Assembly: GCA_944390575.1 (NCBI GenBank)
Contig: CALXQJ010000002.1
Location: 310,001 to 374,000, forward strand
Length of the DNA: 64,000 nt
Reading direction: 5' to 3'
Source: an uncultured Spirochaetota bacterium
GTDB taxonomy: Bacteria; Spirochaetota; Brachyspiria; Brachyspirales; Brachyspiraceae
Under the pieces are notes generated by a model. It was not told where the DNA came from, ran no database searches, and saw nothing but the letters and a program-made list of their open reading frames with translations. The position numbers and the translations under genes are program-made. Of this stretch, positions 1-64,000 are shown one piece after another (position 1 is the first letter of the stretch; each line of letters begins with the position of its first letter).

Positions 1-189
1 GATGCAGTTATGTATGATAGTATATCTTTTACTGAAGCTATTAATAGAAATCTTCGTGTTATGGATATGACGGCTTTTGCTATGGCTAATGATAATAATA
101 TGCCTATTAAGGTATTTAATATGAATACTCAAGGTAATATTACAAAAGCTATATTAGGTGAGAATATAGGTACATTTGTTCATAATTAA
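1..189 (+). CDS. pyrH: UMP kinase, C-terminal end (partial)
   Basis: This is the last 62 codons of a gene that enters from the left edge, read in frame from base 1 to a TAA at 187-189. The residues match the C-terminal part of bacterial UMP kinase, which phosphorylates UMP to UDP in pyrimidine nucleotide synthesis: an RVMD[14 protein letters not shown] stretch followed by the short NITKAILGE-x-IGT end that closes the amino-acid-kinase fold. The catalytic N-terminal part lies outside the window. floA follows after 38 bases, so the two may be cotranscribed. The call rests on a short but characteristic stretch. Confidence 0.85.
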
Positions 190-227
190 TTTTTATAAAA
201 AAAATTTTGATTAGGAGACTAAATATA

Positions 228-1244
228 ATGTTTGATTTCTTATTTTATGGTGGTTATATTCCATTTTTTATTTTTATAGTTATTGTACTTGCTTTAGTTT
301 TATTATTTTTTCGTTTTTTCCCTATAGGTCTTTGGGTTACAGCATTATTTTCTGGTGTTAGAATAAGTATTATTACACTTTTGACTATGCGTCTTAGAAG
401 AGTTAATCCTTCTTTGATAGTATTAAATCAAATAAAACTATGGAAAGCTGGTTTACAAATAACATCAAATGAGCTTGAGGCACATTATTTAGCTGGTGGC
501 AATCCTACTGCTGTTGCTGATGCTTTAATTGCTGCTGATAAGGCTTCTTTGGATTTATCATTCGAGCGTGCTGCTGCTATAGACTTAGCTGGTCGTGATT
601 TAGTAGATGCTATTAGAACTTCTGTGTCACCTCGTGTTATTGCTACTCCATTAATTGCTGCTGTTGCTAAGGATGGTATTCAGGTTAAGGCTACTGCACG
701 TGTTACTGTTCGTACTAATATTAATAGGCTTGTTGGTGGTGCTGGAGAGGAGACTATTATTGCGAGAGTAGGTGAGGGTATTGTTACAACTATTGGTAGT
801 GCTTCTTCGCATAAGGAAGTTTTAGAAAATCCTGATAGAATATCTCAGGTTGTACTTTCAAAGGGGCTTGATTCTGGTACTGCTTTTGAGATACTTTCTA
901 TTGATATTGCTGATGTTGATGTTGGTTCTAATATTGGGGCAGTATTACAGATTGATCAAGCTGAGGCTGATAAGAAAATTGCTCAGGCTAAGGCTGAAGA
1001 GAGACGTGTTATGGCTATTGCTCGTGAGCAGGAGATGAAGGCACAAGTTGAGGAGATGAAAGCTAAGGTTGTAGAAGCTGAGTCTAAATTGCCACTTGCT
1101 ATTGCTAATGCTTTGGAGAAGGGTAATATCGGTGTACTTGACTATTATAATATGAAAAATATTATGGCAGATACTGAGATGCGTTATAGTATATCTGGAC
1201 TTGATTCTACTTCTAAAGGTGATAATAGTATTACAGATAAATAG
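228..1244 (+). CDS. floA: Flotillin-like protein FloA (UPF0365)
   Basis: FloA is a flotillin-like scaffold protein that forms functional membrane microdomains in bacteria. The N-terminus carries a hydrophobic hairpin (about residues 5-45). A conserved SPFH-type domain rich in Ala/Val/Gly follows, with family stretches such as LKLWK-like [17 protein letters not shown] and RVTVRTNI. An Ala/Glu-rich coiled coil (about 245-295) comes before the C-terminus. The length of 338 residues is normal for the family. An upstream TTG at 207 is in frame, but AGGAG at 213-217 lies 10 bases before the ATG at 228, so the ATG is the start. It sits behind pyrH and ends at a hairpin terminator shared with the convergent restriction gene. 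Confidence 0.93.
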
Positions 1245-1261
1245 TTTTTATATATTTTTAT

Positions 1262-1297
1262 AAAAGAGCAATGCTTTTTAAGTGTTGCTTTTTTATA
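1262..1297. terminator. Bidirectional intrinsic terminator between floA and the restriction gene
   Basis: A 10-bp stem pairs 1262-1271 (AAAAGAGCAA) with 1285-1294 (TTGCTTTTTT, one G-U pair) around a 13-base loop. It has A-rich and T-rich flanks on both sides, so it can terminate floA on the plus strand and the convergent gene ending at 1293 on the minus strand. Confidence 0.75.
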
Positions 1298-4200
1298 AGA
1301 AAATAATATCTTCAATTTCTTTTTCTATTTTAATAGTTTTATTTATAATAGTAATAATTTTTTGAAAATGCTCAATATCAAGCTCTTCATCTTTATGCGA
1401 CTTGATGTATTTATCTAAAACTTTATAACCCCCTATTTTATACTCCCAAACATCTTTATTTATATCTATAAAATGTAGAGTATCATTAACAAATATTTTA
1501 TTTTCATTTTCTATGTATATAGGCTTTTTAATTTTATTGTTTTTTTCATTTAAGTATCTTCCATTGTCTATTTGTAGATTATCTTCTTTCATAAGATGTA
1601 GATTATAAAGCTCTTGTCCTAATTTGCTTAACATTTTAAACTTTTCTATATCGTCAGTAAAAGGAATACGAGGGAAGTCAATTTTTAAGAAGTCTATATA
1701 TTTTTTTCTATATGTTTTTGAAAATAGTATAGCGTATATATATCCAAGAATCTCTTCTGGTGAAAAATGATGATTGTATTTCTTATCTATAAAGTTTCTA
1801 AAATTTTGTGTAAGGTTCTCTATTTTATTTTTATTCTCAAATGGGTTTTCTATAGTTTGTTTGAATAGAGGTTGTTCTTTATCATCATTTTGATTATTAA
1901 TCATTTTCCTAACACTTGGCGTATCATATAGATATAGTGGAAATATGTAATTCCCTTCTCTTGTTTTATTTGAAATATAACACATCTCCATTAATTTATT
2001 AGTTATAAAACTGTGTTGGAAAGATGTACTTATAATTTGTCTTGATAAAACTAATCCTATATTCTTATCTTCTTGTATAAAGTGTTCCATTATGTCTTTT
2101 CTTGCTCTTTCTATTTTTGAAGTATCATAATAAATAAATCTATCATCAAATGGACGATAATTAAATAACTTTATATAACTTTCATCTATTTCATTATAAT
2201 TTTTAAGTATATTTTCTTTTAATTTATTTATATCATAAGATGTAAATATATCATCTTTTCCTGTAACAATTCCAACATTAGAAACTAAAAAAATATCTTT
2301 TACACTATAATAGCTATCATATTCTTCTTTAATATTTTCGTTTTGATGTATAAATAAAAAGAAAGGGGCTGTAAAGTTTAATTCTTGCCAATCTATACTT
2401 TCTAAACTATTACTTAATAAAAAATTATATTTATAATCTCTTTTACCCCACAAGTCATAATAATAAGTTGTTGCTATCTCTGAGCCATATTTATGATTTT
2501 TTGGAGAGAGATTTAAGTTTACTAATCGCTTATCTTTATGTTTTTTATCATATTTAATAAATATATTAATGCTCACACCTTGCATTATATCAAAAACATT
2601 TTCATCTTTACTGCCATCAGGGCATATTTCTTTTTTTCTTGTATCACCGTGTAAGTTTATAATATAAATTTTATCAAAACTTTTTAAAAGGCTATAACGC
2701 ATACCACGAAAAGTAGGGTTATCTAAAAAGCCATTATTAGAAATAAAAGCAAAAATACCACCATCATAATTATTATCTATTTTTTGTTGAGAAAATCGAA
2801 TAAACTTTACATAATCATCAAGTAGCCACTTAGGATTTTTTTCTTTCTCTATTTTACCATTACGAGTAATAGCCAATGGCAAAATCTCTAAATTATCTTT
2901 ATATTCTTTTTTTACTTCTTCTTCAAATATTCCCTTATTGGCACTTGCTCCACTATAAGGAGGATTACCTGTTATTACTAAGATATTTTTTTCTTTAGTT
3001 TGCTGTGCTAATTTAGTTTCATCTACTAATGCTGTAAAGTAATTATGACTTTCTTTATTTAGATGTATATCTTCTAATGTATTAGTTAAAAATATATTTA
3101 ATCTTTCATCATCATCTAAAATATAATCAAACTCTTCTTTCAAAGTTTGCGATAATTTTAAGTGAGCTATTGTATAAGGAGCTATTAGAAACTCAAAGCC
3201 AAAAAATTTATTTATTAATTCTTTAGGATTAAATTTAGTAGAACTCTTGTCATAATAAGATAATGCCTTTCTAAAACTTTCATCTAAAAATGTACCAGTG
3301 CCTGTAGCAAAGTCTAAAAGTATGATATTAGAGTTCTTATTGATAGAATCTCCAAGTCCATTTGCTTTATCAAAATCTCTTTTTAACACTATATCTATAG
3401 AGTTAATAATGAAATTTACAACACTATTTGGAGTATAGTAAACCCCTCGTCTATCTCGAATATCAGGATTATACTTAGAAAGAAAAGTTTCATAAAAGTG
3501 TATATAAGGATCTTTTTCTAAAATATTGTTATTAGAATATTTGTTTAATTCTTCTATAATAGATTCTACATTGATATGTGATATAATATTTAAAATCTCT
3601 TCTAAAAGCCATTTTATTCCTATTAAATCTTCTTTATTCAAATCTTCTAAATTCGATAAAAATCTACTAATAGCACGAATAAGAGAAAATGATTTAGGTA
3701 TAAATTTAGATACATTATAAAGATCTATTTTACTATCACTATTAAGTTTAGCCAAAAATAAGCTATAAGTAAGAGTCTGAGCAAAGTTATCACAAAACTC
3801 ATCAAACTTTATTTGAGAGTAAATAGTATTCTTAAAAATATTATATAATTCATTAATCTGACTATTATCTTCTTTCTCTTCTAAATAATCTTTTAGAATT
3901 CTTGTTCTCATAGCTAAAGCTTTAGCAAATTCTAAACTATTATTAATATTCTTAGGTTCTCTCGAGAAAAATATATTAAAAAGTTCTAAAAATCTATCTT
4001 CATCAATATTGATTTTTTTTATTTGTTTTAATTCACTCAATTCACATAAGCGTACTTCTTGTATAATATTGGCATTTTTATCAATGAGGCAAAATTTTAA
4101 ATAATCAGTTACAATAATATTATCACTTAAAGTTAAATACTTTATTATCTGTTCACTTTTGATAACATTATCAAGATTATCATTAACTCTTTTGTTTTCT

Positions 4201-4418
4201 ATATAACCAACAATCAAATCATCAAAGCTAATTAGAAAATCAGGAGCTCCAGCACCATTTTTATCATTATTAGGTTCGTGTTTGATTCTTATATTTTTAT
4301 TAATAAGATTTTTAGTATCATTTAGTAGTTTCTCTAAGGCACTTCTATATGTATGTTCTTTATCATCTGTAGAAATATTTTTAATAGATTCAATATATTC
4401 GTATAAAAAATTATTCAT
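1293..4418 (-). CDS. Single-chain restriction-modification enzyme (type IIG / ISP-like adenine methyltransferase-nuclease)
   Basis: The 1041-residue protein combines DNA cleavage, N6-adenine methylation and target recognition. A PD-(D/E)xK nuclease signature is visible at the N-terminus (PD at 59-60, E-N-K at 74-76). The methyltransferase core has RRGVYYTP (323-330), the SAM-binding motif I DFATGTGTF (369-377) and the catalytic motif IV NPPY (485-488). The C-terminal half contains an FNYRPFDDRFIYYD stretch typical of the specificity domain of type ISP enzymes. Unlike true type ISP proteins there is no helicase domain, so a type IIG-like architecture fits better. It is last in a four-gene minus-strand operon, 11 bases after the TPR gene. 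No good ribosome binding site is seen, so translational coupling is possible. An A8 tract lies near residue 135 (4013-4020). Confidence 0.88.
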   Translation of the reverse strand: MNNFLYEYIESIKNISTDDKEHTYRSALEKLLNDTKNLINKNIRIKHEPNNDKNGAGAPDFLISFDDLIVGYIENKRVNDNLDNVIKSEQIIKYLTLSDNIIVTDYLKFCLIDKNANIIQEVRLCELSELKQIKKINIDEDRFLELFNIFFSREPKNINNSLEFAKALAMRTRILKDYLEEKEDNSQINELYNIFKNTIYSQIKFDEFCDNFAQTLTYSLFLAKLNSDSKIDLYNVSKFIPKSFSLIRAISRFLSNLEDLNKEDLIGIKWLLEEILNIISHINVESIIEELNKYSNNNILEKDPYIHFYETFLSKYNPDIRDRRGVYYTPNSVVNFIINSIDIVLKRDFDKANGLGDSINKNSNIILLDFATGTGTFLDESFRKALSYYDKSSTKFNPKELINKFFGFEFLIAPYTIAHLKLSQTLKEEFDYILDDDERLNIFLTNTLEDIHLNKESHNYFTALVDETKLAQQTKEKNILVITGNPPYSGASANKGIFEEEVKKEYKDNLEILPLAITRNGKIEKEKNPKWLLDDYVKFIRFSQQKIDNNYDGGIFAFISNNGFLDNPTFRGMRYSLLKSFDKIYIINLHGDTRKKEICPDGSKDENVFDIMQGVSINIFIKYDKKHKDKRLVNLNLSPKNHKYGSEIATTYYYDLWGKRDYKYNFLLSNSLESIDWQELNFTAPFFLFIHQNENIKEEYDSYYSVKDIFLVSNVGIVTGKDDIFTSYDINKLKENILKNYNEIDESYIKLFNYRPFDDRFIYYDTSKIERARKDIMEHFIQEDKNIGLVLSRQIISTSFQHSFITNKLMEMCYISNKTREGNYIFPLYLYDTPSVRKMINNQNDDKEQPLFKQTIENPFENKNKIENLTQNFRNFIDKKYNHHFSPEEILGYIYAILFSKTYRKKYIDFLKIDFPRIPFTDDIEKFKMLSKLGQELYNLHLMKEDNLQIDNGRYLNEKNNKIKKPIYIENENKIFVNDTLHFIDINKDVWEYKIGGYKVLDKYIKSHKDEELDIEHFQKIITIINKTIKIEKEIEDIIFL

Positions 4419-4429
4419 AATAGATATTA

Positions 4430-5791
4430 TTAATCGCTAAACGAAATTACACCTTCAATAATAGCTTCAAATCTTTCAGGCTCTATTATCATTACAGTAT
4501 CATCGAACTTTAAGTTTGGAGCAAAACCACCTATACTAATTAAGAAAGAGTGAGCACTTTTATATTGTCTTGCATAGTCCATAAATTGCTCTACTGTATC
4601 TTGTCTCATAGGATATCCTGAAGTATCCATTGCGAATGTACTTTTATATGATTGACCTTCTGAACCAAATTTTTTGATTGTTACAAAAAATACTAAGGTA
4701 TCAGATTTTCTACTATGATCTGTTACAATATATCCATTTAAAGTTAATATTCTATAGAAATGCTTTTCTAAGTAGTCTATGATGTCCATCTCTAAAGCAG
4801 TTCTAAATGCATTATTAGCTATAATAGAACTATAAGTTTTTAATTTATGATCAACATCCAAATATATATGTCTTGTAGCTTTAATAATTTCCCACTGTCT
4901 TACAGCATCTTCAAACTGTTTATTTTTTACTAAAGTTTCAGCATATCTATATCTTTCATCAACTACTTTTTCATTAGGTATTCCATCTTTAGTTAGTATT
5001 TTCTGATAACAACTTCTTGCTTTCTCAAAATTACCAACCTCATAGTATGAATTAGCAAGTTCTAATCCTACATTATCTTTATTTTCTATTAAATTACTTT
5101 CATATGCTTTTTCTAATTCTATAATAGCATTAGGGAAATCTCTTGATGCTGCTAATATTTCACCATTAAGTAAATGATATTGTATATTTTCAGAATCTAA
5201 TGCTAATGCTTTACCTATATTCTGTAATGCTGCATGATATGAACGCATTTTAAAAAATGCATCAGCAAGCATAAAGTATAATTCAGGATTACTATCATTA
5301 AAAGATACAGCCAAAGATAAATACTTTTGTACCAAACCCCATTCCTGATATTTATATGCAATAACACCTGCTTTAAACAAAGAGTCAAAGTCCTGTTCTT
5401 TAACTTTAGTTATTATATCATATTCATCTATAGCCTTTCTATAGTTTCCAGTCTCTTCATATACTTTAGCCAAAAACTCACGAACATTAAGTTCATTAAC
5501 TTCTTTTGTGAAAGATCCAGAATCTATAATAGTTTGTAGTGCTGCCATAGCTAATATATATTGTTGTTGTTTATAGTATATATTTGCAGCTATCCATTGT
5601 ATAAAAGTTTCTTTCTTATGTTTAGGGTCTAGCTCATTAATCTCTTTCATAGTTGCTTCTAAATTGCCTTCATTATAGAGATTAGATATCTTTTTTAACT
5701 TATTAGCATAAGAACCACTTTTTACTATAGAACTACCAGCTAAAAATAATGCTATCGCTAAAACTAATATAATAATTATTGAAAATTCCAT
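4430..5791 (-). CDS. Membrane-anchored TPR protein with a C-terminal restriction-endonuclease-like domain
   Basis: The 453-residue protein starts with one transmembrane segment (about residues 3-20). A long array of TPR-type helical repeats follows (about 30-330, with recurring A-x-x-x-Y/F and alanine-rich pairs). The last 120 residues do not look like TPRs. Their pattern resembles Mrr/PD-(D/E)xK folds: HFYRILTLNGYIV, then D-T-L-V-F-F-V-T-I, then Y-A-R-Q-Y, then SIGGFAPN, then the IIEPERFEAII end. The usual catalytic E/Q-x-K is not apparent, so this domain may be inactive. The gene starts 2 bases after the GGDEF-like gene, with its AAAAGGAA binding site inside that gene's end. TPR is well supported; the nuclease-like fold is an inference. 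Confidence 0.75.
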   Translation of the reverse strand: MEFSIIIILVLAIALFLAGSSIVKSGSYANKLKKISNLYNEGNLEATMKEINELDPKHKKETFIQWIAANIYYKQQQYILAMAALQTIIDSGSFTKEVNELNVREFLAKVYEETGNYRKAIDEYDIITKVKEQDFDSLFKAGVIAYKYQEWGLVQKYLSLAVSFNDSNPELYFMLADAFFKMRSYHAALQNIGKALALDSENIQYHLLNGEILAASRDFPNAIIELEKAYESNLIENKDNVGLELANSYYEVGNFEKARSCYQKILTKDGIPNEKVVDERYRYAETLVKNKQFEDAVRQWEIIKATRHIYLDVDHKLKTYSSIIANNAFRTALEMDIIDYLEKHFYRILTLNGYIVTDHSRKSDTLVFFVTIKKFGSEGQSYKSTFAMDTSGYPMRQDTVEQFMDYARQYKSAHSFLISIGGFAPNLKFDDTVMIIEPERFEAIIEGVISFSD

Positions 5792-5793
5792 GT

Positions 5794-6828
5794 TTATATT
5801 CCTTTTTGATAGAAAATAACAGGACTTTCTGTTTCTTCAGCTTCTATTAATGCATCTTTAATCTTTTCTAAGATAATATCTTTAATTACAGAAGAAGACA
5901 TCTTATTAACCTTGTTATTAGAAAAATCAAAACCACTAACTGCAATAGATACTTCTATATTGACATTTTCATTATTATACTGAAATAAATAATTTTTTAA
6001 TGCTTTGAAATATCTTCTTGTAGTTTTCCAAGCTTCATCTTCAGTAGCATATATAATAGTATATATAGTATTTTTATCTATCAAACAATCATTTTCACCA
6101 GTTCTTGCATTTTGCTTTATAAATTTAACTAGTTCTTCTTGTATTACTCTATATCCTAAATTACCACACTCTTCTAATAATCTTTTATGATTTGATATTT
6201 TAAATGCCATAACCCCTATAGCATATTTATGTCTTTGAGAAAATGCTATTGTATTTTTTAATGTATTTGAAAATACTTCATAGTCTGATGTATTAATTTT
6301 TACTATTTCATATTCACTATCATATTCATCTTCATTTTCAAAATTTATATTATAACCTAAATTGAATAGTATTAATTTATACATAAATATTGTTATATTT
6401 TTTATGTTTATAGATAATTGTAATGCTATAAAAAATATTATTACAGATAGTATAATATTATAAAATAAGTATTCTTCTCTATATAATAGCTGTTGTATTG
6501 CTGGTATATAGCTTAGAGTAAGTATTATGATAGAGAGAGTGACAATAAAAAAAAGTACTGTAGCTATTTTTTTTCTTAAAGCATTAGTTTGTGAATTTGG
6601 GGGATACATAAATATTATAATAAAAGCATATATTATAGAAATACTAATCCAAATCCATACCCAAACATCTAAAGTATGGAGTAAGTATACCAAGAAATTC
6701 TGAGAATTTAATGATATAATAAGAATATACAGAGGTATCAATACTGCACTATATAATAATGTGCTTATCATAGCAGCAAAAAAACCATATATATATGATG
6801 CAGATAAATTAATTTCTTTAGCTTCCAT
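5794..6828 (-). CDS. Membrane protein with degenerate GGDEF-like domain
   Basis: About four to five hydrophobic segments fill residues 15-155. The cytoplasmic part (about 180-340) follows the layout of a diguanylate cyclase domain. VMAFKISNHKRLLEECG (206-222) aligns with the family's D-x-D-x-FK-x-IND-x-YGH motif, and LIDKNTIYTII (249-259) occupies the place of the GGDEF signature. An EVSIAVSGF strand matches the family's SIG(V/I)A strand. The metal-binding aspartates and the GGDEF residues are absent, so c-di-GMP synthesis is unlikely; a nucleotide-sensing or structural role is possible. It is cotranscribed with the ATP-grasp gene upstream (12-base gap) and the TPR gene downstream (2-base gap). 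The fold assignment is by pattern only. Confidence 0.65.
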   Translation of the reverse strand: MEAKEINLSASYIYGFFAAMISTLLYSAVLIPLYILIISLNSQNFLVYLLHTLDVWVWIWISISIIYAFIIIFMYPPNSQTNALRKKIATVLFFIVTLSIIILTLSYIPAIQQLLYREEYLFYNIILSVIIFFIALQLSINIKNITIFMYKLILFNLGYNINFENEDEYDSEYEIVKINTSDYEVFSNTLKNTIAFSQRHKYAIGVMAFKISNHKRLLEECGNLGYRVIQEELVKFIKQNARTGENDCLIDKNTIYTIIYATEDEAWKTTRRYFKALKNYLFQYNNENVNIEVSIAVSGFDFSNNKVNKMSSSVIKDIILEKIKDALIEAEETESPVIFYQKGI

Positions 6829-6840
6829 TTTACTTATTGC

Positions 6841-8991
6841 CTATTTTTTATTATCATATTTAAAATTTTCTAATCTAAATAAATTAGTCATCTTGTCTAA
6901 TTTTTCTTTATTAGAAAATATTAAATACTCTAATCCTTTTATACCTTTACCTATAGTAGCAATAAAACTTTCATCTGTAATACTAACTAAATTAGCACCT
7001 AATACTAAGTATTTAAAAATATCAGTACCAAAGCAATTAGACTCAGCAATAATATTTATTTTATTATTATTTTTACTACTTAATAAAGTATCAACTATTA
7101 TATCGGAAATGTTTTTCATATTTTTTAATTGATACTTATTATTGTTTGTAAAATAAACATTAGTTATATTATTTTTTATAATATCATTTTTATTAGATAG
7201 ACCTTTTATTATAATAGGTATATCTATACTTTTTCTTATTTTATTAATTTCTTTTTCTGTTTTTATGTACATTTTTTCATTATTATTGTCTATACTACTA
7301 TAATAATATGTTAAATCTATTCCAACAGCACAGGCATTATTTTTTTCAGCCTCTATTACTTTTTGTAGTAAAACTTCTTTAGACTTATTTCCATTTATCA
7401 TCATAATGCCACGTTTATAATTTTTTATTGTGTTTATTGCTATATCAAATATTTCATCATTATTAAAATCATTTAATATACATAAAACTTCAGTATTAGA
7501 AGCACAGTCCATATTAATTTCATAATATTCTTTAATATCCATAATACCATCTATAAGTTGTGGTAGATTATGAATAGTGTCTATTATAATAGGTTGTGAT
7601 AGATGATTATTAAATATGCTTATATTAGTTTTATATTCTTTTTCTTGATGTATTATAGATGGACTAAAACTATAATTATCAAATACATTAATATTTCTAT
7701 TTAAATACTCTTCAATCTCAACCTTATCTATTTTTACAGATAATTTTTCTATAGCCTGTTTTTTTATCTCTTCTATATTAAGATTTTTTTCATTTGTAAG
7801 CTTAAAATGTACAAGATTCATAGCTTTGTTTACAATATTTAGTGCATCATCTAATGTATTTCCAACCACTATAATATTTCCTGCCTTTTCTAAATTATTA
7901 GTAGGGGCAACTAATATATCATCTTCTTTAACTTTTATAAATATTTCTTTTACTCCATTAATATTTTTAGCTTCTTCTACACCGCTAATTCCCTCTATAA
8001 CACCAGTACCTGGTAGAAATGCTTTTTCTATAGCAACTTTACTCCACTTAGGTTTCAAATCACTTGGAGGATTTCCAAGAGCAATTTCTATAGCATTTTT
8101 TATTAAATTGACACCAGTAGCAAGAGGATATGTATATGCACTCATAAAGCCACCAGAAAGACGAGCAGCTATTTCACCCACCATAGCTCCATTTTTAGTT
8201 ACTTTTATATCTCCCTTAGCAGCACCAATTTTTAAATTAAGTGCCTTAATTCCTTTTTTCATAACATCAATAGCATCATCAATCTGTTCCTTAGGTAGTT
8301 GAGAAGGAAGAATATGCCCAGTTTCTATAAAATATGGTGGAAACTCTATTATTCTATCAGCTATACCAGTAACAAATATTTCATTATTGTAAATAAGCAT
8401 ATCAATAGAAAGCTCATCTCCATCCATAAACTCTTCTATAATAACTTCACCCGAAGGTGATGAACTTTTAGCCCTATTAAAAGCCATAAGAACTTCATCT
8501 ATATTAGAAACCTTCATAACTCCACGAGCACCCATATTGTCAGCAGGTTTAATAACAACAGGTTTATTCAAATTTTTAAATGCCTCATAAGCCTCATCAA
8601 CAGTCCAAACAGGAAAAAAATTAGGTTGTGGAACATTGTGCGATTTGAATCTTTCTCTCATTCTTATCTTATTTGATGCAGCATAAGCATCTTCAAATTT
8701 ATTACCAGGTAAAGATAAAGCATTAGCAACAGCAGCAACAGTAGTAGAAGCATCAGTTCCAACAGTTATAACTCCATGTATATCCATCTTATTAGCAAGT
8801 TCTCTTGCAACTCTAACAGATCCATCAACATCACGAGTAGAAACAACACAAGCTAAATCAGCTATTTTCATACCGTAAACGTCTTTATTATAATCAAATA
8901 CTATAGTAAAAAGCCCCATTTCCTTTGCTATTTGTATTGCTGGAACTTGTAATAAACCACCACCTATAATAATTATACGTTTACCTTGCAT
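6841..8991 (-). CDS. ATP-grasp enzyme fused to an alpha-hydroxyacid-oxidase-like domain
   Basis: The 716-residue protein has two parts. Residues 1 to about 400 are an ATP-grasp ligase of the carbamoyl-phosphate-synthase/PurK type. They contain an IIIIGGGLLQ Rossmann start, PVVIKPADNMGARGV for nucleotide binding, VIIEEFMDGDELSID, and GEIAARLSGG for Mg-ATP. Residues from about 450 onward resemble the TIM barrel of FMN-dependent alpha-hydroxyacid oxidases: QPIIIDTIHN, IDIPIIIKGLSNKNDI, then an FGTDIFKYLVLGANLV stretch like the family's G-T-D-V-x-KALALGA phosphate-binding region. The catalytic HGGRQ motif is replaced by a divergent NNNKYQL. Substrates are unknown. It heads the minus-strand operon that runs down to the restriction gene. 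Confidence 0.75.
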   Translation of the reverse strand: MQGKRIIIIGGGLLQVPAIQIAKEMGLFTIVFDYNKDVYGMKIADLACVVSTRDVDGSVRVARELANKMDIHGVITVGTDASTTVAAVANALSLPGNKFEDAYAASNKIRMRERFKSHNVPQPNFFPVWTVDEAYEAFKNLNKPVVIKPADNMGARGVMKVSNIDEVLMAFNRAKSSSPSGEVIIEEFMDGDELSIDMLIYNNEIFVTGIADRIIEFPPYFIETGHILPSQLPKEQIDDAIDVMKKGIKALNLKIGAAKGDIKVTKNGAMVGEIAARLSGGFMSAYTYPLATGVNLIKNAIEIALGNPPSDLKPKWSKVAIEKAFLPGTGVIEGISGVEEAKNINGVKEIFIKVKEDDILVAPTNNLEKAGNIIVVGNTLDDALNIVNKAMNLVHFKLTNEKNLNIEEIKKQAIEKLSVKIDKVEIEEYLNRNINVFDNYSFSPSIIHQEKEYKTNISIFNNHLSQPIIIDTIHNLPQLIDGIMDIKEYYEINMDCASNTEVLCILNDFNNDEIFDIAINTIKNYKRGIMMINGNKSKEVLLQKVIEAEKNNACAVGIDLTYYYSSIDNNNEKMYIKTEKEINKIRKSIDIPIIIKGLSNKNDIIKNNITNVYFTNNNKYQLKNMKNISDIIVDTLLSSKNNNKINIIAESNCFGTDIFKYLVLGANLVSITDESFIATIGKGIKGLEYLIFSNKEKLDKMTNLFRLENFKYDNKK

Positions 8992-9117
8992 AATAAATAA
9001 CCTTTATAAATAAAAATTAATATTAACATAATAAATCTTTATTTATAAAAAGTAAAGAATTATGTTAATATTTTAATTTTTTATAATTATTTATATAATA
9101 AAAAAACGTATTTAATT

Positions 9118-9145
9118 TTGTAATTAATGTTTTTTATGTTAAAAT
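9118..9145 (+). promoter_or_regulatory. Promoter for the heptose genes
   Basis: TTGTAA (9118-9123) and TAAAAT (9140-9145) are spaced by 16 bases. The predicted start lies only about 5 bases before the ATG at 9157, and no Shine-Dalgarno sequence is present, so the message would be almost leaderless. This region also separates the genes from the divergent ATP-grasp operon. Confidence 0.5.
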
Positions 9146-9156
9146 GAGTTTTAATT

Positions 9157-9603
9157 ATGAAAAATAAGATTGTAAAGTTAAAAGATTTCTTAAGTATTAA
9201 CTTAGATAACAAGAGAAAAGTTTTTACAAATGGGTGCTTTGATATACTTCATCGAGGACATGTTGAGTACCTAGAAAAAGCACGTGAGCTTGGGGATATT
9301 TTAATACTTGGGCTTAATACAGATGCTTCTGTAAAACGCCTTAAAGGAGAAATGCGTCCTATTAACTCTGAAATAGATAGAGCTATAGTTCTTAGTGCTT
9401 TGTGGTGTATTGACTATATTATACTTTTTGATGAAGATACACCTTTTGAGCTTATAAAGAGTATTAGACCTGATATATTAGTTAAAGGTGGTGACTACAA
9501 AATAGAAGAAGTTGTAGGACGTGAATTTGCTAAAGAGGTTATTTTAATAGATTTTGTAGATGGATATTCTACTACAAATATTATTAATAAAATGAGTAAT
9601 TAG
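9157..9603 (+). CDS. rfaE2: D-glycero-beta-D-manno-heptose 1-phosphate adenylyltransferase
   Basis: The enzyme transfers AMP to heptose-1-phosphate to make ADP-heptose, a precursor of cell-surface glycans. The 148-residue protein is a stand-alone nucleotidyltransferase equal to the C-terminal half of HldE. It shows the TNGCFDILHRGHVEYL motif with the H-x-G-H nucleotide-binding signature, then LKGEMRPI and a VDGYSTTNII end. The sugar-kinase half (HldA/RfaE1) is not in this window. An ATG at 9143 is followed quickly by a stop, so 9157 is the start. The epimerase gene follows after 11 bases. Confidence 0.93.
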   Translation: MKNKIVKLKDFLSINLDNKRKVFTNGCFDILHRGHVEYLEKARELGDILILGLNTDASVKRLKGEMRPINSEIDRAIVLSALWCIDYIILFDEDTPFELIKSIRPDILVKGGDYKIEEVVGREFAKEVILIDFVDGYSTTNIINKMSN

Positions 9604-9614
9604 GAGTTTTATTT

Positions 9615-10574
9615 ATGATTATTGTAACTGGTGGTGCTGGATTTATTGGTTCTAATATTGTTAGAGGGCTTAATAATAAAGGTATAGACAAGATACTTAT
9701 AGTTGATAATTTACTTAATATATCTAAGCATAAGAATTTAAATAAGATTAGATTTTTTGATTATGTAGATAAAGAAGATTTTACTGTAGATTTTTTAAGA
9801 TATTTTATAAAACAACATAAAGTAGAAGTTATATTTCATCAAGGTGCTTGTTCTGATACTATGGCTACTGATGGAAAGTATATTATGAAAAATAATTATG
9901 AATATAGTAAGAATATACTTCATATATGTTTAGAGAATAATATAAGATTTTTTTATGCCTCATCAGCTTCTGTGTATGGTAATGGCGAAAATGGTTTTAT
10001 TGAGGATGAAAAAAATGAATATCCTCTAAATGGGTATGCTTTTTCTAAGTATCAATTTGATAGATATGTTAATATATTAAAGAAAGATAATAAGATAAAT
10101 ACTCAAGTAGTTGGTCTTAGATATTTTAATGTTTATGGTCCTCAAGAGAATCATAAGGGAAAAATGTCTTCTGTTGCTTTTCATTTATTTAATCAGATTA
10201 AGGGTGGAGAGAATATGAAGATTTTTGAGGGTTCTGAGAATTTCCTACGAGATTTTATATATGTTGATGATGCTGTTAGTGTTAATATGTATTTTTATGA
10301 TAATTCTCATATATCTGGTATATTTAATTGTGGTACGGGAAAAGCTGAGAGTTTTATTGAAATAGCTAAGGCATTAAATGAAGTTTATAGTGACGCAAAA
10401 ATAGAGTATATACCTTTTCCAGAAACATTAAAAGGAAAGTATCAAAAGTTTACACAGGCAGACTTAACGAATTTAAGAAAAGCAGGATATGATAAAGAGT
10501 TTTTAAGTGTAAATGAAGGTACAAAAAAGTATGCATCAATTTTAGAAAAAAGCAATGGTTATTTTTTAGACTAA
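9615..10574 (+). CDS. rfaD: ADP-L-glycero-D-manno-heptose-6-epimerase
   Basis: This SDR-family epimerase converts ADP-D-glycero-D-manno-heptose to the L,D form, the last step of ADP-heptose synthesis. The N-terminus has the NAD(P)-binding TGGAGFIGSN motif. A SSASVYG strand with the catalytic Ser/Thr region is followed by the Y-x-x-x-K pair in YAFSKYQF, and YGPQENHKGKMSSV matches the family. The length of 319 residues is normal. AGGAG at 9602-9606 lies upstream of the ATG, overlapping the stop of rfaE2, so the two genes are coupled. gmhA, the first pathway enzyme, is far away at 53873. Confidence 0.93.
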   Translation: MIIVTGGAGFIGSNIVRGLNNKGIDKILIVDNLLNISKHKNLNKIRFFDYVDKEDFTVDFLRYFIKQHKVEVIFHQGACSDTMATDGKYIMKNNYEYSKNILHICLENNIRFFYASSASVYGNGENGFIEDEKNEYPLNGYAFSKYQFDRYVNILKKDNKINTQVVGLRYFNVYGPQENHKGKMSSVAFHLFNQIKGGENMKIFEGSENFLRDFIYVDDAVSVNMYFYDNSHISGIFNCGTGKAESFIEIAKALNEVYSDAKIEYIPFPETLKGKYQKFTQADLTNLRKAGYDKEFLSVNEGTKKYASILEKSNGYFLD

Positions 10575-10641
10575 TATTGTAAAAAATACTATTACTGTAT
10601 ATAATAATAAAACTTTAAAAAATATAATGGAGCATAATACT

Positions 10642-13413
10642 ATGGATTATAGTAAAACAATAAATCTACCAAAAACAGATTTTCCAATGAAAGCAGGTCT
10701 TAAAGATAAAGAACCTAAAATCATAAAAAAATGGGAAGAAGAAAATCTATATAATAAGTTAAGAGAGGCAAGAAAGAATGCTCCAAAATATATTTTACAC
10801 GATGGACCTCCTTATGCTAATGGAGATATTCATATAGGTACATCTTTGAATAAAATTATTAAAGATATTATAGTAAGATATAAATCGGCAAGAGGTTTTG
10901 ACTCACCATTTGTACCTGGTTGGGATTGTCATGGTATGCCTATAGAGCTTAAGGTTCAGGAGAGTTTGGGAGATAAATATAAGGAAACTTCTAAGTTTAT
11001 AATGCGTAAGAAGTGTAGAACTTATGCTGATAAGTATGTTAATATACAAAAGGGACAATTTAAGCGTTTGGGTGTAATGGCTGATTGGGATAAACCTTAT
11101 TTAACAATGTCTTCTGAGTATGAAGCTGAGATTGTTAATGTTTTTGCTTCTTTAGTAGAGAAAGGATATATATATAAAGGACTTCGCACTATACATTGGT
11201 GTATAGATTGTGAGACTGCACTTGCTGCTGCTGAAATTGAGTATGATGAGAATCATATTTCTAATAGTATTTATGTTCATTTTCCTGTATTAAATAAGGT
11301 TAATGATAAGTTAGATGGAAATGTTGATGTTATGATATGGACTACTACACCTTGGACACTTCCTTCTAATATGGCTTGTGCTTTTAATCGTGATTTAGAG
11401 TATGTGGCAGTAAAAATTGATGATAGATTTGCTATTATGGCTGATGCTTTAGTTGAATCTGTTTTATCTCAAAAGGAGTTAAAGAGAGAGGATTTAGAGA
11501 TTGTCTCTATTTCTATAGAAGAAATAGAGAAGTTAGAAATAGCTCATCCTTTTATAGAGAATAGAAAATCTGCTGTTGTTTTTGCTGATTATGTAGAGGC
11601 TACTTCTGGTACTGGTATAGTTCACACTGCACCTGGACATGGTATGGATGACTATCAAACAGGTATGAAGTATGGTCTTGATATTTATTGTCCTGTTGAT
11701 AGAGAGGGTAAATATACAAGTGACTTTAAGGAGATGGAAGGAGTAAAAATTACAGAGGCTAATTCTAAAATTATAGATATATTACATAATAATGGTAGAT
11801 TATTCTCTAAAAATGATATAAAGCATAGTTATCCTATTTGTTGGCGTTGTAAGAAACCTTTAATATTTAGAGCTACTTCACAGTGGTTTATGAATATGAA
11901 AAATGATAATATAGATAAAAAGACAGTAGAGGAATTAGATAAAATAAAGTGGTATCCAACTTGGGGACATGAGAGAATGAAGAAAATGCTTGAAAATCGT
12001 CCTGATTGGTGTTTATCTCGTCAACGTTCTTGGGGTGTTCCTATACCTGCTTTTTATTGCAAGAAGTGTGGAAAGACTTTACTTACTGCAGATACTACTA
12101 AGCATTTTGCTGAGGTTACAAAAGAAAAGGGTATGGATATTTGGTTTGAAAATGATGCTAAAGATTTTTTACCTGCTAATACAAAATGTGAATGTGGTTG
12201 TGATGATTTTGGAAAAGAAGAAGATATATTGGATGTTTGGTTTGATTCTGGTGTATCATCTTTTGCGGCACAAAAAACTAATGATACTATATTAGATAAT
12301 TTCCCTGTTGATTTATATTTAGAGGGTGGCGATCAATATAGAGGATGGTTTCAGGCTTCTATTTGGCCTTCTATGGCTATTCGTGGTATTGCTCCTTATA
12401 AACAGCTTATTACTCATGGTTGGACACTTGATGAGAAGGGAAAAGCTATGCATAAGAGTGCTGGCAATGTAGTTTCTCCTCTTAAGGTTATTGATCAGTA
12501 TGGGGCTGATATATTACGTCTTTGGTGTGTGAGTGAGGACTTTACTCATAATGCTCGTGTAGGGGACAATATGATGAAGGCTGTTGCTGATAATTATCGT
12601 AAGGTTAGAAATACTTTTAGGTATTTACTTGGTAATATATCTGATTTTAATATAGATAGTGATAGAATAGATATTAATAAGTTGCTTCCTGTTGATAGAT
12701 ATGCATTATCTAGGCTTTATACTTTCTTAAAGTCTATAACAGAGAGTTTTGAGAGTTTTGAGTTTCATCAGGCTTATCAAAAACTTATAAACTATTGTGT
12801 TGTTGAGCTTTCTGCTACTTATTTTGATATTATTAAAGATAGACTTTATTGTGATAAGATAGATTCTCTTGCAAGAAGAAGTTCACAGACTGTACTTGTA
12901 GAGATTTTAGATGTATTACTTAAAGTTACAGCTCCTATACTTCCATTTACTACAGATGAGGTTTGGGGTTATTATAAAAAAGATGATACTTCTTCTAATA
13001 TACATTTAGAGTTGTGGCCTGAGGTTAAAGATTATATAGATGAGAATATTGAAAATGAGTGGTCTACTATATTAAAAGTACGTGATGATGTTTTACTTTC
13101 TTTAGAACGTGCTAGAGATAATGATACTATTGGTAAGTCTTTAGAGGCTACTATTACTATTAATACTAAAGATGATAGTACTAAGAGATTATTAGAAAAG
13201 TATACTGATTGTTTGAATGAGGTATTTATTGTAAGTAAAACTTTACTTTTAGATAGTAAAGATGATAGCTTTATAGAGGGTGGTATCTCTTTTGTTAAGA
13301 CTGAGGCATCTCAAGGTGAAAAATGTGTTCGTTGTTGGGGGTATTATGATAGCGTTGGAAGGGACACTACTCATAAAGAGTTATGCTCTCGCTGTGTTGA
13401 GGCTGTAAAATAA
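10642..13413 (+). CDS. ileS: Isoleucyl-tRNA synthetase
   Basis: IleS charges tRNA-Ile with isoleucine. The 923-residue class I synthetase has the HIGH-type motif in the DIHIGTSLNK stretch and a KMSKS-type motif in KAMHKSAGN. It also has editing-domain residues (WTTTPWTLPSN, GTGIVHTAPGHG) and a C-terminal zinc finger with two CxxC pairs (CVRC and CSRC). This is the bacterial form. An in-frame ATG at 10627 precedes the chosen start, but the GGAG binding site at 10629-10632 overlaps that codon and sits 9 bases before the ATG at 10642, which decides the start. The gene ends at a strong terminator. Confidence 0.96.
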   Translation: MDYSKTINLPKTDFPMKAGLKDKEPKIIKKWEEENLYNKLREARKNAPKYILHDGPPYANGDIHIGTSLNKIIKDIIVRYKSARGFDSPFVPGWDCHGMPIELKVQESLGDKYKETSKFIMRKKCRTYADKYVNIQKGQFKRLGVMADWDKPYLTMSSEYEAEIVNVFASLVEKGYIYKGLRTIHWCIDCETALAAAEIEYDENHISNSIYVHFPVLNKVNDKLDGNVDVMIWTTTPWTLPSNMACAFNRDLEYVAVKIDDRFAIMADALVESVLSQKELKREDLEIVSISIEEIEKLEIAHPFIENRKSAVVFADYVEATSGTGIVHTAPGHGMDDYQTGMKYGLDIYCPVDREGKYTSDFKEMEGVKITEANSKIIDILHNNGRLFSKNDIKHSYPICWRCKKPLIFRATSQWFMNMKNDNIDKKTVEELDKIKWYPTWGHERMKKMLENRPDWCLSRQRSWGVPIPAFYCKKCGKTLLTADTTKHFAEVTKEKGMDIWFENDAKDFLPANTKCECGCDDFGKEEDILDVWFDSGVSSFAAQKTNDTILDNFPVDLYLEGGDQYRGWFQASIWPSMAIRGIAPYKQLITHGWTLDEKGKAMHKSAGNVVSPLKVIDQYGADILRLWCVSEDFTHNARVGDNMMKAVADNYRKVRNTFRYLLGNISDFNIDSDRIDINKLLPVDRYALSRLYTFLKSITESFESFEFHQAYQKLINYCVVELSATYFDIIKDRLYCDKIDSLARRSSQTVLVEILDVLLKVTAPILPFTTDEVWGYYKKDDTSSNIHLELWPEVKDYIDENIENEWSTILKVRDDVLLSLERARDNDTIGKSLEATITINTKDDSTKRLLEKYTDCLNEVFIVSKTLLLDSKDDSFIEGGISFVKTEASQGEKCVRCWGYYDSVGRDTTHKELCSRCVEAVK

Positions 13414-13424
13414 AATTTATATAC

Positions 13425-13470
13425 AATTAAGCTACTTTAATTATTTTTTTATTGTAGCTTAATTTTTTTT
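13425..13470 (+). terminator. Intrinsic terminator of ileS
   Basis: An 11-bp perfect stem pairs AATTAAGCTAC (13425-13435) with GTAGCTTAATT (13454-13464), followed by a run of T. Confidence 0.85.
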
Positions 13471-13624
13471 ATTAATAATATTGTACCATTCTAACTTTTT
13501 ACTGTTATATATGTAAATATCAAGCTTGTTATTAATAATAAATATTATTTAGTTATTATACTTAGAATAATTTTATATTTATTATTAAATTAGCACAAAT
13601 TAAAAAATTATAAAGGATTTTATT

Positions 13625-14371
13625 ATGATAAAAAAATTATTATTGTCATTATCTATTATTAGTTCTATTGCTTTTGCTGATGTTAATTTGTATGGTCCTG
13701 GTGGTCCACATACTGCTTTAATTGAGATTGCAAAGAAGTATACTGAGAAGACTGGTGTTAAGGTTAATGTAAATTTTGGTCCTCAGGCTACTTGGAATGA
13801 TAAGGCTAAGAAAGATGCTGATATATTATTTGGTGCTTCAGAGCAGTCTGCTTTAGCTATTGCTGATGATCATAAAGAAAACTTTTCAGTTCTTAATATA
13901 GAGCCTTTATTTTTTAGAAGAGCAATAATTCTAACTAAAAAAGGTAATCCTAAAAATATTAAAGGTTTAAGAGATTTGGCAAATAAAGAGGTTAGAGTAG
14001 TTGTTGCTGATGGTATGGGTAAGAGCAATACTTCTGGTACTGGTGTTTGGGAAGATATGATAGGCAGAACTATGAATATTGGTATTATATCTAAGTTTAG
14101 AAAGAATATTGTATTATTCACTCCTAGTAGTGGTAGTGCTAGAAATGCTTTCTTGAAAGATGAGGCTGATGCTTGGATTACTTGGATTGATTGGGCTATG
14201 AGTAATCCTGATTTTGGTACTGTTGTTGAGATTGAAAAAGATTTAGTTATTTATAGAGATATGAATATTGTTCTTAAGAATAATGCTTCTAAAGAGGCTA
14301 AAGACTTTGCTGAATATTTAAAAACTCAAGAGGCTTATAATATAGCAAAGAAATTTGGTTGGACTAAGTAA
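13625..14371 (+). CDS. acfC: AcfC/PEB3-like periplasmic or surface binding protein
   Basis: The 248-residue protein starts with a signal peptide (hydrophobic residues 4-18, cleavage after an AFA-like site). The mature part follows the AcfC/PEB3/Paa family, related to molybdate/sulfate-type solute-binding proteins: LYGPGGPHTAL, NFGPQATWNDKAKKDADILFG split over about 50-70, ASEQSALAI, and SSGSARNAF further on. Family members are linked to colonisation and adhesion; PEB3 binds small anionic metabolites. No ABC permease or ATPase gene is adjacent, so a role as a stand-alone surface or periplasmic protein is plausible. A binding site AAAGGA precedes the ATG, and a perfect hairpin follows the stop. 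Confidence 0.85.
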   Translation: MIKKLLLSLSIISSIAFADVNLYGPGGPHTALIEIAKKYTEKTGVKVNVNFGPQATWNDKAKKDADILFGASEQSALAIADDHKENFSVLNIEPLFFRRAIILTKKGNPKNIKGLRDLANKEVRVVVADGMGKSNTSGTGVWEDMIGRTMNIGIISKFRKNIVLFTPSSGSARNAFLKDEADAWITWIDWAMSNPDFGTVVEIEKDLVIYRDMNIVLKNNASKEAKDFAEYLKTQEAYNIAKKFGWTK

Positions 14372-14407
14372 ATTATATAAGTAATTATATAATTAATTTT
14401 TATATAC

Positions 14408-14446
14408 ATAGCTATTAGATTAATTATCTAATAGCTATTATTTTAT
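14408..14446 (+). terminator. Terminator after the AcfC-like gene
   Basis: A 13-bp perfect stem pairs ATAGCTATTAGAT (14408-14420) with ATCTAATAGCTAT (14426-14438) around a 5-base loop, followed by TATTTTAT. The T-run is interrupted. Confidence 0.7.
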
Positions 14447-14448
14447 CA

Positions 14449-14476
14449 TTGACAATTATATTTATTATTATATAAT
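14449..14476 (+). promoter_or_regulatory. Promoter of tRNA-Leu
   Basis: A perfect consensus pair, TTGACA (14449-14454) and TATAAT (14471-14476) with a 16-base spacer, places the start a few bases before the tRNA at 14490. Confidence 0.85.
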
Positions 14477-14489
14477 ACTAACTTATGTT

Positions 14490-14570
14490 GCTCGGGTGGT
14501 GGAATGGTAGACACAATAGCTTGAGGTGCTATCGGGTAAAACCGTGCTGGTTCAAATCCAGTCTCGAGCA
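14490..14570 (+). tRNA. tRNA-Leu (anticodon GAG)
   Basis: The 81-base class II tRNA folds with a 7-bp acceptor stem (GCTCGGG with CTCGAGC, one G-T pair) and discriminator A. The anticodon stem is ATAGC/GCTAT with a TTGAGGT loop giving anticodon GAG. It has a long variable arm typical of tRNA-Leu, and a T-loop with GGTTCAAATCC. The CCA end is not encoded. Confidence 0.95.
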
Positions 14571-14596
14571 TTTTCTTTAAAACTTACTATCAATAA

Positions 14597-15559
14597 TTAA
14601 TCATATAAATATGGAGTTTTATCTCTAAATCCTGCTTGTAAAAGCATATTTCTTATTCTTGTATTCCAGTATGCTAATGAAAATGCAGTCTCTCCATCAT
14701 CATTTTTAATATTTATATCAGCATTAGCATAAATTAATGCTTCTACAATATCTACATATCCTCCATTTGCAGCAAGCATTAATGGAGTATTTCCATCAGC
14801 ATCTTGATCATCTATATATGCTCCAGAAGATATTAAAATTTTTACTATATCAGTATATCCATTTCTACAAGCTTTAAGTAAAGCAGTATCATATTCTAAG
14901 TCCTTAGAATTAACATCCCCTTTAATTCTAACTAAAGTTCTTACTAATTCTGTATCTCCAAATTCTGTTGCATATAATAAAGCATTTTTACCTTTAGTGT
15001 CTTGTATATTAATATCAGCACCATAATTAAGTAATAATGCAATAATGTCTATATATCTTCTCATAGAAGCTATTAATAATGCAGTATCTCCATAGTTATT
15101 TTTATAATTGGCATTTGCTCCATATTGTAGTAAGAATTTAACAGCTTCAGTTTTTCCATTAACAGTAGCAAGTATTAAAGGTGTAGCACCATCACTATTT
15201 CTAGCATTAATATTTGCACCTCTACTAAGTAGTACCCCTATAGTCTCTACATTACCCTCAGCAGCAGCTACCATTAAAGCATTATTTCTAAATTTATTTA
15301 AAGTATTAACATCAGCACCATAATATAATAAAACCTTAGCAACATCAGTATATCCATATTCAGAAGCAAGCATTAATAGAGTATATCCATTTGCATATTC
15401 TTTATTAACATCTCCACCAGCCCTTATTTGTTTTACAAGGTTTATAATGTCATTATTTTCAACATATTCCCACAAGTCTATAGAGTTAGGATAAATACTA
15501 AACTTAATAATAAAAAATAAAATAAGTGCTATTCTAATAATCATTATAAAAGTGCCCAT
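14597..15559 (-). CDS. Secreted or membrane-anchored ankyrin-repeat protein
   Basis: The 320-residue protein begins with a hydrophobic segment (about residues 5-22) that acts as a signal peptide or anchor. It is followed by eight to nine ankyrin repeats of about 33 residues, each with a G-x-T-x-L-x-x-A-x-x-x-G helix start and a G-A-D-V/I-N turn. Ankyrin arrays bind proteins; no partner is visible. The start is uncertain: ATG at 15559 and ATG at 15544 are both in frame, neither has a clear ribosome binding site, and the second begins directly at the hydrophobic segment. It is one of four ankyrin genes in this window. Confidence 0.85.
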   Translation of the reverse strand: MGTFIMIIRIALILFFIIKFSIYPNSIDLWEYVENNDIINLVKQIRAGGDVNKEYANGYTLLMLASEYGYTDVAKVLLYYGADVNTLNKFRNNALMVAAAEGNVETIGVLLSRGANINARNSDGATPLILATVNGKTEAVKFLLQYGANANYKNNYGDTALLIASMRRYIDIIALLLNYGADINIQDTKGKNALLYATEFGDTELVRTLVRIKGDVNSKDLEYDTALLKACRNGYTDIVKILISSGAYIDDQDADGNTPLMLAANGGYVDIVEALIYANADINIKNDDGETAFSLAYWNTRIRNMLLQAGFRDKTPYLYD

Positions 15560-15653
15560 TCAAAATACTATGATTAATAATATCGGACACTTTATATTTA
15601 ATTAAAAGTTTAGCTATAATTTTTTATTTTAATTAATACAAAAAATATTATCT

Positions 15654-16403
15654 TTATTTTAAATATGCTCTTTCTATTATAGCGATAATTTCTTTGTTTT
15701 TAAGATTTTTTGCTAATTGTAGAGCATCTATTCCATCGTCTGACTTTATTTTAAGATTTGCACCTTTTGATATTAGATAATTTATCATTTCTATATTTTC
15801 TACATATATAGCTGTCATCAATGCTGTGAAATTATCTATAGATTTAGCATTAATACTCGCTCCATTATCTATTAATAGTTTTGCAATTTTATTATACTTA
15901 CAAAAAATAGATTCTATTAATGCACCATCTCCATATTGTCCTTTTACTGCAGCATTATTTCTTATTAAAAGTTCTACTATTTTGTAATTTCCAGACCCAG
16001 CAGCATAAAATAATACAGATGCTGTAGTATCATTCATATTAACATCAGCACCATGTCCTATTAAATATTCAGATATTTTATAATTTCCAACTATAGCTGA
16101 TACCATTAGAGGTGTATATAAATTATTATCTCTAGCATTAACATTAGCATTATTTTCTACTAATAGTTTTACAATATCAAAATGTTCCCACTCTGTAGCA
16201 AGTATTAATGCGGTATTTCCCTCTTCATCTCTAACTTCTATATTAATATTTTCATTTAAATATTTTCTTACAGTATTTATTTTTCCATCTTTACTTGCTT
16301 TTAAAAAGGCTCTTTCTTGTCTACTTAGTTTTACCTCATTCGTTTCTTGTGTATATATTATTATATTTATAAAACAAATAAAAAATAATATTTTTTTTAT
16401 CAT
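15654..16403 (-). CDS. Secreted ankyrin-repeat protein
   Basis: The 249-residue protein has a typical signal peptide (MIKK, then a hydrophobic core to about residue 18). Six to seven ankyrin repeats fill the rest, with N-T-A-L-I-L-A-T-E, Y-T-P-L-M-V-S-A and N-A-N-V-N-A-R-D type motifs. AGAGGAGA lies 6 to 8 bases before the ATG. It is transcribed in the same direction as the ankyrin gene at 14597, 94 bases ahead of it, and the two may share a message. The function is likely protein binding in the periplasm or at the surface, but the partner is unknown. Confidence 0.87.
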   Translation of the reverse strand: MIKKILFFICFINIIIYTQETNEVKLSRQERAFLKASKDGKINTVRKYLNENINIEVRDEEGNTALILATEWEHFDIVKLLVENNANVNARDNNLYTPLMVSAIVGNYKISEYLIGHGADVNMNDTTASVLFYAAGSGNYKIVELLIRNNAAVKGQYGDGALIESIFCKYNKIAKLLIDNGASINAKSIDNFTALMTAIYVENIEMINYLISKGANLKIKSDDGIDALQLAKNLKNKEIIAIIERAYLK

Positions 16404-16478
16404 TATTTTCTCCTCTAAGCTCTAATTATAACATAATAATTAAATTTTATATATACCGTATAAATATCTTTTTTGTTA

Positions 16479-16506
16479 TTGACAACATATTTTTATATAG
16501 TATAAT
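16479..16506 (+). promoter_or_regulatory. Promoter of lexA
   Basis: TTGACA (16479-16484) and TATAAT (16501-16506) are spaced by 16 bases, both perfect consensus boxes. Confidence 0.8.
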
Positions 16507-16528
16507 AAATCATAGTACATATTATTAC

Positions 16529-16540
16529 ATATAGCTATAT
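16529..16540. promoter_or_regulatory. Palindrome in the lexA leader, possible operator
   Basis: A perfect 12-base palindrome, ATATAGCTATAT, lies downstream of the lexA promoter and 18 bases before the start codon. Its position would suit an autoregulatory LexA site, but the binding motif of this organism's LexA is not known to me, and AT-rich palindromes arise often by chance here. Confidence 0.3.
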
Positions 16541-16558
16541 CATAGGAGTAATATTAAA

Positions 16559-17197
16559 ATGACAGAACTAACAGAAAAACAAAGAGAAATCTATAATTTT
16601 CTAACAAGATTTATGACTGAAAATGGATATCCTCCAACAGTAAAAGAAATAATGATTCATTTTAATTTTGCCTCACCTACAGCAGTAACTACTCATCTAA
16701 CAGCTTTAGAAAAAAAAGGATATGTAAAGAAAACAGATAAAAGAGCAAGAGGTTCTGTACCTATTAGTGCTAATAATACTCTAAATAATGATTATGCTGA
16801 TATTATTAATATTCCATTACTTGGAAATGAAGTAAAGGCAGGTCTTCTTATGGATGTTTCTGATGAGGTTGTTGAAGAAGTTTTTGCTTTACCTCTTTCT
16901 ATTGCTAAGAGTGATGGGAATTTTCTTATGAAAGTTTCTGGGGATTCTATGATAGATGCTCATATTCAAGATGGGGATATGGTGTTGGTTAATCCTGCTA
17001 ATATTACTCCTAATAATGGTGATATTGTGGTTGCTAAGATTGATGATAATGGTTCTGAAGAGATTACTATAAAGCGTTTTTTTAGAGATAAAGATAATGT
17101 TAGACTTGTATCTGAAAATAAAAACTATCCACCTATAATATTGGAAAGTGTTTCTATAGTTGGTAAAGTTATAGGGCTTATTAGATTAAATATTTAA
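16559..17197 (+). CDS. lexA: LexA repressor
   Basis: LexA represses DNA-damage response genes and inactivates itself by cleavage when RecA is activated. The 212-residue protein has a winged-helix N-terminal domain (LTEKQREIYNFL, YPPTVKEI, SPTAVTTHLTALEKKGY). The cleavage site is Ala94-Gly95. The protease domain carries the catalytic Ser130 (in SGDSM) and Lys172 (in ITIKRF). All residues needed for self-cleavage are present. The AGGAG binding site lies upstream of the ATG. In Brachyspira the SOS response is of interest because the VSH-1 gene transfer agent is induced by mitomycin C. Confidence 0.95.
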   Translation: MTELTEKQREIYNFLTRFMTENGYPPTVKEIMIHFNFASPTAVTTHLTALEKKGYVKKTDKRARGSVPISANNTLNNDYADIINIPLLGNEVKAGLLMDVSDEVVEEVFALPLSIAKSDGNFLMKVSGDSMIDAHIQDGDMVLVNPANITPNNGDIVVAKIDDNGSEEITIKRFFRDKDNVRLVSENKNYPPIILESVSIVGKVIGLIRLNI

Positions 17198-17215
17198 TTT
17201 TTATATTTCATTATT

Positions 17216-18580
17216 TTAACAAGCAAATGACAATTCTTTTATTAAAGCACTTGGGGCATATATAGAAGATTTATTATAGTCTATATCATTAGCAAGAGCT
17301 TCTATATTTAGAAGTAGATCTAATATATTTCCAGAAACTATAAATGGACTTGTAGTATATGTTAACTCTCCATTTTCTATTTTTATACCTTCAGATTGTA
17401 GAGAAAAATCTCCACTTATAGAGTTTACACCAGAATGTACTCCTGATAGAGAAGTTACAAGTATACCATTATCTATTTTTTTTATTAGTTCTTCTAAATT
17501 ATAATTACCTTGTTCCAACATAAAATTATGGCAAGATATACCTATAGGAGTTTTAAAGCCTCTTGTTGCATGTGCTGTAGTTTGTTTTGAATCTTTTTTT
17601 GCTGTATAGTTATTATATAAAAAATTCTTTAGTATACCATTTTCTATTATAGTTAAATTTTTAGTAGTAGAGCCTTCTCCATCAAAGTTTGTATTTGCAA
17701 GACCATTCTCTAATAATGGAATATCTTTTATATTTATAATACTATTTGCTACTTGCTTATCTATTTTATCTTTAAAGAGTGATATTTGTTTTTGTACACT
17801 TTCAGCAGAAAATAATCCTAAGTATGCTCCGATTATTGTACGCATAGCTTTATTTGAAAATATAGTTTTATACTTGTCACTTTTAATAGGCTTAGCATTT
17901 AATTTATTTATGGCATTATCTACTATATTTCTACAGAAACTATCTTTATCAAATACTTCATTTGTAGAATTATAAATATCAAAGCCTGTCTTTACTATAT
18001 CATTTTCTTTAGCAATAACCTCAGCAAAGTATGATATGCTATTTTTTATTTCTTCTTTGCATATACCATTGCTATTTATTATAGCTTTTTGAAATTTATA
18101 TCTACCAATTCCTGCAGATGGTACATTATCTATTTTTTTGTCTAATGAGTATAATTTATCTTCTATATCTAGAGATAATTTTGTTAAGGTTTCAGAAGAA
18201 AGATTTATTATATTTTCATTTATCATATTAAAAGTATTTTCTTTTATATTATTATCTTCTTTTGTTAGAGTATTATACTCTTCTGGCATAGAGTGTTTCA
18301 TAGAAATTTTAGCATTTTCTATTAATATTTCTAAATCTTTTTCATTATCTATCTTCTCAGTAAAACTTATACCAACACGTCCATCTTTTATAATTCTAAT
18401 ACCAATGCCAATAGACTCAGCAAAAGTATATTTATCCAAATCTCTTTCACGAACAATAAACTCTTCTTCGCTAGATTTAGACATATAAAGCTCAATATCA
18501 TTAATATCATTTGCTTTTTCTTTTACTATATCATAAATATTTTTTATTTTTTCTCTTAAAGATTGATTATTCACACCCAC
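17216..18580 (-). CDS. pmbA: TldE/PmbA-family protein
   Basis: TldE (PmbA) is the non-catalytic partner of the TldD metalloprotease, which trims peptides and matures some modified peptides. The 454-residue protein follows the family along its length: ESIGIGIRII, VSYFAEVIA-like strands, FDGEGSTTKN, a GILKNFLYNNYTAKK stretch and GVHSGVNSISGDFS near the end. It lacks the HExxxH zinc motif seen in its partner. It starts with GTG at 18580, immediately after the TAA of tldD at 18581-18583, with a GGGGGA binding site inside the tldD end, so translation is tightly coupled. GTG at 18574 is an alternative start. Confidence 0.9.
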   Translation of the reverse strand: MGVNNQSLREKIKNIYDIVKEKANDINDIELYMSKSSEEEFIVRERDLDKYTFAESIGIGIRIIKDGRVGISFTEKIDNEKDLEILIENAKISMKHSMPEEYNTLTKEDNNIKENTFNMINENIINLSSETLTKLSLDIEDKLYSLDKKIDNVPSAGIGRYKFQKAIINSNGICKEEIKNSISYFAEVIAKENDIVKTGFDIYNSTNEVFDKDSFCRNIVDNAINKLNAKPIKSDKYKTIFSNKAMRTIIGAYLGLFSAESVQKQISLFKDKIDKQVANSIINIKDIPLLENGLANTNFDGEGSTTKNLTIIENGILKNFLYNNYTAKKDSKQTTAHATRGFKTPIGISCHNFMLEQGNYNLEELIKKIDNGILVTSLSGVHSGVNSISGDFSLQSEGIKIENGELTYTTSPFIVSGNILDLLLNIEALANDIDYNKSSIYAPSALIKELSFAC

Positions 18581-19972
18581 TTATCTTCCCCCAACAGTTA
18601 ATTCTTTTACTCTAATAGCAGGTTGTCCAACAGTAGTAGGTACAGATCCAGATACACTACCACACATACCATCAGCTAATTCCAAATTAGATGAAACAGC
18701 TTCTATATTCATCAAAGTCTCATAACCACGCCCAATAAGTGTAGCCCCACGTACAGGAGTAGTAATTTTTCCATTTTCTATTAAATAAGCCTCAGATACA
18801 GAAAAATTATAATCAGTAGTAGCAGGATTTACAGAACCACCACCCATTTTTTTAGCATAAAGTCCATATTCTATTGTAGAAATTAATTCATCAAATGAAG
18901 ATGTACCATTATCTATAAAAGTGTTACGCATTCTTGAAGTAGGAGGATATTTATAATTTTCACGTCTTGCACTTCCAGTTATAGCATGATTCATTTTCAT
19001 AGAACCAAGTTCATCTACTAAATAGCTTTTTAATATTCCATTTTCTATTAAAACAGTTCTCTGAGCTTCATTACCCTCATCATCAATATTATAGCTTCCC
19101 CAAGCATTTTCTATAGTTCCATCATCAATAGCAGTTAAACACTCATTAGCTATTTGTGTACCAAGTTTATTACAAAATACACTAGCATTATCAGCAACAG
19201 CAGTAGCCTCAAGAGCATGTCCACAAGCTTCGTGAAATATAACACCCCCAAAGGCATTGTCTATAACTACAGGGTATTTTCCAGACTTTGGGTATTTAGA
19301 GTCTAGCATCTTTATAGCAGACTTTGCAGTTTCAAAAGCCATTTCTTCTAAGTTTATATCATTTATTACTTTGTATCCATCTAATGCACCTTTAGTTCTG
19401 CTTGCAGTTTGTGTATTATTCCCATCATTAGCCATAGACATCATAACAAGTCGTACATAAGTTTGAGAATCTTCTTTTAATACTCCTTTACTTGTACATA
19501 CTAATATATTTCTTTGTTTTTCTGCATATCTTGCTGATACTTGTTTTATTTTGTCTGATACTTCTCTTGCTTTTTTATCTAAAAATGAGAGTGTATTTAT
19601 TTTTTCATCAAGTCGCACATCAAAAGGGTTAATATGTAGAGGATGATTATTTATTGTTTCACTATTTTCTACAAACATATTTGGTATATGTTTAGAATCT
19701 TTTATTACAGATGAAGCATTTTTTGCTAATTTAATTAAACTATCATTAGATGTATCATTTGAGTATAGATATATAGTCTTTTTATTTACTATAACTCTAA
19801 GCCCAACACCATAGCTTACACCTAAGTTTATATCATCAACTTTTTTATCTAAAAATGAAATGCTATTTGTCTTAGTATCTTCAAAGAATAGGTCAGCATA
19901 CTCTCCACCATTTTTTAAAGCCTCTTCCAATACTGTATACAAAAATGCTTTATCAAAGTTGAAATGCTTCAT
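18581..19972 (-). CDS. tldD: TldD metalloprotease
   Basis: TldD is a zinc metalloprotease that works as a complex with TldE. The 463-residue protein has the HExxxH motif in GVIFHEACGHALEATAV, followed by a GTQIANECLTAIDDGT region. The C-terminal MCGSVSGSVPTTVGQPAIRV stretch is typical of the family. It is followed directly by pmbA. No modified-peptide precursor gene is visible nearby, so a general peptide-processing role is more likely than a dedicated one. Confidence 0.93.
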   Translation of the reverse strand: MKHFNFDKAFLYTVLEEALKNGGEYADLFFEDTKTNSISFLDKKVDDINLGVSYGVGLRVIVNKKTIYLYSNDTSNDSLIKLAKNASSVIKDSKHIPNMFVENSETINNHPLHINPFDVRLDEKINTLSFLDKKAREVSDKIKQVSARYAEKQRNILVCTSKGVLKEDSQTYVRLVMMSMANDGNNTQTASRTKGALDGYKVINDINLEEMAFETAKSAIKMLDSKYPKSGKYPVVIDNAFGGVIFHEACGHALEATAVADNASVFCNKLGTQIANECLTAIDDGTIENAWGSYNIDDEGNEAQRTVLIENGILKSYLVDELGSMKMNHAITGSARRENYKYPPTSRMRNTFIDNGTSSFDELISTIEYGLYAKKMGGGSVNPATTDYNFSVSEAYLIENGKITTPVRGATLIGRGYETLMNIEAVSSNLELADGMCGSVSGSVPTTVGQPAIRVKELTVGGR

Positions 19973-20005
19973 CTTATATCCTTATATTTTAGTATTATAA
20001 AATTT

Positions 20006-20470
20006 TTATATATTAATTTCTAAAATTTCAAAAACTCTGTCCCCTGCAGGTACTTTGATTGTCACGACATCACCCACTTTTTTTGTAAGTAGTCCCTTAG
20101 CTACAGGAGTTACAATAGTAATTTCATTATTAGCCATATCAGCTTCCAATTCTCCAACTATTCTATATTCTAATGTAGCATTAGTATTTTTATCTTTTAC
20201 TTTCACTCTCTTTCCAAAAGTAACAGTATCCTTATCTAAAGTAGCAGGATCAATAACCTCACTTCCAGCCAAGTCGCTTTCTAATTTAGCGATTTGTGCA
20301 TTTAATAATCCCTGTCTCTCACGAGCAGCATGATACTCAGCATTTTCTTTTAAATCACCTTTTTCACGAGCCTCTGCAATAATAGCAGGTAAAGTTTCAA
20401 ATTCTTCTTTCATTTCAGCTAACTTAGCTTTAGCCTTATCATACCCAGCCTTAGTAATTGGTTTTCCCAT
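20006..20470 (-). CDS. greA: Transcription elongation factor GreA
   Basis: GreA rescues backtracked RNA polymerase by stimulating transcript cleavage. The 154-residue length is normal. The N-terminal coiled coil carries the tip acidic motif in GDLKENAEYHAAR, and the C-terminal FKBP-like domain includes VTPVAKGLLTKKVGD. It is transcribed away from gyrA, and AAGGAC lies upstream of the ATG. The 215-base divergent region between greA and gyrA contains only promoter elements as far as I can see. Confidence 0.95.
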   Translation of the reverse strand: MGKPITKAGYDKAKAKLAEMKEEFETLPAIIAEAREKGDLKENAEYHAARERQGLLNAQIAKLESDLAGSEVIDPATLDKDTVTFGKRVKVKDKNTNATLEYRIVGELEADMANNEITIVTPVAKGLLTKKVGDVVTIKVPAGDRVFEILEINI

Positions 20471-20626
20471 ATTTTGTCCTTAAAAATTTTTATTATTTAT
20501 AAATGATATATTTTTGCTTATTATAAACTATTAAATAACTTTTTCAACTTTTATGAGTATTTTTACTATTATTAATTACTATAAATTAACTTCTATAAAC
20601 TTATATATTTAAAGAACAAAAAATAT

Positions 20627-20654
20627 TTTACTTTATTTATCACTATGTTATAAT
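20627..20654 (+). promoter_or_regulatory. Promoter of gyrA
   Basis: TTTACT (20627-20632) and TATAAT (20649-20654) have a 16-base spacer, about 30 bases before the ATG. Confidence 0.6.
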
Positions 20655-20685
20655 ATATTGATTTATTTTAAAGGGAATTATATTT

Positions 20686-23193
20686 ATGGCTTCTAAAAAG
20701 AATAATGAGCAAAACAGTAATGAAGAGAGAAAATACTCAACAACAACAGAAGATATCTTAAAAAGAGTAAATCACATATCAATAGAAAGTGAATTAAAAG
20801 AGTCATATCTAACTTATGCTATGAGCGTTATAGTATCAAGAGCATTACCAGATGTTAGAGATGGACTTAAGCCCGTACATAGAAGAATATTATATGCTAT
20901 GTATGATGCGAACCTTACACATGATAAACCATATAAAAAATCTGCAGCTACAGTAGGAGAGGTGTTAGCACGTTATCACCCACATGGGGACGCTGCTGTT
21001 TATGGAACTATGGTTAGAATGGCTCAAGATTTTTCTATGCGTTATATGCTTGTAGATGGTCAGGGTAATTTTGGTTCTATAGATGATGATCCACCTGCTG
21101 CTATGCGTTATACTGAAGCGAGAATGACTCGTTTTGCTGAAGAGATGCTTAATGATATAGAAAAAGAAACTGTACGTTTTGTTCCAAATTTTGATGATTC
21201 TCGTACGGAGCCTTCTGTTCTACCTGCTACAGTGCCACAACTACTTGTTAATGGTAGTATGGGTATTGCTATTGGTATGGCTACTAATATGCCTCCTCAT
21301 AATTTAAAAGAAGTAATAAGTGCTACTATGTACTATATCGATAATCAAGATTGTGAGATTAAGGACTTGATGAAATATGTTAAAGGTCCTGATTTTCCTA
21401 CTGCTGGTATCATATACGGACAAGAGGGCATAAAAGAAGCATATACTACAGGAAAAGGTAGAATTAAATTAAGAGCGAAATTAGAAATGGAAGAAACTCG
21501 CCGTGATAGAGAGGCTATTGTTGTAAAAGAGCTTCCTTATGGTGTTGTAAAAACTACTCTTCACGAGAAAATTGCTGATTTAGTTAAGCAAGGTAAGATA
21601 GAGGGTGTTGCTGATATTCGTGATGAGTCTTCTAATAGAGCTGGTATTCGCCTTATTATAGAATTAAAAAAAGGTGTTAATACTCAAATAGTTCTTAATC
21701 AATTATGGAAGCATACTGATTTAGAAACTACTTTTGGTATTATAAACTTAGCACTTGTTAATGGTGAACCTAAAGTATTGAACTTAAAAGAACTTATTAA
21801 GTATTTTGTAGAACATAGAGTTGAGGTTATTACTAAGCGTACTGAGTATGATCTTAATCAGGCTAAGGCTAAGGCACATATATTAGAAGGTTTATTAATA
21901 GCTCAGGCTAATATTGATGAAGTTATTAAAATTATACGTCAGAGTGAAAATACTGAGTCTGCTCGTAATACTTTAATGAGTAGATTTAGCTTGTCTGAAA
22001 AGCAAGCTCAAGCTATACTTGATATGCCATTAAAGCGTTTAACTGCTTTAGAAAAGTTAAAAATAGAACAAGAATTACAGCAATTAAGAGAGTTTATTGC
22101 TTATTGTGAAGATTTACTTGCTAATCCTCCTAAGATTTTAGCTGTTATTAAAGAAGAATTAGAAAAAATATCTGAGAAGTATGGTGATGATAGAAGAAGT
22201 GAGATAGTTGGTAAGTCTAATGATACTGAGATTGATGTTGAAGATTTAATACATGATGAAGATGTTGCTGTATCTATTACTACTCAGGGATTTATAAAAA
22301 GAGTACCTGCTTCTTCTTATAGAACTCAAGGTAGGGGAGGCGTTGGAGTACTTGGAGGTAAATCTTCTGGAGAGCATTATATACAACATTTATTTGTTGC
22401 TTCTACTAAGGATTATTTATTTATATTTACTGATAGAGGTAAGGCTTTCTGGATGAAAGTACATGAGATACCTGCTTTAAGTAAGATTTCTCAGGGTAAG
22501 AGTATTAAGTTTATATTAAACTTAGCTCCTGATGAGAAGATTACAAGCTATTTTACTGTATCTGAGTTTGATCCTAATAAGTCTATTATTATGGTTACAA
22601 AAATGGGTACTATCAAAAAGATGGAACTTAAACATCTTGAGAATGCTAAGAAGCGTGGTATACTTGCTTTAACTTTAGAAAATAATGATGAGCTTGTTGC
22701 TGTTTCTCCTGTTTCTAAGGGTGATGATTTTATTATGACTACTGCTACTGGGCAAGCTCTTAGAATTACTGAAGAGAAGGTACGTAATATGGGTAGAAGT
22801 GCTTCTGGTGTTAAGGGTATTACATTATCTGAGGGCGATGTTTGTGTATCTGGTAATGGTATTCATCAGGGAGAATCTTTAATAGTTATTACTGAAAATG
22901 GTATTGGTAAGCGTCTTTCTTCTAAGCAGTTTAATGTTAAGGGTCGTGGTGGACTTGGTCAGATTTATATTAAACTTGATAATAAGACTGGTTCTGTTGT
23001 TAGTGTTAAGACTGTTGGTGATAAAGATGATATTATGGTTGTAACTACTGATGATATGACTATTAAAGTAAAAGCTGATTCTATTCCAGAGTTAGGACGT
23101 AATGCTAAGGGCGTAAAAATAGTTAATATTCATGATGATGCTAAGGTTAGTGATTTAGCTGTTGTCCCTTTTAGTTCTGAAGATAAGAAATAA
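20686..23193 (+). CDS. gyrA: DNA gyrase subunit A
   Basis: GyrA is the DNA-breaking and -rejoining subunit of gyrase, which introduces negative supercoils. The 835-residue protein has the winged-helix region with [19 protein letters not shown], the catalytic tyrosine at residue 142 in RYTEARM, and the GyrA-box QGRGGVG in the C-terminal beta-pinwheel, which separates it from ParC. In the quinolone-resistance-determining region the residues equal to E. coli Ser83 and Asp87 are Ala103 and Gly107 ([11 protein letters not shown]). AAAGGG lies about 10 bases before the ATG. gyrB is not in the window. Confidence 0.96.
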
Positions 23194-23201
23194 TTTTACA
23201 G

Positions 23202-23230
23202 TTGACTTATAAATACTTATATATTATACT
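23202..23230 (+). promoter_or_regulatory. Promoter of the abiF-associated RNA
   Basis: TTGACT (23202-23207) and TATACT (23225-23230) have an ideal 17-base spacer. The predicted start near 23237 falls right before the hairpin at 23243-23284, so the hairpin would form the 5' end of the transcript. The gyrA stop lies only about 10 bases upstream. Confidence 0.75.
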
Positions 23231-23236
23231 TAAAAT

Positions 23237-23300
23237 ATATATTACCGTGGGGCTTACTCTTATAGAGTAGCTCACTCTACGGTAGCTTCTTTAAATATTA
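23237..23300 (+). ncRNA. Candidate structured RNA upstream of abiF
   Basis: The leader folds into a compact long hairpin. TACCGT (23243-23248) pairs with ACGGTA (23279-23284). Inside it GGGC (about 23250-23253) pairs with GCTC (23270-23273, one G-U), and TACTCT (23255-23260) pairs with AGAGTA (23264-23269) around a 3-base loop. An unpaired ACTCT bulge (23274-23278) could instead pair with AGAGT (23264-23268), giving a second conformation. A conserved structured RNA next to abiF-type genes (the abiF RNA motif) is known, and RNA-antitoxin control of AbiF proteins has been reported. I recall both from memory. Whether this hairpin belongs to that class needs a covariance search. Confidence 0.6.
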
Positions 23301-23308
23301 ATTTTTTT

Positions 23309-24253
23309 ATGATAAATTATGATAAAAAATCTATGTCTGTATCAGAACAGATTGGATTATTGAAATCTAGAGGTCTGATAATCGATAATTTAGAGTTTGC
23401 TACTAAATTTTTAGAAAATATTAATTACTATCATTTTAGTGGTTATTTATATGTTTTTGAGAATAAATTAAGTACTAATGATAGAAGTCATATTTTTGAG
23501 AATACTTCTTTTGGAGATGTATATAAATTTTATAATACAGATATAAAGATTATACAATTATTATTTTCTTGTATTTCATACTTTGAAATATATATGAGAA
23601 ATATTATGGCTCGTAAAGGATTAGATGTTTATAATAATGATCCATTTTTTAATTATTCATTAGATTGTTATAGTAGTATTAATAAATATTTAATAAAAGA
23701 GGCCAATAAATCTAAAGAAATATTTATTCTACATTATAAGAATAAATATAATAATAATTTAGATTATATTCCTATATGGATTAATGTAGAAATTATGAGT
23801 TTAGGTAATCTTTATAAATTTTATAATTATTCAGAGAATAAGTTGAAATCTCAAATATCTAATAGTATGAATATTTATCATCATAGTTTTATAAAATCTT
23901 GGTTATACACTATGACATTCATTAGAAATAAAGCAGCTCATCATTCTAGGGTTTTATATTTAAGTTTATCAAGTTGTAAAATGAAGATTCCTATGCAGAA
24001 TAATATTATTTTAAATTCTAATTATTCTTGGAATGATTTAGAAAATGATAGTTTGTTTAATTTTATAGTTACTTTAGAATATATGGCTAAAGTATCAAAT
24101 ATACATATTACTTCAACCTTGTATTTTATAAACCAAATATATAAGCAATTATTTAAGCTAAAATCAACTGTAAGTTTTAAAGATAAAAAACATATTTTGG
24201 ATAAAATAGGTATTCCAGATAATTGGAATGGAGATAATTTCTTTATTAAATAA
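23309..24253 (+). CDS. AbiF/AbiD-family abortive infection protein (Abi_2, HEPN-like)
   Basis: The 314-residue protein matches the Abi_2 family, whose members act in abortive phage defence or as RNA-controlled toxins. An N-terminal SVSEQIGLLKSRGLII and the YYHFSGYLYVF region are typical. YFEIYMRNIMARK lies at 91-103. The putative HEPN ribonuclease motif R-x4-H is Arg206 to His211 in RNKAAHHSR. All three features are intact, so the protein is probably active. No good ribosome binding site precedes the ATG, consistent with low expression. It sits alone between gyrA and a terminator, directly behind a promoter and a structured leader. HEPN proteins of this family have been proposed as relatives of Cas13. 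Confidence 0.85.
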   Translation: MINYDKKSMSVSEQIGLLKSRGLIIDNLEFATKFLENINYYHFSGYLYVFENKLSTNDRSHIFENTSFGDVYKFYNTDIKIIQLLFSCISYFEIYMRNIMARKGLDVYNNDPFFNYSLDCYSSINKYLIKEANKSKEIFILHYKNKYNNNLDYIPIWINVEIMSLGNLYKFYNYSENKLKSQISNSMNIYHHSFIKSWLYTMTFIRNKAAHHSRVLYLSLSSCKMKIPMQNNIILNSNYSWNDLENDSLFNFIVTLEYMAKVSNIHITSTLYFINQIYKQLFKLKSTVSFKDKKHILDKIGIPDNWNGDNFFIK

Positions 24254-24254
24254 T

Positions 24255-24289
24255 AAAGACAAGCTCTTTTTAGAACTTGTCTTTTTTTT
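24255..24289. terminator. Terminator between abiF and the vWA gene
   Basis: AAAGACAAG (24255-24263) pairs with CTTGTCTTT (24276-24284), followed by a run of T. The A-rich left side could also serve the convergent vWA gene ending at 24306. Confidence 0.8.
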
Positions 24290-24305
24290 ATTTGGAGATT
24301 TTTTA

Positions 24306-25877
24306 TTAATACTTAAAGAAATTTATATCTTCATAAGATTTGTCTTCTGTTTCTTTTGTTAGAATAGTTTCTATTTTTATTCCTTTTTCTTTTGCTGATT
24401 TTGTATTTGTCTCTAATGTAGCTTTTCCTATCACTTTTGCTGGTGCATCTGTTATTACTATTACAACTTTATTTTTATTTATATATGTAAAGTCATCTAA
24501 AGCAACCTGTATAGCTTCATACATAGGTTCTGGTTTATCACCACCACCAGTAGCATATAAGTAGTTTATATCTCTACTTACTGATTTTATATTTGTATTA
24601 AAGTCTATTTTTTTAGTAAGATAAGTATCATTTACATCTCTATAAAGAACAAATCCAACTCTACCATCATTATCTATTACTTTCTTAGACATAGTTTTCA
24701 TATATTCTTTTATTCCCTTTAAGTATGGTGCCATACTTGTAGTAGTATCTATTACAAAAACTAAATCCATATTTTCATTATATTTATCTACTATTTTATT
24801 TATAATATCTTTTAAATTATTAACATCATTAGCAAGATGATTTTCTGTTTGAAATGACTTACTTGCTCTATCTATAATATCTATAGCCTCACCATTATAC
24901 TTAGCTGTTATATTTTTATTATCAACATCATTTATAGCAGACTTATTATTTTGCCCTATTATTATTATATTTGTATTTGGTGATAGAGGCTCATTTATTA
25001 TTCTATTTGGTCTAATAGGAGTAGGTGTATTTTCTTCTATTATGTTTTCTTCTATGTTTGTTTCTATAGTTTCTTCTATTATATTTTGATTTTCTATAAT
25101 ATAGTCTATAGGATATGTAAAACTTTCACCTCTTCTATTAAATACATTAAAAGATAAATATCTATCTTCAGGTATTTCTTTAAAATATGCTTTTATATAT
25201 AGTTTTTTTCCTACACCTTTTTGATATGTATCTTCTAATATAATAGCACTACCATCTACTTTTTCAAAGTTTCCAAACGATGTATTTATAATTTTATACT
25301 GACTGCTTTCTTTTCCTTCTCTAACATAAAAAGCATATCTACCATTATTTCCCCCAGAATAGTATAAGTAGAAAGCATAAAAATCGCCTTCTTTTTCTAC
25401 ATTTCTTAATGTTATTATAGGGTTTGTTGTATTTTTATCTGCTTCTAATGTTAATTGCTTTATATGTATTAGATTATTATTATTATCATAATATTCAAGT
25501 AGTAATTGAGAGTTTACCGCTACTCTAAAAGGTGTATTTTTATTTTCTGAGCTTAGATACAGATTATTTGGTATATATGAGTCAAAAGAATATCCTAATG
25601 TTTGATGTATTGTTGTATTTGTTATAGTTATTATAGAGTTATTATTTCCTGTTGTATCTCTATAAAGATATGAGTATCTATTATTATTTAACTTTACTTT
25701 AACTTTTATATAGCTATCATTATTTTCTTTTTTTATAAATATTTGATATCCATTTACTAATTTATTTATTTCTACCTTGTTTTTATCAAACTCTACAATA
25801 TTTTGAGGAAATAAATTTTCTAAAGTAGATATAAATACTACCGATAAAATAAAAGCGAATTTCTTTAATTGTCTCAT
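24306..25877 (-). CDS. Secreted von Willebrand factor A domain protein
   Basis: The 523-residue protein has a signal peptide (about residues 1-25) and a beta-rich middle of unknown fold. A low-complexity Glu/Ile/Thr-rich linker follows at about 270-300. A C-terminal vWA domain (about 370-520) has a MIDAS motif D-T-T-T-S-M, TGGGDKPEP supplying the further metal ligand, and VIVITDAP. vWA domains bind proteins through a metal ion. AGAGGG lies 8 bases before the ATG. It stands downstream of a MoxR gene and a BatD-like gene; this combination occurs in MoxR-vWA systems that act as chaperone-like or envelope stress systems. Confidence 0.85.
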   Translation of the reverse strand: MRQLKKFAFILSVVFISTLENLFPQNIVEFDKNKVEINKLVNGYQIFIKKENNDSYIKVKVKLNNNRYSYLYRDTTGNNNSIITITNTTIHQTLGYSFDSYIPNNLYLSSENKNTPFRVAVNSQLLLEYYDNNNNLIHIKQLTLEADKNTTNPIITLRNVEKEGDFYAFYLYYSGGNNGRYAFYVREGKESSQYKIINTSFGNFEKVDGSAIILEDTYQKGVGKKLYIKAYFKEIPEDRYLSFNVFNRRGESFTYPIDYIIENQNIIEETIETNIEENIIEENTPTPIRPNRIINEPLSPNTNIIIIGQNNKSAINDVDNKNITAKYNGEAIDIIDRASKSFQTENHLANDVNNLKDIINKIVDKYNENMDLVFVIDTTTSMAPYLKGIKEYMKTMSKKVIDNDGRVGFVLYRDVNDTYLTKKIDFNTNIKSVSRDINYLYATGGGDKPEPMYEAIQVALDDFTYINKNKVVIVITDAPAKVIGKATLETNTKSAKEKGIKIETILTKETEDKSYEDINFFKY

Positions 25878-25994
25878 AAATTACACCCTCTAAAGCAAAT
25901 TATCGGATGAGAATACTATAAATATGTATTGTTATGTTAAGTCAATTAAAAAATTATTAAAAGTTTCTAATTTTTTCCGATTGAAACTATAATA

Positions 25995-26987
25995 TTATGG
26001 TACATTTATATTTGATAGAATATTTGTGATTAATGTATCTGTATTTATATTTTCAGCTTGTGCTTCATAAGTTATAGCAATTCTATGTCTTAATACTTCA
26101 TAAGCTACAGCACGTATATCTTCAGGTATAACAAAAGCACGTCCTTGCATCATTGCATTTGCTTTTGCAGCTTTAGTGAGGTATATACCTGCTCTTGGTG
26201 AAGCTCCAAATTCTATTAAACTTTCATCTACATTATAAAGCTTTGGATTTCTTGTGGCATCTATTATATTTACTATATAGTCTAATAGTCTGTCTTCTAT
26301 ATGTATTTGATTTGATAGTTTTCTTAATTTTTCTATAGTTTCTATAGTAGTTATAGGCTTTATAGGTTCTACTTTAGAGTTTACTACACTTTTTATAATA
26401 GCTTTTTCTTCAGATTTAGTAGGATACTGTACCATTACTTTTAGCATAAATCTATCAACTTGTGCTTCTGGTAGAGGGTAAGTACCTTCTTGTTCTACTG
26501 GGTTTTGAGTTGCTAATACTAAAAATATATCTGGTAGTTTATATGTAGTATCCCCAATGGTAACCTGTCTCTCTTCCATAGCTTCTAATAGAGCCGATTG
26601 TACCTTTGCAGGAGAGCGATTAATTTCATCAGCTAATATAATATTTGAAAATATAGGTCCTTTTTTGGCAGAAAATTCAGAAGTTTTAATATTATAAATC
26701 TCAGTTCCTATAATATCTGCAGGAAGTAAATCTGGGGTAAACTGTATTCTTTTAAACCCAGCATCTATTGTACTTGCTAATGTTTTTACAGTTAGCGTTT
26801 TAGCAAGACCAGGTACACCTTCTAATAAAATATGACCATTACATATTATTCCAAGTAGTAGTTTATCAATCATATTGTCTTGACCTACTATCATCTTTTT
26901 TATTTCATTTTTGATAGTATTTACAACTTCAACAGCAGCATTTGTAGCTTCAGATATAGCTTGTAAGTCTTTTATATTGCTTTCCAT
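25995..26987 (-). CDS. MoxR-family AAA+ ATPase
   Basis: MoxR ATPases act as chaperones that help assemble or activate partner proteins, often ones with vWA domains. The 330-residue protein has Walker A in LLEGVPGLAKT, Walker B in IILADEINR, sensor 1 in LATQNPVEQEGTYPLPEAQ and the arginine-containing DRFMLK stretch. A C-terminal lid domain carries SPRAGIYL. The length is normal. The start codon is 2 bases after the stop of the BatD-like gene, and the vWA gene follows after 117 bases. The DUF58 gene commonly found beside MoxR is absent here. Confidence 0.93.
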   Translation of the reverse strand: MESNIKDLQAISEATNAAVEVVNTIKNEIKKMIVGQDNMIDKLLLGIICNGHILLEGVPGLAKTLTVKTLASTIDAGFKRIQFTPDLLPADIIGTEIYNIKTSEFSAKKGPIFSNIILADEINRSPAKVQSALLEAMEERQVTIGDTTYKLPDIFLVLATQNPVEQEGTYPLPEAQVDRFMLKVMVQYPTKSEEKAIIKSVVNSKVEPIKPITTIETIEKLRKLSNQIHIEDRLLDYIVNIIDATRNPKLYNVDESLIEFGASPRAGIYLTKAAKANAMMQGRAFVIPEDIRAVAYEVLRHRIAITYEAQAENINTDTLITNILSNINVP

Positions 26988-26989
26988 TT

Positions 26990-27484
26990 TTACTTTTTAG
27001 CTCCCTTTTTGATAACTTTTAGAATAAATATGATTATAAGTATAATAATAACCCATTGTAGTATAAATATGATAGAAAACCAATTTTTAAATACTAATAT
27101 ATTATACTGATTTAATTTTTCTATTTTAGGTATTAATCTATTTCCACTTTCTATTTCATAGTATCTTGCTTCAAGTTCTGGTATATGTAGCTTTCCATTT
27201 CTTAATGGAGAGAGAGTATATGTTATTTTATATTTAGTAATAAGTTGTGTTCTTTCTCTATGCGTTGTCTCTATTTCTTCTTTTTTATTTATAATTTTAA
27301 AGTCATTTATTTCTTCTTCGTTTAGTCCTTGAACTTTAAATAATCCTGTATCTCCTATAAACTCTAATGTATATATTAGTTTTTGCGATTGTAGTATGTA
27401 TTTTTTATTCACTTTACTTTCTATTAAAACTATTGGGTGAAGTGAGTTTGCGATTATAATAAATAATACAATAAAATACTTCAT
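26990..27484 (-). CDS. Short BatD-like membrane protein
   Basis: The 164-residue protein has an N-terminal signal peptide, a beta-rich domain (about residues 20-125) and a C-terminal transmembrane helix (about 135-158) ending in Lys-rich residues. The pattern YTLEFIGDTGLFKVQGL followed by LSPLRNGKLHIPELEARY resembles one immunoglobulin-like module of BatD, which helps MoxR/vWA systems at the membrane. It is much shorter than full BatD proteins. It starts the operon with moxR. Assignment relies on the weak sequence pattern plus the neighbour genes. Confidence 0.6.
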   Translation of the reverse strand: MKYFIVLFIIIANSLHPIVLIESKVNKKYILQSQKLIYTLEFIGDTGLFKVQGLNEEEINDFKIINKKEEIETTHRERTQLITKYKITYTLSPLRNGKLHIPELEARYYEIESGNRLIPKIEKLNQYNILVFKNWFSIIFILQWVIIILIIIFILKVIKKGAKK

Positions 27485-27615
27485 CGTGAAATATTATATG
27501 AAAAACAAAAAAAGTCAATCATCATTTATATAGTTGTGATTATATTTTATAACTTGAATTTTTATATAAAAAGAGTATATTTTAAATTATAATAGATAAT
27601 TATGGAGTTTTATAA

Positions 27616-29112
27616 ATGCCAAATATGAGAGTAATGATAACAGCATCTGAGGCTACTCCTTTTATTAAGACTGGTGGTCTTGCTGATGTAGTAGGTGCTT
27701 TACCATTTTATCTTAAAAAAGAAAATGTAGATGCTTTTGTAGTTTTACCTAAATATAGAGATATTAATTTTAAAGATTTTTATATAGAAAAAGTTTTTGA
27801 CTCTATGTGTGTACATATGGGTCTTGGAGAAGAGTGGTGTGGAGTTTTTAAGACTACTTATAGGGGAGTTGATTATTATTTTATAGAGCATCATCATTTT
27901 TTCTCTCGTGAAGGTCTTTATCATGATTATAATTTTAATGATTATCAGGATAATGCTTGGAGATATGGTTTTTTTTCAAGGGCTTCTTTACAATTATGTA
28001 TAGATTTAGGTATAAAAGTAGATGTTATTCATGCTAATGATTGGCAAACAGCAAGTGCTACTGCATACTTAAAAACTTGGCATTGGTATAATAAATTTCT
28101 TGGGAAAACAGCAAGTGTACTTACAATTCATAATTCTAAGTATCAGGGTATTTATAATTTTAATACTACTTATGACTATTTAGGATTGGGTATGAATAAT
28201 TTTAGCTCTAATACTTTTGAGGATTCTGGTCGTATTAATTTACTTAAAGGTGGTATATTTTTTGCGGATGTTGTAACTACGGTTAGCCCTACTTATGCTA
28301 AGGAGATTTCTATGCCTTATGGAGGGTATGGTATGGCTCCTTATCTTAGAAATAAAACTACAAGTTTTACAGGTATTTTAAATGGAATAGATACTGAAGA
28401 GTGGAATCCTGAAACAGATAAACTTATTCCTGCTAATTATAGTCATAAAGACTTGAGTGGAAAAAAGATTTGTAAAAGAGAGCTTCAAAAAAGATTTCTA
28501 TTAGAAGAAAATGATGATATTGCAATTATTGGTGCTGTTGGTAGATTTGTAGATCAAAAAGGCTATCATTTACTTGCTTCTATTATAGAACCTTTAATGG
28601 AAAATATGAAGTTTCAATTTGTTATACTTGGTACTGGAGATAAGTCTCTTGAAAGTTTTTTTGGAGATTTACCTAAGAGATATTCAACACGAATAGGGTC
28701 TTATATTGGTTATAATAATGAGCTTGCACATTTAATAGAGGCTGGTTGTGATATGTTTGTTATGCCTTCTATTTTTGAACCTTGTGGACTTAATCAAATG
28801 TATTCACTTGCTTATGGTACTTTGCCTATTGTTAGTGCTACTGGTGGGCTTGAGGATACTGTTCAAAATTATAATGAAGAGACTAAAAAAGGAACTGGTT
28901 TTAAATTTTATGATATTAATGCTCGTTCTCTTTATAATACAATAGGGTGGGGTATTAGTGTTTATTATGATAATAAGAGTGCTTTTCAAAAAATGCAGAT
29001 TCGTGCTATGAAAATAGATAATTCTTGGGAAAAAAGCACTAAAGAATATATTAAGGCTTATAAGCTTGCGATTAAAAATAAAAAAAGTTATGATAAAAAT
29101 TGTATGAGGTAA
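27616..29112 (+). CDS. glgA: Glycogen synthase (ADP-glucose type)
   Basis: GlgA extends alpha-1,4-glucan chains from ADP-glucose in glycogen storage. The 498-residue GT5 protein has the N-terminal ADP-glucose binding KTGGLADVVG motif, HANDWQTA in the middle, and a C-terminal PSIFEPCGLNQMYSLAYGTLPIVS stretch (split, about residues 376-400) with the retaining-transferase E-x7-E residues. GGAG lies about 9 bases before the ATG at 27616. No other glycogen gene is near. The DJ-1-like gene follows after 6 bases, its binding site overlapping the end of glgA. Confidence 0.94.
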   Translation: MPNMRVMITASEATPFIKTGGLADVVGALPFYLKKENVDAFVVLPKYRDINFKDFYIEKVFDSMCVHMGLGEEWCGVFKTTYRGVDYYFIEHHHFFSREGLYHDYNFNDYQDNAWRYGFFSRASLQLCIDLGIKVDVIHANDWQTASATAYLKTWHWYNKFLGKTASVLTIHNSKYQGIYNFNTTYDYLGLGMNNFSSNTFEDSGRINLLKGGIFFADVVTTVSPTYAKEISMPYGGYGMAPYLRNKTTSFTGILNGIDTEEWNPETDKLIPANYSHKDLSGKKICKRELQKRFLLEENDDIAIIGAVGRFVDQKGYHLLASIIEPLMENMKFQFVILGTGDKSLESFFGDLPKRYSTRIGSYIGYNNELAHLIEAGCDMFVMPSIFEPCGLNQMYSLAYGTLPIVSATGGLEDTVQNYNEETKKGTGFKFYDINARSLYNTIGWGISVYYDNKSAFQKMQIRAMKIDNSWEKSTKEYIKAYKLAIKNKKSYDKNCMR

Positions 29113-29118
29113 CTGTAT

Positions 29119-29631
29119 ATGGAAAAAACTAATAATATATTATATGTTCTTGCAAATCAAAACTTTCAAGATGAAGAGTATTTTGAAACTAAGAAAATCT
29201 TTACTAATGCTGGATATAAAACTACTGTGTCTTCTACTTCTATTGGTACTGCTTATGGTAAATTAGGTGGTAGTACTGATATGGAGATTTTATTTAGTGA
29301 GGTTGATGCTTTAGACTATGATGCTATTGTTTTTATAGGTGGTGTTGGCTGTATTAGTTTGTGGGATGATTGGCGTACTCAGGGGCTTGCTAAACTTTTT
29401 CTTGATAATGGTAAGGTTGTTGCTGGAATTGGAAGTGGTGTTGTTATTATGGCTAATTCTGGAATATTAGAGAACATTGAGGCTACTTGTCTTGAAGCAG
29501 ATGAGGGTCATATTCGTCATGGTTATGCTATTGTTGTTTCTGATGATGTTGTTGTTAGTGGTAATATTATCACGGCTAAGGGCCCTGAAGTAGCTAAGAA
29601 TTTTGCTAAAACTATTTTAGATAATCTTTAA
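29119..29631 (+). CDS. DJ-1/PfpI-family protein lacking the usual cysteine
   Basis: The 170-residue protein has the DJ-1/PfpI fold pattern: ILYVLANQNFQDEEYFET at the start, YDAIVFIGGVG at 67-77 and a VVAGIGSG strand-turn at 100-107. In DJ-1/PfpI enzymes the turn reads A-x-I-C-H-G, with a reactive cysteine. Here Gly105 and Ser106 take the places of Cys and His, so the usual glyoxalase or protease chemistry is not expected. It is coupled to glgA by GAGG at the glgA end. A regulatory or structural role is possible; the true function is unknown. Confidence 0.85.
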   Translation: MEKTNNILYVLANQNFQDEEYFETKKIFTNAGYKTTVSSTSIGTAYGKLGGSTDMEILFSEVDALDYDAIVFIGGVGCISLWDDWRTQGLAKLFLDNGKVVAGIGSGVVIMANSGILENIEATCLEADEGHIRHGYAIVVSDDVVVSGNIITAKGPEVAKNFAKTILDNL

Positions 29632-29739
29632 TTTTTATATTTATCTTTTTTCTAATATAAATCTTTATATATTCTTATAATTCCTTAATATTTTTACATA
29701 TATTGTGTATATTCTTTATTTTTATAAATAAATTTTAAA

Positions 29740-29829
29740 ATACTGTATAAAAATATATTATATGGTATTGCAATTTTTTATTTATAGTGTATAAATATAC
29801 TATAAATAAATACAGTTATATACTGTATA
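29740..29829 (+). repeat. Three operator-like direct repeats upstream of the small regulator pair
   Basis: The decamer ATACTGTATA occurs at 29740-29749 and again at 29820-29829, and a one-mismatch copy, ATAGTGTATA, lies at 29784-29793. Two of the copies sit within inverted repeats: TATAGT/ACTATA (29783-29788 and 29799-29804) and TACAGT/ACTGTA (29811-29816 and 29822-29827). A promoter-like pair, TTGCAA (29768-29773) and TATAAA (29790-29795) with a 16-base spacer, overlaps the middle copy. The layout suggests control of the two following genes by a dimeric DNA-binding protein. The rest of the 213-base gap is plain AT-rich DNA. Confidence 0.55.
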
Positions 29830-29844
29830 TAAGGAGTGATATTA

Positions 29845-30108
29845 ATGAAAAAGGTAAAATTATCAACTTTCAAAAGAGGTAGTAGTAATTATAGTTTAAG
29901 TTTGATAAAAGTTATATTAGACAATATTACGGATGATGACTTTTTCTATAATAAAAAATTCCACTGGGAGGATTGGGTTATAATGAGAGTAGATATAGAG
30001 AATGCTATTAGTAGGTTGGCTAGTATTGGTAGTATTAATATATCTGATTATTCTCCTTGTATTTTAGATGATATATATTATTTATTAAAGGAGTATCATA
30101 ATGTGTAA
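29845..30108 (+). CDS. Small protein of unknown function, partner of sigma-4-like regulator
   Basis: I do not recognise this 87-residue protein. It is basic at the N-terminus (KKVKLSTFKRG), then mostly helical with aromatic residues in the middle (FFYNKKFHWEDW) and no membrane segment. The start is set by AAGGAG at 29831-29836, 8 bases before the ATG at 29845; the earlier GTG at 29836 overlaps that site. It overlaps the next gene by 8 bases, so the two products are probably made together and may interact. Its size and position resemble small phage-type regulatory genes, but no homology is claimed. Confidence 0.7.
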   Translation: MKKVKLSTFKRGSSNYSLSLIKVILDNITDDDFFYNKKFHWEDWVIMRVDIENAISRLASIGSINISDYSPCILDDIYYLLKEYHNV

Positions 30109-30460
30109 TTTATGTCCTAAGTATAATACTTGTAAAGTGTTATGTGATAAGGTTTTAAGTGAGTTACATATAAAGGATGCTGATTATAGCGATAGTAGGG
30201 AAGTTGTTTTAAGTAGTAATGATATAGATAATATTTTGTATTGTAGTTCTTTAAGCGAGTCTGAGTATAGTAGGGTTAATCATTTGATAATAGCTATATT
30301 GTCACCAAAGCAAAAGAAATTATTAAAATTATTTTCAGAAGGTAAGAGTCAACTTGAACTTGCAAAGATATTTAATGTTAGTCAACCATCTATATCACAG
30401 AGTATGCAAGCTATAAAGCGAGAGATATCATCACAGTTTAAGATGATTATAAATATTTAA
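30101..30460 (+). CDS. Cys-cluster protein with sigma-70 region 4-like HTH
   Basis: The 119-residue protein has two parts. The N-terminus carries four cysteines, C-x2-C-x5-C-x3-C (residues 2, 5, 11, 15), a possible metal or Fe-S site. The C-terminus (about 65-115) is a helix-turn-helix like sigma-70 region 4: LSPKQKKLLKLFSEGKS followed by LAKIFNVSQPSISQSM. This arrangement resembles small positive-control factors encoded in prophages. No region 2 is present, so it is not a complete sigma factor. It overlaps the upstream gene by 8 bases and ends at a terminator. A role as regulator of an unlinked element, such as a prophage or gene transfer agent, is a guess. Confidence 0.75.
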   Translation: MCNLCPKYNTCKVLCDKVLSELHIKDADYSDSREVVLSSNDIDNILYCSSLSESEYSRVNHLIIAILSPKQKKLLKLFSEGKSQLELAKIFNVSQPSISQSMQAIKREISSQFKMIINI

Positions 30461-30485
30461 TATTTTATATAGAGTTATGATAAAT

Positions 30486-30520
30486 AAAAAAGGAGACACT
30501 ATAAAAGTATCTCCTTTTTT
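30486..30520. terminator. Bidirectional terminator between the regulator pair and flaB
   Basis: AAAAAAGGAGA (about 30486-30496) pairs with TCTCCTTTTTT (30510-30520). The A-run and T-run allow termination from both sides. Confidence 0.85.
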
Positions 30521-30543
30521 ATGGTTATGCTACTAATTTAAGA

Positions 30544-31416
30544 TTATTGTAATAATCTAAGAGCTCCCTGAGGTAACTGATTAGCTTGAGCAAGCATAGA
30601 AAGGTTAGCTTGGTTAAGAATCTGGTCTCTAGCAAGCTTAACTGAAGCTTCAGCCATATCAGTATCACGGATTCTGCTCTCAGAAGCAGTCATATTTTCA
30701 TGACCTACTAATAATCCCTGAGCAGTCATTTCTAATCTGTTCTGATAAGCACCTAAATCAGATCTCTGCTTTAACACTTTTAATAAAGCCTCATCAACCA
30801 TACCAATTACAGTATTAGCTTTAGCAGTGCTTGAAAGACTGATGAAAGTAGCTGTACCAGCAGGTCCTACTGGGTTTTTTAATCCTAAAGCTTGGCTGTT
30901 CATAGTACCAATATAAACACGCTTTCTTTCGTCCATATTAGCACCAATGTGTAACCACATAGAAGCTGTAGGAGTGTTCTCACCTGTAGAACGAGCAAAT
31001 CTACCAGTTAACATATTTAACTTGTTGAACTGAGCTTGAGAAGCAACTCTGTCAATTTCATCTACTAACTGAGAAACTTCGATTTGTACATAAAGTCTGT
31101 CTTCATCTGTATAGATACCGTTTGAAGCTTGAATAGCTAATTCACGGATTCTCTGAAGGATGTTAGTAGTTTCTTCTAAGTAACCTTCTGTAGTTTGGAT
31201 GAAAGAGATACCATCTTGAGTATTTCTTTCAGCTTGTCTTAAACCACGGATCTGAGATCTCATCTTTTCTGATACTGCTAAACCAGAAGCATCATCACCA
31301 GCATTATTGATTCTCATACCTGAAGAAAGTTGAGCTGCATCTTTTTTAAGATCTACTTGGCGAAATTTTAGTGTTCTTTGTGAATTAATAGCACTAATGT
31401 TATTATTGATAACCAT
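30544..31416 (-). CDS. flaB: Flagellin FlaB (periplasmic flagellar core protein)
   Basis: FlaB forms the core of the spirochaete periplasmic flagellum. The 290-residue protein has the conserved flagellin N-terminus ([14 protein letters not shown], then [20 protein letters not shown]) and C-terminus ([16 protein letters not shown], ending in LLQ), with a short middle, as usual for spirochaete FlaB. No signal peptide is present, consistent with export through the flagellar system. GGAGG lies just before the ATG. A sigma-28 type promoter is found at 31467-31493. Brachyspira species carry several flaB paralogues, and I cannot say which one this is. Confidence 0.96.
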
Positions 31417-31466
31417 TTATGGTTCCTCCATGAAAAATATTTTGTCCTTCCTTGGACTTACAATTA

Positions 31467-31493
31467 TTATCGGGTATTTAAAAAAAAACGTTA
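31467..31493 (-). promoter_or_regulatory. Sigma-28 (FliA) promoter of flaB
   Basis: Read on the minus strand the site is TAACGTTT, 11 bases, then CCCGATAA, against the bacterial sigma-28 consensus TAAAGTTT-N11-GCCGATAA. The two boxes differ from consensus at one position each and the spacer is exact. Confidence 0.85.
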
Positions 31494-31606
31494 TAGAAAA
31501 AAATAAAAAATATTACTTTTTTTTCATAATCATTGTAATTTATTTGTATATAGTATAAAATCTAAAATAAGTTTATTTGTTGAAATATTTGGAAATACTA
31601 TATTCT

Positions 31607-32191
31607 ATGAAAACTCACCATAATAAAAATAAATTAAGAGTACAGAAAACTAAAAAACAATTAGAAGAAGCTTTGGGACTTCTATTAGAAGAAAAATCTT
31701 TTGAGGATATTAGAGTTATTGATATTTGTGAAAAGGCTAATATGCACAGAAGTACTTTTTATACTTATTATAATGATAAGTATGAGCTTTTGAAGTCTAA
31801 GCTTGATGAGTATGAGTCTAAGTTTTTAGAGTATTTAAATAAATATAAAATAGAAGATAAGTTAAAAGATTCGCATATAGATATTATGATTAAGATTTTA
31901 CAATATTTTTATCATAATAGAAAATACTTAAAAATTATATTCGAAAATAATAAAGATGGTAGTATCATACATATACTACAGAAATATTTAGAAGCTTATG
32001 TTATCGCAGGTATTAAAGATATTAAGCAAGTTAGAACTGATAGACCTTATGCTGTTGAGATTATGGCTTCATTTTACTCGGGAGCTTTTATTTCTGTAAT
32101 AGGCGAGTGGATATTAAAAGACTGTTATATTAGTGCTGAAGAGTTGGCTGAGTATATTTCTGATATTATTATGCAGAGAGTATTTTTATAA
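31607..32191 (+). CDS. TetR-family transcriptional regulator
   Basis: The 195-residue protein has an N-terminal TetR-type helix-turn-helix: TKKQLEEALGLLLEEKSFEDIRVIDICEKA, then MHRSTFYTYYNDKYELL (within residues 10-60). A helical ligand-binding domain follows. The start is taken as the ATG at 31607 (MKTHHNKNKLR); a TTG at 31577 is also in frame and neither has a clear binding site. A weak promoter (TTGTAA 31533-31538, TATAAA 31554-31559) lies upstream. No target operon is obvious nearby; the adjacent PTS locus has its own regulator. Confidence 0.85.
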   Translation: MKTHHNKNKLRVQKTKKQLEEALGLLLEEKSFEDIRVIDICEKANMHRSTFYTYYNDKYELLKSKLDEYESKFLEYLNKYKIEDKLKDSHIDIMIKILQYFYHNRKYLKIIFENNKDGSIIHILQKYLEAYVIAGIKDIKQVRTDRPYAVEIMASFYSGAFISVIGEWILKDCYISAEELAEYISDIIMQRVFL

Positions 32192-32200
32192 TTGATATAT

Positions 32201-32467
32201 TTAGAAATTATCATTAAAGAACTTTTCTACTTTTTGGTATGCACTTTTTTCTAATTCTTCATTAGCTCCTATAATAGAGATTTCCACTTTATCTGATATT
32301 TTAAGCTTTAATTGTATCATACTTATTATCTTAGTTAAGTCTTTAATTAAACTATCTTTTTCTATCATTATATCGCATTTACTTTGCTTCACTATCTCAG
32401 CTAATTCTGTCAGTGGTCTTGCGTGTATATTGTTTATATTTTTTATAGTGTATTCAAATGAAATCAT
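32201..32467 (-). CDS. HPr-like PTS phosphocarrier (paralogue)
   Basis: HPr passes phosphate from enzyme I to sugar-specific EIIA proteins. The 88-residue protein has the HPr layout with the phosphorylatable histidine in NIHARPLTELA (His15). The region that normally holds the regulatory Ser46 (KS-I-M-G) reads TKIISM, with a lysine in its place, so HPr-kinase control or CcpA-type signalling through this copy is unlikely. It overlaps the start of the regulator gene's end by 4 bases on the minus strand. A dedicated HPr in a sugar operon is unusual; it may serve the EIIA domain of the neighbouring regulator. Confidence 0.85.
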   Translation of the reverse strand: MISFEYTIKNINNIHARPLTELAEIVKQSKCDIMIEKDSLIKDLTKIISMIQLKLKISDKVEISIIGANEELEKSAYQKVEKFFNDNF

Positions 32468-34335
32468 ATTATATCCTTATTATTAAATAATTTTATAAAA
32501 TTATCAAAAGATGGATTTGATATTAAATCTTTAATTTTTGTTTCGTTTAGCAAAAAGTCTATAGTATCTTTATAAAATTCTTCTAAATTACTATTATGAT
32601 ATTTTGATATTGAAATTAGAAATATTAATTGTACATTATTTTTATACCATATTATAGGTTTATCTAATACTGCTATATATATAAATGTTTTATCTGTTAT
32701 AAGTTCTATAGGATGTGGTATTGCTACTAAGTTTCCAAAATCTGTTTCTGCTAATAATTCTCTTTCTATAATAGAGTTATAAAAATTATCAGGTATATTT
32801 TCATATTTTGATATTTCACTACAAATATTTTTTATAATTTCTTCTCTATTATCACCTTTTATAGTAGTAGAGAATAATTCTTTTTTATAGTATTCATATA
32901 GAGTATTATTTTTTGATAATTTTAATACGCTTTTTACTTTTAGTATATCTTCATTTTCTAAGAAAAGTCCTATTTCTATAATTGGTACTGGAACTTTTAT
33001 TGATATTGATACTGTTGATAGAATATAATGTACTTTAGAAAAATCGAAATCTTTTAGTCCTATTAAATCTGTTGTATATATATTGTCTATATAGTTTGAA
33101 AACTCTTTTTTATATTTAAACATTAATAGTTTAGAAGTAGTTTTACCGCTACCACATACTATTAGTATATTAATTTTATCCTTATTCTCACTTTTCTCTT
33201 CTAAGCTAATTTGAAATAATAATGCAAGAAAACCAATTTCATCTTCAGATATTTCTTTATCATAATACTTTTTTAATACAGTAGCACTTTCAGATGCTAT
33301 TAGATATGCAAGCCCATAATTCTTCTTTATTTCTTTAAGCATAGTATTTTTTTGCATAATATTATACTTAATTCTAATATTCATAGGTGTTAGATGTTGT
33401 TTTAGAAGTAGTATTAAATTAAAATCATCTCTAAAATCTATTTTTAGATTATTATATACTACTTCAAGCATCTGCATTACTATATTATCTATATTATTTT
33501 TTATAATAAAGTTTTCTTGATTTTGTAATAAACTTTTTGATGTTAGATGTATTGCTATAAATATAACTTCTATATCATTAAACTTAATATTAAATTCTTG
33601 TTCTAAGCTATTTGTCAATACCTGAGCTAATTCTAATTCTTTGTTTGTTATATCTTTTAATATTTCATCATTATATTCTTTTATTATTTTATCTTTTTTT
33701 ATTCTTATTATTGATATTGTAATATATTGTATAAAGTTTTCTAAGTTTATTTCTGAGAATTTTATTTTTTTATCTTTAATAAAATCTATAACTATATTTG
33801 CTGTTTTTGTTATAGTTTCTTTGCATACTTTTTTATCTAATATTTCTTGTTTTACATAATATTCTATAATAGAATTTCTTATATTAAACTCACTACCTTC
33901 TAACTTTATTCCATAATTTGGTCTTCTACTAATTTTAAGATTATGAAGTTTAATATTTTTTTCTATAATTTTAAGAGTATTTGTTAGAGTTGTTTTTGAT
34001 ATATCTAATGCTTCTGATAATATTTCAGACTTTATATATTTATCATTATTATTAATTAAGTATTCAAATATATATAAAGCTCTATATTCAAAATCATTAA
34101 CTATATTAGTATCAAGATGTGGCAGATTATCATTCTGATGATTTAGCAATATATATCCATTTCTTGGCTTTGATACTATTTCTATATTTGTTTGTTTTAA
34201 TTCTCTATTTATTTTATTAATTTTTAATCTTACAGTTTTTTCACTTACATTTAATTTTTTAGCTAAAGTTTCTGCCGTTATATATGAGTCGGTTGATAAT
34301 AGAGATAGGATTTCTTTTGTATGTTTATTTTTCAT
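32464..34335 (-). CDS. PTS-controlled transcriptional regulator (LicR/MtlR type: HTH, PRDs, EIIB-like, EIIA)
   Basis: The 623-residue protein has an N-terminal HTH (residues 1-60: SYITAETLAKKLNVSEKTVR). Two PTS regulation domains follow at about 180-390, then a short EIIB-like domain (NILIVCGSGKTTSKL at about 395-410, with Cys) and an EIIA domain of the fructose/mannitol type at about 480-620, where His sits in VAIPHP. Such proteins activate sugar operons in response to PTS phosphorylation. It is divergent from the EIIB-EIIC operon at 34479, which is its likely target, and it overlaps the HPr-like gene downstream. Confidence 0.9.
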   Translation of the reverse strand: MKNKHTKEILSLLSTDSYITAETLAKKLNVSEKTVRLKINKINRELKQTNIEIVSKPRNGYILLNHQNDNLPHLDTNIVNDFEYRALYIFEYLINNNDKYIKSEILSEALDISKTTLTNTLKIIEKNIKLHNLKISRRPNYGIKLEGSEFNIRNSIIEYYVKQEILDKKVCKETITKTANIVIDFIKDKKIKFSEINLENFIQYITISIIRIKKDKIIKEYNDEILKDITNKELELAQVLTNSLEQEFNIKFNDIEVIFIAIHLTSKSLLQNQENFIIKNNIDNIVMQMLEVVYNNLKIDFRDDFNLILLLKQHLTPMNIRIKYNIMQKNTMLKEIKKNYGLAYLIASESATVLKKYYDKEISEDEIGFLALLFQISLEEKSENKDKINILIVCGSGKTTSKLLMFKYKKEFSNYIDNIYTTDLIGLKDFDFSKVHYILSTVSISIKVPVPIIEIGLFLENEDILKVKSVLKLSKNNTLYEYYKKELFSTTIKGDNREEIIKNICSEISKYENIPDNFYNSIIERELLAETDFGNLVAIPHPIELITDKTFIYIAVLDKPIIWYKNNVQLIFLISISKYHNSNLEEFYKDTIDFLLNETKIKDLISNPSFDNFIKLFNNKDII

Positions 34336-34412
34336 AAATATGTATTTTATTATACATTCTTTTACAAAAAATAGAATATAAATTTACCAGATTAATGTAG
34401 TATTTTTCTTGT

Positions 34413-34440
34413 TTGAGTTATTTTCATTACATATTATTAT
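34413..34440 (+). promoter_or_regulatory. Possible promoter of the PTS operon
   Basis: TTGAGT (34413-34418) and TATTAT (34435-34440) have a 16-base spacer in the divergent region between the regulator gene and the EIIB gene. No clear operator for the regulator was recognised. Confidence 0.4.
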
Positions 34441-34478
34441 TCTATTATCAAATACAGTAAGATTAAAGGAGTAATTTT

Positions 34479-34784
34479 ATGACTAAAATATTATTATTAT
34501 GTTCTGCTGGTATGTCTACAAGTATGGTAGTAAAAAAGATGCAAGAGGCTGCTACTAAAAAAGGGATAGAAGTAGAAATAGATGCTGTACCTACTGCTCG
34601 TTTTCACGAATTATTAGATAGTTATGATATATTCTTACTTGGACCACAAGTTAAATTCCAAAAAGCTGATTTTGAAGCTAAGGCTAAAGAGAAAAATAAG
34701 CCTTTAGATGTTATAGATTTTAAAGATTATGGAATGATGAATGGAGAAAAAATACTTGATTTTGCTTTAAGTTTAAAGTCTTAA
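34479..34784 (+). CDS. PTS lactose/cellobiose-type EIIB component
   Basis: The 101-residue EIIB protein carries phosphate on Cys8 in the LLLCSAGMSTSMVV loop and hands it to the sugar at EIIC. The length and the flanking PQVKFQKADFEAKAKEKN stretch match the Lac/Cel (EIIB-Chb) family. GGAG lies upstream of the ATG. EIIC is at 35933 and EIIA at 40052, so a complete permease of this family is encoded in this locus. Confidence 0.93.
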   Translation: MTKILLLCSAGMSTSMVVKKMQEAATKKGIEVEIDAVPTARFHELLDSYDIFLLGPQVKFQKADFEAKAKEKNKPLDVIDFKDYGMMNGEKILDFALSLKS

Positions 34785-34818
34785 TATATTTAATTTTCTA
34801 TAAGGGTTGATAATAGTT

Positions 34819-35904
34819 ATGATTAGAGAACTTGGAATATCGGTTTATCCTTTTCATTCTAAAATGGAGGAGAATAAGGCTTATATAGATTTAGCTTCTA
34901 AGTATGGTTTTACTCGTTGTTTTATGTGCTTACTTTCTGTTGAGCATTCTAAGGAAGATGTAAAAAAAGAGTTTTCTGAGATAATCAATTATGCTAAGTC
35001 TAAAGGTATAAAAACTACATTAGATATTTCTCCAGATGTATTTAAGCATCTTGATATATCTTATAATGATTTAAAGTTTTTTTATGAGTTGGGTGCTTGG
35101 GGTATTAGGCTTGATTTGGGTTTTAGTGGTAATGAAGAGAGTCTTATGACTTATAACCCTTATGGTTTAAAAATAGAGCTTAATATGAGCAATGATACAA
35201 CATATTTAGATACTATTATGTATTATAAACCTAATAGAGAAAATTTAATAGGTTGTTATAATTTCTATCCACATAAGTATAGTGGTCTTAAAAAAGAATA
35301 TTTTATAAATAGTATGAATAGATTTAATAAATATTCTATCTCAACATCAGCTTTTGTAACAGCAAAGGAATCAACATTTGGACCTTGGCCTGTATGCGAT
35401 GGTCTTCCTAGTGTAGAAGAACATAGATATTTACCTATAGAAATACAAGCTATGGAGTTGTTTTTCTTAGGTGTTGAGTGTGTATTTATTTCTGATTGTT
35501 ATGCAAGTGAGGATACTTTTAAGAAATTAAGTAGTCTAAATAAGAGTCTTATAACTTTTAAAGCTAATTTAGATAAAGGCTTAGATAATACACAGAGAGA
35601 TATAGTATTAAATACATTGCATCAAAATAGAATAGATGCTAGTGAGTATTTTATACGATCTTCAAAATCAAGAATAACAGATAAAAATAAAACTATCAAA
35701 TTATTCAATGCAGTATCTACTATAAAGAGAGGAGATATATTAATAGATTCTTCTGAGTATGGTACTTATGTTGGAGAATTGCAAATAGCTTTAAGAGATT
35801 TGGAAAATACTGGTAGAACAAATGTTGTTGGTAGAATAGATGATGATTATTTATTTTTATTAGACTATATAAAACCAGCACATAGATTTTTAATTACAGA
35901 ATAA
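34819..35904 (+). CDS. MupG/DUF871-family TIM-barrel protein
   Basis: The 361-residue protein matches the DUF871 family, of which MupG, a 6-phospho-N-acetylmuramidase, is a characterised member. It has an N-terminal ELGISVYPFHSK, GIRLDLGFSG, a YNFYPHKYSGL stretch and FGPWPVCDGLPSVEEHR in the middle, and a smaller beta domain with GDILIDSSEYGTYVGEL. The family acts on phosphorylated sugars inside the cell, which suits its place between EIIB and EIIC genes. The ATG at 34819 is preferred to an in-frame TTG at 34807, with AAGGG at 34802-34806. The actual substrate is not predicted by sequence alone. Confidence 0.85.
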   Translation: MIRELGISVYPFHSKMEENKAYIDLASKYGFTRCFMCLLSVEHSKEDVKKEFSEIINYAKSKGIKTTLDISPDVFKHLDISYNDLKFFYELGAWGIRLDLGFSGNEESLMTYNPYGLKIELNMSNDTTYLDTIMYYKPNRENLIGCYNFYPHKYSGLKKEYFINSMNRFNKYSISTSAFVTAKESTFGPWPVCDGLPSVEEHRYLPIEIQAMELFFLGVECVFISDCYASEDTFKKLSSLNKSLITFKANLDKGLDNTQRDIVLNTLHQNRIDASEYFIRSSKSRITDKNKTIKLFNAVSTIKRGDILIDSSEYGTYVGELQIALRDLENTGRTNVVGRIDDDYLFLLDYIKPAHRFLITE

Positions 35905-35932
35905 TATAAAATAGAGTGGGAGATTTTTTATT

Positions 35933-37267
35933 ATGAATAATAATAGAGTTATGCAGTTTATAGAAAATAAAATTTTACCAATAGCATCAAAGATAGCACA
36001 AAATAGATATTTGAATGCTATAAAAGATGGTTTTATCTTTGCTATGCCATTTTTAATAGTAGGTTCTTTTATACTACTTGTATTAAATTTACCCTTTACA
36101 GATAAGAATAATTTTTTGTATATGCAATGGTATACAGATCTTATGGCAAAGTATAAGGCAGATTGGGTACAACCATTTTATGTTAGTATGGGAATAATGT
36201 CTCTTTTTGTAGCTTATGGAATAGGTAATTCTTTATCATCATATTATAGTCTTAACTCTATAACAGGTGGTTTTTTATCATTATTTAGTTTTTTATTAGT
36301 ATCCGCAAAAGTAGAGTGGATACCTATAGTAGAAGTAGTTTCTAAAAGTTTTTTAGTAGAGGCTGATAGCTATATTCCTGTAATAGATGCAAGATATATG
36401 GATGCTAAGGGATTATTTGTTGCTATTATTTTTGGTATAATTTCTATTGAGATATTTAGATTTTTGGTTAAGAAAAATTTAACTATTAAGCTTCCAGAGT
36501 CTGTACCACCTGCTATAGCTAAATCTTTTGAGCTTTTAATACCTGTTGTAGTTGTTATAGTATTATTTCAGAGTTTAAATATTCTAATACAAAAGAAGTT
36601 ATTATTAATGATTCCTGATGTAATAATGAAGATATTTTCTCCTCTTTTACATATATCAGATTCACTTCCTTCTATTATATTAATATTATTAGTTATACAT
36701 ATATTATGGTTTGCAGGACTACATGGAACTAATATAGTAGATGCTATAGTAAAAACCATAACATTATCTAATTTAGCTATAAATCAAGCAGCACTTCAAG
36801 CTGGAGAGCCTGTGACAAAAATTTTCTCAGGCGGTTTTTTTGATTCTTATGTATTTATGGGAGGTGTTGGTACTACTTTAGGTTTAGCTATAGCAATGGT
36901 TAGGAGTAAGAATGAACATATTAAATCTATAGGTAAACTATCTTTAGTTCCTGCTATTTTTAATATTAATGAACCCATCATGTTTGGAGCACCTGTTGTT
37001 ATGAATCCTATATTATTTATTCCTTTTATATTTCTTCCTATTATAAATGCTACTATAGCTTGGATCTTTACAAAGTTAAATATTATAGGACATATTGTTA
37101 GCTTAGTACCTTGGACAACACCTGGTCCTGTAGCAGCATTTTTAGCTACTAATTTAAATGTTGGTTCTATGGTACTAAGTTTAGCATTAGTTGTTTTTTC
37201 ATATTTGGTATATGTACCATTTCTAAAGACTTATGAATTATCTTTAGAAAAAGAAAATAATAAATAA
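35933..37267 (+). CDS. PTS lactose/cellobiose-type EIIC permease
   Basis: The 444-residue membrane protein carries the sugar across the membrane and presents it for phosphorylation. It has about eight to ten hydrophobic segments, an N-terminal IENKILPIASKIAQNRYLNAIKDGF start, LWFAGLHGTNIVD in the middle, and the FNINEPIMFGAPVVMNP motif of the Lac/Cel family. AGTGGGAG lies before the ATG. Together with EIIB (34479) and EIIA (40052) it forms a complete permease for a beta-linked disaccharide. Confidence 0.94.
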   Translation: MNNNRVMQFIENKILPIASKIAQNRYLNAIKDGFIFAMPFLIVGSFILLVLNLPFTDKNNFLYMQWYTDLMAKYKADWVQPFYVSMGIMSLFVAYGIGNSLSSYYSLNSITGGFLSLFSFLLVSAKVEWIPIVEVVSKSFLVEADSYIPVIDARYMDAKGLFVAIIFGIISIEIFRFLVKKNLTIKLPESVPPAIAKSFELLIPVVVVIVLFQSLNILIQKKLLLMIPDVIMKIFSPLLHISDSLPSIILILLVIHILWFAGLHGTNIVDAIVKTITLSNLAINQAALQAGEPVTKIFSGGFFDSYVFMGGVGTTLGLAIAMVRSKNEHIKSIGKLSLVPAIFNINEPIMFGAPVVMNPILFIPFIFLPIINATIAWIFTKLNIIGHIVSLVPWTTPGPVAAFLATNLNVGSMVLSLALVVFSYLVYVPFLKTYELSLEKENNK

Positions 37268-37282
37268 TTTAGGATATTAAAA

Positions 37283-38665
37283 ATGAAAGAGTATAAGTTT
37301 GATAATAGTTTTTTATTTGGTAGTTCTACATCTGGTCCACAGTGTGAAGGATTTTATGGCAAAGTAAATAAGAGTATATGGGATTATTGGTTTGAGATAG
37401 CAGCTGATAAGTTTCATAATAAAGTAGGTCCAGAGTTTACATCACATTTTTTTAGAGATTATAAAGAAGATATTAAATTATTAAAAGAAACAGGGCACAC
37501 TGCCTTTAGAACTTCTATTCAATGGAGTAGAATAGTTAAGAATTTTGATACTTTAGAGCTTGATGATGTTGCTGTTGAGTTTTATCATAATGTTATAGAT
37601 GAGCTTATTAAAAATGATATAGAGCCTATTATTTGTTTATATCATTTTGATATGCCTTTAACGCTTCAAGAACGTGGCGGTTTTGAGAATAGAGAAGTTG
37701 TTAATTTATATGCTAAATATGCTTATAAGATGTTTGAGCTTTATGGGGATAAAGTAAAGAAGTGGTTTACTTTTAATGAACCTGTTGTTGTTGCTGAGGG
37801 TGGTTATTTATATGAGTTTCACTATCCTGCTGTTGTCGATTTCAAGCGTGCTGTTCAAATTGCATATAATATGAATATTGCTTCTGCTTTAGCTGTAAAA
37901 GCTTATAGAGAATTAAAGCAAGATGGGGATATTGGTATTATATTAAACTTAACTCCTTCGTATCCAAGAGATGAAAATAATAAAGAAGATTTAAAAGCTT
38001 CTCATATTTGTGATTTAATTTTTAATAGAAGTTTTTTAGATCCTGCGGTTAGAGGAGAGTTTCCTATAGATTTGATTAATCTATTAAAAGAATATGATCT
38101 TACTCCTAATTGTGAGGTATCTGATAAAGAATTATTAAAAGAGAATACTATATCTCTTCTTGGAATTAATTATTATCAACCACGTAGAGTTAAGGCAAGA
38201 GAATCTAAATTGTCTGTTGATTATTTAATGCCTGAAACTTTTTTTGAGCCTTATGAAATGCCTGGTAGAATGATGAATCCTCATCGTGGATGGGAGATAT
38301 ATTATAAAGGTATTTATGATATAGCTAAAAATATTCAGAATAATTATAACAATATTAAGTGGATTGTTATGGAAAATGGTATGGGTGTTGAGGGTGAAGA
38401 GAAGTTTATAGAAAATGGTTTTGTTCAGGATGATTATAGAATAGAGTTTATTTCAGAGCATTTAAAATATTTACATACAGCTATAGAAGAGGGAGCTAAT
38501 TGTATTGGTTTTTTAATGTGGACATTTATAGATTGTTGGTCTTGGCTTAATTCTTATAAGAATAGATATGGATTTATTAGGCTTGATTTAGATAGTGAGA
38601 AGAAGACTATAAAAAAGTCTGGTTATTGGTTTAAAGAACTTAGCAAGAATAGAATATTAAAGTAA
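37283..38665 (+). CDS. 6-phospho-beta-glucosidase-type enzyme, glycoside hydrolase family 1
   Basis: The 460-residue GH1 enzyme cleaves phosphorylated beta-glycosides imported by the PTS. It has the acid/base Glu in FTFNEP and the nucleophile Glu in VMENGMG. The phosphate-binding loop for 6-phospho sugars is visible in SWLNSYKNRYGFI near the C-terminus. The length is normal. It follows EIIC after 15 bases and is followed by a second, unrelated phospho-glucosidase of family 4. Confidence 0.92.
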   Translation: MKEYKFDNSFLFGSSTSGPQCEGFYGKVNKSIWDYWFEIAADKFHNKVGPEFTSHFFRDYKEDIKLLKETGHTAFRTSIQWSRIVKNFDTLELDDVAVEFYHNVIDELIKNDIEPIICLYHFDMPLTLQERGGFENREVVNLYAKYAYKMFELYGDKVKKWFTFNEPVVVAEGGYLYEFHYPAVVDFKRAVQIAYNMNIASALAVKAYRELKQDGDIGIILNLTPSYPRDENNKEDLKASHICDLIFNRSFLDPAVRGEFPIDLINLLKEYDLTPNCEVSDKELLKENTISLLGINYYQPRRVKARESKLSVDYLMPETFFEPYEMPGRMMNPHRGWEIYYKGIYDIAKNIQNNYNNIKWIVMENGMGVEGEEKFIENGFVQDDYRIEFISEHLKYLHTAIEEGANCIGFLMWTFIDCWSWLNSYKNRYGFIRLDLDSEKKTIKKSGYWFKELSKNRILK

Positions 38666-38694
38666 TTATTATTTTATAAGGGGTATAATACAGT

Positions 38695-40020
38695 ATGAGT
38701 AAATTAAAAATTGCTACTATTGGTGGAGCTTCGTCTTATACACCTGAAATTATAGAAGGATTTATTAAGAGATATGATAAGCTTCCTATTGATGAACTTT
38801 GGCTTGTAGATATTGAACCTTCTAAAGAGAGACTTGATATTGTTACTAATCTTTCTCGTAGAATGGTTGAAAAAGCAGGTCTTGCTGATAGATTTAAGAT
38901 TTTTTCTACTTTAAATAGAAGAGAAGCTATAGAGGGTGCCAGTTTTGTTACTACACAGCTTAGAGTTGGTTTACTTGAGGCAAGAATTAGAGATGAGAGA
39001 ATTCCTTTAAGTTATGGTATGATAGGTCAGGAAACTAATGGGGCTGGTGGTTTTGCTAAGGCTTTAAGAACTATTCCTGTTGTACTTGATATTTGTAAGG
39101 ATATTGAAGAATTATCTCCTAATGCTTGGCTTATTAATTTTACTAATCCTACTGGTATTTTAACTGAGGCTTTATTAAAGTATGCACCTAAAGTTAAAAC
39201 TATTGGTTTATGTAATGTTCCTATTAATATGAAGAAAAGTGTTGCTGAGATTCTTGGTACTACTGATGATGATATTAGTTTTATTGCTGGGGGGCTTAAT
39301 CATTTTCTTTGGGGTAGAGAGGTTATATATAAAGGAAAGAATGTCACTCAAGAAGCTTTAGAAAAAATATTAGATGGTGCTGAAAAAGGCCCTGCTAATA
39401 TTAATACAGAAATAGAGTGGGTACGTGAACAGGTTCTTGATACTAAGATGATACCTTGTCCTTATCATAGATATTATTATATTACTGATGAGATGCTTAG
39501 AGAAGAGCTTGCTGAGATTAGAGATGGTAAGGGTACTCGTGGTGAGCAGGTTAAGGCTATTGAAAATAGATTATTTGAGATATATAAAAATCCTAATCTT
39601 AATGAAAAGCCTGAAGAGCTTAATAATAGAGGTGGTAAGTATTATTCTGATTCTGCTTGTGAACTTATTAGTTCTTTATATAATAATTCTGGAACAGAGA
39701 TGATAGTTTCTACTAAAAATAATGGTACTATAGATTGTCTTTCTAATGATAGTGCTGTTGAGATTACGGTTAATGTTTATAAAGATGAACTAAAACATAT
39801 TAAACAAGAACCTTATCCTATAGAAGTTAGAGGATTATTGCAGCTTATGAAAAACTTTGAAGAACTTACAGTTGAGGCTGCTGTTCATGGTGATTATGGT
39901 AAGGCTTTGCAGGCTTTAACTATAAATCCACTTGTTGTAAGCGGTAGAGTTGCAAAGACTATACTTGATGAGATATTAGAAAAGAATAAAGAATACTTAC
40001 CTCAATTCTTTAAAAAATAA
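38695..40020 (+). CDS. 6-phospho-beta-glucosidase, glycoside hydrolase family 4
   Basis: The 441-residue GH4 enzyme uses NAD+ and a divalent metal for an elimination mechanism. The N-terminal IATIGGASSYTPEIIEG is the NAD-binding region. NFTNPTGILTEA, GLCNVP (metal-binding Cys) and GLNHFLWG (metal-binding His) are in place. The family members CelF and LicH hydrolyse phosphorylated cello-oligosaccharides, and the operon context supports that. GGGG lies upstream of the ATG. Confidence 0.93.
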   Translation: MSKLKIATIGGASSYTPEIIEGFIKRYDKLPIDELWLVDIEPSKERLDIVTNLSRRMVEKAGLADRFKIFSTLNRREAIEGASFVTTQLRVGLLEARIRDERIPLSYGMIGQETNGAGGFAKALRTIPVVLDICKDIEELSPNAWLINFTNPTGILTEALLKYAPKVKTIGLCNVPINMKKSVAEILGTTDDDISFIAGGLNHFLWGREVIYKGKNVTQEALEKILDGAEKGPANINTEIEWVREQVLDTKMIPCPYHRYYYITDEMLREELAEIRDGKGTRGEQVKAIENRLFEIYKNPNLNEKPEELNNRGGKYYSDSACELISSLYNNSGTEMIVSTKNNGTIDCLSNDSAVEITVNVYKDELKHIKQEPYPIEVRGLLQLMKNFEELTVEAAVHGDYGKALQALTINPLVVSGRVAKTILDEILEKNKEYLPQFFKK

Positions 40021-40051
40021 TATTTGTGTTTTTAGTAAATAGGAGTAGAAA

Positions 40052-40384
40052 ATGACTAATGAAGAATATGAAAAGTTTATGGAGGAAAATGTTTTTCCTA
40101 TTATTAGTTTAGCTGGCGAAAGTAAGAGTTTGGCTTATGAGGCTTTAAGAAATGCGAAAGCTGGTAATTTTGAAGAGGCTAATCATCTTATTGAAGAATC
40201 TGAAAAATTAGTTTTAGATTCTCATTCTTATCAAACTAATTTAATTTCTAAAGAAGCTTCGGGAGAGAAATTTCCTATTAATATGATATTTATACACGCA
40301 CAAGATCATCTTATGACAGCTATGAGTGAGCGTAATCTTATTAAAGAGATGATTGATATATTGTATAATATTCAAAACCAATAA
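40052..40384 (+). CDS. PTS lactose/cellobiose-type EIIA component
   Basis: The 110-residue three-helix EIIA protein has the LAGESKSLAYEALRNAKAGNFEEA stretch (about residues 20-43) and the phosphorylatable histidine in FIHAQDHLM near residue 80. It is the last gene of the PTS operon (AGGAG before its ATG) and completes the EIIA-EIIB-EIIC set. No terminator of good quality is visible before trxA, but trxA has its own promoter. Confidence 0.93.
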   Translation: MTNEEYEKFMEENVFPIISLAGESKSLAYEALRNAKAGNFEEANHLIEESEKLVLDSHSYQTNLISKEASGEKFPINMIFIHAQDHLMTAMSERNLIKEMIDILYNIQNQ

Positions 40385-40400
40385 TTATTATTAAAAAATG

Positions 40401-40428
40401 TTGACTTTTATTTGAAAATAAGTATTAT
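40401..40428 (+). promoter_or_regulatory. Promoter of the thioredoxin gene
   Basis: TTGACT (40401-40406) and TATTAT (40423-40428) have a 16-base spacer, 40 bases before the start codon. Confidence 0.65.
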
Positions 40429-40467
40429 TATAGCAAAATATTTATTATAAAAAGGAGCTTTTGGAGT

Positions 40468-40785
40468 ATGTCAGTATTAGAATTAAATAAAGATAATTAT
40501 GAAGCTACAATAGGTTCTGATAAGGTTACAGTATTAGATTGTTATGCTCAGTGGTGTAATCCTTGTAAGATGCTTTTACCTATCTTTCATAGATTGGCTG
40601 ATGAATATGCTGATAAAATTAATTTTGTTTCTTGTGATGTTGATGAACAGCAAGAAATAGCTGCAAAGTGTGAAATACAAGGTGTTCCTACTTTAGTTGT
40701 TTTTAAGAATGGTGAAGAATTAAAAAGAAAATCTGGTTTTCAAAATGAAGCTCAACTAAGAGAGTGGTTACAAGAGTATTTATAA
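40468..40785 (+). CDS. trxA: Thioredoxin with a WCNPC active site
   Basis: The 105-residue protein has the thioredoxin fold and length. The redox motif is W-C-N-P-C at residues 29-33 instead of the usual WCGPC. The cis-proline is in GVPTL, and KSGFQNEAQLREWL closes the fold. The Gly-to-Asn exchange between the cysteines can shift the redox potential but leaves both cysteines intact. A strong AAGGAG-type site precedes the ATG and a perfect terminator follows, so it is a single-gene unit. Confidence 0.93.
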   Translation: MSVLELNKDNYEATIGSDKVTVLDCYAQWCNPCKMLLPIFHRLADEYADKINFVSCDVDEQQEIAAKCEIQGVPTLVVFKNGEELKRKSGFQNEAQLREWLQEYL

Positions 40786-40803
40786 TTTTTGTAATTTTGT
40801 TTT

Positions 40804-40841
40804 AAAAAGCCTAATTTATTTTGTAAATTAGGCTTTTTTTT
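40804..40841 (+). terminator. Intrinsic terminator of trxA
   Basis: A 12-bp perfect stem pairs AAGCCTAATTTA (40807-40818) with TAAATTAGGCTT (40824-40835), followed by T. Confidence 0.9.
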
Positions 40842-40886
40842 ATACGATACTTATAATAACAATTATTTTTTAGTGAGTTATATAAG

Positions 40887-42809
40887 ATGTCTGGAAGTTT
40901 AAAATTAGTTGAAAATCTTGAAAATAAATTTGAAAAAACAAGAGAAGAAGTAAAGGCATTAATTAGAGATATTTTTGGTAGAATTACTATGTCTATATTG
41001 GATGCTAATATTTTTTATATACGAAATATTGGATCTATTTATATATCTGACAATTATAAGATAGTCTTTACTATGTCTGATATTAATTTTGATACTTCAT
41101 TATATGCTATTGCAAATAATGATTTTGAGAATATTTCTTTTTTTGAAGCTATTTTTGATAATATTAAAGAAATTATTAATACTGGAGAAAAAGTATATAT
41201 AGATGATTTTGGTACTTTTTTTATTGATAATGATTGTATTAAATTTGATCCTGATGAGATTTTACTCTTTTTAGTAGAAGAGAGAGTAGATATTATACAA
41301 AAAAAATCTTCTACTATATTAGTGAGAAAATTATCAAATAGATTTAATAAAACAAAAGAAGAAATTACATCATATATAAATGATTTATTTTATTATATTA
41401 CATTAAATATAGCTAAAGGAAATACTGTATATTTAACAAATATAGGGTATTTATATTATAAAGATAATAATGTTCTTTTTCAAAGAGATGAGATGGATTT
41501 TGATATAGATATTGATTCTATAGTTCGGGGAGATAATACAAAGAAGTATATCTTTGAAATAGTTTTAGAGAATATTAAGGATTTGATTTATAATTCTTAC
41601 AAAGTTTATATAGAAGCTTTTGGAAGATTTAGATATGAGAATGGAAGTATATATTTTGAATCTGATGAGGCACTTTTAGAAAGTATTAATAGGCTTAGAG
41701 ATAAGGATAGGATTAATAGTATTGTTCAAAATGATGCTGAGAAGGTTATAAAAATAGATGAGATTATAGAATACATTAGTAATATAGATGAAGATAAGGC
41801 TATTTTTAATTTACAAAAAAAAGAAGAGGATACTATATTAGAAGAAGTTGTTGTTAATGATGTAAGTAGTATTACTAAGGCTATGGAAAAGGGAAATGAA
41901 CTACTTGAGTCTGGAGAAATAGAAGATACAATAAAAAGCTTTGATGATGATAAGATAGAAAAAAATGTAGAAAAAGTAGAGGATGATAAAACTAATAATG
42001 AAAACACTACTTTAGAAAATGATAAAAACCTTGAAGAAAAAATGATACTTTCTCCTGTAGAGATTGATAAAAATGAAAATAATTATAATAATACTCTTAT
42101 TTCTAATATAGATAAAATATCTAAAGAAAGTAAAAAAGAGAATACAAAATCAAATAAGAAGAAAAAAAAGAAAAAGTCTCATGCGTTCTCTAAACTGCTT
42201 TTATCCGCTATTTTACTTTGTTTAATAGTATTTACTATTTTTGTTATAAGAAGTGATTATTCAAGAAAAGAGATAGATACAAATCTAACAGCTACATCAT
42301 TATATAACATAGTAAATAATTTCTTTATAGATGTAGGAGTTCAAGATTTTTCTTCATACACAGTAAATACTGATACATATTATTGGGATTTATCAAAAGC
42401 TATTTATGGAGACTCTACTTATTGGCCTCTTTTATATCCATATAATCATATAAAATCAGACACACAAATAAAAAGTGGCACTACTATTTTATATAGAAAA
42501 CTGCCTAATAATCTTAAAATATCGGATGTTAAATATTTTTACAATATTTTAGCAAAATCGTTTTTAAAAATATATCCCGATTTAGTAATGGCAGAACAAA
42601 CTAATCATTCTATATGGGCTTTGAAACTTTCTGCATATTATGACTATAATGTTTATGATGATAATAAAGACATTATTAGAAGTGATATTAATTTTGATAA
42701 TGATAAATTAGCATTTGATGATTTATTTAATAGATACTCAAAATTAAGTTCAGATAAGTTTGGTGCATTTGTAGAGACAATAAGAGAAATAACAGGACTA
42801 CAAAAGTGA
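40887..42809 (+). CDS. Multi-HU-like / transmembrane / LysM-like protein
   Basis: I find no described family with this full architecture. The first 270 residues are two copies of a two-domain unit (offset about 137 residues), each domain patterned like HU/IHF. Examples are FFEAIFDNIKEIINTGEKV then YIDDFGTFFI (85-113), and a second copy at 222-250 with YIEAFGRFRY; NIG turns at 47-49 and 185-187 mark the other pair. A charged linker (270-420) and seven consecutive lysines (424-430) precede one transmembrane helix (436-455). The outside part has a LysM-like domain (491-540: YTVNTDTYYWDLSKAIYGDS, then IKSGTTILY). The lysines suggest N-terminus inside. The gene overlaps nnr by 4 bases. Confidence 0.75.
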   Translation: MSGSLKLVENLENKFEKTREEVKALIRDIFGRITMSILDANIFYIRNIGSIYISDNYKIVFTMSDINFDTSLYAIANNDFENISFFEAIFDNIKEIINTGEKVYIDDFGTFFIDNDCIKFDPDEILLFLVEERVDIIQKKSSTILVRKLSNRFNKTKEEITSYINDLFYYITLNIAKGNTVYLTNIGYLYYKDNNVLFQRDEMDFDIDIDSIVRGDNTKKYIFEIVLENIKDLIYNSYKVYIEAFGRFRYENGSIYFESDEALLESINRLRDKDRINSIVQNDAEKVIKIDEIIEYISNIDEDKAIFNLQKKEEDTILEEVVVNDVSSITKAMEKGNELLESGEIEDTIKSFDDDKIEKNVEKVEDDKTNNENTTLENDKNLEEKMILSPVEIDKNENNYNNTLISNIDKISKESKKENTKSNKKKKKKKSHAFSKLLLSAILLCLIVFTIFVIRSDYSRKEIDTNLTATSLYNIVNNFFIDVGVQDFSSYTVNTDTYYWDLSKAIYGDSTYWPLLYPYNHIKSDTQIKSGTTILYRKLPNNLKISDVKYFYNILAKSFLKIYPDLVMAEQTNHSIWALKLSAYYDYNVYDDNKDIIRSDINFDNDKLAFDDLFNRYSKLSSDKFGAFVETIREITGLQK

Positions 42810-44326
42810 AAATAGTAACTAAAGATGAAATTATTAATATAGATAGAAGAACAACAGAAAAAATACCTTCTATACTCTTAATGGAACATGTAGCTAGTGA
42901 TATATTTTATTTACTTATAAAGAGACATAAAAATAGACTTTATAATAATACAGTTCATATTTTTTCTTCTGTTGGTGGCAATGGTGGAGATGGTCTTGCT
43001 CTTGCTCGATATTTAATAAAAAATGGATATAGTGTTAGAGTATATATTACAGGTAATCTTGATAGGGTAAATAAGGATACATATTCTAATTTTAGCATAT
43101 TAAAATCTATGAATATTGATATTTTATATTTATCTGAAGAGCATAGAGTTTTAGATATTTTGTCTACTATAGAAGATGATGATATTGTTGTAGATGCATT
43201 ATTTGGAGTTGGTGGAAGTAGAGCTTTATCTGGTGTTGAGAAGTTATTAATAGATAATGTCAATACTCTTAATGTTTTAAGAATTGCTATAGACTTACCT
43301 TCTGGAATATTTTCTAAAATTGATGATTATTCTAATGTTAATAGTTGTTTTAGAGCTACTGAAACTTATACTATTTGTTTTCCTAAGGATATTTTATTTT
43401 TATATAGAACTCGTGAATATGTTGGAGAATTATTTGTTATAAAATCTATTTTTCCTAATTCTATATTAGAAGAATCTCCATACAGAGCAAAATTAATAGA
43501 TTATAATGAAAATATTGATATTATAAAAAATCCATTTTTCTCTAAAAGAGAGCAGGGTAAACTTGCTATTATAGCAGGAAGTTATGATTTTTTAGGTGCT
43601 TCTATACTTGCTACTATGGCAGCTTATAGAGCTGGAGTTGGATATATTAGACTTTATGTACCTAAGGGTATAGTAAATGATGTTAGAGTATCTATTATGT
43701 CTACTATGCCTGAAGTTGTTATAATAGGTGTTGGCAATGATGGACAGAAATACTTTACAGAGAATGATATATATATTTATAATGATATTAATAAAAGTGA
43801 TGCTTGTTTAATAGGATCTGGTATAGGTAGAGAATTAAGCACTGATGTTTTTGTTAATGCTATTTTAAAACAAATTACAATTCCTACTGTTATTGATGCT
43901 GATGCTTTATATATGATGCTTCCTACTACATTGGATGAGCTTGGTGATAATTTTATATTAACACCTCATATATATGAGTTTGAGAAATTTATGAATATAG
44001 ATAGTATAGAAGTATTAGAAAATCCTTATACTTCTTTACTTAGATTTAGAGAGTATACAAAGGCAAATATTATATTAAAAGATGCTATTAGCTTTATAAT
44101 GAATAATAATGATATATATGTAAATTATAATCCTACTAATGGTATGGGCAAAGCTGGTATGGGAGATGTTTTAGCTGGGCTTGTTGCTTCTTATCTATCT
44201 CGCAAATTAAGTTCATTAGATGCTTGTAAGCTTGCACTTATAAAACAACATAATATTTTTAGAAAGCTTTTAAGAAAGTATAATAGTGACTATATTCAGC
44301 CTAGTGATTTAGTAAAAATGTTATAG
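42806..44326 (+). CDS. nnr: Bifunctional NAD(P)H-hydrate epimerase / ADP-dependent dehydratase
   Basis: The enzyme repairs NADHX and NADPHX, damaged forms of the cofactors. The N-terminal epimerase part (YjeF_N, about residues 1-215) has GGNGGDGLALARYL and DALFGVG. The C-terminal dehydratase part (about 230-500) has KREQGKLAIIAGSYDFLGA, VIDADAL, LTPHIYEFEKF and the catalytic NGMGKAGMGDVLAG loop. It starts with GTG at 42806, overlapping the stop of the HU-like gene (GTGA), with AGGA 8 bases upstream. Confidence 0.93.
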   Translation: MKIVTKDEIINIDRRTTEKIPSILLMEHVASDIFYLLIKRHKNRLYNNTVHIFSSVGGNGGDGLALARYLIKNGYSVRVYITGNLDRVNKDTYSNFSILKSMNIDILYLSEEHRVLDILSTIEDDDIVVDALFGVGGSRALSGVEKLLIDNVNTLNVLRIAIDLPSGIFSKIDDYSNVNSCFRATETYTICFPKDILFLYRTREYVGELFVIKSIFPNSILEESPYRAKLIDYNENIDIIKNPFFSKREQGKLAIIAGSYDFLGASILATMAAYRAGVGYIRLYVPKGIVNDVRVSIMSTMPEVVIIGVGNDGQKYFTENDIYIYNDINKSDACLIGSGIGRELSTDVFVNAILKQITIPTVIDADALYMMLPTTLDELGDNFILTPHIYEFEKFMNIDSIEVLENPYTSLLRFREYTKANIILKDAISFIMNNNDIYVNYNPTNGMGKAGMGDVLAGLVASYLSRKLSSLDACKLALIKQHNIFRKLLRKYNSDYIQPSDLVKML

Positions 44327-44337
44327 GATAATGATAT

Positions 44338-44898
44338 ATGCCAAGAGAAATATATGATCCAAAAAATCCAGAGTTGGAGTTTTATAATGAAAACCCACCT
44401 AGGGTATTTAAACCAGCACCAAGACGCCCTAGAAGTATTATGGCCAATAGATGGTTTATGGTTATATATGGATTATTTATTACTATGATAGTTGCTGGAA
44501 TATTTTTATATAGATATGGGCTTTTACCTAAATTTGATTTTCTTTCTAAGTATTCAAAACCTTTATTTGTGAAGATTAAAGAAGTAGAATATATCAATGA
44601 TAATTTAATGTATGCTACAGTAGAAGTTCGCAATGTTAATTATACTAATTCTCAAACAATTCATTCTCTTAAAGTTAATTGGGATCTTTACTACTATAGA
44701 AAACATCTAGAATCTGGATATGACAGCTATTATAATATTATATTCCCAAAAGGACAACGAATAGGCTTTAAAATACCAATAGATTATAGTCATTGGAAAA
44801 AAAGCACAAAACTAAAAATAGCATTAACTTTGGACGAAGAAAATACTATAATCAATAATATATCAACTCAAACTATAGTAGCAAGAAGAACAAAGTAG
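44338..44898 (+). CDS. Single-span membrane protein of unknown function
   Basis: I do not recognise this 186-residue protein. It has a Pro/Arg-rich cytoplasmic N-terminus (about 1-38, with PAPRRPRS), one transmembrane helix (about 40-60), and a beta-rich outside domain (about 70-186) with alternating hydrophobic residues (KIKEVEYINDNLMYATVEV, then LKVNWDLYYY). The latter half has the flavour of an immunoglobulin-like or FxLYD-type fold, but this is weak. It follows nnr after 11 bases and probably shares its transcript with the HU-like gene. Confidence 0.75.
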   Translation: MPREIYDPKNPELEFYNENPPRVFKPAPRRPRSIMANRWFMVIYGLFITMIVAGIFLYRYGLLPKFDFLSKYSKPLFVKIKEVEYINDNLMYATVEVRNVNYTNSQTIHSLKVNWDLYYYRKHLESGYDSYYNIIFPKGQRIGFKIPIDYSHWKKSTKLKIALTLDEENTIINNISTQTIVARRTK

Positions 44899-44900
44899 TA

Positions 44901-45224
44901 TTAGTTTGAAGTAGTAGTTGTTGTAATATCATTGTTAATAGGTGTATTAACTTGATTATTATTAGCTTCATTAGTAGTAACATTATCAAATACAGTTTTT
45001 TGCCCACTAATAGCTACAGATATTAATAAAGCACCAATAACAAATATAGTAGAAAGGAAACTAGTAGCCTTTGATAGAGCATTTGCCCTTTGACTACCAA
45101 GTACATTTGCCTGAGCGTTAGAGAATAAACCTTCAGCTTTACCACCTTGTATTATGATTATAAGTATTAATAATACACATACTATAGAGTAGATAATAAT
45201 TCCAAGAGTAAGTAAAGCGTTCAT
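44901..45224 (-). CDS. secG: Protein-export membrane protein SecG
   Basis: SecG supports the SecYEG translocon. The 107-residue protein has two hydrophobic helices (about residues 3-24 and 55-72) with the connecting IIIQGGKAEGLFS and LGSQRANALSKATSFLS region typical of SecG. The C-terminus is a Thr/Asn-rich tail. AAGGGA precedes the ATG. It is transcribed convergently with the membrane-protein gene at 44338 (stops 2 bases apart). Confidence 0.92.
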   Translation of the reverse strand: MNALLTLGIIIYSIVCVLLILIIIIQGGKAEGLFSNAQANVLGSQRANALSKATSFLSTIFVIGALLISVAISGQKTVFDNVTTNEANNNQVNTPINNDITTTTTSN

Positions 45225-45289
45225 ATTTTATTTCCCTTACATTTTAATTTATAATTTTGCTTATATTATATAATATAGCCTTATATATT

Positions 45290-45745
45290 TCAACTATTTA
45301 AATTTTCATTATTTTCTATTTTAGTAAGCAATTCCAACCTTTTAGCATGTCTGCCAGCCTGATATTCAGCATCAAGCCATTCTCTAACAATCATTTTAGC
45401 CATATCAACCCCAACAACTCTAGCACCAAAAGCTATAATATTAGCATTATTATGTTCTTTAGAAAGTCTTGCCGAATAAGGTTCAGAGCAAACAGCAGCT
45501 CTAATTCCATCTACTTTATTTGCAGAAAGTGACATTCCAATACCAGTACCACATATTAAAACACCACAATCATTTTCTCTATTTTTAATAGATAGAGCAA
45601 CTTTTTGTCCATACTTAGGATAGTCAACACTATCAGTAGAATTAGTACCATAGTCTACAACAGTATGCCCAAGTTCTTCTAAATACTTTTTTACTTCATT
45701 TTTTAATTCTACAGCAGAATGATCATTAGCTATTGCTATTTTCAT
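45290..45745 (-). CDS. rpiB: Ribose-5-phosphate isomerase B
   Basis: RpiB interconverts ribose-5-phosphate and ribulose-5-phosphate in the pentose phosphate pathway. The 151-residue protein has IAIANDHSAVELK at the start (the family usually has a glycine where this has N-D-H-S), DYPKYGQKVA, the catalytic Cys in GVLICGTGIGMS, and NANIIAFGARVVG. GAAGGA precedes the ATG. secG follows in the same direction after about 65 bases. The split transketolase of the same pathway lies at 54572-56328. Confidence 0.94.
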   Translation of the reverse strand: MKIAIANDHSAVELKNEVKKYLEELGHTVVDYGTNSTDSVDYPKYGQKVALSIKNRENDCGVLICGTGIGMSLSANKVDGIRAAVCSEPYSARLSKEHNNANIIAFGARVVGVDMAKMIVREWLDAEYQAGRHAKRLELLTKIENNENLNS

Positions 45746-45845
45746 AATATAAATCCTTCATTTATTATTTATAATTAATGATATAATTATTATAAAAAAA
45801 ATCAAATTGTTTATTAAATTTGATTATATATTTTCATTTTTGATA

Positions 45846-45874
45846 TTGCAATAAAATATTTATTATGGTATAAA
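45846..45874 (+). promoter_or_regulatory. Promoter of carAB
   Basis: TTGCAA (45846-45851) and TATAAA (45869-45874) have a 17-base spacer. The predicted start near 45881 gives a leader of about 130 bases before carA. Confidence 0.6.
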
Positions 45875-45890
45875 CTTAGTCATTGTAAGT

Positions 45891-45924
45891 ATAAATAGGT
45901 ATAAAATGTTTAAGATAAATAGGT
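45891..45924 (+). repeat. Direct repeat in the carAB leader
   Basis: ATAAATAGGT occurs at 45891-45900 and again at 45915-45924, 24 bases apart, within the predicted transcribed leader and before the terminator-like hairpin. It could be an RNA or DNA binding site. Confidence 0.4.
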
Positions 45925-45943
45925 TAAATAATTTTTGTTTTTT

Positions 45944-45983
45944 AGATTGATAGTTGACTATTGTTGATTATCAATCTTTTTTT
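45944..45983 (+). terminator. Leader terminator (attenuator candidate) before carA
   Basis: AGATTGATA (45944-45952) pairs with TATCAATCT (45969-45977), followed by a T-run to 45983. It lies between a promoter and carA, and no plus-strand gene ends upstream (rpiB is on the other strand). The simplest reading is a transcription attenuator for carAB. Confidence 0.6.
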
Positions 45984-46010
45984 ATGTTTACTATTTTTTG
46001 GAGTTCAAAA

Positions 46011-47096
46011 TTGAAAAGATATTTAATACTTGAAGATGGAAGCTACTTTGAAGGTACAGCTTTTGGTGGTGACAATTTTAGAGTTTCAGAGCTTGTATTT
46101 AATACTTCTATGACAGGATATCAGGAGATACTTTCAGATTTGTCATACTATGGTCAGACTATTGTAATGACATATCCTTTGATAGGGAACTATGGTATAA
46201 ATGGAGATGATTTTGAGAGTTTAAATCCTTCAGCTTTTGGTATTATAGTAAAAGAGAGTTGTAGTCTACCTAATAACTTTAGAAATATGTTTAATTTAGA
46301 TGAGTTTTTAAAGTCTAAGGGTATACCTGGTATTGAGAATATAGATACTAGAGCATTAACTAAGATGATAAGAGAAAAAGGTATTATAAAGGTTATAATG
46401 AGTGATAGTTTAGATAATAAGGATGAGTTAGTAGAGCTAATAAAATCTACATCTATTAATGATCATGTAAAACAAGTATCTACTCAAAAATCTTACCCTA
46501 TTCCTAATAGAGGTAAAAAGGTAGTATTAATGGACTTTGGTGCTAAGCTTGGTATTATACGTGAGCTTAGTAAGAGAGATTGTAATTTAATAGTAGTTCC
46601 ACATAATACAAGTGCAAAAACAATATTAAATTTAAAACCAGATGGTGTTATGCTATCAAATGGTCCAGGTGACCCTAAAGATGTACAAGAATCTATTGAT
46701 ACTATAAAAGAGCTTATTGGTAAAGTACCTATTTTTGGAATATGTTTAGGTCATCAACTTATAGGTCTTGCTTGCGGTGCTAATACTATTAAATTAAAGT
46801 TTGGTCATAGAGGTGGAAATCACCCTGTAAAAGACTTAGAAACTAATAAAGTAGATATAACTTCACAAAATCATAGTTATGCTATAGATATAGATAGTCT
46901 AAAAGATACAGATTTAGTACTAACGCATATTTCACTTAATGATGGAAGTTGTGAGGGGGTGCGTCATAAGAAGTATCCTGTATTTTCAGTACAATATCAT
47001 CCAGAATCAAACCCTGGTCCTGATGATAGTAAGTATTTGTTTGATAAGTTTATAAATATTATGAATGAGCAAGGAGCAATGGTAGAAAATGCCTAA
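46011..47096 (+). CDS. carA: Carbamoyl-phosphate synthase small subunit
   Basis: CarA hydrolyses glutamine and passes ammonia to CarB for carbamoyl-phosphate, used in pyrimidine and arginine synthesis. The 361-residue protein has the N-terminal [12 protein letters not shown] and [14 protein letters not shown], and the class I glutamine amidotransferase domain with the nucleophile Cys in FGICLGHQL and His/Glu in [11 protein letters not shown]. It starts with TTG at 46011, set by GGAG at 46000-46003 seven bases before it; upstream codons in the same frame read through the leader hairpin. It overlaps carB by 8 bases. Confidence 0.94.
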
Positions 47097-50000
47097 AAGA
47101 GAAGATATAAAGAAGATATTAGTAATAGGTTCTGGTCCTATCATTATAGGTCAGGCAGCTGAGTTTGATTATGCAGGTACACAGGCTTGTCAGTCTCTAA
47201 AGGAAGAGGGATATGAGGTAATACTTATTAATTCAAACCCTGCTACTATTATGACAGATACTACTATTGCAGATAAGGTTTATATAGAGCCTATTAACTT
47301 AGAGTTTACAAAAAAGATTATATATAAAGAACGTCCTGATGCTATACTTGGTTCTCTTGGTGGGCAGACTGGACTTAATTTGGTTGTAGAGCTTGCTAAT
47401 AGTGGAATATTAGAAGAGTGTGGAGTTGAGATACTTGGTACTGATTTGGATGCTATAAATAAGGCTGAAGATAGAGATTTATTTAAAAAACTTATGCAGG
47501 AAATTAACGAACCTGTACCTGAGAGTGTTATTGTACGCAATGTTGAGGATGCTGTAAAATTTGCTAATGAGGTTGGCTATCATTTGGTTGTACGACCTGC
47601 TTATACACTTGGAGGTACTGGCGGTGGTTTTGCTCGTAATGAAGAAGAGCTTATTGAGATGTGTACTACTGGTCTTAAGGTTAGTCCTGTTGGAGAGTGT
47701 TTGATTGAAAAAAGCATTGCTGGGTATAAAGAAATAGAGTATGAAGTAATGCGAGATAATAATGACAATGCTATTGTTGTTTGTAATATGGAGAATGTTG
47801 ATCCTGTTGGTATACATACGGGAGACAGTATTGTTGTTGCACCTTGTCAGACTTTGAGTGATGTTGAAAATCAGATGCTTAGAAATGTTAGTCTTAAGAT
47901 TATTAGGGCTTTAAAGATTTGCGGTGGTTGTAATGTACAGCTTGCTTTAGACACTCATAGTTTTAAGTATTATATTATAGAAGTTAATCCTCGTGTATCA
48001 CGTTCTAGTGCTTTGGCTAGTAAGGCTACTGGATATCCTATTGCTAAAATTAGTGCTAAAATAGCAGTTGGTATGACTTTGGATGAGATACTTAATCCTA
48101 TTACAAAAAAAAGTTTTGCTTGTTTTGAACCTTCTATAGACTATATTGTTACAAAGTTTCCTCGTCTTCCTTTTGATAAGTTTCCAACTGCTGATAGACA
48201 GCTTGGCACTCAAATGAAAGCTACTGGTGAAGTTATGAGTATTGGTAGAAGTTTTGAGGAGTCTTTCTTAAAAGCTATACGTTCTCTTGAAACTAAAACT
48301 GATCATATTATACATAATGATATAATAGCTTATACTACAGAAGAGCTTTGGAATAGACTTGAACTTCGTGATGATTTAAGAATATTTATAATAGCAGAGC
48401 TTTTAAGACGTGGAGAAGATTTAGATAGAATAATTTATATTACTCATATAGATAGATTCTTTTTAGATAAGATAAAAAATATTACTCTTTTAGAAAAAAA
48501 GTTAGAAAAAAATAATATGAATATAGATGTTCTAAGAGAGTGTAAGGTTAAGGGCTTTTCTGATAGTTATATTGCTAAGATTTGGAATGAGAAAGCTATT
48601 GATATTTATAAATTAAGACATAAAAATAATATAGTACCTGTATATAAAATGGTAGATACTTGTGCTTGTGAATTTGATAGTGAAACACCTTATTTTTATT
48701 CTACTTATGAATCTATTAATGAATCTATTAAAACAGATAAGGAATCTATTATAGTTCTTGGTTCTGGTCCTATTAGAATAGGGCAGGGTATAGAGTTTGA
48801 TTATTCTACTGTACATTCTGTTATGAGTATTCGTGAGGCTGGATATGAGGCTATAGTTATTAATAATAATCCAGAAACTGTTTCTACTGATTTTTCTATA
48901 TCTGATAAGCTTTATTTTGAACCTCTTACTATAGAAGATGTTATGCATATTGTAGAGTTAGAAAAACCTAAGGGCGTTATAGTTCAATTTGGTGGACAGA
49001 CTGCTATTAATTTAGCTGATAAATTGGTTGAGTATGGTGTTAATATACTTGGTACTTCTTTGGAAAATATTAATAGAGCTGAAGATAGGTATGAGTTTGA
49101 AAAGACTTTAAGAGAATTAAATATTCCACAGCCTAATGGTAAAACTGCATTAACTGTTGAGGAGTCTATTAATATTGCTAAGGAAATTGGTTATCCTGTA
49201 TTAGTACGTCCGAGTTATGTACTTGGGGGGCGTGCTATGGAGATAGTGTCTTCTGATGATTCTTTAAGAAAGTATATGTCTAATGTTGTTAAGGAATTTA
49301 GTAATAATCCTATTTTGATAGATAAGTATATTGTAGGAAAAGAACTTGAGGTTGATGCTATTTCTGATTCTTATGGTAATATATTTATACCTGGAATAAT
49401 GGAGCATATAGAGAGAGCTGGGGTTCACTCTGGAGATTCTATTAGTGTTTATCCTACTCAAACTGTTAGTCAAAAGGTAAAGGATACTATTATTGATTAT
49501 ACTAAGAGAATAGGTGAGGGTTTTCATTTTATTGGTCTTTATAATATACAGTTTATAGTTGATGATAATGAAAATGTATATGTTTTAGAGGTTAATCCTC
49601 GCAGTAGTAGAACTGTACCATTTTTGAGCAAGATTACTAATATTGCTATGGCTAATGTTGCTACTTTGGCTATTTTAGGTAAAAGTTTAAAAGAGCAAGG
49701 TTTTAATGAACTTTATAAGGCTGAGGGTAATAAAGTATTTGTTAAGGCGCCTGTATTTTCTTTTGCTAAGCTTAGAAAGGTTGATACTTTACTTGGTCCT
49801 GAGATGAAGAGTACTGGTGAGGCACTTGGTTTTGACAGTAGTTTTGAGAAGGCTTTATATAAGGCACTTGTGGCTAGTGGTGTAAAAATACCTCTTCAAG
49901 GAAATATTTTATTTACTATTGATGATTCTCATAAGGATGAGGCTTTAGATTTGGCTAAGAGATTTTCTGATATTGGTTATGGTATATATGCTACTGGTGG

Positions 50001-50283
50001 TACTGCTAAGTTTTTGAGAGATAATAATCTTTTTGTACGTGAAGTTGCTAAGATTAATGAAACTGGAAATGAGGGTATAATAGATACTATTCGTCTTGGT
50101 AAGGTTGATTATGTTATTAATATTATAGAAAATAGTAGCAGAACACATAATGATAGTGTTGATATAAGACGAGCTTCTGCAGAGAATAATATTTCTTGTA
50201 TTACTTCTCTTGATACTGCTTATGCTTTACTTAAAGTTATAGAGTCTATGGGGTTTGCTGTAACTGCTATATCTGATATTTAA
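47089..50283 (+). CDS. carB: Carbamoyl-phosphate synthase large subunit
   Basis: CarB makes carbamoyl-phosphate from bicarbonate, ammonia and two ATP. The 1064-residue protein has two ATP-grasp halves, each beginning with a GSGP-IIIGQ or [10 protein letters not shown] loop and containing GGTGGGFA or GGRAMEIV glycine loops. The C-terminal MGS-like allosteric domain (about 930-1064) includes [15 protein letters not shown]. The length is normal. The ATG lies inside the end of carA, with AAGGAG about 12 bases upstream. The stop overlaps that of the convergent gene at 50280. Confidence 0.96.
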
Positions 50284-51074
50284 TTTTTTATATAAAATAT
50301 ATCTTTTATTATATAGATAAAATCATCTTTGGGGAAGCTATGAATATATTTTATATGTTCTACTGCTTCTGCAAAGATTAGCTTTTTTTCTTTTATTATA
50401 TATGATACTGTAAATATATGAGAGTTTATATTTAGAAGTTTATTTTCTATATATCCATTTTTAGACATTTCTATTAATCTACTTGGAATATTTTCTCCTA
50501 CAAATATAAATACGGAGTGATTATTAATATGTGCTTTTAGTATAGTCTCTTTATTTTCATCATCGCTATTGGAGTTAATTTTAAATTTTTTCTTGTTATC
50601 ATCTATATATAAATCAAATATCTCATCATACTCATTTTTTATAGTGTTTAGTATAGCTTCTGTATCTCTATCTACATCTATTACAAAAATAGAGTAGGCA
50701 TCTATTTTTATAGACTTATTTTTTTTTATAACATTAGTATCAATAAAAACTCTCGAGTTATTAATACTATACATACTATATCCATACTGTTTTATTTTTT
50801 CTATTATATGGTCTTTATCTATATCGTTATCTATTATATGTTCTAATTCTGAGTTATCTTTTATAAATTGTAATTTTCTTTTATTAATAGTTGCAATGTG
50901 AGTATATGTAAAGTATAAAGTAATAATTTCTAATATTATTAAAACTATTATATTAATTTTGTTTTGTGGATAATAATAAATAGAGAAAAAAATTAAATTG
51001 GCAAACGCTATAGCAATTATACTATAAACGCTTGCCTTAAATAACTCTTTTTTGAAGGAGAACAGTTTAGTCAT
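50280..51074 (-). CDS. Two-helix membrane protein of unknown function
   Basis: I do not recognise this 264-residue protein. Two transmembrane helices (about residues 15-33 and 40-58) are followed by a long soluble part rich in Ile, Lys and Asp. An [18 protein letters not shown] stretch and a [15 protein letters not shown] strand alternate in a way that suggests an alpha/beta fold. It lies downstream of fliE on the same strand (about 50 bases) and overlaps the carB stop, so it may be cotranscribed with flgB-flgC-fliE, but no flagellar role is visible. Confidence 0.7.
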
Positions 51075-51123
51075 TATTGCGTTTTATAAAAAATTGTCTA
51101 AAATTATCTAATAGATAAAATTA

Positions 51124-51447
51124 TTATCTATAAGAAGTAACCTCTTGATATGCTCTAACAGCTCTATCAACTACAGCCTTTGTAAAGCTAAGAGAAAGCT
51201 CAGCCTCAGCAATGGCATTCATCACATCAGAAACATCAACCTGATCAGGTCGAATACCAGCTTGTATAATAATATTATCCTTAGCAACTTGTTTTGCATT
51301 AACAGATTCTATAGCATCGCTAAGCATACTACCAAAATTACTAATCAAATCATTAGGTGATTCTCTTCTCACCTTTTGAGGCTCACCATAATGTCTTGGA
51401 TTTGTAGTTTTTAATACAAAGTTATAATTAGAAGCTACATTATTCAT
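51124..51447 (-). CDS. fliE: Flagellar hook-basal body protein FliE
   Basis: FliE links the MS ring to the rod. The 107-residue protein has the conserved C-terminal half: MLSDAIESVNAKQ, then DVMNAIAEAELSLSFTKAVVD and RAVRAYQEVTSYR. It is third in the flgB-flgC-fliE operon, with AGGAA before the ATG. The next gene is a membrane protein rather than fliF, so the larger flagellar operon of many bacteria is interrupted or located elsewhere. Confidence 0.94.
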   Translation of the reverse strand: MNNVASNYNFVLKTTNPRHYGEPQKVRRESPNDLISNFGSMLSDAIESVNAKQVAKDNIIIQAGIRPDQVDVSDVMNAIAEAELSLSFTKAVVDRAVRAYQEVTSYR

Positions 51448-51467
51448 AAATTATATTCCTATCAATT

Positions 51468-51929
51468 TTAATATCTTGTTATACTTAAGGCACTATTAAA
51501 CATAGTTTTAGCAGATTGTATCATAGTAGCATTAGCCTCATAAGCACGAGAAGCTTCCATCATATCAACCATCTCTGTTACAGGATTTACATTAGGCATT
51601 TCTACATATCCCTTTTTATCACCATACTTAATAGCATCAGGGTGTGATGGATCATATACCCATCTTGTTGCAGTTTCAGTATCTTTTTCTATCTTAAATA
51701 CTCTAACTCCAGTACCAACATTAGGTTGTAGAGCATCAGGAAGAAATGGAGTTTTATATTTATGACCATCATCACGAGGTTTGAAAACAACTCTACTTCT
51801 TCTAAAAGCACCACCCTCAGTAGTACGTGTAGTATTAACGTTTGCTATATTATTTGCTATAACATCTAATCTTGTTCTTTGAGCAGTAAGTCCGCTACCA
51901 GAAGTATTAATAATTGAAAATATTCCCAT
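51468..51929 (-). CDS. flgC: Flagellar basal-body rod protein FlgC
   Basis: FlgC is a proximal rod protein. The 153-residue protein has the rod-protein N-terminal motif SGLTAQRTRLDVIANNIANVNT and the C-terminal helical MVDMMEASRAYEANATMI, with a GYVEMPNVNPV linker. AAGGAG lies 7 bases before the ATG. It sits between flgB and fliE with short gaps. Confidence 0.95.
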   Translation of the reverse strand: MGIFSIINTSGSGLTAQRTRLDVIANNIANVNTTRTTEGGAFRRSRVVFKPRDDGHKYKTPFLPDALQPNVGTGVRVFKIEKDTETATRWVYDPSHPDAIKYGDKKGYVEMPNVNPVTEMVDMMEASRAYEANATMIQSAKTMFNSALSITRY

Positions 51930-51954
51930 TATTCTTTCTCCTTCTTAAAATATA

Positions 51955-52383
51955 TTAAGCATTACCAATCATTCTTCTAATATCTCTATATTGAGCATTT
52001 ACTATTTGAGAGAACATCTGATAACGTAATGTATTTTTTGCTTCTTCAGCTATTTCTTTATCTATATCAACATTGTTTTTATCATTTCTATAACTTGTAT
52101 CATAATCTACTGTTATATTAGGTGATACATCTTGATAGTTCATAGGCATATTAAAAGGAAAATGACGAGGATCTGTTCTCTTTGCCTCTAATCCATCATA
52201 TTTTTCACTATCTAATGCACGAGCTAATTGATATTCAAATGTAACATCGCTTCTTTTAAAATTTGGAGTAGATACATTGGCAATATTATCAGCAATTACC
52301 TCAGCACGCATACCATAAACATTAAGTAGTTTTTTAGCAACATGCATTGTTTTAGCATAAGTAGTATCAGCAAACATAGACAT
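51955..52383 (-). CDS. flgB: Flagellar basal-body rod protein FlgB
   Basis: FlgB is a proximal rod protein. The 142-residue protein has RAEVIADNIANVSTPNFKR in the N-terminal part and a C-terminal NTLRYQMFSQIVNAQYRDIR stretch (split) that builds the rod helix. GGAG lies 9 bases before the ATG at 52383. A sigma-28-like promoter starts 39 bases upstream. It heads the flgB-flgC-fliE operon. Confidence 0.95.
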   Translation of the reverse strand: MSMFADTTYAKTMHVAKKLLNVYGMRAEVIADNIANVSTPNFKRSDVTFEYQLARALDSEKYDGLEAKRTDPRHFPFNMPMNYQDVSPNITVDYDTSYRNDKNNVDIDKEIAEEAKNTLRYQMFSQIVNAQYRDIRRMIGNA

Positions 52384-52421
52384 AATTTAATACTCCAAAA
52401 ATAATAAAATAGTTATGTTTA

Positions 52422-52448
52422 TTTACGGCATAAATAAAAAGTGCTTTA
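52422..52448 (-). promoter_or_regulatory. Sigma-28-like promoter of flgB-flgC-fliE
   Basis: Read on the minus strand: TAAAGCAC, 11 bases, then GCCGTAAA, against consensus TAAAGTTT-N11-GCCGATAA. The spacing is exact, with the key TAAAG and GCCG cores intact. Confidence 0.65.
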
Positions 52449-52512
52449 ATAGAATTTTTATTTATTTTTATATAGTTAACATAATAAATTTATAAGAATA
52501 AGTCAAGATATT

Positions 52513-53070
52513 TTATTTTTTATAATACTCACAGTCTGTATTGTGGTCGTTTATTATACCTATAGCTTGAAGATAGCTATACACTATAATACTTCCTACA
52601 AACTTAAAACATCTTTTTTGTAGGTCTTTGCTTATAATGTCCGATAGCTCATTTTTTATAGGTAGTGCTTTATTTGCTGCTAATTTATTGTCTATTTGTT
52701 TATAGTTCGTAAAGCTCCATATGTATTTATTAAAATTTCCAAACTCTTTTTGAATTTCTATAAATCTACAGGCATTATTTATTAGTGCATTTATTTTTAA
52801 TTTATTTCTTATAATACCTTTATTTTGTAGTAGCTCATTTTTTTTATTTTCATCATACTTAGATATTTTACTATAATCAAAATTATCAAAAGCTTCACGC
52901 ATATTCTCTCTTTTATTAAGTACACACTTCCAACTAAGCCCAGCTTGCATATTTTCAAGTATAAGCATTTCAAATAAATATCTATCATCATGAGAAGGTA
53001 TGCACCACTCTTCATTATGATATTTTATTTCAATTTTACTTGCATTTTCTACCCATTTACATAATGCCAT
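52513..53070 (-). CDS. tag: DNA-3-methyladenine glycosylase I
   Basis: Tag removes 3-methyladenine from alkylated DNA. The 185-residue protein has an N-terminal CKWV (residue C4 as zinc ligand), YHNEEWCIPSHDDRYLFEMLILE with the family's catalytic-site aromatic residues, GLSWKCVLNKRENMREAF, and a C-terminal HNTDCEYY with the His and Cys zinc ligands. The Cys/His zinc snap is complete. AAGGAT precedes the ATG. It is a single gene on the minus strand. Confidence 0.93.
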   Translation of the reverse strand: MALCKWVENASKIEIKYHNEEWCIPSHDDRYLFEMLILENMQAGLSWKCVLNKRENMREAFDNFDYSKISKYDENKKNELLQNKGIIRNKLKINALINNACRFIEIQKEFGNFNKYIWSFTNYKQIDNKLAANKALPIKNELSDIISKDLQKRCFKFVGSIIVYSYLQAIGIINDHNTDCEYYKK

Positions 53071-53154
53071 ATATTTTATAATCCTTATATATTTTTATAT
53101 AGTATTTATATGCTTTTTGCAATAAAAATTATTTATTAATTATTTTATTTATTG

Positions 53155-53160
53155 TATAAT
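53155..53160 (+). promoter_or_regulatory. -10 box suggesting a leaderless ankyrin message
   Basis: TATAAT at 53155-53160 lies 6 bases before the ATG at 53167, so the predicted transcript starts at the start codon. No Shine-Dalgarno sequence is present. A convincing -35 box was not found. Confidence 0.45.
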
Positions 53161-53166
53161 TAAATT

Positions 53167-53823
53167 ATGAAAAAAATATTTTTAATTATATTATCTTATT
53201 CTCTAATTGTTTATTCTCTTACTACAATAGAGGAAAGATTTTTAAAAGCTTCTGAGAGTGGGGACTATAATTCTGTTACAAACTTAATAGGAAAAGTTGA
53301 TATTAATATAGCTACTGAAGATGGAGTTACAGCATTAATGCTTGCTTCTCATAATGGACATTTAAGTGTTGTTAGAGCATTACTACAAAATAATGCTAAT
53401 ATTAATCTTGCAGATGAGGTTGGGTATACACCTTTACTTTTTGCTTCTAGTGCTGGGCATAGTAATCTTGTTAATTTATTAATAAAAAATAATGCTGATA
53501 TTAATGCTACTAATATTTATGGTGAAAATGCACTTCATTTAGCTTCATACAAGCTCAATAAGGAGATAGTAGAGATTTTAGTTTCTACAAATATTAATAT
53601 TAATGCTACTAATAATGATGGTTATAATGCACTTTATTTGAGTTTTATGTCTGCGGGTAAGAGTGAAAATATTATTCCTGTAGCTGAAATACTTGCTACT
53701 AATGGTGCTGATATAAATATTAAAGGCAAAAATGGAAAGTATTTACTTACTTATGTAAAAGAGGTTTATAAGCAAGGGGATGTATTAATAGAGTTTTTAG
53801 AGAAAAATGGTGCTATAGAATAA
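53167..53823 (+). CDS. Secreted ankyrin-repeat protein
   Basis: The 218-residue protein has a signal peptide (MKKIF, hydrophobic to about residue 17). About five ankyrin repeats follow, with the regular G-x-T-A-L-x-L-A-S and N-A-D/N-I-N turns (for example GVTALMLASHNGHLSVVRALL). Such arrays bind proteins. No SD is seen before the ATG; the -10 box at 53155 suggests a leaderless transcript. gmhA follows after 49 bases with its own binding site. Confidence 0.87.
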   Translation: MKKIFLIILSYSLIVYSLTTIEERFLKASESGDYNSVTNLIGKVDINIATEDGVTALMLASHNGHLSVVRALLQNNANINLADEVGYTPLLFASSAGHSNLVNLLIKNNADINATNIYGENALHLASYKLNKEIVEILVSTNININATNNDGYNALYLSFMSAGKSENIIPVAEILATNGADINIKGKNGKYLLTYVKEVYKQGDVLIEFLEKNGAIE

Positions 53824-53872
53824 TATATAATAAAAATTAAATAATTAAAATATATTTAGGAGTTTAATAGTT

Positions 53873-54499
53873 ATGATAGAGGATTTAATAAATAGAGTTC
53901 CAGAATTGGCTTTTATGAAAGATAGTATAGAGCTTGCTATTAATGATATTATCAAAGCTTATGAGAATGGAAATAAGATTTTAATAGCTGGAAATGGGGG
54001 GAGTGCTTGTGATAGCGAGCATATTGCTGGAGAGATGCTTAAGAGTTTTTTAAAGAAACGCCCTATAAAAAAAGAAATTAGAGATGGACTTTTAGAATTT
54101 GAAGATGGGGAGTATATTGCAGATAATTTAGAGCATCCATTAAGAGCAGTAGCATTAACATCACATCTTGGACTTTCTACTGCATATCTTAATGATAAAG
54201 AACCATATTTAATGTTTGCTCAGCAATTATTAGGTTTTGGAGACAAGGGTGATATTTTTATTGCAATTAGTACATCTGGAAATGCAAAAAATATTATATA
54301 TGCTGCTAAGGTTGCTAAAGCTATGGGTATAAAGGTTGTATCTCTTACAAATAATGATGGAGGTAAGTTAGCTAATATGGCGGATATTGCTATTAAGGCT
54401 CCTGTTAGAGAAACTCATTTAACTCAAGAATATCATATAAAAATATATCATGAAATTTGTATAAAAGTAGAAGAGCATTTTTTTAAGGAAAATAGATAG
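53873..54499 (+). CDS. gmhA: Sedoheptulose-7-phosphate isomerase
   Basis: GmhA converts sedoheptulose-7-phosphate to D-glycero-D-manno-heptose-7-phosphate, the first step of ADP-heptose synthesis. The 208-residue SIS-domain protein has AGNGGSACDSEHIAGEML, ISTSGNAKNIIYAAKVAK and the C-terminal THLTQEYHIKIYHEIC with the metal-binding Gln/His residues. AGGAG precedes the ATG. It complements rfaE2 and rfaD at the other end of the window; a GmhB phosphatase and the HldA kinase are not seen here. Confidence 0.92.
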   Translation: MIEDLINRVPELAFMKDSIELAINDIIKAYENGNKILIAGNGGSACDSEHIAGEMLKSFLKKRPIKKEIRDGLLEFEDGEYIADNLEHPLRAVALTSHLGLSTAYLNDKEPYLMFAQQLLGFGDKGDIFIAISTSGNAKNIIYAAKVAKAMGIKVVSLTNNDGGKLANMADIAIKAPVRETHLTQEYHIKIYHEICIKVEEHFFKENR

Positions 54500-54530
54500 T
54501 AAAATAATAAAAAAGTAGATAATAAAAAAT

Positions 54531-54572
54531 AATACCTATATAAGTGAATCTTATATAGGTATTTATTTTATT
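54531..54572 (+). terminator. Terminator after gmhA
   Basis: A 14-bp perfect stem pairs AATACCTATATAAG (54531-54544) with CTTATATAGGTATT (54550-54563), followed by a T-rich stretch. It also faces the end of the convergent transketolase gene. Confidence 0.75.
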
Positions 54573-55489
54573 TATTTAATTTTATTATATAAGCCCTTAG
54601 CAGTTAATCCATACTTCTCCATAAGCTCTTCAACAGTACCAGATTCTCCAAAAGTATCATTAACTCCCACTTTAATAAGTTGTGCAGGATATTCTTCAGT
54701 TAATACTTCAGATATAGCAGAACCAAGTCCTCCAATAATAGAATGTTCTTCAAAGCTTATTAATTTTTTATGTTTTTTAGCCATAGCAACAATAGTTTCT
54801 CTATCTATTGGTTTAATAGTATGAATATTTACTACAGTAGTAGAAATACCATCTTTTTCAAGCATTTCAGCAGTTTCTAAAGCTTCAGGTACTAATATTC
54901 CAGTAGCAAATATACAAACTTCATTACCTTCTTTTAATATATTAGCTTTTCCTATTTGAAAAGGAGTAGAGTCTGTAGTAATAATTCTTGTAGCAGGACG
55001 AGCCATTCTTAAATAACAAGGTCCATTATACTCAGCTGCGGCAAATATAGCTTTTTCTGTTTCTAAAGCATCAGATGGAACAATAACTGTCATATTTGGT
55101 ATAGAACGCATAATTGCAATATCTTCTATAGCCTGATGACTTCCTCCATCTTCTCCAACAGAAATACCAGCATGTGTTACTGCTATTTTTACATTTAGTT
55201 TAGGATAGCAAATAGAGTTTCTAACAATCTCAAAAGCTCGTCCAGCACCAAATATAGCAAATGTAGAAGCAAAAGGAATTTTACCAGCAATAGCAAAACC
55301 AGCAGCAGCACCCATCATATTTTGCTCAGCAATACCCATATTAAAGAATCTATCAGCAAAAGAAGCCTTAAAAGTTTTAGTCATAGTAGAACCAGATAAA
55401 TCAGCATCAAGAACTACAACATTTTTATTTATTTCACCAAGTTTTTTTAATGCATCGCCATAAGCATTTCTTGTAGCTTTTTTTTCCAT
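54572..55489 (-). CDS. Transketolase, C-terminal subunit
   Basis: This is the C-terminal part of a split transketolase, which moves two-carbon units between sugar phosphates. The 305-residue protein has VVLDADLSGSTMT at the start, MGIAEQNMMGAAAGFA with the thiamin-activating Glu, THAGISVGEDGGSHQAIED, and a C-terminal regulatory-type domain with GNEVCIFATGILVPEAL. It needs the N-terminal subunit encoded just upstream (45-base gap). Split transketolases of this kind are common in several bacterial phyla and archaea. Confidence 0.93.
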   Translation of the reverse strand: MEKKATRNAYGDALKKLGEINKNVVVLDADLSGSTMTKTFKASFADRFFNMGIAEQNMMGAAAGFAIAGKIPFASTFAIFGAGRAFEIVRNSICYPKLNVKIAVTHAGISVGEDGGSHQAIEDIAIMRSIPNMTVIVPSDALETEKAIFAAAEYNGPCYLRMARPATRIITTDSTPFQIGKANILKEGNEVCIFATGILVPEALETAEMLEKDGISTTVVNIHTIKPIDRETIVAMAKKHKKLISFEEHSIIGGLGSAISEVLTEEYPAQLIKVGVNDTFGESGTVEELMEKYGLTAKGLYNKIK

Positions 55490-55533
55490 AATTATTATTC
55501 CTTATTATTCAAAATATTTAATTTAGAGTTTTA

Positions 55534-56328
55534 TTATTTAGCATCTAATTCAAGCATAGCTTTTTCAAACTCTTCTTTACTTGGAGCTTTACCGTGCCAT
55601 CCAACAGAGTTTTCCATAAAAGATACTCCCTTACCTTTTACAGTTTTTGCTATAATAGCTTTAGGTTTATCTTTTACTTCTGTTTTGAAAACTTTTTCCA
55701 ATTCTTCTTCATTATGTCCATCTACAGTAAATACCTCAAAGCCAAATGCCTTTAATTTAGACTCTAAATCTCCAAGAGACATAACTTCTTCATTCTTACC
55801 ATCTATTTGAAGACCATTATAGTCTACTATTAAAGTATAATTATCAAGCTTATAATTGCTTGCAGCCATAGCAGATTCCCAGAAAGTTCCTTCTTGAGCT
55901 TCTCCATCACCAGCTATTGCAAATACTTTATTACTTTTTTTATCTAATTTATATGCAAGTGCCACTCCTATAGCTATGCTAACTCCTTGTCCAAGTGAGC
56001 CAGTAGAAGCTTCTACACCAAGTAGATATTTTTTATCTGGATGTCCTTGAAGTCTTGAACCTAACTTTCTGTATGTAAGTAGTTCATCTGTAGAGAAAAA
56101 ACCTCTATGAGCTAATGTAGAATATAATACAGCAGAGCCATGTCCTTTTGATAGTATTAAAATATCTCTATTTTCTTTTTTTGGATTTTGAGGATCTATA
56201 TCCATAATTTTAAAGTATAGAGTATGCATTATTTCTACTAATGATAAAGCACCACCTATATGTCCTGAGTTGGCATTATATACCATACTAATAATATCTT
56301 TTCTGATTTGAGTAGTTAGAGAACTCAT
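55534..56328 (-). CDS. Transketolase, N-terminal subunit
   Basis: The 264-residue N-terminal subunit binds thiamin diphosphate. The motif GDGEAQEG followed by YNGLQIDG matches the family's GDG-x-N cofactor region. SGHIGGALSLVEIMHTLYF and LSKGHGSAVLYSTLAHRGF carry substrate-binding His residues. It is the first gene of the pair, with AAGGAA-like bases before its ATG, and forms the complete enzyme with the product of the gene at 54572. Confidence 0.93.
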   Translation of the reverse strand: MSSLTTQIRKDIISMVYNANSGHIGGALSLVEIMHTLYFKIMDIDPQNPKKENRDILILSKGHGSAVLYSTLAHRGFFSTDELLTYRKLGSRLQGHPDKKYLLGVEASTGSLGQGVSIAIGVALAYKLDKKSNKVFAIAGDGEAQEGTFWESAMAASNYKLDNYTLIVDYNGLQIDGKNEEVMSLGDLESKLKAFGFEVFTVDGHNEEELEKVFKTEVKDKPKAIIAKTVKGKGVSFMENSVGWHGKAPSKEEFEKAMLELDAK

Positions 56329-56404
56329 TTTACTTTCCTTAATTATTTGTTATTATAATTAGTATATAAAAAATACTTTTATTGTCAAATATAATATATA
56401 ATCT

Positions 56405-56432
56405 TTGACAAAAATATTCTTAATTATATAAT
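56405..56432 (+). promoter_or_regulatory. Promoter of the long ankyrin gene
   Basis: Perfect consensus boxes TTGACA (56405-56410) and TATAAT (56427-56432) have a 16-base spacer. Confidence 0.85.
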
Positions 56433-56462
56433 TTCTTAATAGTTTGGAGTATGATTTTTAAT

Positions 56463-57965
56463 ATGATAAAAAAAATTATAGTTTTTATTTTTTATGCAAA
56501 AGTTTTATTCTCTCTAACATATACAGAAAAAGAATTATTCCATCTAATAGAAAATAATTCATCAGAAAGTGAATTAAGAGAGATTTTTAAGTATAAGTTA
56601 AACTTTAATTCTACAAATGATGATGGACTTACACCTCTTTTTTATGCTATAAAATATACAAATGAAATAGCTGTGAGAGTTTTATTAAATTATAAAGAAG
56701 TTAATATTGATTATACATTAGAAAATGACTATAAAGAAAATTATAAAAACATTACTATAAATCTTAAAGGTGCTACTCCTATAGAATATGCTATATTTAA
56801 AAATAACTCATCTATAACAAGACTTTTATTAAATAAAAATGCCAACCTAAAACATAGAGATATAAATGACTTAAATAGTTTTTTATATGCCTCAGCATTT
56901 GCAAGCCCAAATATTATAAGAATGCTACTTTATAAAGATAGAACGCTTGCTACTGATAGGCTTAGTAATGGACTTAATGCTCTTCATATTGCTACTATTT
57001 TTGATAATACGGATAATATTAATTTTCTTGTTAGAAATGTTGCTTTTAATATTAATGATGTTGATTATGAAAATAAAACAGCTCTTTTTTATGCTTCTAC
57101 ATATCAAAACAAAGCTTCTTATGACTTTCTTTTGTCACTTGGTGCTAATAAGGATACTGAGTATATAAGTAATAATTCTGATACTAATAATATATTTAAT
57201 TTTTCCCAAAGCTCATTTAATGATAGAATAGTTTATGACTATATTTATAATTCTGATATAGATTTATTAAAAAATACTCTATTATATTCTAATGTTAATA
57301 TTAATAATTATACTCGTTTTGATATAACACCTTTACTTTATGCTATTAATATTTCTAATAATATAGCTATAAAGACATTATTAGATTTTTCTAAGGATAT
57401 TGATATTAATAAGTCTTTTAATACAAATATTATAGAAGATTTTGATAGTTTTAAATTAAATATCAATGGTATAAGCCCAATAAATTATTCTGTGCTCAAA
57501 AATAACTTTTATGCTTTTAAATTATTGATAGATAATGGTGCTGATTATAGAAAGAAAGATACAAACTATTATAATACATTTTTATATGCTTCTTTATCTT
57601 CTAATTATGAAATAATAAAATTTCTTTTAGATAAAGATAAAAACTCATATAGAGTAGTTGATAATTTAGGAAATAATCCTATGCATTTATTAGCACAGTT
57701 TGGAGATATTGACACTTTTATGCTAATTCATAAAAATACTCCTATTAATATAAACTCTCAAAATGTAAATGGGGATACTCCACTTCATTTATCTGTTATA
57801 AGAAATAATAAAGAAGTATTTAGATATTTACTTATTAATGGTGCTAATTATAATATAAAAAACTATGATGGTAAAAGTGTTAAAGATATTATAAAAAACA
57901 AAAAAGAATTTGAAAGTATAGTAATAGAATTAGAAGAGCTAAACTTATACACAAATGAAAATTAA
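56463..57965 (+). CDS. Long ankyrin-repeat protein with internal duplication
   Basis: The 500-residue protein has a signal peptide (MIKKIIVFIFYAKVLFSL). About 12 ankyrin-type repeats make two similar halves offset by about 232 residues. TPLFYAI at 57 mirrors TPLLYAI at 289, each followed by a long insertion and then ATPIEYAIFKNN or ISPINYSVLKNN. GGAG at 56446-56449 touches an in-frame ATG at 56451, which would be too close, so the ATG at 56463 is preferred although its 13-base spacing is long. It has a consensus promoter and stands alone before the convergent murE. Confidence 0.85.
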   Translation: MIKKIIVFIFYAKVLFSLTYTEKELFHLIENNSSESELREIFKYKLNFNSTNDDGLTPLFYAIKYTNEIAVRVLLNYKEVNIDYTLENDYKENYKNITINLKGATPIEYAIFKNNSSITRLLLNKNANLKHRDINDLNSFLYASAFASPNIIRMLLYKDRTLATDRLSNGLNALHIATIFDNTDNINFLVRNVAFNINDVDYENKTALFYASTYQNKASYDFLLSLGANKDTEYISNNSDTNNIFNFSQSSFNDRIVYDYIYNSDIDLLKNTLLYSNVNINNYTRFDITPLLYAINISNNIAIKTLLDFSKDIDINKSFNTNIIEDFDSFKLNINGISPINYSVLKNNFYAFKLLIDNGADYRKKDTNYYNTFLYASLSSNYEIIKFLLDKDKNSYRVVDNLGNNPMHLLAQFGDIDTFMLIHKNTPININSQNVNGDTPLHLSVIRNNKEVFRYLLINGANYNIKNYDGKSVKDIIKNKKEFESIVIELEELNLYTNEN

Positions 57966-57969
57966 TTTT

Positions 57970-59484
57970 TTAATATTTTAATATTTCTCTAACAACTTCT
58001 CTATCATCAAAGTTTATAGTTTTATCTGCAAAAATCTGATATGTTTCATGTCCTTTACCTGCTATAATAACTATATCATTTTCTTTTGCTTCTTCTATAG
58101 CAAATTTAATAGCTTCCTTTCTATTTAATATAGTATTAAAACACTCTTTTGATTGAAATCCAGACTCTATATCATTTATTATTTGCTCTATATTTTCTGT
58201 TCTAGGATTATCTAATGTTACTACAACTTTATCTGCATATTTCTCTGCAATTTCAGCCATTATAGTACGCTTTTTTCTGTCTCTATCTCCACCACATCCA
58301 AATACTACTATAATCCTATTTGGATTTAGCTTTCTTGACTCTATTAATATATTTTCTAAACTATCAGGTGTATGAGAATAATCTACAGTAACAATGAATG
58401 GATCTTTCTCTTCAGTGACTATTTCAAATCTACCATCTACTTTTACTTTTGAAATAGATTTAATAGTTTTATTCATATCAAGTTTATTTTCATAAGCATA
58501 AGCTAAAACAGATAAAGCATTAAGTACATTAAATCTTCCAAGAAGAGAAAGTTTAATATTTGCAATATATTTGCCTTTGGCATAAAATTCAAACTCAGTT
58601 TTTTTAGCATTTAATGATATAATCTTTCCATAATAATCAGCTTTATCAGTTAAGCCATAAGTTACTATAGGTAGAGATAATTTATCTATATAGTTCTTAA
58701 TAGTTTTGAACTTATCTGTTTCTATATTTAAAATAACAAGTTTTTTCTTCTTTGAACTTAATTTTAATAAGTTAAATAGTTTTAATTTTGCATTAAGATA
58801 TTTTTTCATATCTATATGATAGTCTAAATGATCTTCTGTAATATTAGTAAATATAGCAGTATCAAAGTCTAAATAATCACATCTATTCATATCAAGTGCC
58901 TGAGAAGATGCCTCCATTACTATATGACTTACTTGTTTTTTTATAGATTTATCAAAAATAGATTCTAAGTCTATAGATTCTGGTGTTGTTAGATTTGTTT
59001 TTATAATGGTTTTACCTATCATATTCTTTATAGTGCCTATTAAAGTTGTTTTATTCTTATTTGCTTCTAAAATACTTTTTAATAAATATGATATAGTTGT
59101 TTTTCCATTAGTTCCTGTTATTACTATAGTATTTATTTTTTTTGTAGGCTCATCGTATAACTTTTTTGATATATATGCCAATATTTCTCTTGTATTTTTT
59201 ACCTCAACAAAGTGTATTTTATTATATTTATTTTGTAATTCTTTTATATATTTCTTATCAGCTTTTAAGTCGTATATAATAATACTTGCTTTATTTTCTA
59301 TAGCAGATTCTATATATTTATGCCCATCATCTTTTATACCTTTAATTGCTATAAAGATATATTCTTTTTTTATTAGTTTTGAATTATATGATATATTTTT
59401 TATATTGGTATTTAGACATTCTTTTGATATTTTACTTATATCTATATTATCATAGTTTTTGATGAGTTCTTTAAAAGTTTTCAT
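57970..59484 (-). CDS. murE: UDP-N-acetylmuramoyl-tripeptide synthetase
   Basis: MurE adds the third amino acid to the peptidoglycan precursor. The 504-residue Mur ligase has the ATP loop VITGTNGKTT, MEASSQALDMNRCD, the D-H-L-D-Y-H motif and GCGGDRDRKKR. The substrate motif reads D-N-P-R-T-E, the form usually tied to meso-diaminopimelate; lysine enzymes differ here. It is third in a short rsmH-ftsL-murE cluster. A hairpin sits in the 94-base gap before it. Confidence 0.93.
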   Translation of the reverse strand: MKTFKELIKNYDNIDISKISKECLNTNIKNISYNSKLIKKEYIFIAIKGIKDDGHKYIESAIENKASIIIYDLKADKKYIKELQNKYNKIHFVEVKNTREILAYISKKLYDEPTKKINTIVITGTNGKTTISYLLKSILEANKNKTTLIGTIKNMIGKTIIKTNLTTPESIDLESIFDKSIKKQVSHIVMEASSQALDMNRCDYLDFDTAIFTNITEDHLDYHIDMKKYLNAKLKLFNLLKLSSKKKKLVILNIETDKFKTIKNYIDKLSLPIVTYGLTDKADYYGKIISLNAKKTEFEFYAKGKYIANIKLSLLGRFNVLNALSVLAYAYENKLDMNKTIKSISKVKVDGRFEIVTEEKDPFIVTVDYSHTPDSLENILIESRKLNPNRIIVVFGCGGDRDRKKRTIMAEIAEKYADKVVVTLDNPRTENIEQIINDIESGFQSKECFNTILNRKEAIKFAIEEAKENDIVIIAGKGHETYQIFADKTINFDDREVVREILKY

Positions 59485-59500
59485 AAATATACCTACTACA

Positions 59501-59537
59501 AATCTAATTTTATAGTATTAAAACATAAAATTAGATT
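59501..59537. repeat. 13-bp inverted repeat between ftsL and murE
   Basis: AATCTAATTTTAT (59501-59513) is the exact reverse complement of ATAAAATTAGATT (59525-59537), with an 11-base loop. No T-run follows on either strand, so it is not a standard terminator. It sits where ftsI usually lies. Confidence 0.6.
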
Positions 59538-59578
59538 ATAGTAAATAATTATTTATCAAAATATAACTATTATATTAA

Positions 59579-59884
59579 TTAATTTTCTTCTATCTTTATA
59601 TACATTATATCATCATTATTTTTTGTAGAACTAAATCCATTTAAAATAGCAGTTTCTATAAATCTATTAGGTGATGAAAGTTCTGCTTCTTCTGCACTTA
59701 GAACTTTAATTTCTTTTTCTAAAGTTTTAATTTTCTTATCAAGCTCAGATATTTTAATAATAATATCATTAGACTTTATATTCCCAATAAAAGTTAATAC
59801 ACTAATTACTATAATAAAAATAATAAAAACTAAAAATAAATGTCCAATAGGGTATGTTTTTGGCATTTTTTCTTTTTTTTCCAT
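59579..59884 (-). CDS. ftsL: FtsL-like cell division protein
   Basis: FtsL is a small bitopic divisome protein that works with FtsB and FtsQ. The 101-residue protein has a short basic cytoplasmic end, one transmembrane helix (about residues 14-34) and a leucine/isoleucine-zipper coiled coil (about 38-70: IIIKISELDKKIKTLEKEIKVL). FtsL sequences are poorly conserved, so the call depends on its topology and its place directly after rsmH and before murE in a division/cell-wall cluster. Confidence 0.75.
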   Translation of the reverse strand: MEKKEKMPKTYPIGHLFLVFIIFIIVISVLTFIGNIKSNDIIIKISELDKKIKTLEKEIKVLSAEEAELSSPNRFIETAILNGFSSTKNNDDIMYIKIEEN

Positions 59885-59910
59885 TAATCTTGATTCCTTT
59901 TTTTATTTTT

Positions 59911-60807
59911 TTATAATAATTGTGCAACTCTCATTTTTGCACTTCTACTTGCTGGATTTTTTTTTATTTCTTCATTTGTCGGAGTTAAAACTTTATTATT
60001 TAGTATCCTAAGCATTCCTTCTTTATTTTTTGTATTTTCATTATCTTTAAAAAATCTTTTTATAATTCTATCTTCAAGAGAGTGATAACTTATAATACAA
60101 ATAATAGCATTTTGTTTTAGTATTGTTTTTAAGTTTTCTATAGATTTTTTAATAATATTAAGCTCATCATTTACTTCGATTCTAATAGCTTGAAATATCA
60201 ATGTTGCAGGGTGTATTTTTGAATGTCTTTGATTTTTTGGTGTATTATGAAATATAATGTTTTCTAATTCTTTTGTACTTTCTATTTTTTTATTTTTTCT
60301 CTCTTCAATAATTATACTTGCTATTTTTTTTGCATTTTTTATTTCACCATATTCAAATAACACTCTTTCAAGTTCTTCTTTAGAATATTCATTTACAACT
60401 TCATATGCACTTTTTTTATTAATACCAAGTCTCATATCAAGTTTCACATCATCATTAAAAGAAAAACCTCTATTAGCCTTTTTAAAATGAAATAATGAAA
60501 CTCCTAAATCATATAATACAAAATCTATATTCCCTATTAATTCTTTTGGTAGTACATTAATCATATTATCATAAGTTGTATTATAGTAGTAGAAATTTGT
60601 ATATTTTTTTAGCCTTTCTTTTGCTATATCTAATATAATGCTATCTCTCTCAAAGCTATGAACATTTAAGTTTTTATCAAGCATAGCCTTAGTATGCCCA
60701 CCTTCCCCTAAAGTTGCATCTATTACATTTACTGCACTATTAGGTATAAAGCTTAAAACTTCTTCAAGCATAACAGGTGTATGTATAATCTCTAATTTTT
60801 GACACAT
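59911..60807 (-). CDS. rsmH: 16S rRNA m4C1402 methyltransferase RsmH
   Basis: RsmH (MraW) methylates N4 of C1402 in 16S rRNA. The 298-residue protein has HTPVMLEEVL, IDATLGEGGHTKAML (SAM binding), FVLYDLGVSLFHFKKANRGFSF (split, about 98-120), MRLGINKK and the C-terminal ISYHSLEDRIIKRFF with SRSAKMRVAQ. The length is normal. It begins the cluster rsmH-ftsL-murE on the minus strand. Confidence 0.95.
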   Translation of the reverse strand: MCQKLEIIHTPVMLEEVLSFIPNSAVNVIDATLGEGGHTKAMLDKNLNVHSFERDSIILDIAKERLKKYTNFYYYNTTYDNMINVLPKELIGNIDFVLYDLGVSLFHFKKANRGFSFNDDVKLDMRLGINKKSAYEVVNEYSKEELERVLFEYGEIKNAKKIASIIIEERKNKKIESTKELENIIFHNTPKNQRHSKIHPATLIFQAIRIEVNDELNIIKKSIENLKTILKQNAIICIISYHSLEDRIIKRFFKDNENTKNKEGMLRILNNKVLTPTNEEIKKNPASRSAKMRVAQLL

Positions 60808-60901
60808 ATTTTTAATTATCGTATAATTTATATAAATATTTTTAATACTATTTAATTTTTTTTATTATATTTAATCTTGAGTAAAAAAATTAGTATAATA
60901 C

Positions 60902-60929
60902 TTGACAATTAGTTTATAAGATACATAAT
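60902..60929 (+). promoter_or_regulatory. Promoter of the coiled-coil/pgeF pair
   Basis: TTGACA (60902-60907) and CATAAT (60924-60929) have a 16-base spacer. This gap of 169 bases also holds the start region of rsmH on the other strand. Confidence 0.6.
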
Positions 60930-60976
60930 AAATATTATATAGTAAAAAGTTATAAAAAATAAAAAAGGTTACAATA

Positions 60977-61207
60977 GTGCAAGAAAAAGACATAATTTTA
61001 GAACTTCAAGAAGATAATAGATTACTTTCTACAAAAATAGAAGTTTATAAAGAAGAGATAGCATCATTAAAGTCAAAAATAGACTATGCTAATAAACTTT
61101 TTGCTTTATATGAAAATATAATGGATGAATCTCGAAAAGAAATCAAAACTCTCAATGATAGAATTAGAGAATTAGAAGATAAATTAGATAAAAAAAATAA
61201 TGAGTAA
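60977..61207 (+). CDS. Small coiled-coil protein
   Basis: I do not recognise a family for this 76-residue protein. It is almost entirely an amphipathic, charged coiled coil with heptad leucines and isoleucines (QEKDIILELQEDNRLLSTKI, later RIRELEDKLDKK). It starts with GTG at 60977, supported by AAAAAGG at about 60962-60968, 8 bases upstream. It overlaps the pgeF start by 8 bases, so they are translated together. Its size and form resemble small scaffolding proteins such as ZapA- or ZapB-like division factors, but that is only a resemblance. Confidence 0.7.
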   Translation: MQEKDIILELQEDNRLLSTKIEVYKEEIASLKSKIDYANKLFALYENIMDESRKEIKTLNDRIRELEDKLDKKNNE

Positions 61208-61910
61208 TATATTCTTTCCAAATAAGTCTAATAATAACTTATATATAGCAACTCTTTCTAAAGGTAAAGATATAATAGCTTCTGATGTTAGTGTAGATTA
61301 TAGAAAATCTTCAGAAGATAGATTTTTTACAGAAATAGGCTTAGATATAGATAAAGCTATCTTTATGAATCAGGTGCATAAGGATAATGTTGTAAAAATA
61401 GATAGTAGCAATGTTTCATTATATAATAGAAACAACCCAGTTCCAGATACAGATGCTACTATTACAAACTTAAAAAATATTCCTTTAGTAGTTCAAACAG
61501 CCGATTGTTTGCCTATAGTTTTATATTGTAGTTCTACTAAGTCTATTGGAGTTATTCATAGTGGCTGGAGAAGTACTGTATTAAATATTGTGTCAAATAC
61601 TTTAAGTATGATGAAAAAAGAATATAGTGTAGATATTTCTAATATGTATGCTTATATAGGGGCTCATATATTTAAAGAAAATTATGAAGTAGGGGATGAG
61701 GTTGCTAATCTATTTCGTAGTAAGGAGTTTATTAATAATAAATGGTATGTAGATAATGCTAATGAGGCTAAACTTCAGATGATAGATTTTGGTTTGAGAG
61801 AAGATAATATTGAAGTATCAAATTTAAATAGCTTTGATGAAGAGTTTTATTCCTATAGAAGAGATGGTTCACAGATTGGTCGTATTCTTACTGTTGCTGT
61901 TATTAAATAA
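61200..61910 (+). CDS. pgeF: PgeF/YfiH-family (laccase-domain) protein
   Basis: The family (formerly called polyphenol oxidase YfiH) has purine nucleoside phosphorylase or peptidoglycan-editing activity, depending on the member. The 236-residue protein has the conserved metal/active-site residues: His in MNQVHKDNV, Cys in TADCLPIVLY and His in GVIHSGWRST. The C-terminus has a YSYRRDGSQIGR-like close. It overlaps the coiled-coil gene at its 5' end. Confidence 0.93.
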   Translation: MSNIFFPNKSNNNLYIATLSKGKDIIASDVSVDYRKSSEDRFFTEIGLDIDKAIFMNQVHKDNVVKIDSSNVSLYNRNNPVPDTDATITNLKNIPLVVQTADCLPIVLYCSSTKSIGVIHSGWRSTVLNIVSNTLSMMKKEYSVDISNMYAYIGAHIFKENYEVGDEVANLFRSKEFINNKWYVDNANEAKLQMIDFGLREDNIEVSNLNSFDEEFYSYRRDGSQIGRILTVAVIK

Positions 61911-61926
61911 TAAACTATAATTTTTT

Positions 61927-61955
61927 TTGACAATTAATATTCTATCTTATATAAT
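61927..61955 (+). promoter_or_regulatory. Promoter of the thioesterase gene
   Basis: Perfect consensus boxes TTGACA (61927-61932) and TATAAT (61950-61955) have a 17-base spacer, 33 bases before the start codon. Confidence 0.85.
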
Positions 61956-61988
61956 ACTGTGTGATTTATATTATAGGTTTTTAGTATT

Positions 61989-62705
61989 ATGAAAAATTAT
62001 GAAATGAAAACAAGAATAAGAACTAGTCAAATAGATAAGAATGGTTTTTTAAAGCCTTCATCTATTTTTGACCTTATGCAGGATTGTTCTTTTTTTCAGC
62101 TTGATAGTGATGAGCATTTGAATAAATTTTTCTCAGAGAATAATGTTACATTATTTTTAGCCTCAAGACAAGTTGATATTTATAATCTCCCAAGATATAG
62201 TGAAGATGTAATAGTAAAGACTTATGTTTATGAGTGTAATGAGTATTATGGCTTTAGAAATACGGTGATTTATGATTCTAATTATAATGAACTTGTTATT
62301 TCAAATGCTACTGGAGCTTTTGTAGACTTTAATACTGGTTCACTTATTAGAATGCCTAAGGATTTAATAGAGTATTATAATAGTGGAGAAAAACAGAATA
62401 TGAATTATCTTCCTCGTAAAATATCTTTTGATAAGGATGGTTTTACAGAGATATATAGATTTAAAGTAAAAAAATATTTTATAGATGATAATCATCATGT
62501 TAATAATGCAAGGTATATAGATATGGCTATTGATTATGTTGATGATGATTTTGATAGAGTTAGAATAGAGTATAAAACACCTGCTAAATTAGATGATGTG
62601 ATTATTGTACATAGAATGAGTTTAGATAATAAATATATATTAAAATTAGATGGAGAAAACAATATTACATATTCTGTATTAGAGTTTTCTTATAATTCTT
62701 TTTAA
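61989..62705 (+). CDS. Acyl-ACP thioesterase
   Basis: The enzyme releases fatty acids from acyl carrier protein. The 238-residue protein matches the plant/bacterial FatA-type double hot-dog family. An N-terminal RIRTSQIDKNGFLKP and DLMQDCSFFQLDS come first, then ASRQVDIYNLPRYSEDVIVKT, then a second hot dog with DDNHHVNNARYIDMAID, which includes the usual N-x-H-x-N-N-x-x-Y catalytic region. It has its own promoter. The antiporter gene follows after 15 bases. Confidence 0.9.
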   Translation: MKNYEMKTRIRTSQIDKNGFLKPSSIFDLMQDCSFFQLDSDEHLNKFFSENNVTLFLASRQVDIYNLPRYSEDVIVKTYVYECNEYYGFRNTVIYDSNYNELVISNATGAFVDFNTGSLIRMPKDLIEYYNSGEKQNMNYLPRKISFDKDGFTEIYRFKVKKYFIDDNHHVNNARYIDMAIDYVDDDFDRVRIEYKTPAKLDDVIIVHRMSLDNKYILKLDGENNITYSVLEFSYNSF

Positions 62706-62720
62706 GTAAAAAAGTGGTTT

Positions 62721-64000
62721 ATGGATATAGCTATATTAATATCTTCTATTATCATTATAATATGTATATTGGCAAATAAGCTTTCAGTTAGAATAGGTGT
62801 ACCTTCTTTATTATTATTTCTACTACTTGGTATGCTTTTTGGTTCTGATGGGATTTTAAAAATACCTTTTGAGGATTATTTATTTGCAGAGAAAGTATGT
62901 ACTATTACATTAATTTTTATAATGTTTTATGGAGGTTTTGGTACTAATTGGAAATGTGCAAAACCTATAGCTACAAAAGCTTTTTTATTATCATTTATAG
63001 GTACTTTTATTACTTCTGCTATTACAGGTATTTTATGTTATTATGTATTAAAAATAGATCTTGTTCAAAGTTTATTAATAGGTGCTGTTATAGGTTCTAC
63101 TGATGCTGCTTCTGTATTTTCTATACTTCGTTCTAAAAAGTTAAATTTAAAAAATGGATTATCATCTCTTTTAGAACTTGAAAGTGGTAGTAATGACCCT
63201 ATGTCTTATATGCTTACTGTTATTTTTTTAGGACTTATAAATAAAACTTTAAGTAGTCCTTTATCTATAGTATATATGATATTTTCTCAGATATTTTTTG
63301 CTTTAATTGTATCTTTGGTTGTATCTTTTTTAGCATCTTTTATGCTTAGAAAGTTTAAATTTCCAATAGATGGGCTTGATACTATTTTTGTTCTTGCAGT
63401 GGCATTACTTTCATACTCTCTTTCTTCTGTTATAGGTGGAAATGGATATTTAAGCACTTATATTGTTGGTATAGTTCTTGGAAATTCTAATATTAATAAT
63501 AAGGTTTCTCTTGTTCATTTTTTTGATGGAATAACAGGACTTATGCAGATGATATTGTTTTTTCTATTAGGTTTATTATCTTTTCCTTCTCGATTACCAG
63601 ATGTTGTGGGTACTGCTATTTATGTAGCTTTTGTTATTACTTTTATATCAAGACCTATAGCTGTTTTTAGTGTTCTTATGCCTTTTAAGGTACCTATAAA
63701 AGAGCAAGTATTAGTTATGTTCTCTGGGCTTAGAGGGGCTGCTTCTATTGTTTTTGCTATATTTACTATTGTTAATAGTAGTTCATTAAGTTATGATATA
63801 TTTCATATAGTATTTTTTCTTGCTATAATTTCAGTTCTTTTCCAAGGTACACTGCTTCCTATAATAGCAAAGAAATTAGATTTGGTAGATGAATCATCTA
63901 ATGTTCTTAAAACTTTTAATGATTATGTAGATAATTCTGATACTCATCTTATACAAATAACAATATCAGAATATCACTATTGGGTTGGAAAGGCTATAAA
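62721..64000 (+). CDS. CPA1-type sodium or potassium/proton antiporter (partial)
   Basis: The gene runs off the right edge after 426 codons. The protein is highly hydrophobic, with about 11-12 transmembrane segments. It has the CPA1 signatures GAVIGSTDAASVFSIL and LELESGSNDPMSYMLT, then a second conserved part with GLRGAASIVFAIF. The family exchanges Na+ or K+ for protons; the NhaP2/CvrA branch often carries a C-terminal regulatory domain, which would lie beyond the edge. The ATG at 62721 is preceded by only a weak site (AAGTGG). Confidence 0.9.
   Translation, partial: MDIAILISSIIIIICILANKLSVRIGVPSLLLFLLLGMLFGSDGILKIPFEDYLFAEKVCTITLIFIMFYGGFGTNWKCAKPIATKAFLLSFIGTFITSAITGILCYYVLKIDLVQSLLIGAVIGSTDAASVFSILRSKKLNLKNGLSSLLELESGSNDPMSYMLTVIFLGLINKTLSSPLSIVYMIFSQIFFALIVSLVVSFLASFMLRKFKFPIDGLDTIFVLAVALLSYSLSSVIGGNGYLSTYIVGIVLGNSNINNKVSLVHFFDGITGLMQMILFFLLGLLSFPSRLPDVVGTAIYVAFVITFISRPIAVFSVLMPFKVPIKEQVLVMFSGLRGAASIVFAIFTIVNSSSLSYDIFHIVFFLAIISVLFQGTLLPIIAKKLDLVDESSNVLKTFNDYVDNSDTHLIQITISEYHYWVGKAI

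Follow-up and report, generated by a model that had tools for sequence, protein, structure and literature searches.

An open reading frame at positions 40887-42809 (+) of the window (the whole 64,000-nucleotide stretch of DNA analyzed here) encodes a 640-residue protein with the order HU-HU-HU-HU-TM-LysM-helical tail, in which every HU domain lacks the DNA-binding arm. The gene was matched in every Brachyspiraceae genome searched and has conserved neighbors, and proteins with the order HU-TM-LysM, most of them armed and encoded next to a second HU gene, occur in other spirochaete families. The best explanation as a whole, to which we attach about as much belief as doubt, is an envelope-spanning HU-TM-LysM family that would act as an armed DNA tether elsewhere and would carry an armless, protein-binding head in Brachyspirales.

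Architecture and predicted topology of the window protein

The head consists of two armless units. Unit 1 (residues 1-138; 40887-41300, +) comprises HU1 (residues ~2-78) and HU2 (residues ~79-138) and is recognized by PF00216, PF18175, an AlphaFold model, and a repeat test. Unit 2 (residues 139-276; 41301-41714, +) comprises HU3 and HU4 and is recognized by Pfam, the same model, and the repeat test. In that test, residues 1-139 aligned to residues 140-276 with a local score of 236 (z = 25.7), which was reached by none of the shuffles (0/1,000), at an offset of 138 residues; an earlier note on this DNA had proposed such a duplication of a two-domain HU/IHF-like unit, at an offset of about 137, and it is thus borne out. 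A Pfam search with residues 1-270 matched PF00216 in three stretches (E = 5.6e-16). PF18175 (CCDC81-like prokaryotic HU domain 2) scored 40.8 bits over these residues and 28.9 bits over the whole protein (cut-off, 35), and in the genome scan no spirochaete protein exceeded this cut-off. Weak matches to the HU-CCDC81_euk models were also found.

Structure prediction of the head, using an alignment of Brachyspira orthologues, returned an HU-like model (pLDDT 89, pTM 0.63). Because the pattern alpha1-alpha2-three strands, alpha2'-three strands-alpha3' repeats per unit, each unit is, on this model, most readily interpreted as a single-chain HU pseudo-dimer rather than as separate HU domains. Within each unit, alpha3 is reduced in the first domain and alpha1 is missing from the second. 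Two pseudo-dimer units therefore describe the head better than the earlier count of four HU-like domains. The long beta arm, the DNA-binding element with its Pro turn, had been suspected to be missing and is absent from all HU domains of the protein (4/4). Residues 1-270 have a net charge of -15 and a pI of 4.6.

A fold search with the head ranked chains R-W of PDB entry 9io5, the Mycoplasma mobile gliding G1-ATPase complex, as the best match (E = 2.7e-3, probability 1.0), followed in order by axonemal doublet proteins and then by HU and single-chain IHF, for which E-values were modest. The HU matches have an rmsd of 1.2-2.1 Å over single domains. As judged from the searched text on the gliding complex (PMC11864180), in which HU is not mentioned, chains R-W are probably GliD, the six-copy bridge subunit. 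The chains themselves resemble a tandem armless HU unit. On the axonemal side, the microtubule inner proteins include CCDC81b (PMC11961760).

An acidic linker (residues 277-435; 41715-42191, +), predicted to be cytoplasmic, joins the head to the membrane. It contains seven consecutive lysines (residues 424-430; 42156-42176, +), a positive-inside signal, and is followed by a single transmembrane helix (residues 436-455; 42192-42251, +), for which hydropathy delimits a hydrophobic segment at residues 436-454 and finds one segment in every homologue checked. The charged linker, the lysines, and the single span are as the earlier note described them. Basic residues around the Brachyspira span number 2-8 per 15 residues on the N side versus 0-1 on the C side, with 3 in the window protein. 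Because basic residues are concentrated N-terminal of the span, the window protein and its Brachyspira orthologues are predicted to hold the head inside and the LysM outside (N-in/C-out), in agreement with the proposed outside position of the LysM end. Some other spirochaete families show a weaker bias of this kind or none.

Other Brachyspira orthologues examined conserve a linker motif of the type MKEYSKEELLDIN, which was not found in the window species. The motif MKEYSKEELLDINxFDxxxL stands in an otherwise variable Brachyspira linker and occurs, for example, in three copies in the orthologue at L031 6146-8005. The MKEYSKEELLDINxF motifs of these other Brachyspira linkers point to a possible partner-binding site.

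Beyond the membrane span, a divergent LysM domain (residues 489-536; 42351-42494, +), predicted to be periplasmic, precedes a C-terminal helical tail (residues 545-636; 42519-42794, +) that, by model and profile, is common to HU-TM-LysM proteins of other families. The AlphaFold model of this end (pLDDT 79, pTM 0.75) shows beta-alpha-alpha-beta at residues 489-536 and then the tail. Four homologues (L046, L049, L040, and L039) pass the Pfam LysM cut-off, and when they were included in a C-terminal-region profile, it matched LysM proteins of the PDB, among them Kbp, SafA, and TsaP. In the fold search against the PDB, LysM-bearing proteins ranked first but weakly (best E = 0.47, probability 0.96). 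The suggestion of a LysM-like end is therefore upheld by the predicted fold and by the homologues but not by a Pfam match of the window protein itself, in which PF01476 went unmatched. Neither Pfam nor the model places a C-terminal SPOR domain in the window protein, which has the LysM-type beta-alpha-alpha-beta in its place. Because the LysM is divergent, peptidoglycan binding by it is putative.

Distribution of the gene and of canonical HU in Brachyspiraceae

The HU-LysM gene was matched in all Brachyspiraceae genomes searched (29/29). In a scan of genome contigs with a profile of Brachyspira sequences only, the named carriers included B. pilosicoli, B. hampsonii, B. catarrhinii, B. alvinipulli, and B. 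innocens. A second weak match in genome G024 (L038) was set aside, as HU and LysM were both absent by eye. An in-frame TAG, which may mark a pseudogene or reflect an error in the sequence, splits the orthologue of genome G007 (L024 6666-8313, -) into two ORFs. The B. pilosicoli and B. catarrhinii lineages and the window species carry two HU units; most Brachyspira have one (two domains). On a tree of the neighboring gene, unit number needs one change (a gain or a loss), for which support is weak (63/47); the outgroup carries a single unit.

The Brachyspira gene order is trxA, the HU-LysM gene, a YjeF/Carb_kinase gene, and a gene for a 186-residue membrane protein, with secG beyond the last in eight of the Brachyspira loci. 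In the window, the YjeF_N/Carb_kinase gene (42806-44326, +; assigned by Pfam and synteny) overlaps the HU-LysM stop codon and has a housekeeping function, NAD(P)H-hydrate repair. The 186-residue protein (44338-44898, +) has one predicted membrane segment and is a candidate partner; its gene is a neighbor in all three Brachyspiraceae genera sampled, adjoining or standing near the HU-LysM gene in the two non-Brachyspira genera too.

HU is a common bacterial DNA-packaging protein. When PF00216 was searched in six frames, with E-values up to 10 admitted for the Brachyspira genomes, the best match was the HU-LysM gene in each of them (26/26), and the residual weak matches sit in frames that are long or broken. 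No PF00216 match at 0.001 came from the three other Brachyspiraceae genomes, and canonical HU was detected in none of the Brachyspiraceae genomes (0/29). PF00216 was matched in 128/149 genomes of the same sample; thus, most other spirochaetes keep HU. The tandem-HU LysM protein of sister-family genome G026 is its sole HU, and sister-family genome G025 carries two canonical HU genes together with a LysM protein without HU. As far as these profile searches indicate, the only HU-fold protein left in Brachyspira is the membrane-anchored, LysM-ended, armless one. Brachyspiraceae is a natural case of a nucleoid without detected canonical HU, in which HU-fold domains have apparently moved from DNA binding to protein binding.

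Overlapping HU and HU-TM-LysM genes in other spirochaete families

Tracing HU matches in long frames revealed a pair of genes, the first for a small HU and the second for an HU-TM-LysM protein. Ten genomes from seven further spirochaete families carry it (f3, G070; f4, G028; f12, G036; f13, G037; f16, G040; f19, G091, G125, and G153; f23, G049 and G060); in f27 (G068), a fusion was seen at a contig end. The two coding regions overlap in all pairs (10/10), by 4-14 bases as called in 8/10, which suggests that translation may be coupled. The arm is kept, usually with an Asn-Pro turn, in f3, f12, f16, f19, f27, and the fused gene of f4, and the small HU partner is armless in f13 and f23. HU-domain charge is mostly positive in these families and mostly negative in Brachyspirales.

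The Brachyspirales protein shares the HU-TM-LysM order and the common helical tail, but it has no separate adjacent HU partner gene, as both HU domains lie in one chain. A profile of the LysM and tail trained on Brachyspirales only, with f3 and f16 sequences left out, ranked exactly the f3 and f16 proteins first, with E-values that are only indicative because the database is small; by this profile evidence, the LysM and helical tail of Brachyspirales are homologous to their f3 and f16 counterpart. HU1 and HU2 of Brachyspirales could not be assigned to the soluble and fused members of the pair, as proof of a gene fusion would require, because profile scores were ambiguous between the classes. 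Rejected as members of the family were many LysM matches in other families, which showed LysM-only similarity and no further sign of the family, and ORFs of ~285-320 residues with a C-terminal HU, which belong to a different family.

Several additional genes were observed in these searches. A separate spirochaete family of ~295 residues combines an uncharacterized N-terminal domain with a C-terminal HU (L047 6787-7671, -; L050 5631-6521, -; L065 2715-3614, +), and an ORF just upstream of an HU pair (L045 3104-3634) resembles, by eye, the N-terminal part of that family. In f4, f13, and f23, the gene immediately upstream of the HU pair encodes a membrane cyclase-like protein (L049 4223-5809, L059 5355-6920, and L061 1823-3391). 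Our literature search returned no paper that deals with HU-LysM proteins or with HU in Brachyspira, and the split armed HU/HU-TM-LysM pair is, as far as we found, undescribed.

Because overlapping pairs, most of them armed, occur in seven families, the idea of a tether fits those relatives better than the window protein. In other families, a heterodimer of the small HU and the HU-TM-LysM protein would most likely tie DNA to the wall, since the head is usually armed and its gene overlaps that of a second HU. The HU-TM-LysM proteins may have begun as chromosome-to-wall ties, as the relatives keep arms beside that second, overlapping gene. Bacterial nucleoid-envelope attachment is poorly known, and the armed HU and LysM pair, widespread in spirochaetes, allows a direct test.

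Readings of the head and comparison with known systems

Direct DNA binding by the window protein is doubtful, because all of its HU domains are armless, the region is acidic, and the nearest folds are tandem motility and axoneme structures. The direct nucleoid-to-peptidoglycan link that the earlier note had suggested for this protein is thus not supported; the tether idea draws support from relatives in other spirochaete families, in which an arm with the Asn-Pro turn is usually kept and the gene overlaps a second HU gene. The earlier note's own caveat, that the HU-like domains could bind protein in place of DNA, fits the armless, acidic head better. Given the missing arms and the acidic surface, binding of a cytoplasmic protein rather than DNA is the better guess for the head, held at even odds.

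As predicted, a flexible, acidic linker and a single span would connect a cytoplasmic HU-fold head with the LysM and helical tail in the periplasm, and this outer end would hold the protein at the peptidoglycan. The Brachyspirales head, with its two HU domains on a single chain, its lost arms, and its acidic surface, would most likely bind a cytoplasmic protein. The preferred scenario is that an HU-TM-LysM envelope protein was inherited by Brachyspirales, in which the HU part was then reduced to a platform for binding protein. A fuller version is more tentative, with chances well short of even: a membrane-anchored HU heterodimer would tie the nucleoid to peptidoglycan in spirochaetes, and Brachyspira, without another HU, would have remodeled this system as an envelope scaffold that lacks arms.

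Brachyspira might also possess a nucleoid-to-wall tether, its armless tandem units binding DNA via the saddle and perhaps replacing canonical HU. In all Brachyspira genomes, the HU family is matched best by this gene, and none yielded a canonical HU; armed relatives exist, and the HU units partly resemble single-chain IHF. We nonetheless regard such a tether as unlikely, given the missing arms, the negative charge of residues 1-270, the tandem motility-complex structures among the best fold matches, and the YbaB-family and ParB-domain genes that the source genome carries and that remain for DNA organization. Those same motility and axoneme matches would suit a scaffold that was never DNA linked, in which the head would dock the machinery of division, of the cell pole, or of the periplasmic flagella and would be positioned on the wall by the LysM tail; the conserved linker motif and the neighboring membrane protein also suggest partners. 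Against this reading stand relatives with intact arms and adjacent HU genes, and flagellar or division genes were not identified among the listed neighbors; we give it a low probability. A membrane signaling or regulatory protein, whose LysM and tail would sense the wall and whose HU head would act on transcription, is very improbable, for although one span joins two compartments and the cyclase-like gene adjoins the pair in three families, the protein has no recognized signaling domain, a long and poorly conserved linker, and an armless head.

The preferred reading, an inherited envelope protein with a head reduced to a protein-binding platform, can be set against several known systems. The window protein has the HU fold of canonical HU/IHF (PF00216), but it is armless, acidic, and membrane anchored, with two pseudo-dimers per chain, rather than small, soluble, and basic. 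Single-chain IHF (PDB entries 2iie and 2iif) likewise has two HU folds per chain and gives weak sequence and fold matches; unlike the window protein, it is engineered, has long arms, and binds and bends DNA. Kbp, SafA, and TsaP share the LysM profile match but lack HU domains and are divergent in sequence.

CCDC81-type tandem HU domains probably bind protein, as is proposed for the Brachyspirales head. The eukaryotic proteins of this type are linked to the window protein by the weak HU-CCDC81_euk Pfam matches and the doublet-microtubule fold matches, but they have neither span nor LysM and belong to the eukaryotic cytoskeleton. The closest described kind is probably the Bacteroidetes HU-HU-TM-SPOR proteins (CCDC81-like), for which Burroughs, Kaur, Zhang, and Aravind (2017, Cell Cycle 16:1093; cited in PMC12218091) reportedly predicted a chromosome-partitioning role. 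These resemble the window protein in their tandem HU with a short second domain, one span, and a C-terminal domain of a peptidoglycan-binding type. The spirochaete system differs from them in carrying a LysM with a helical tail rather than SPOR, in belonging to the phylum Spirochaetota, and in including, among its relatives, a split two-gene form with intact arms.
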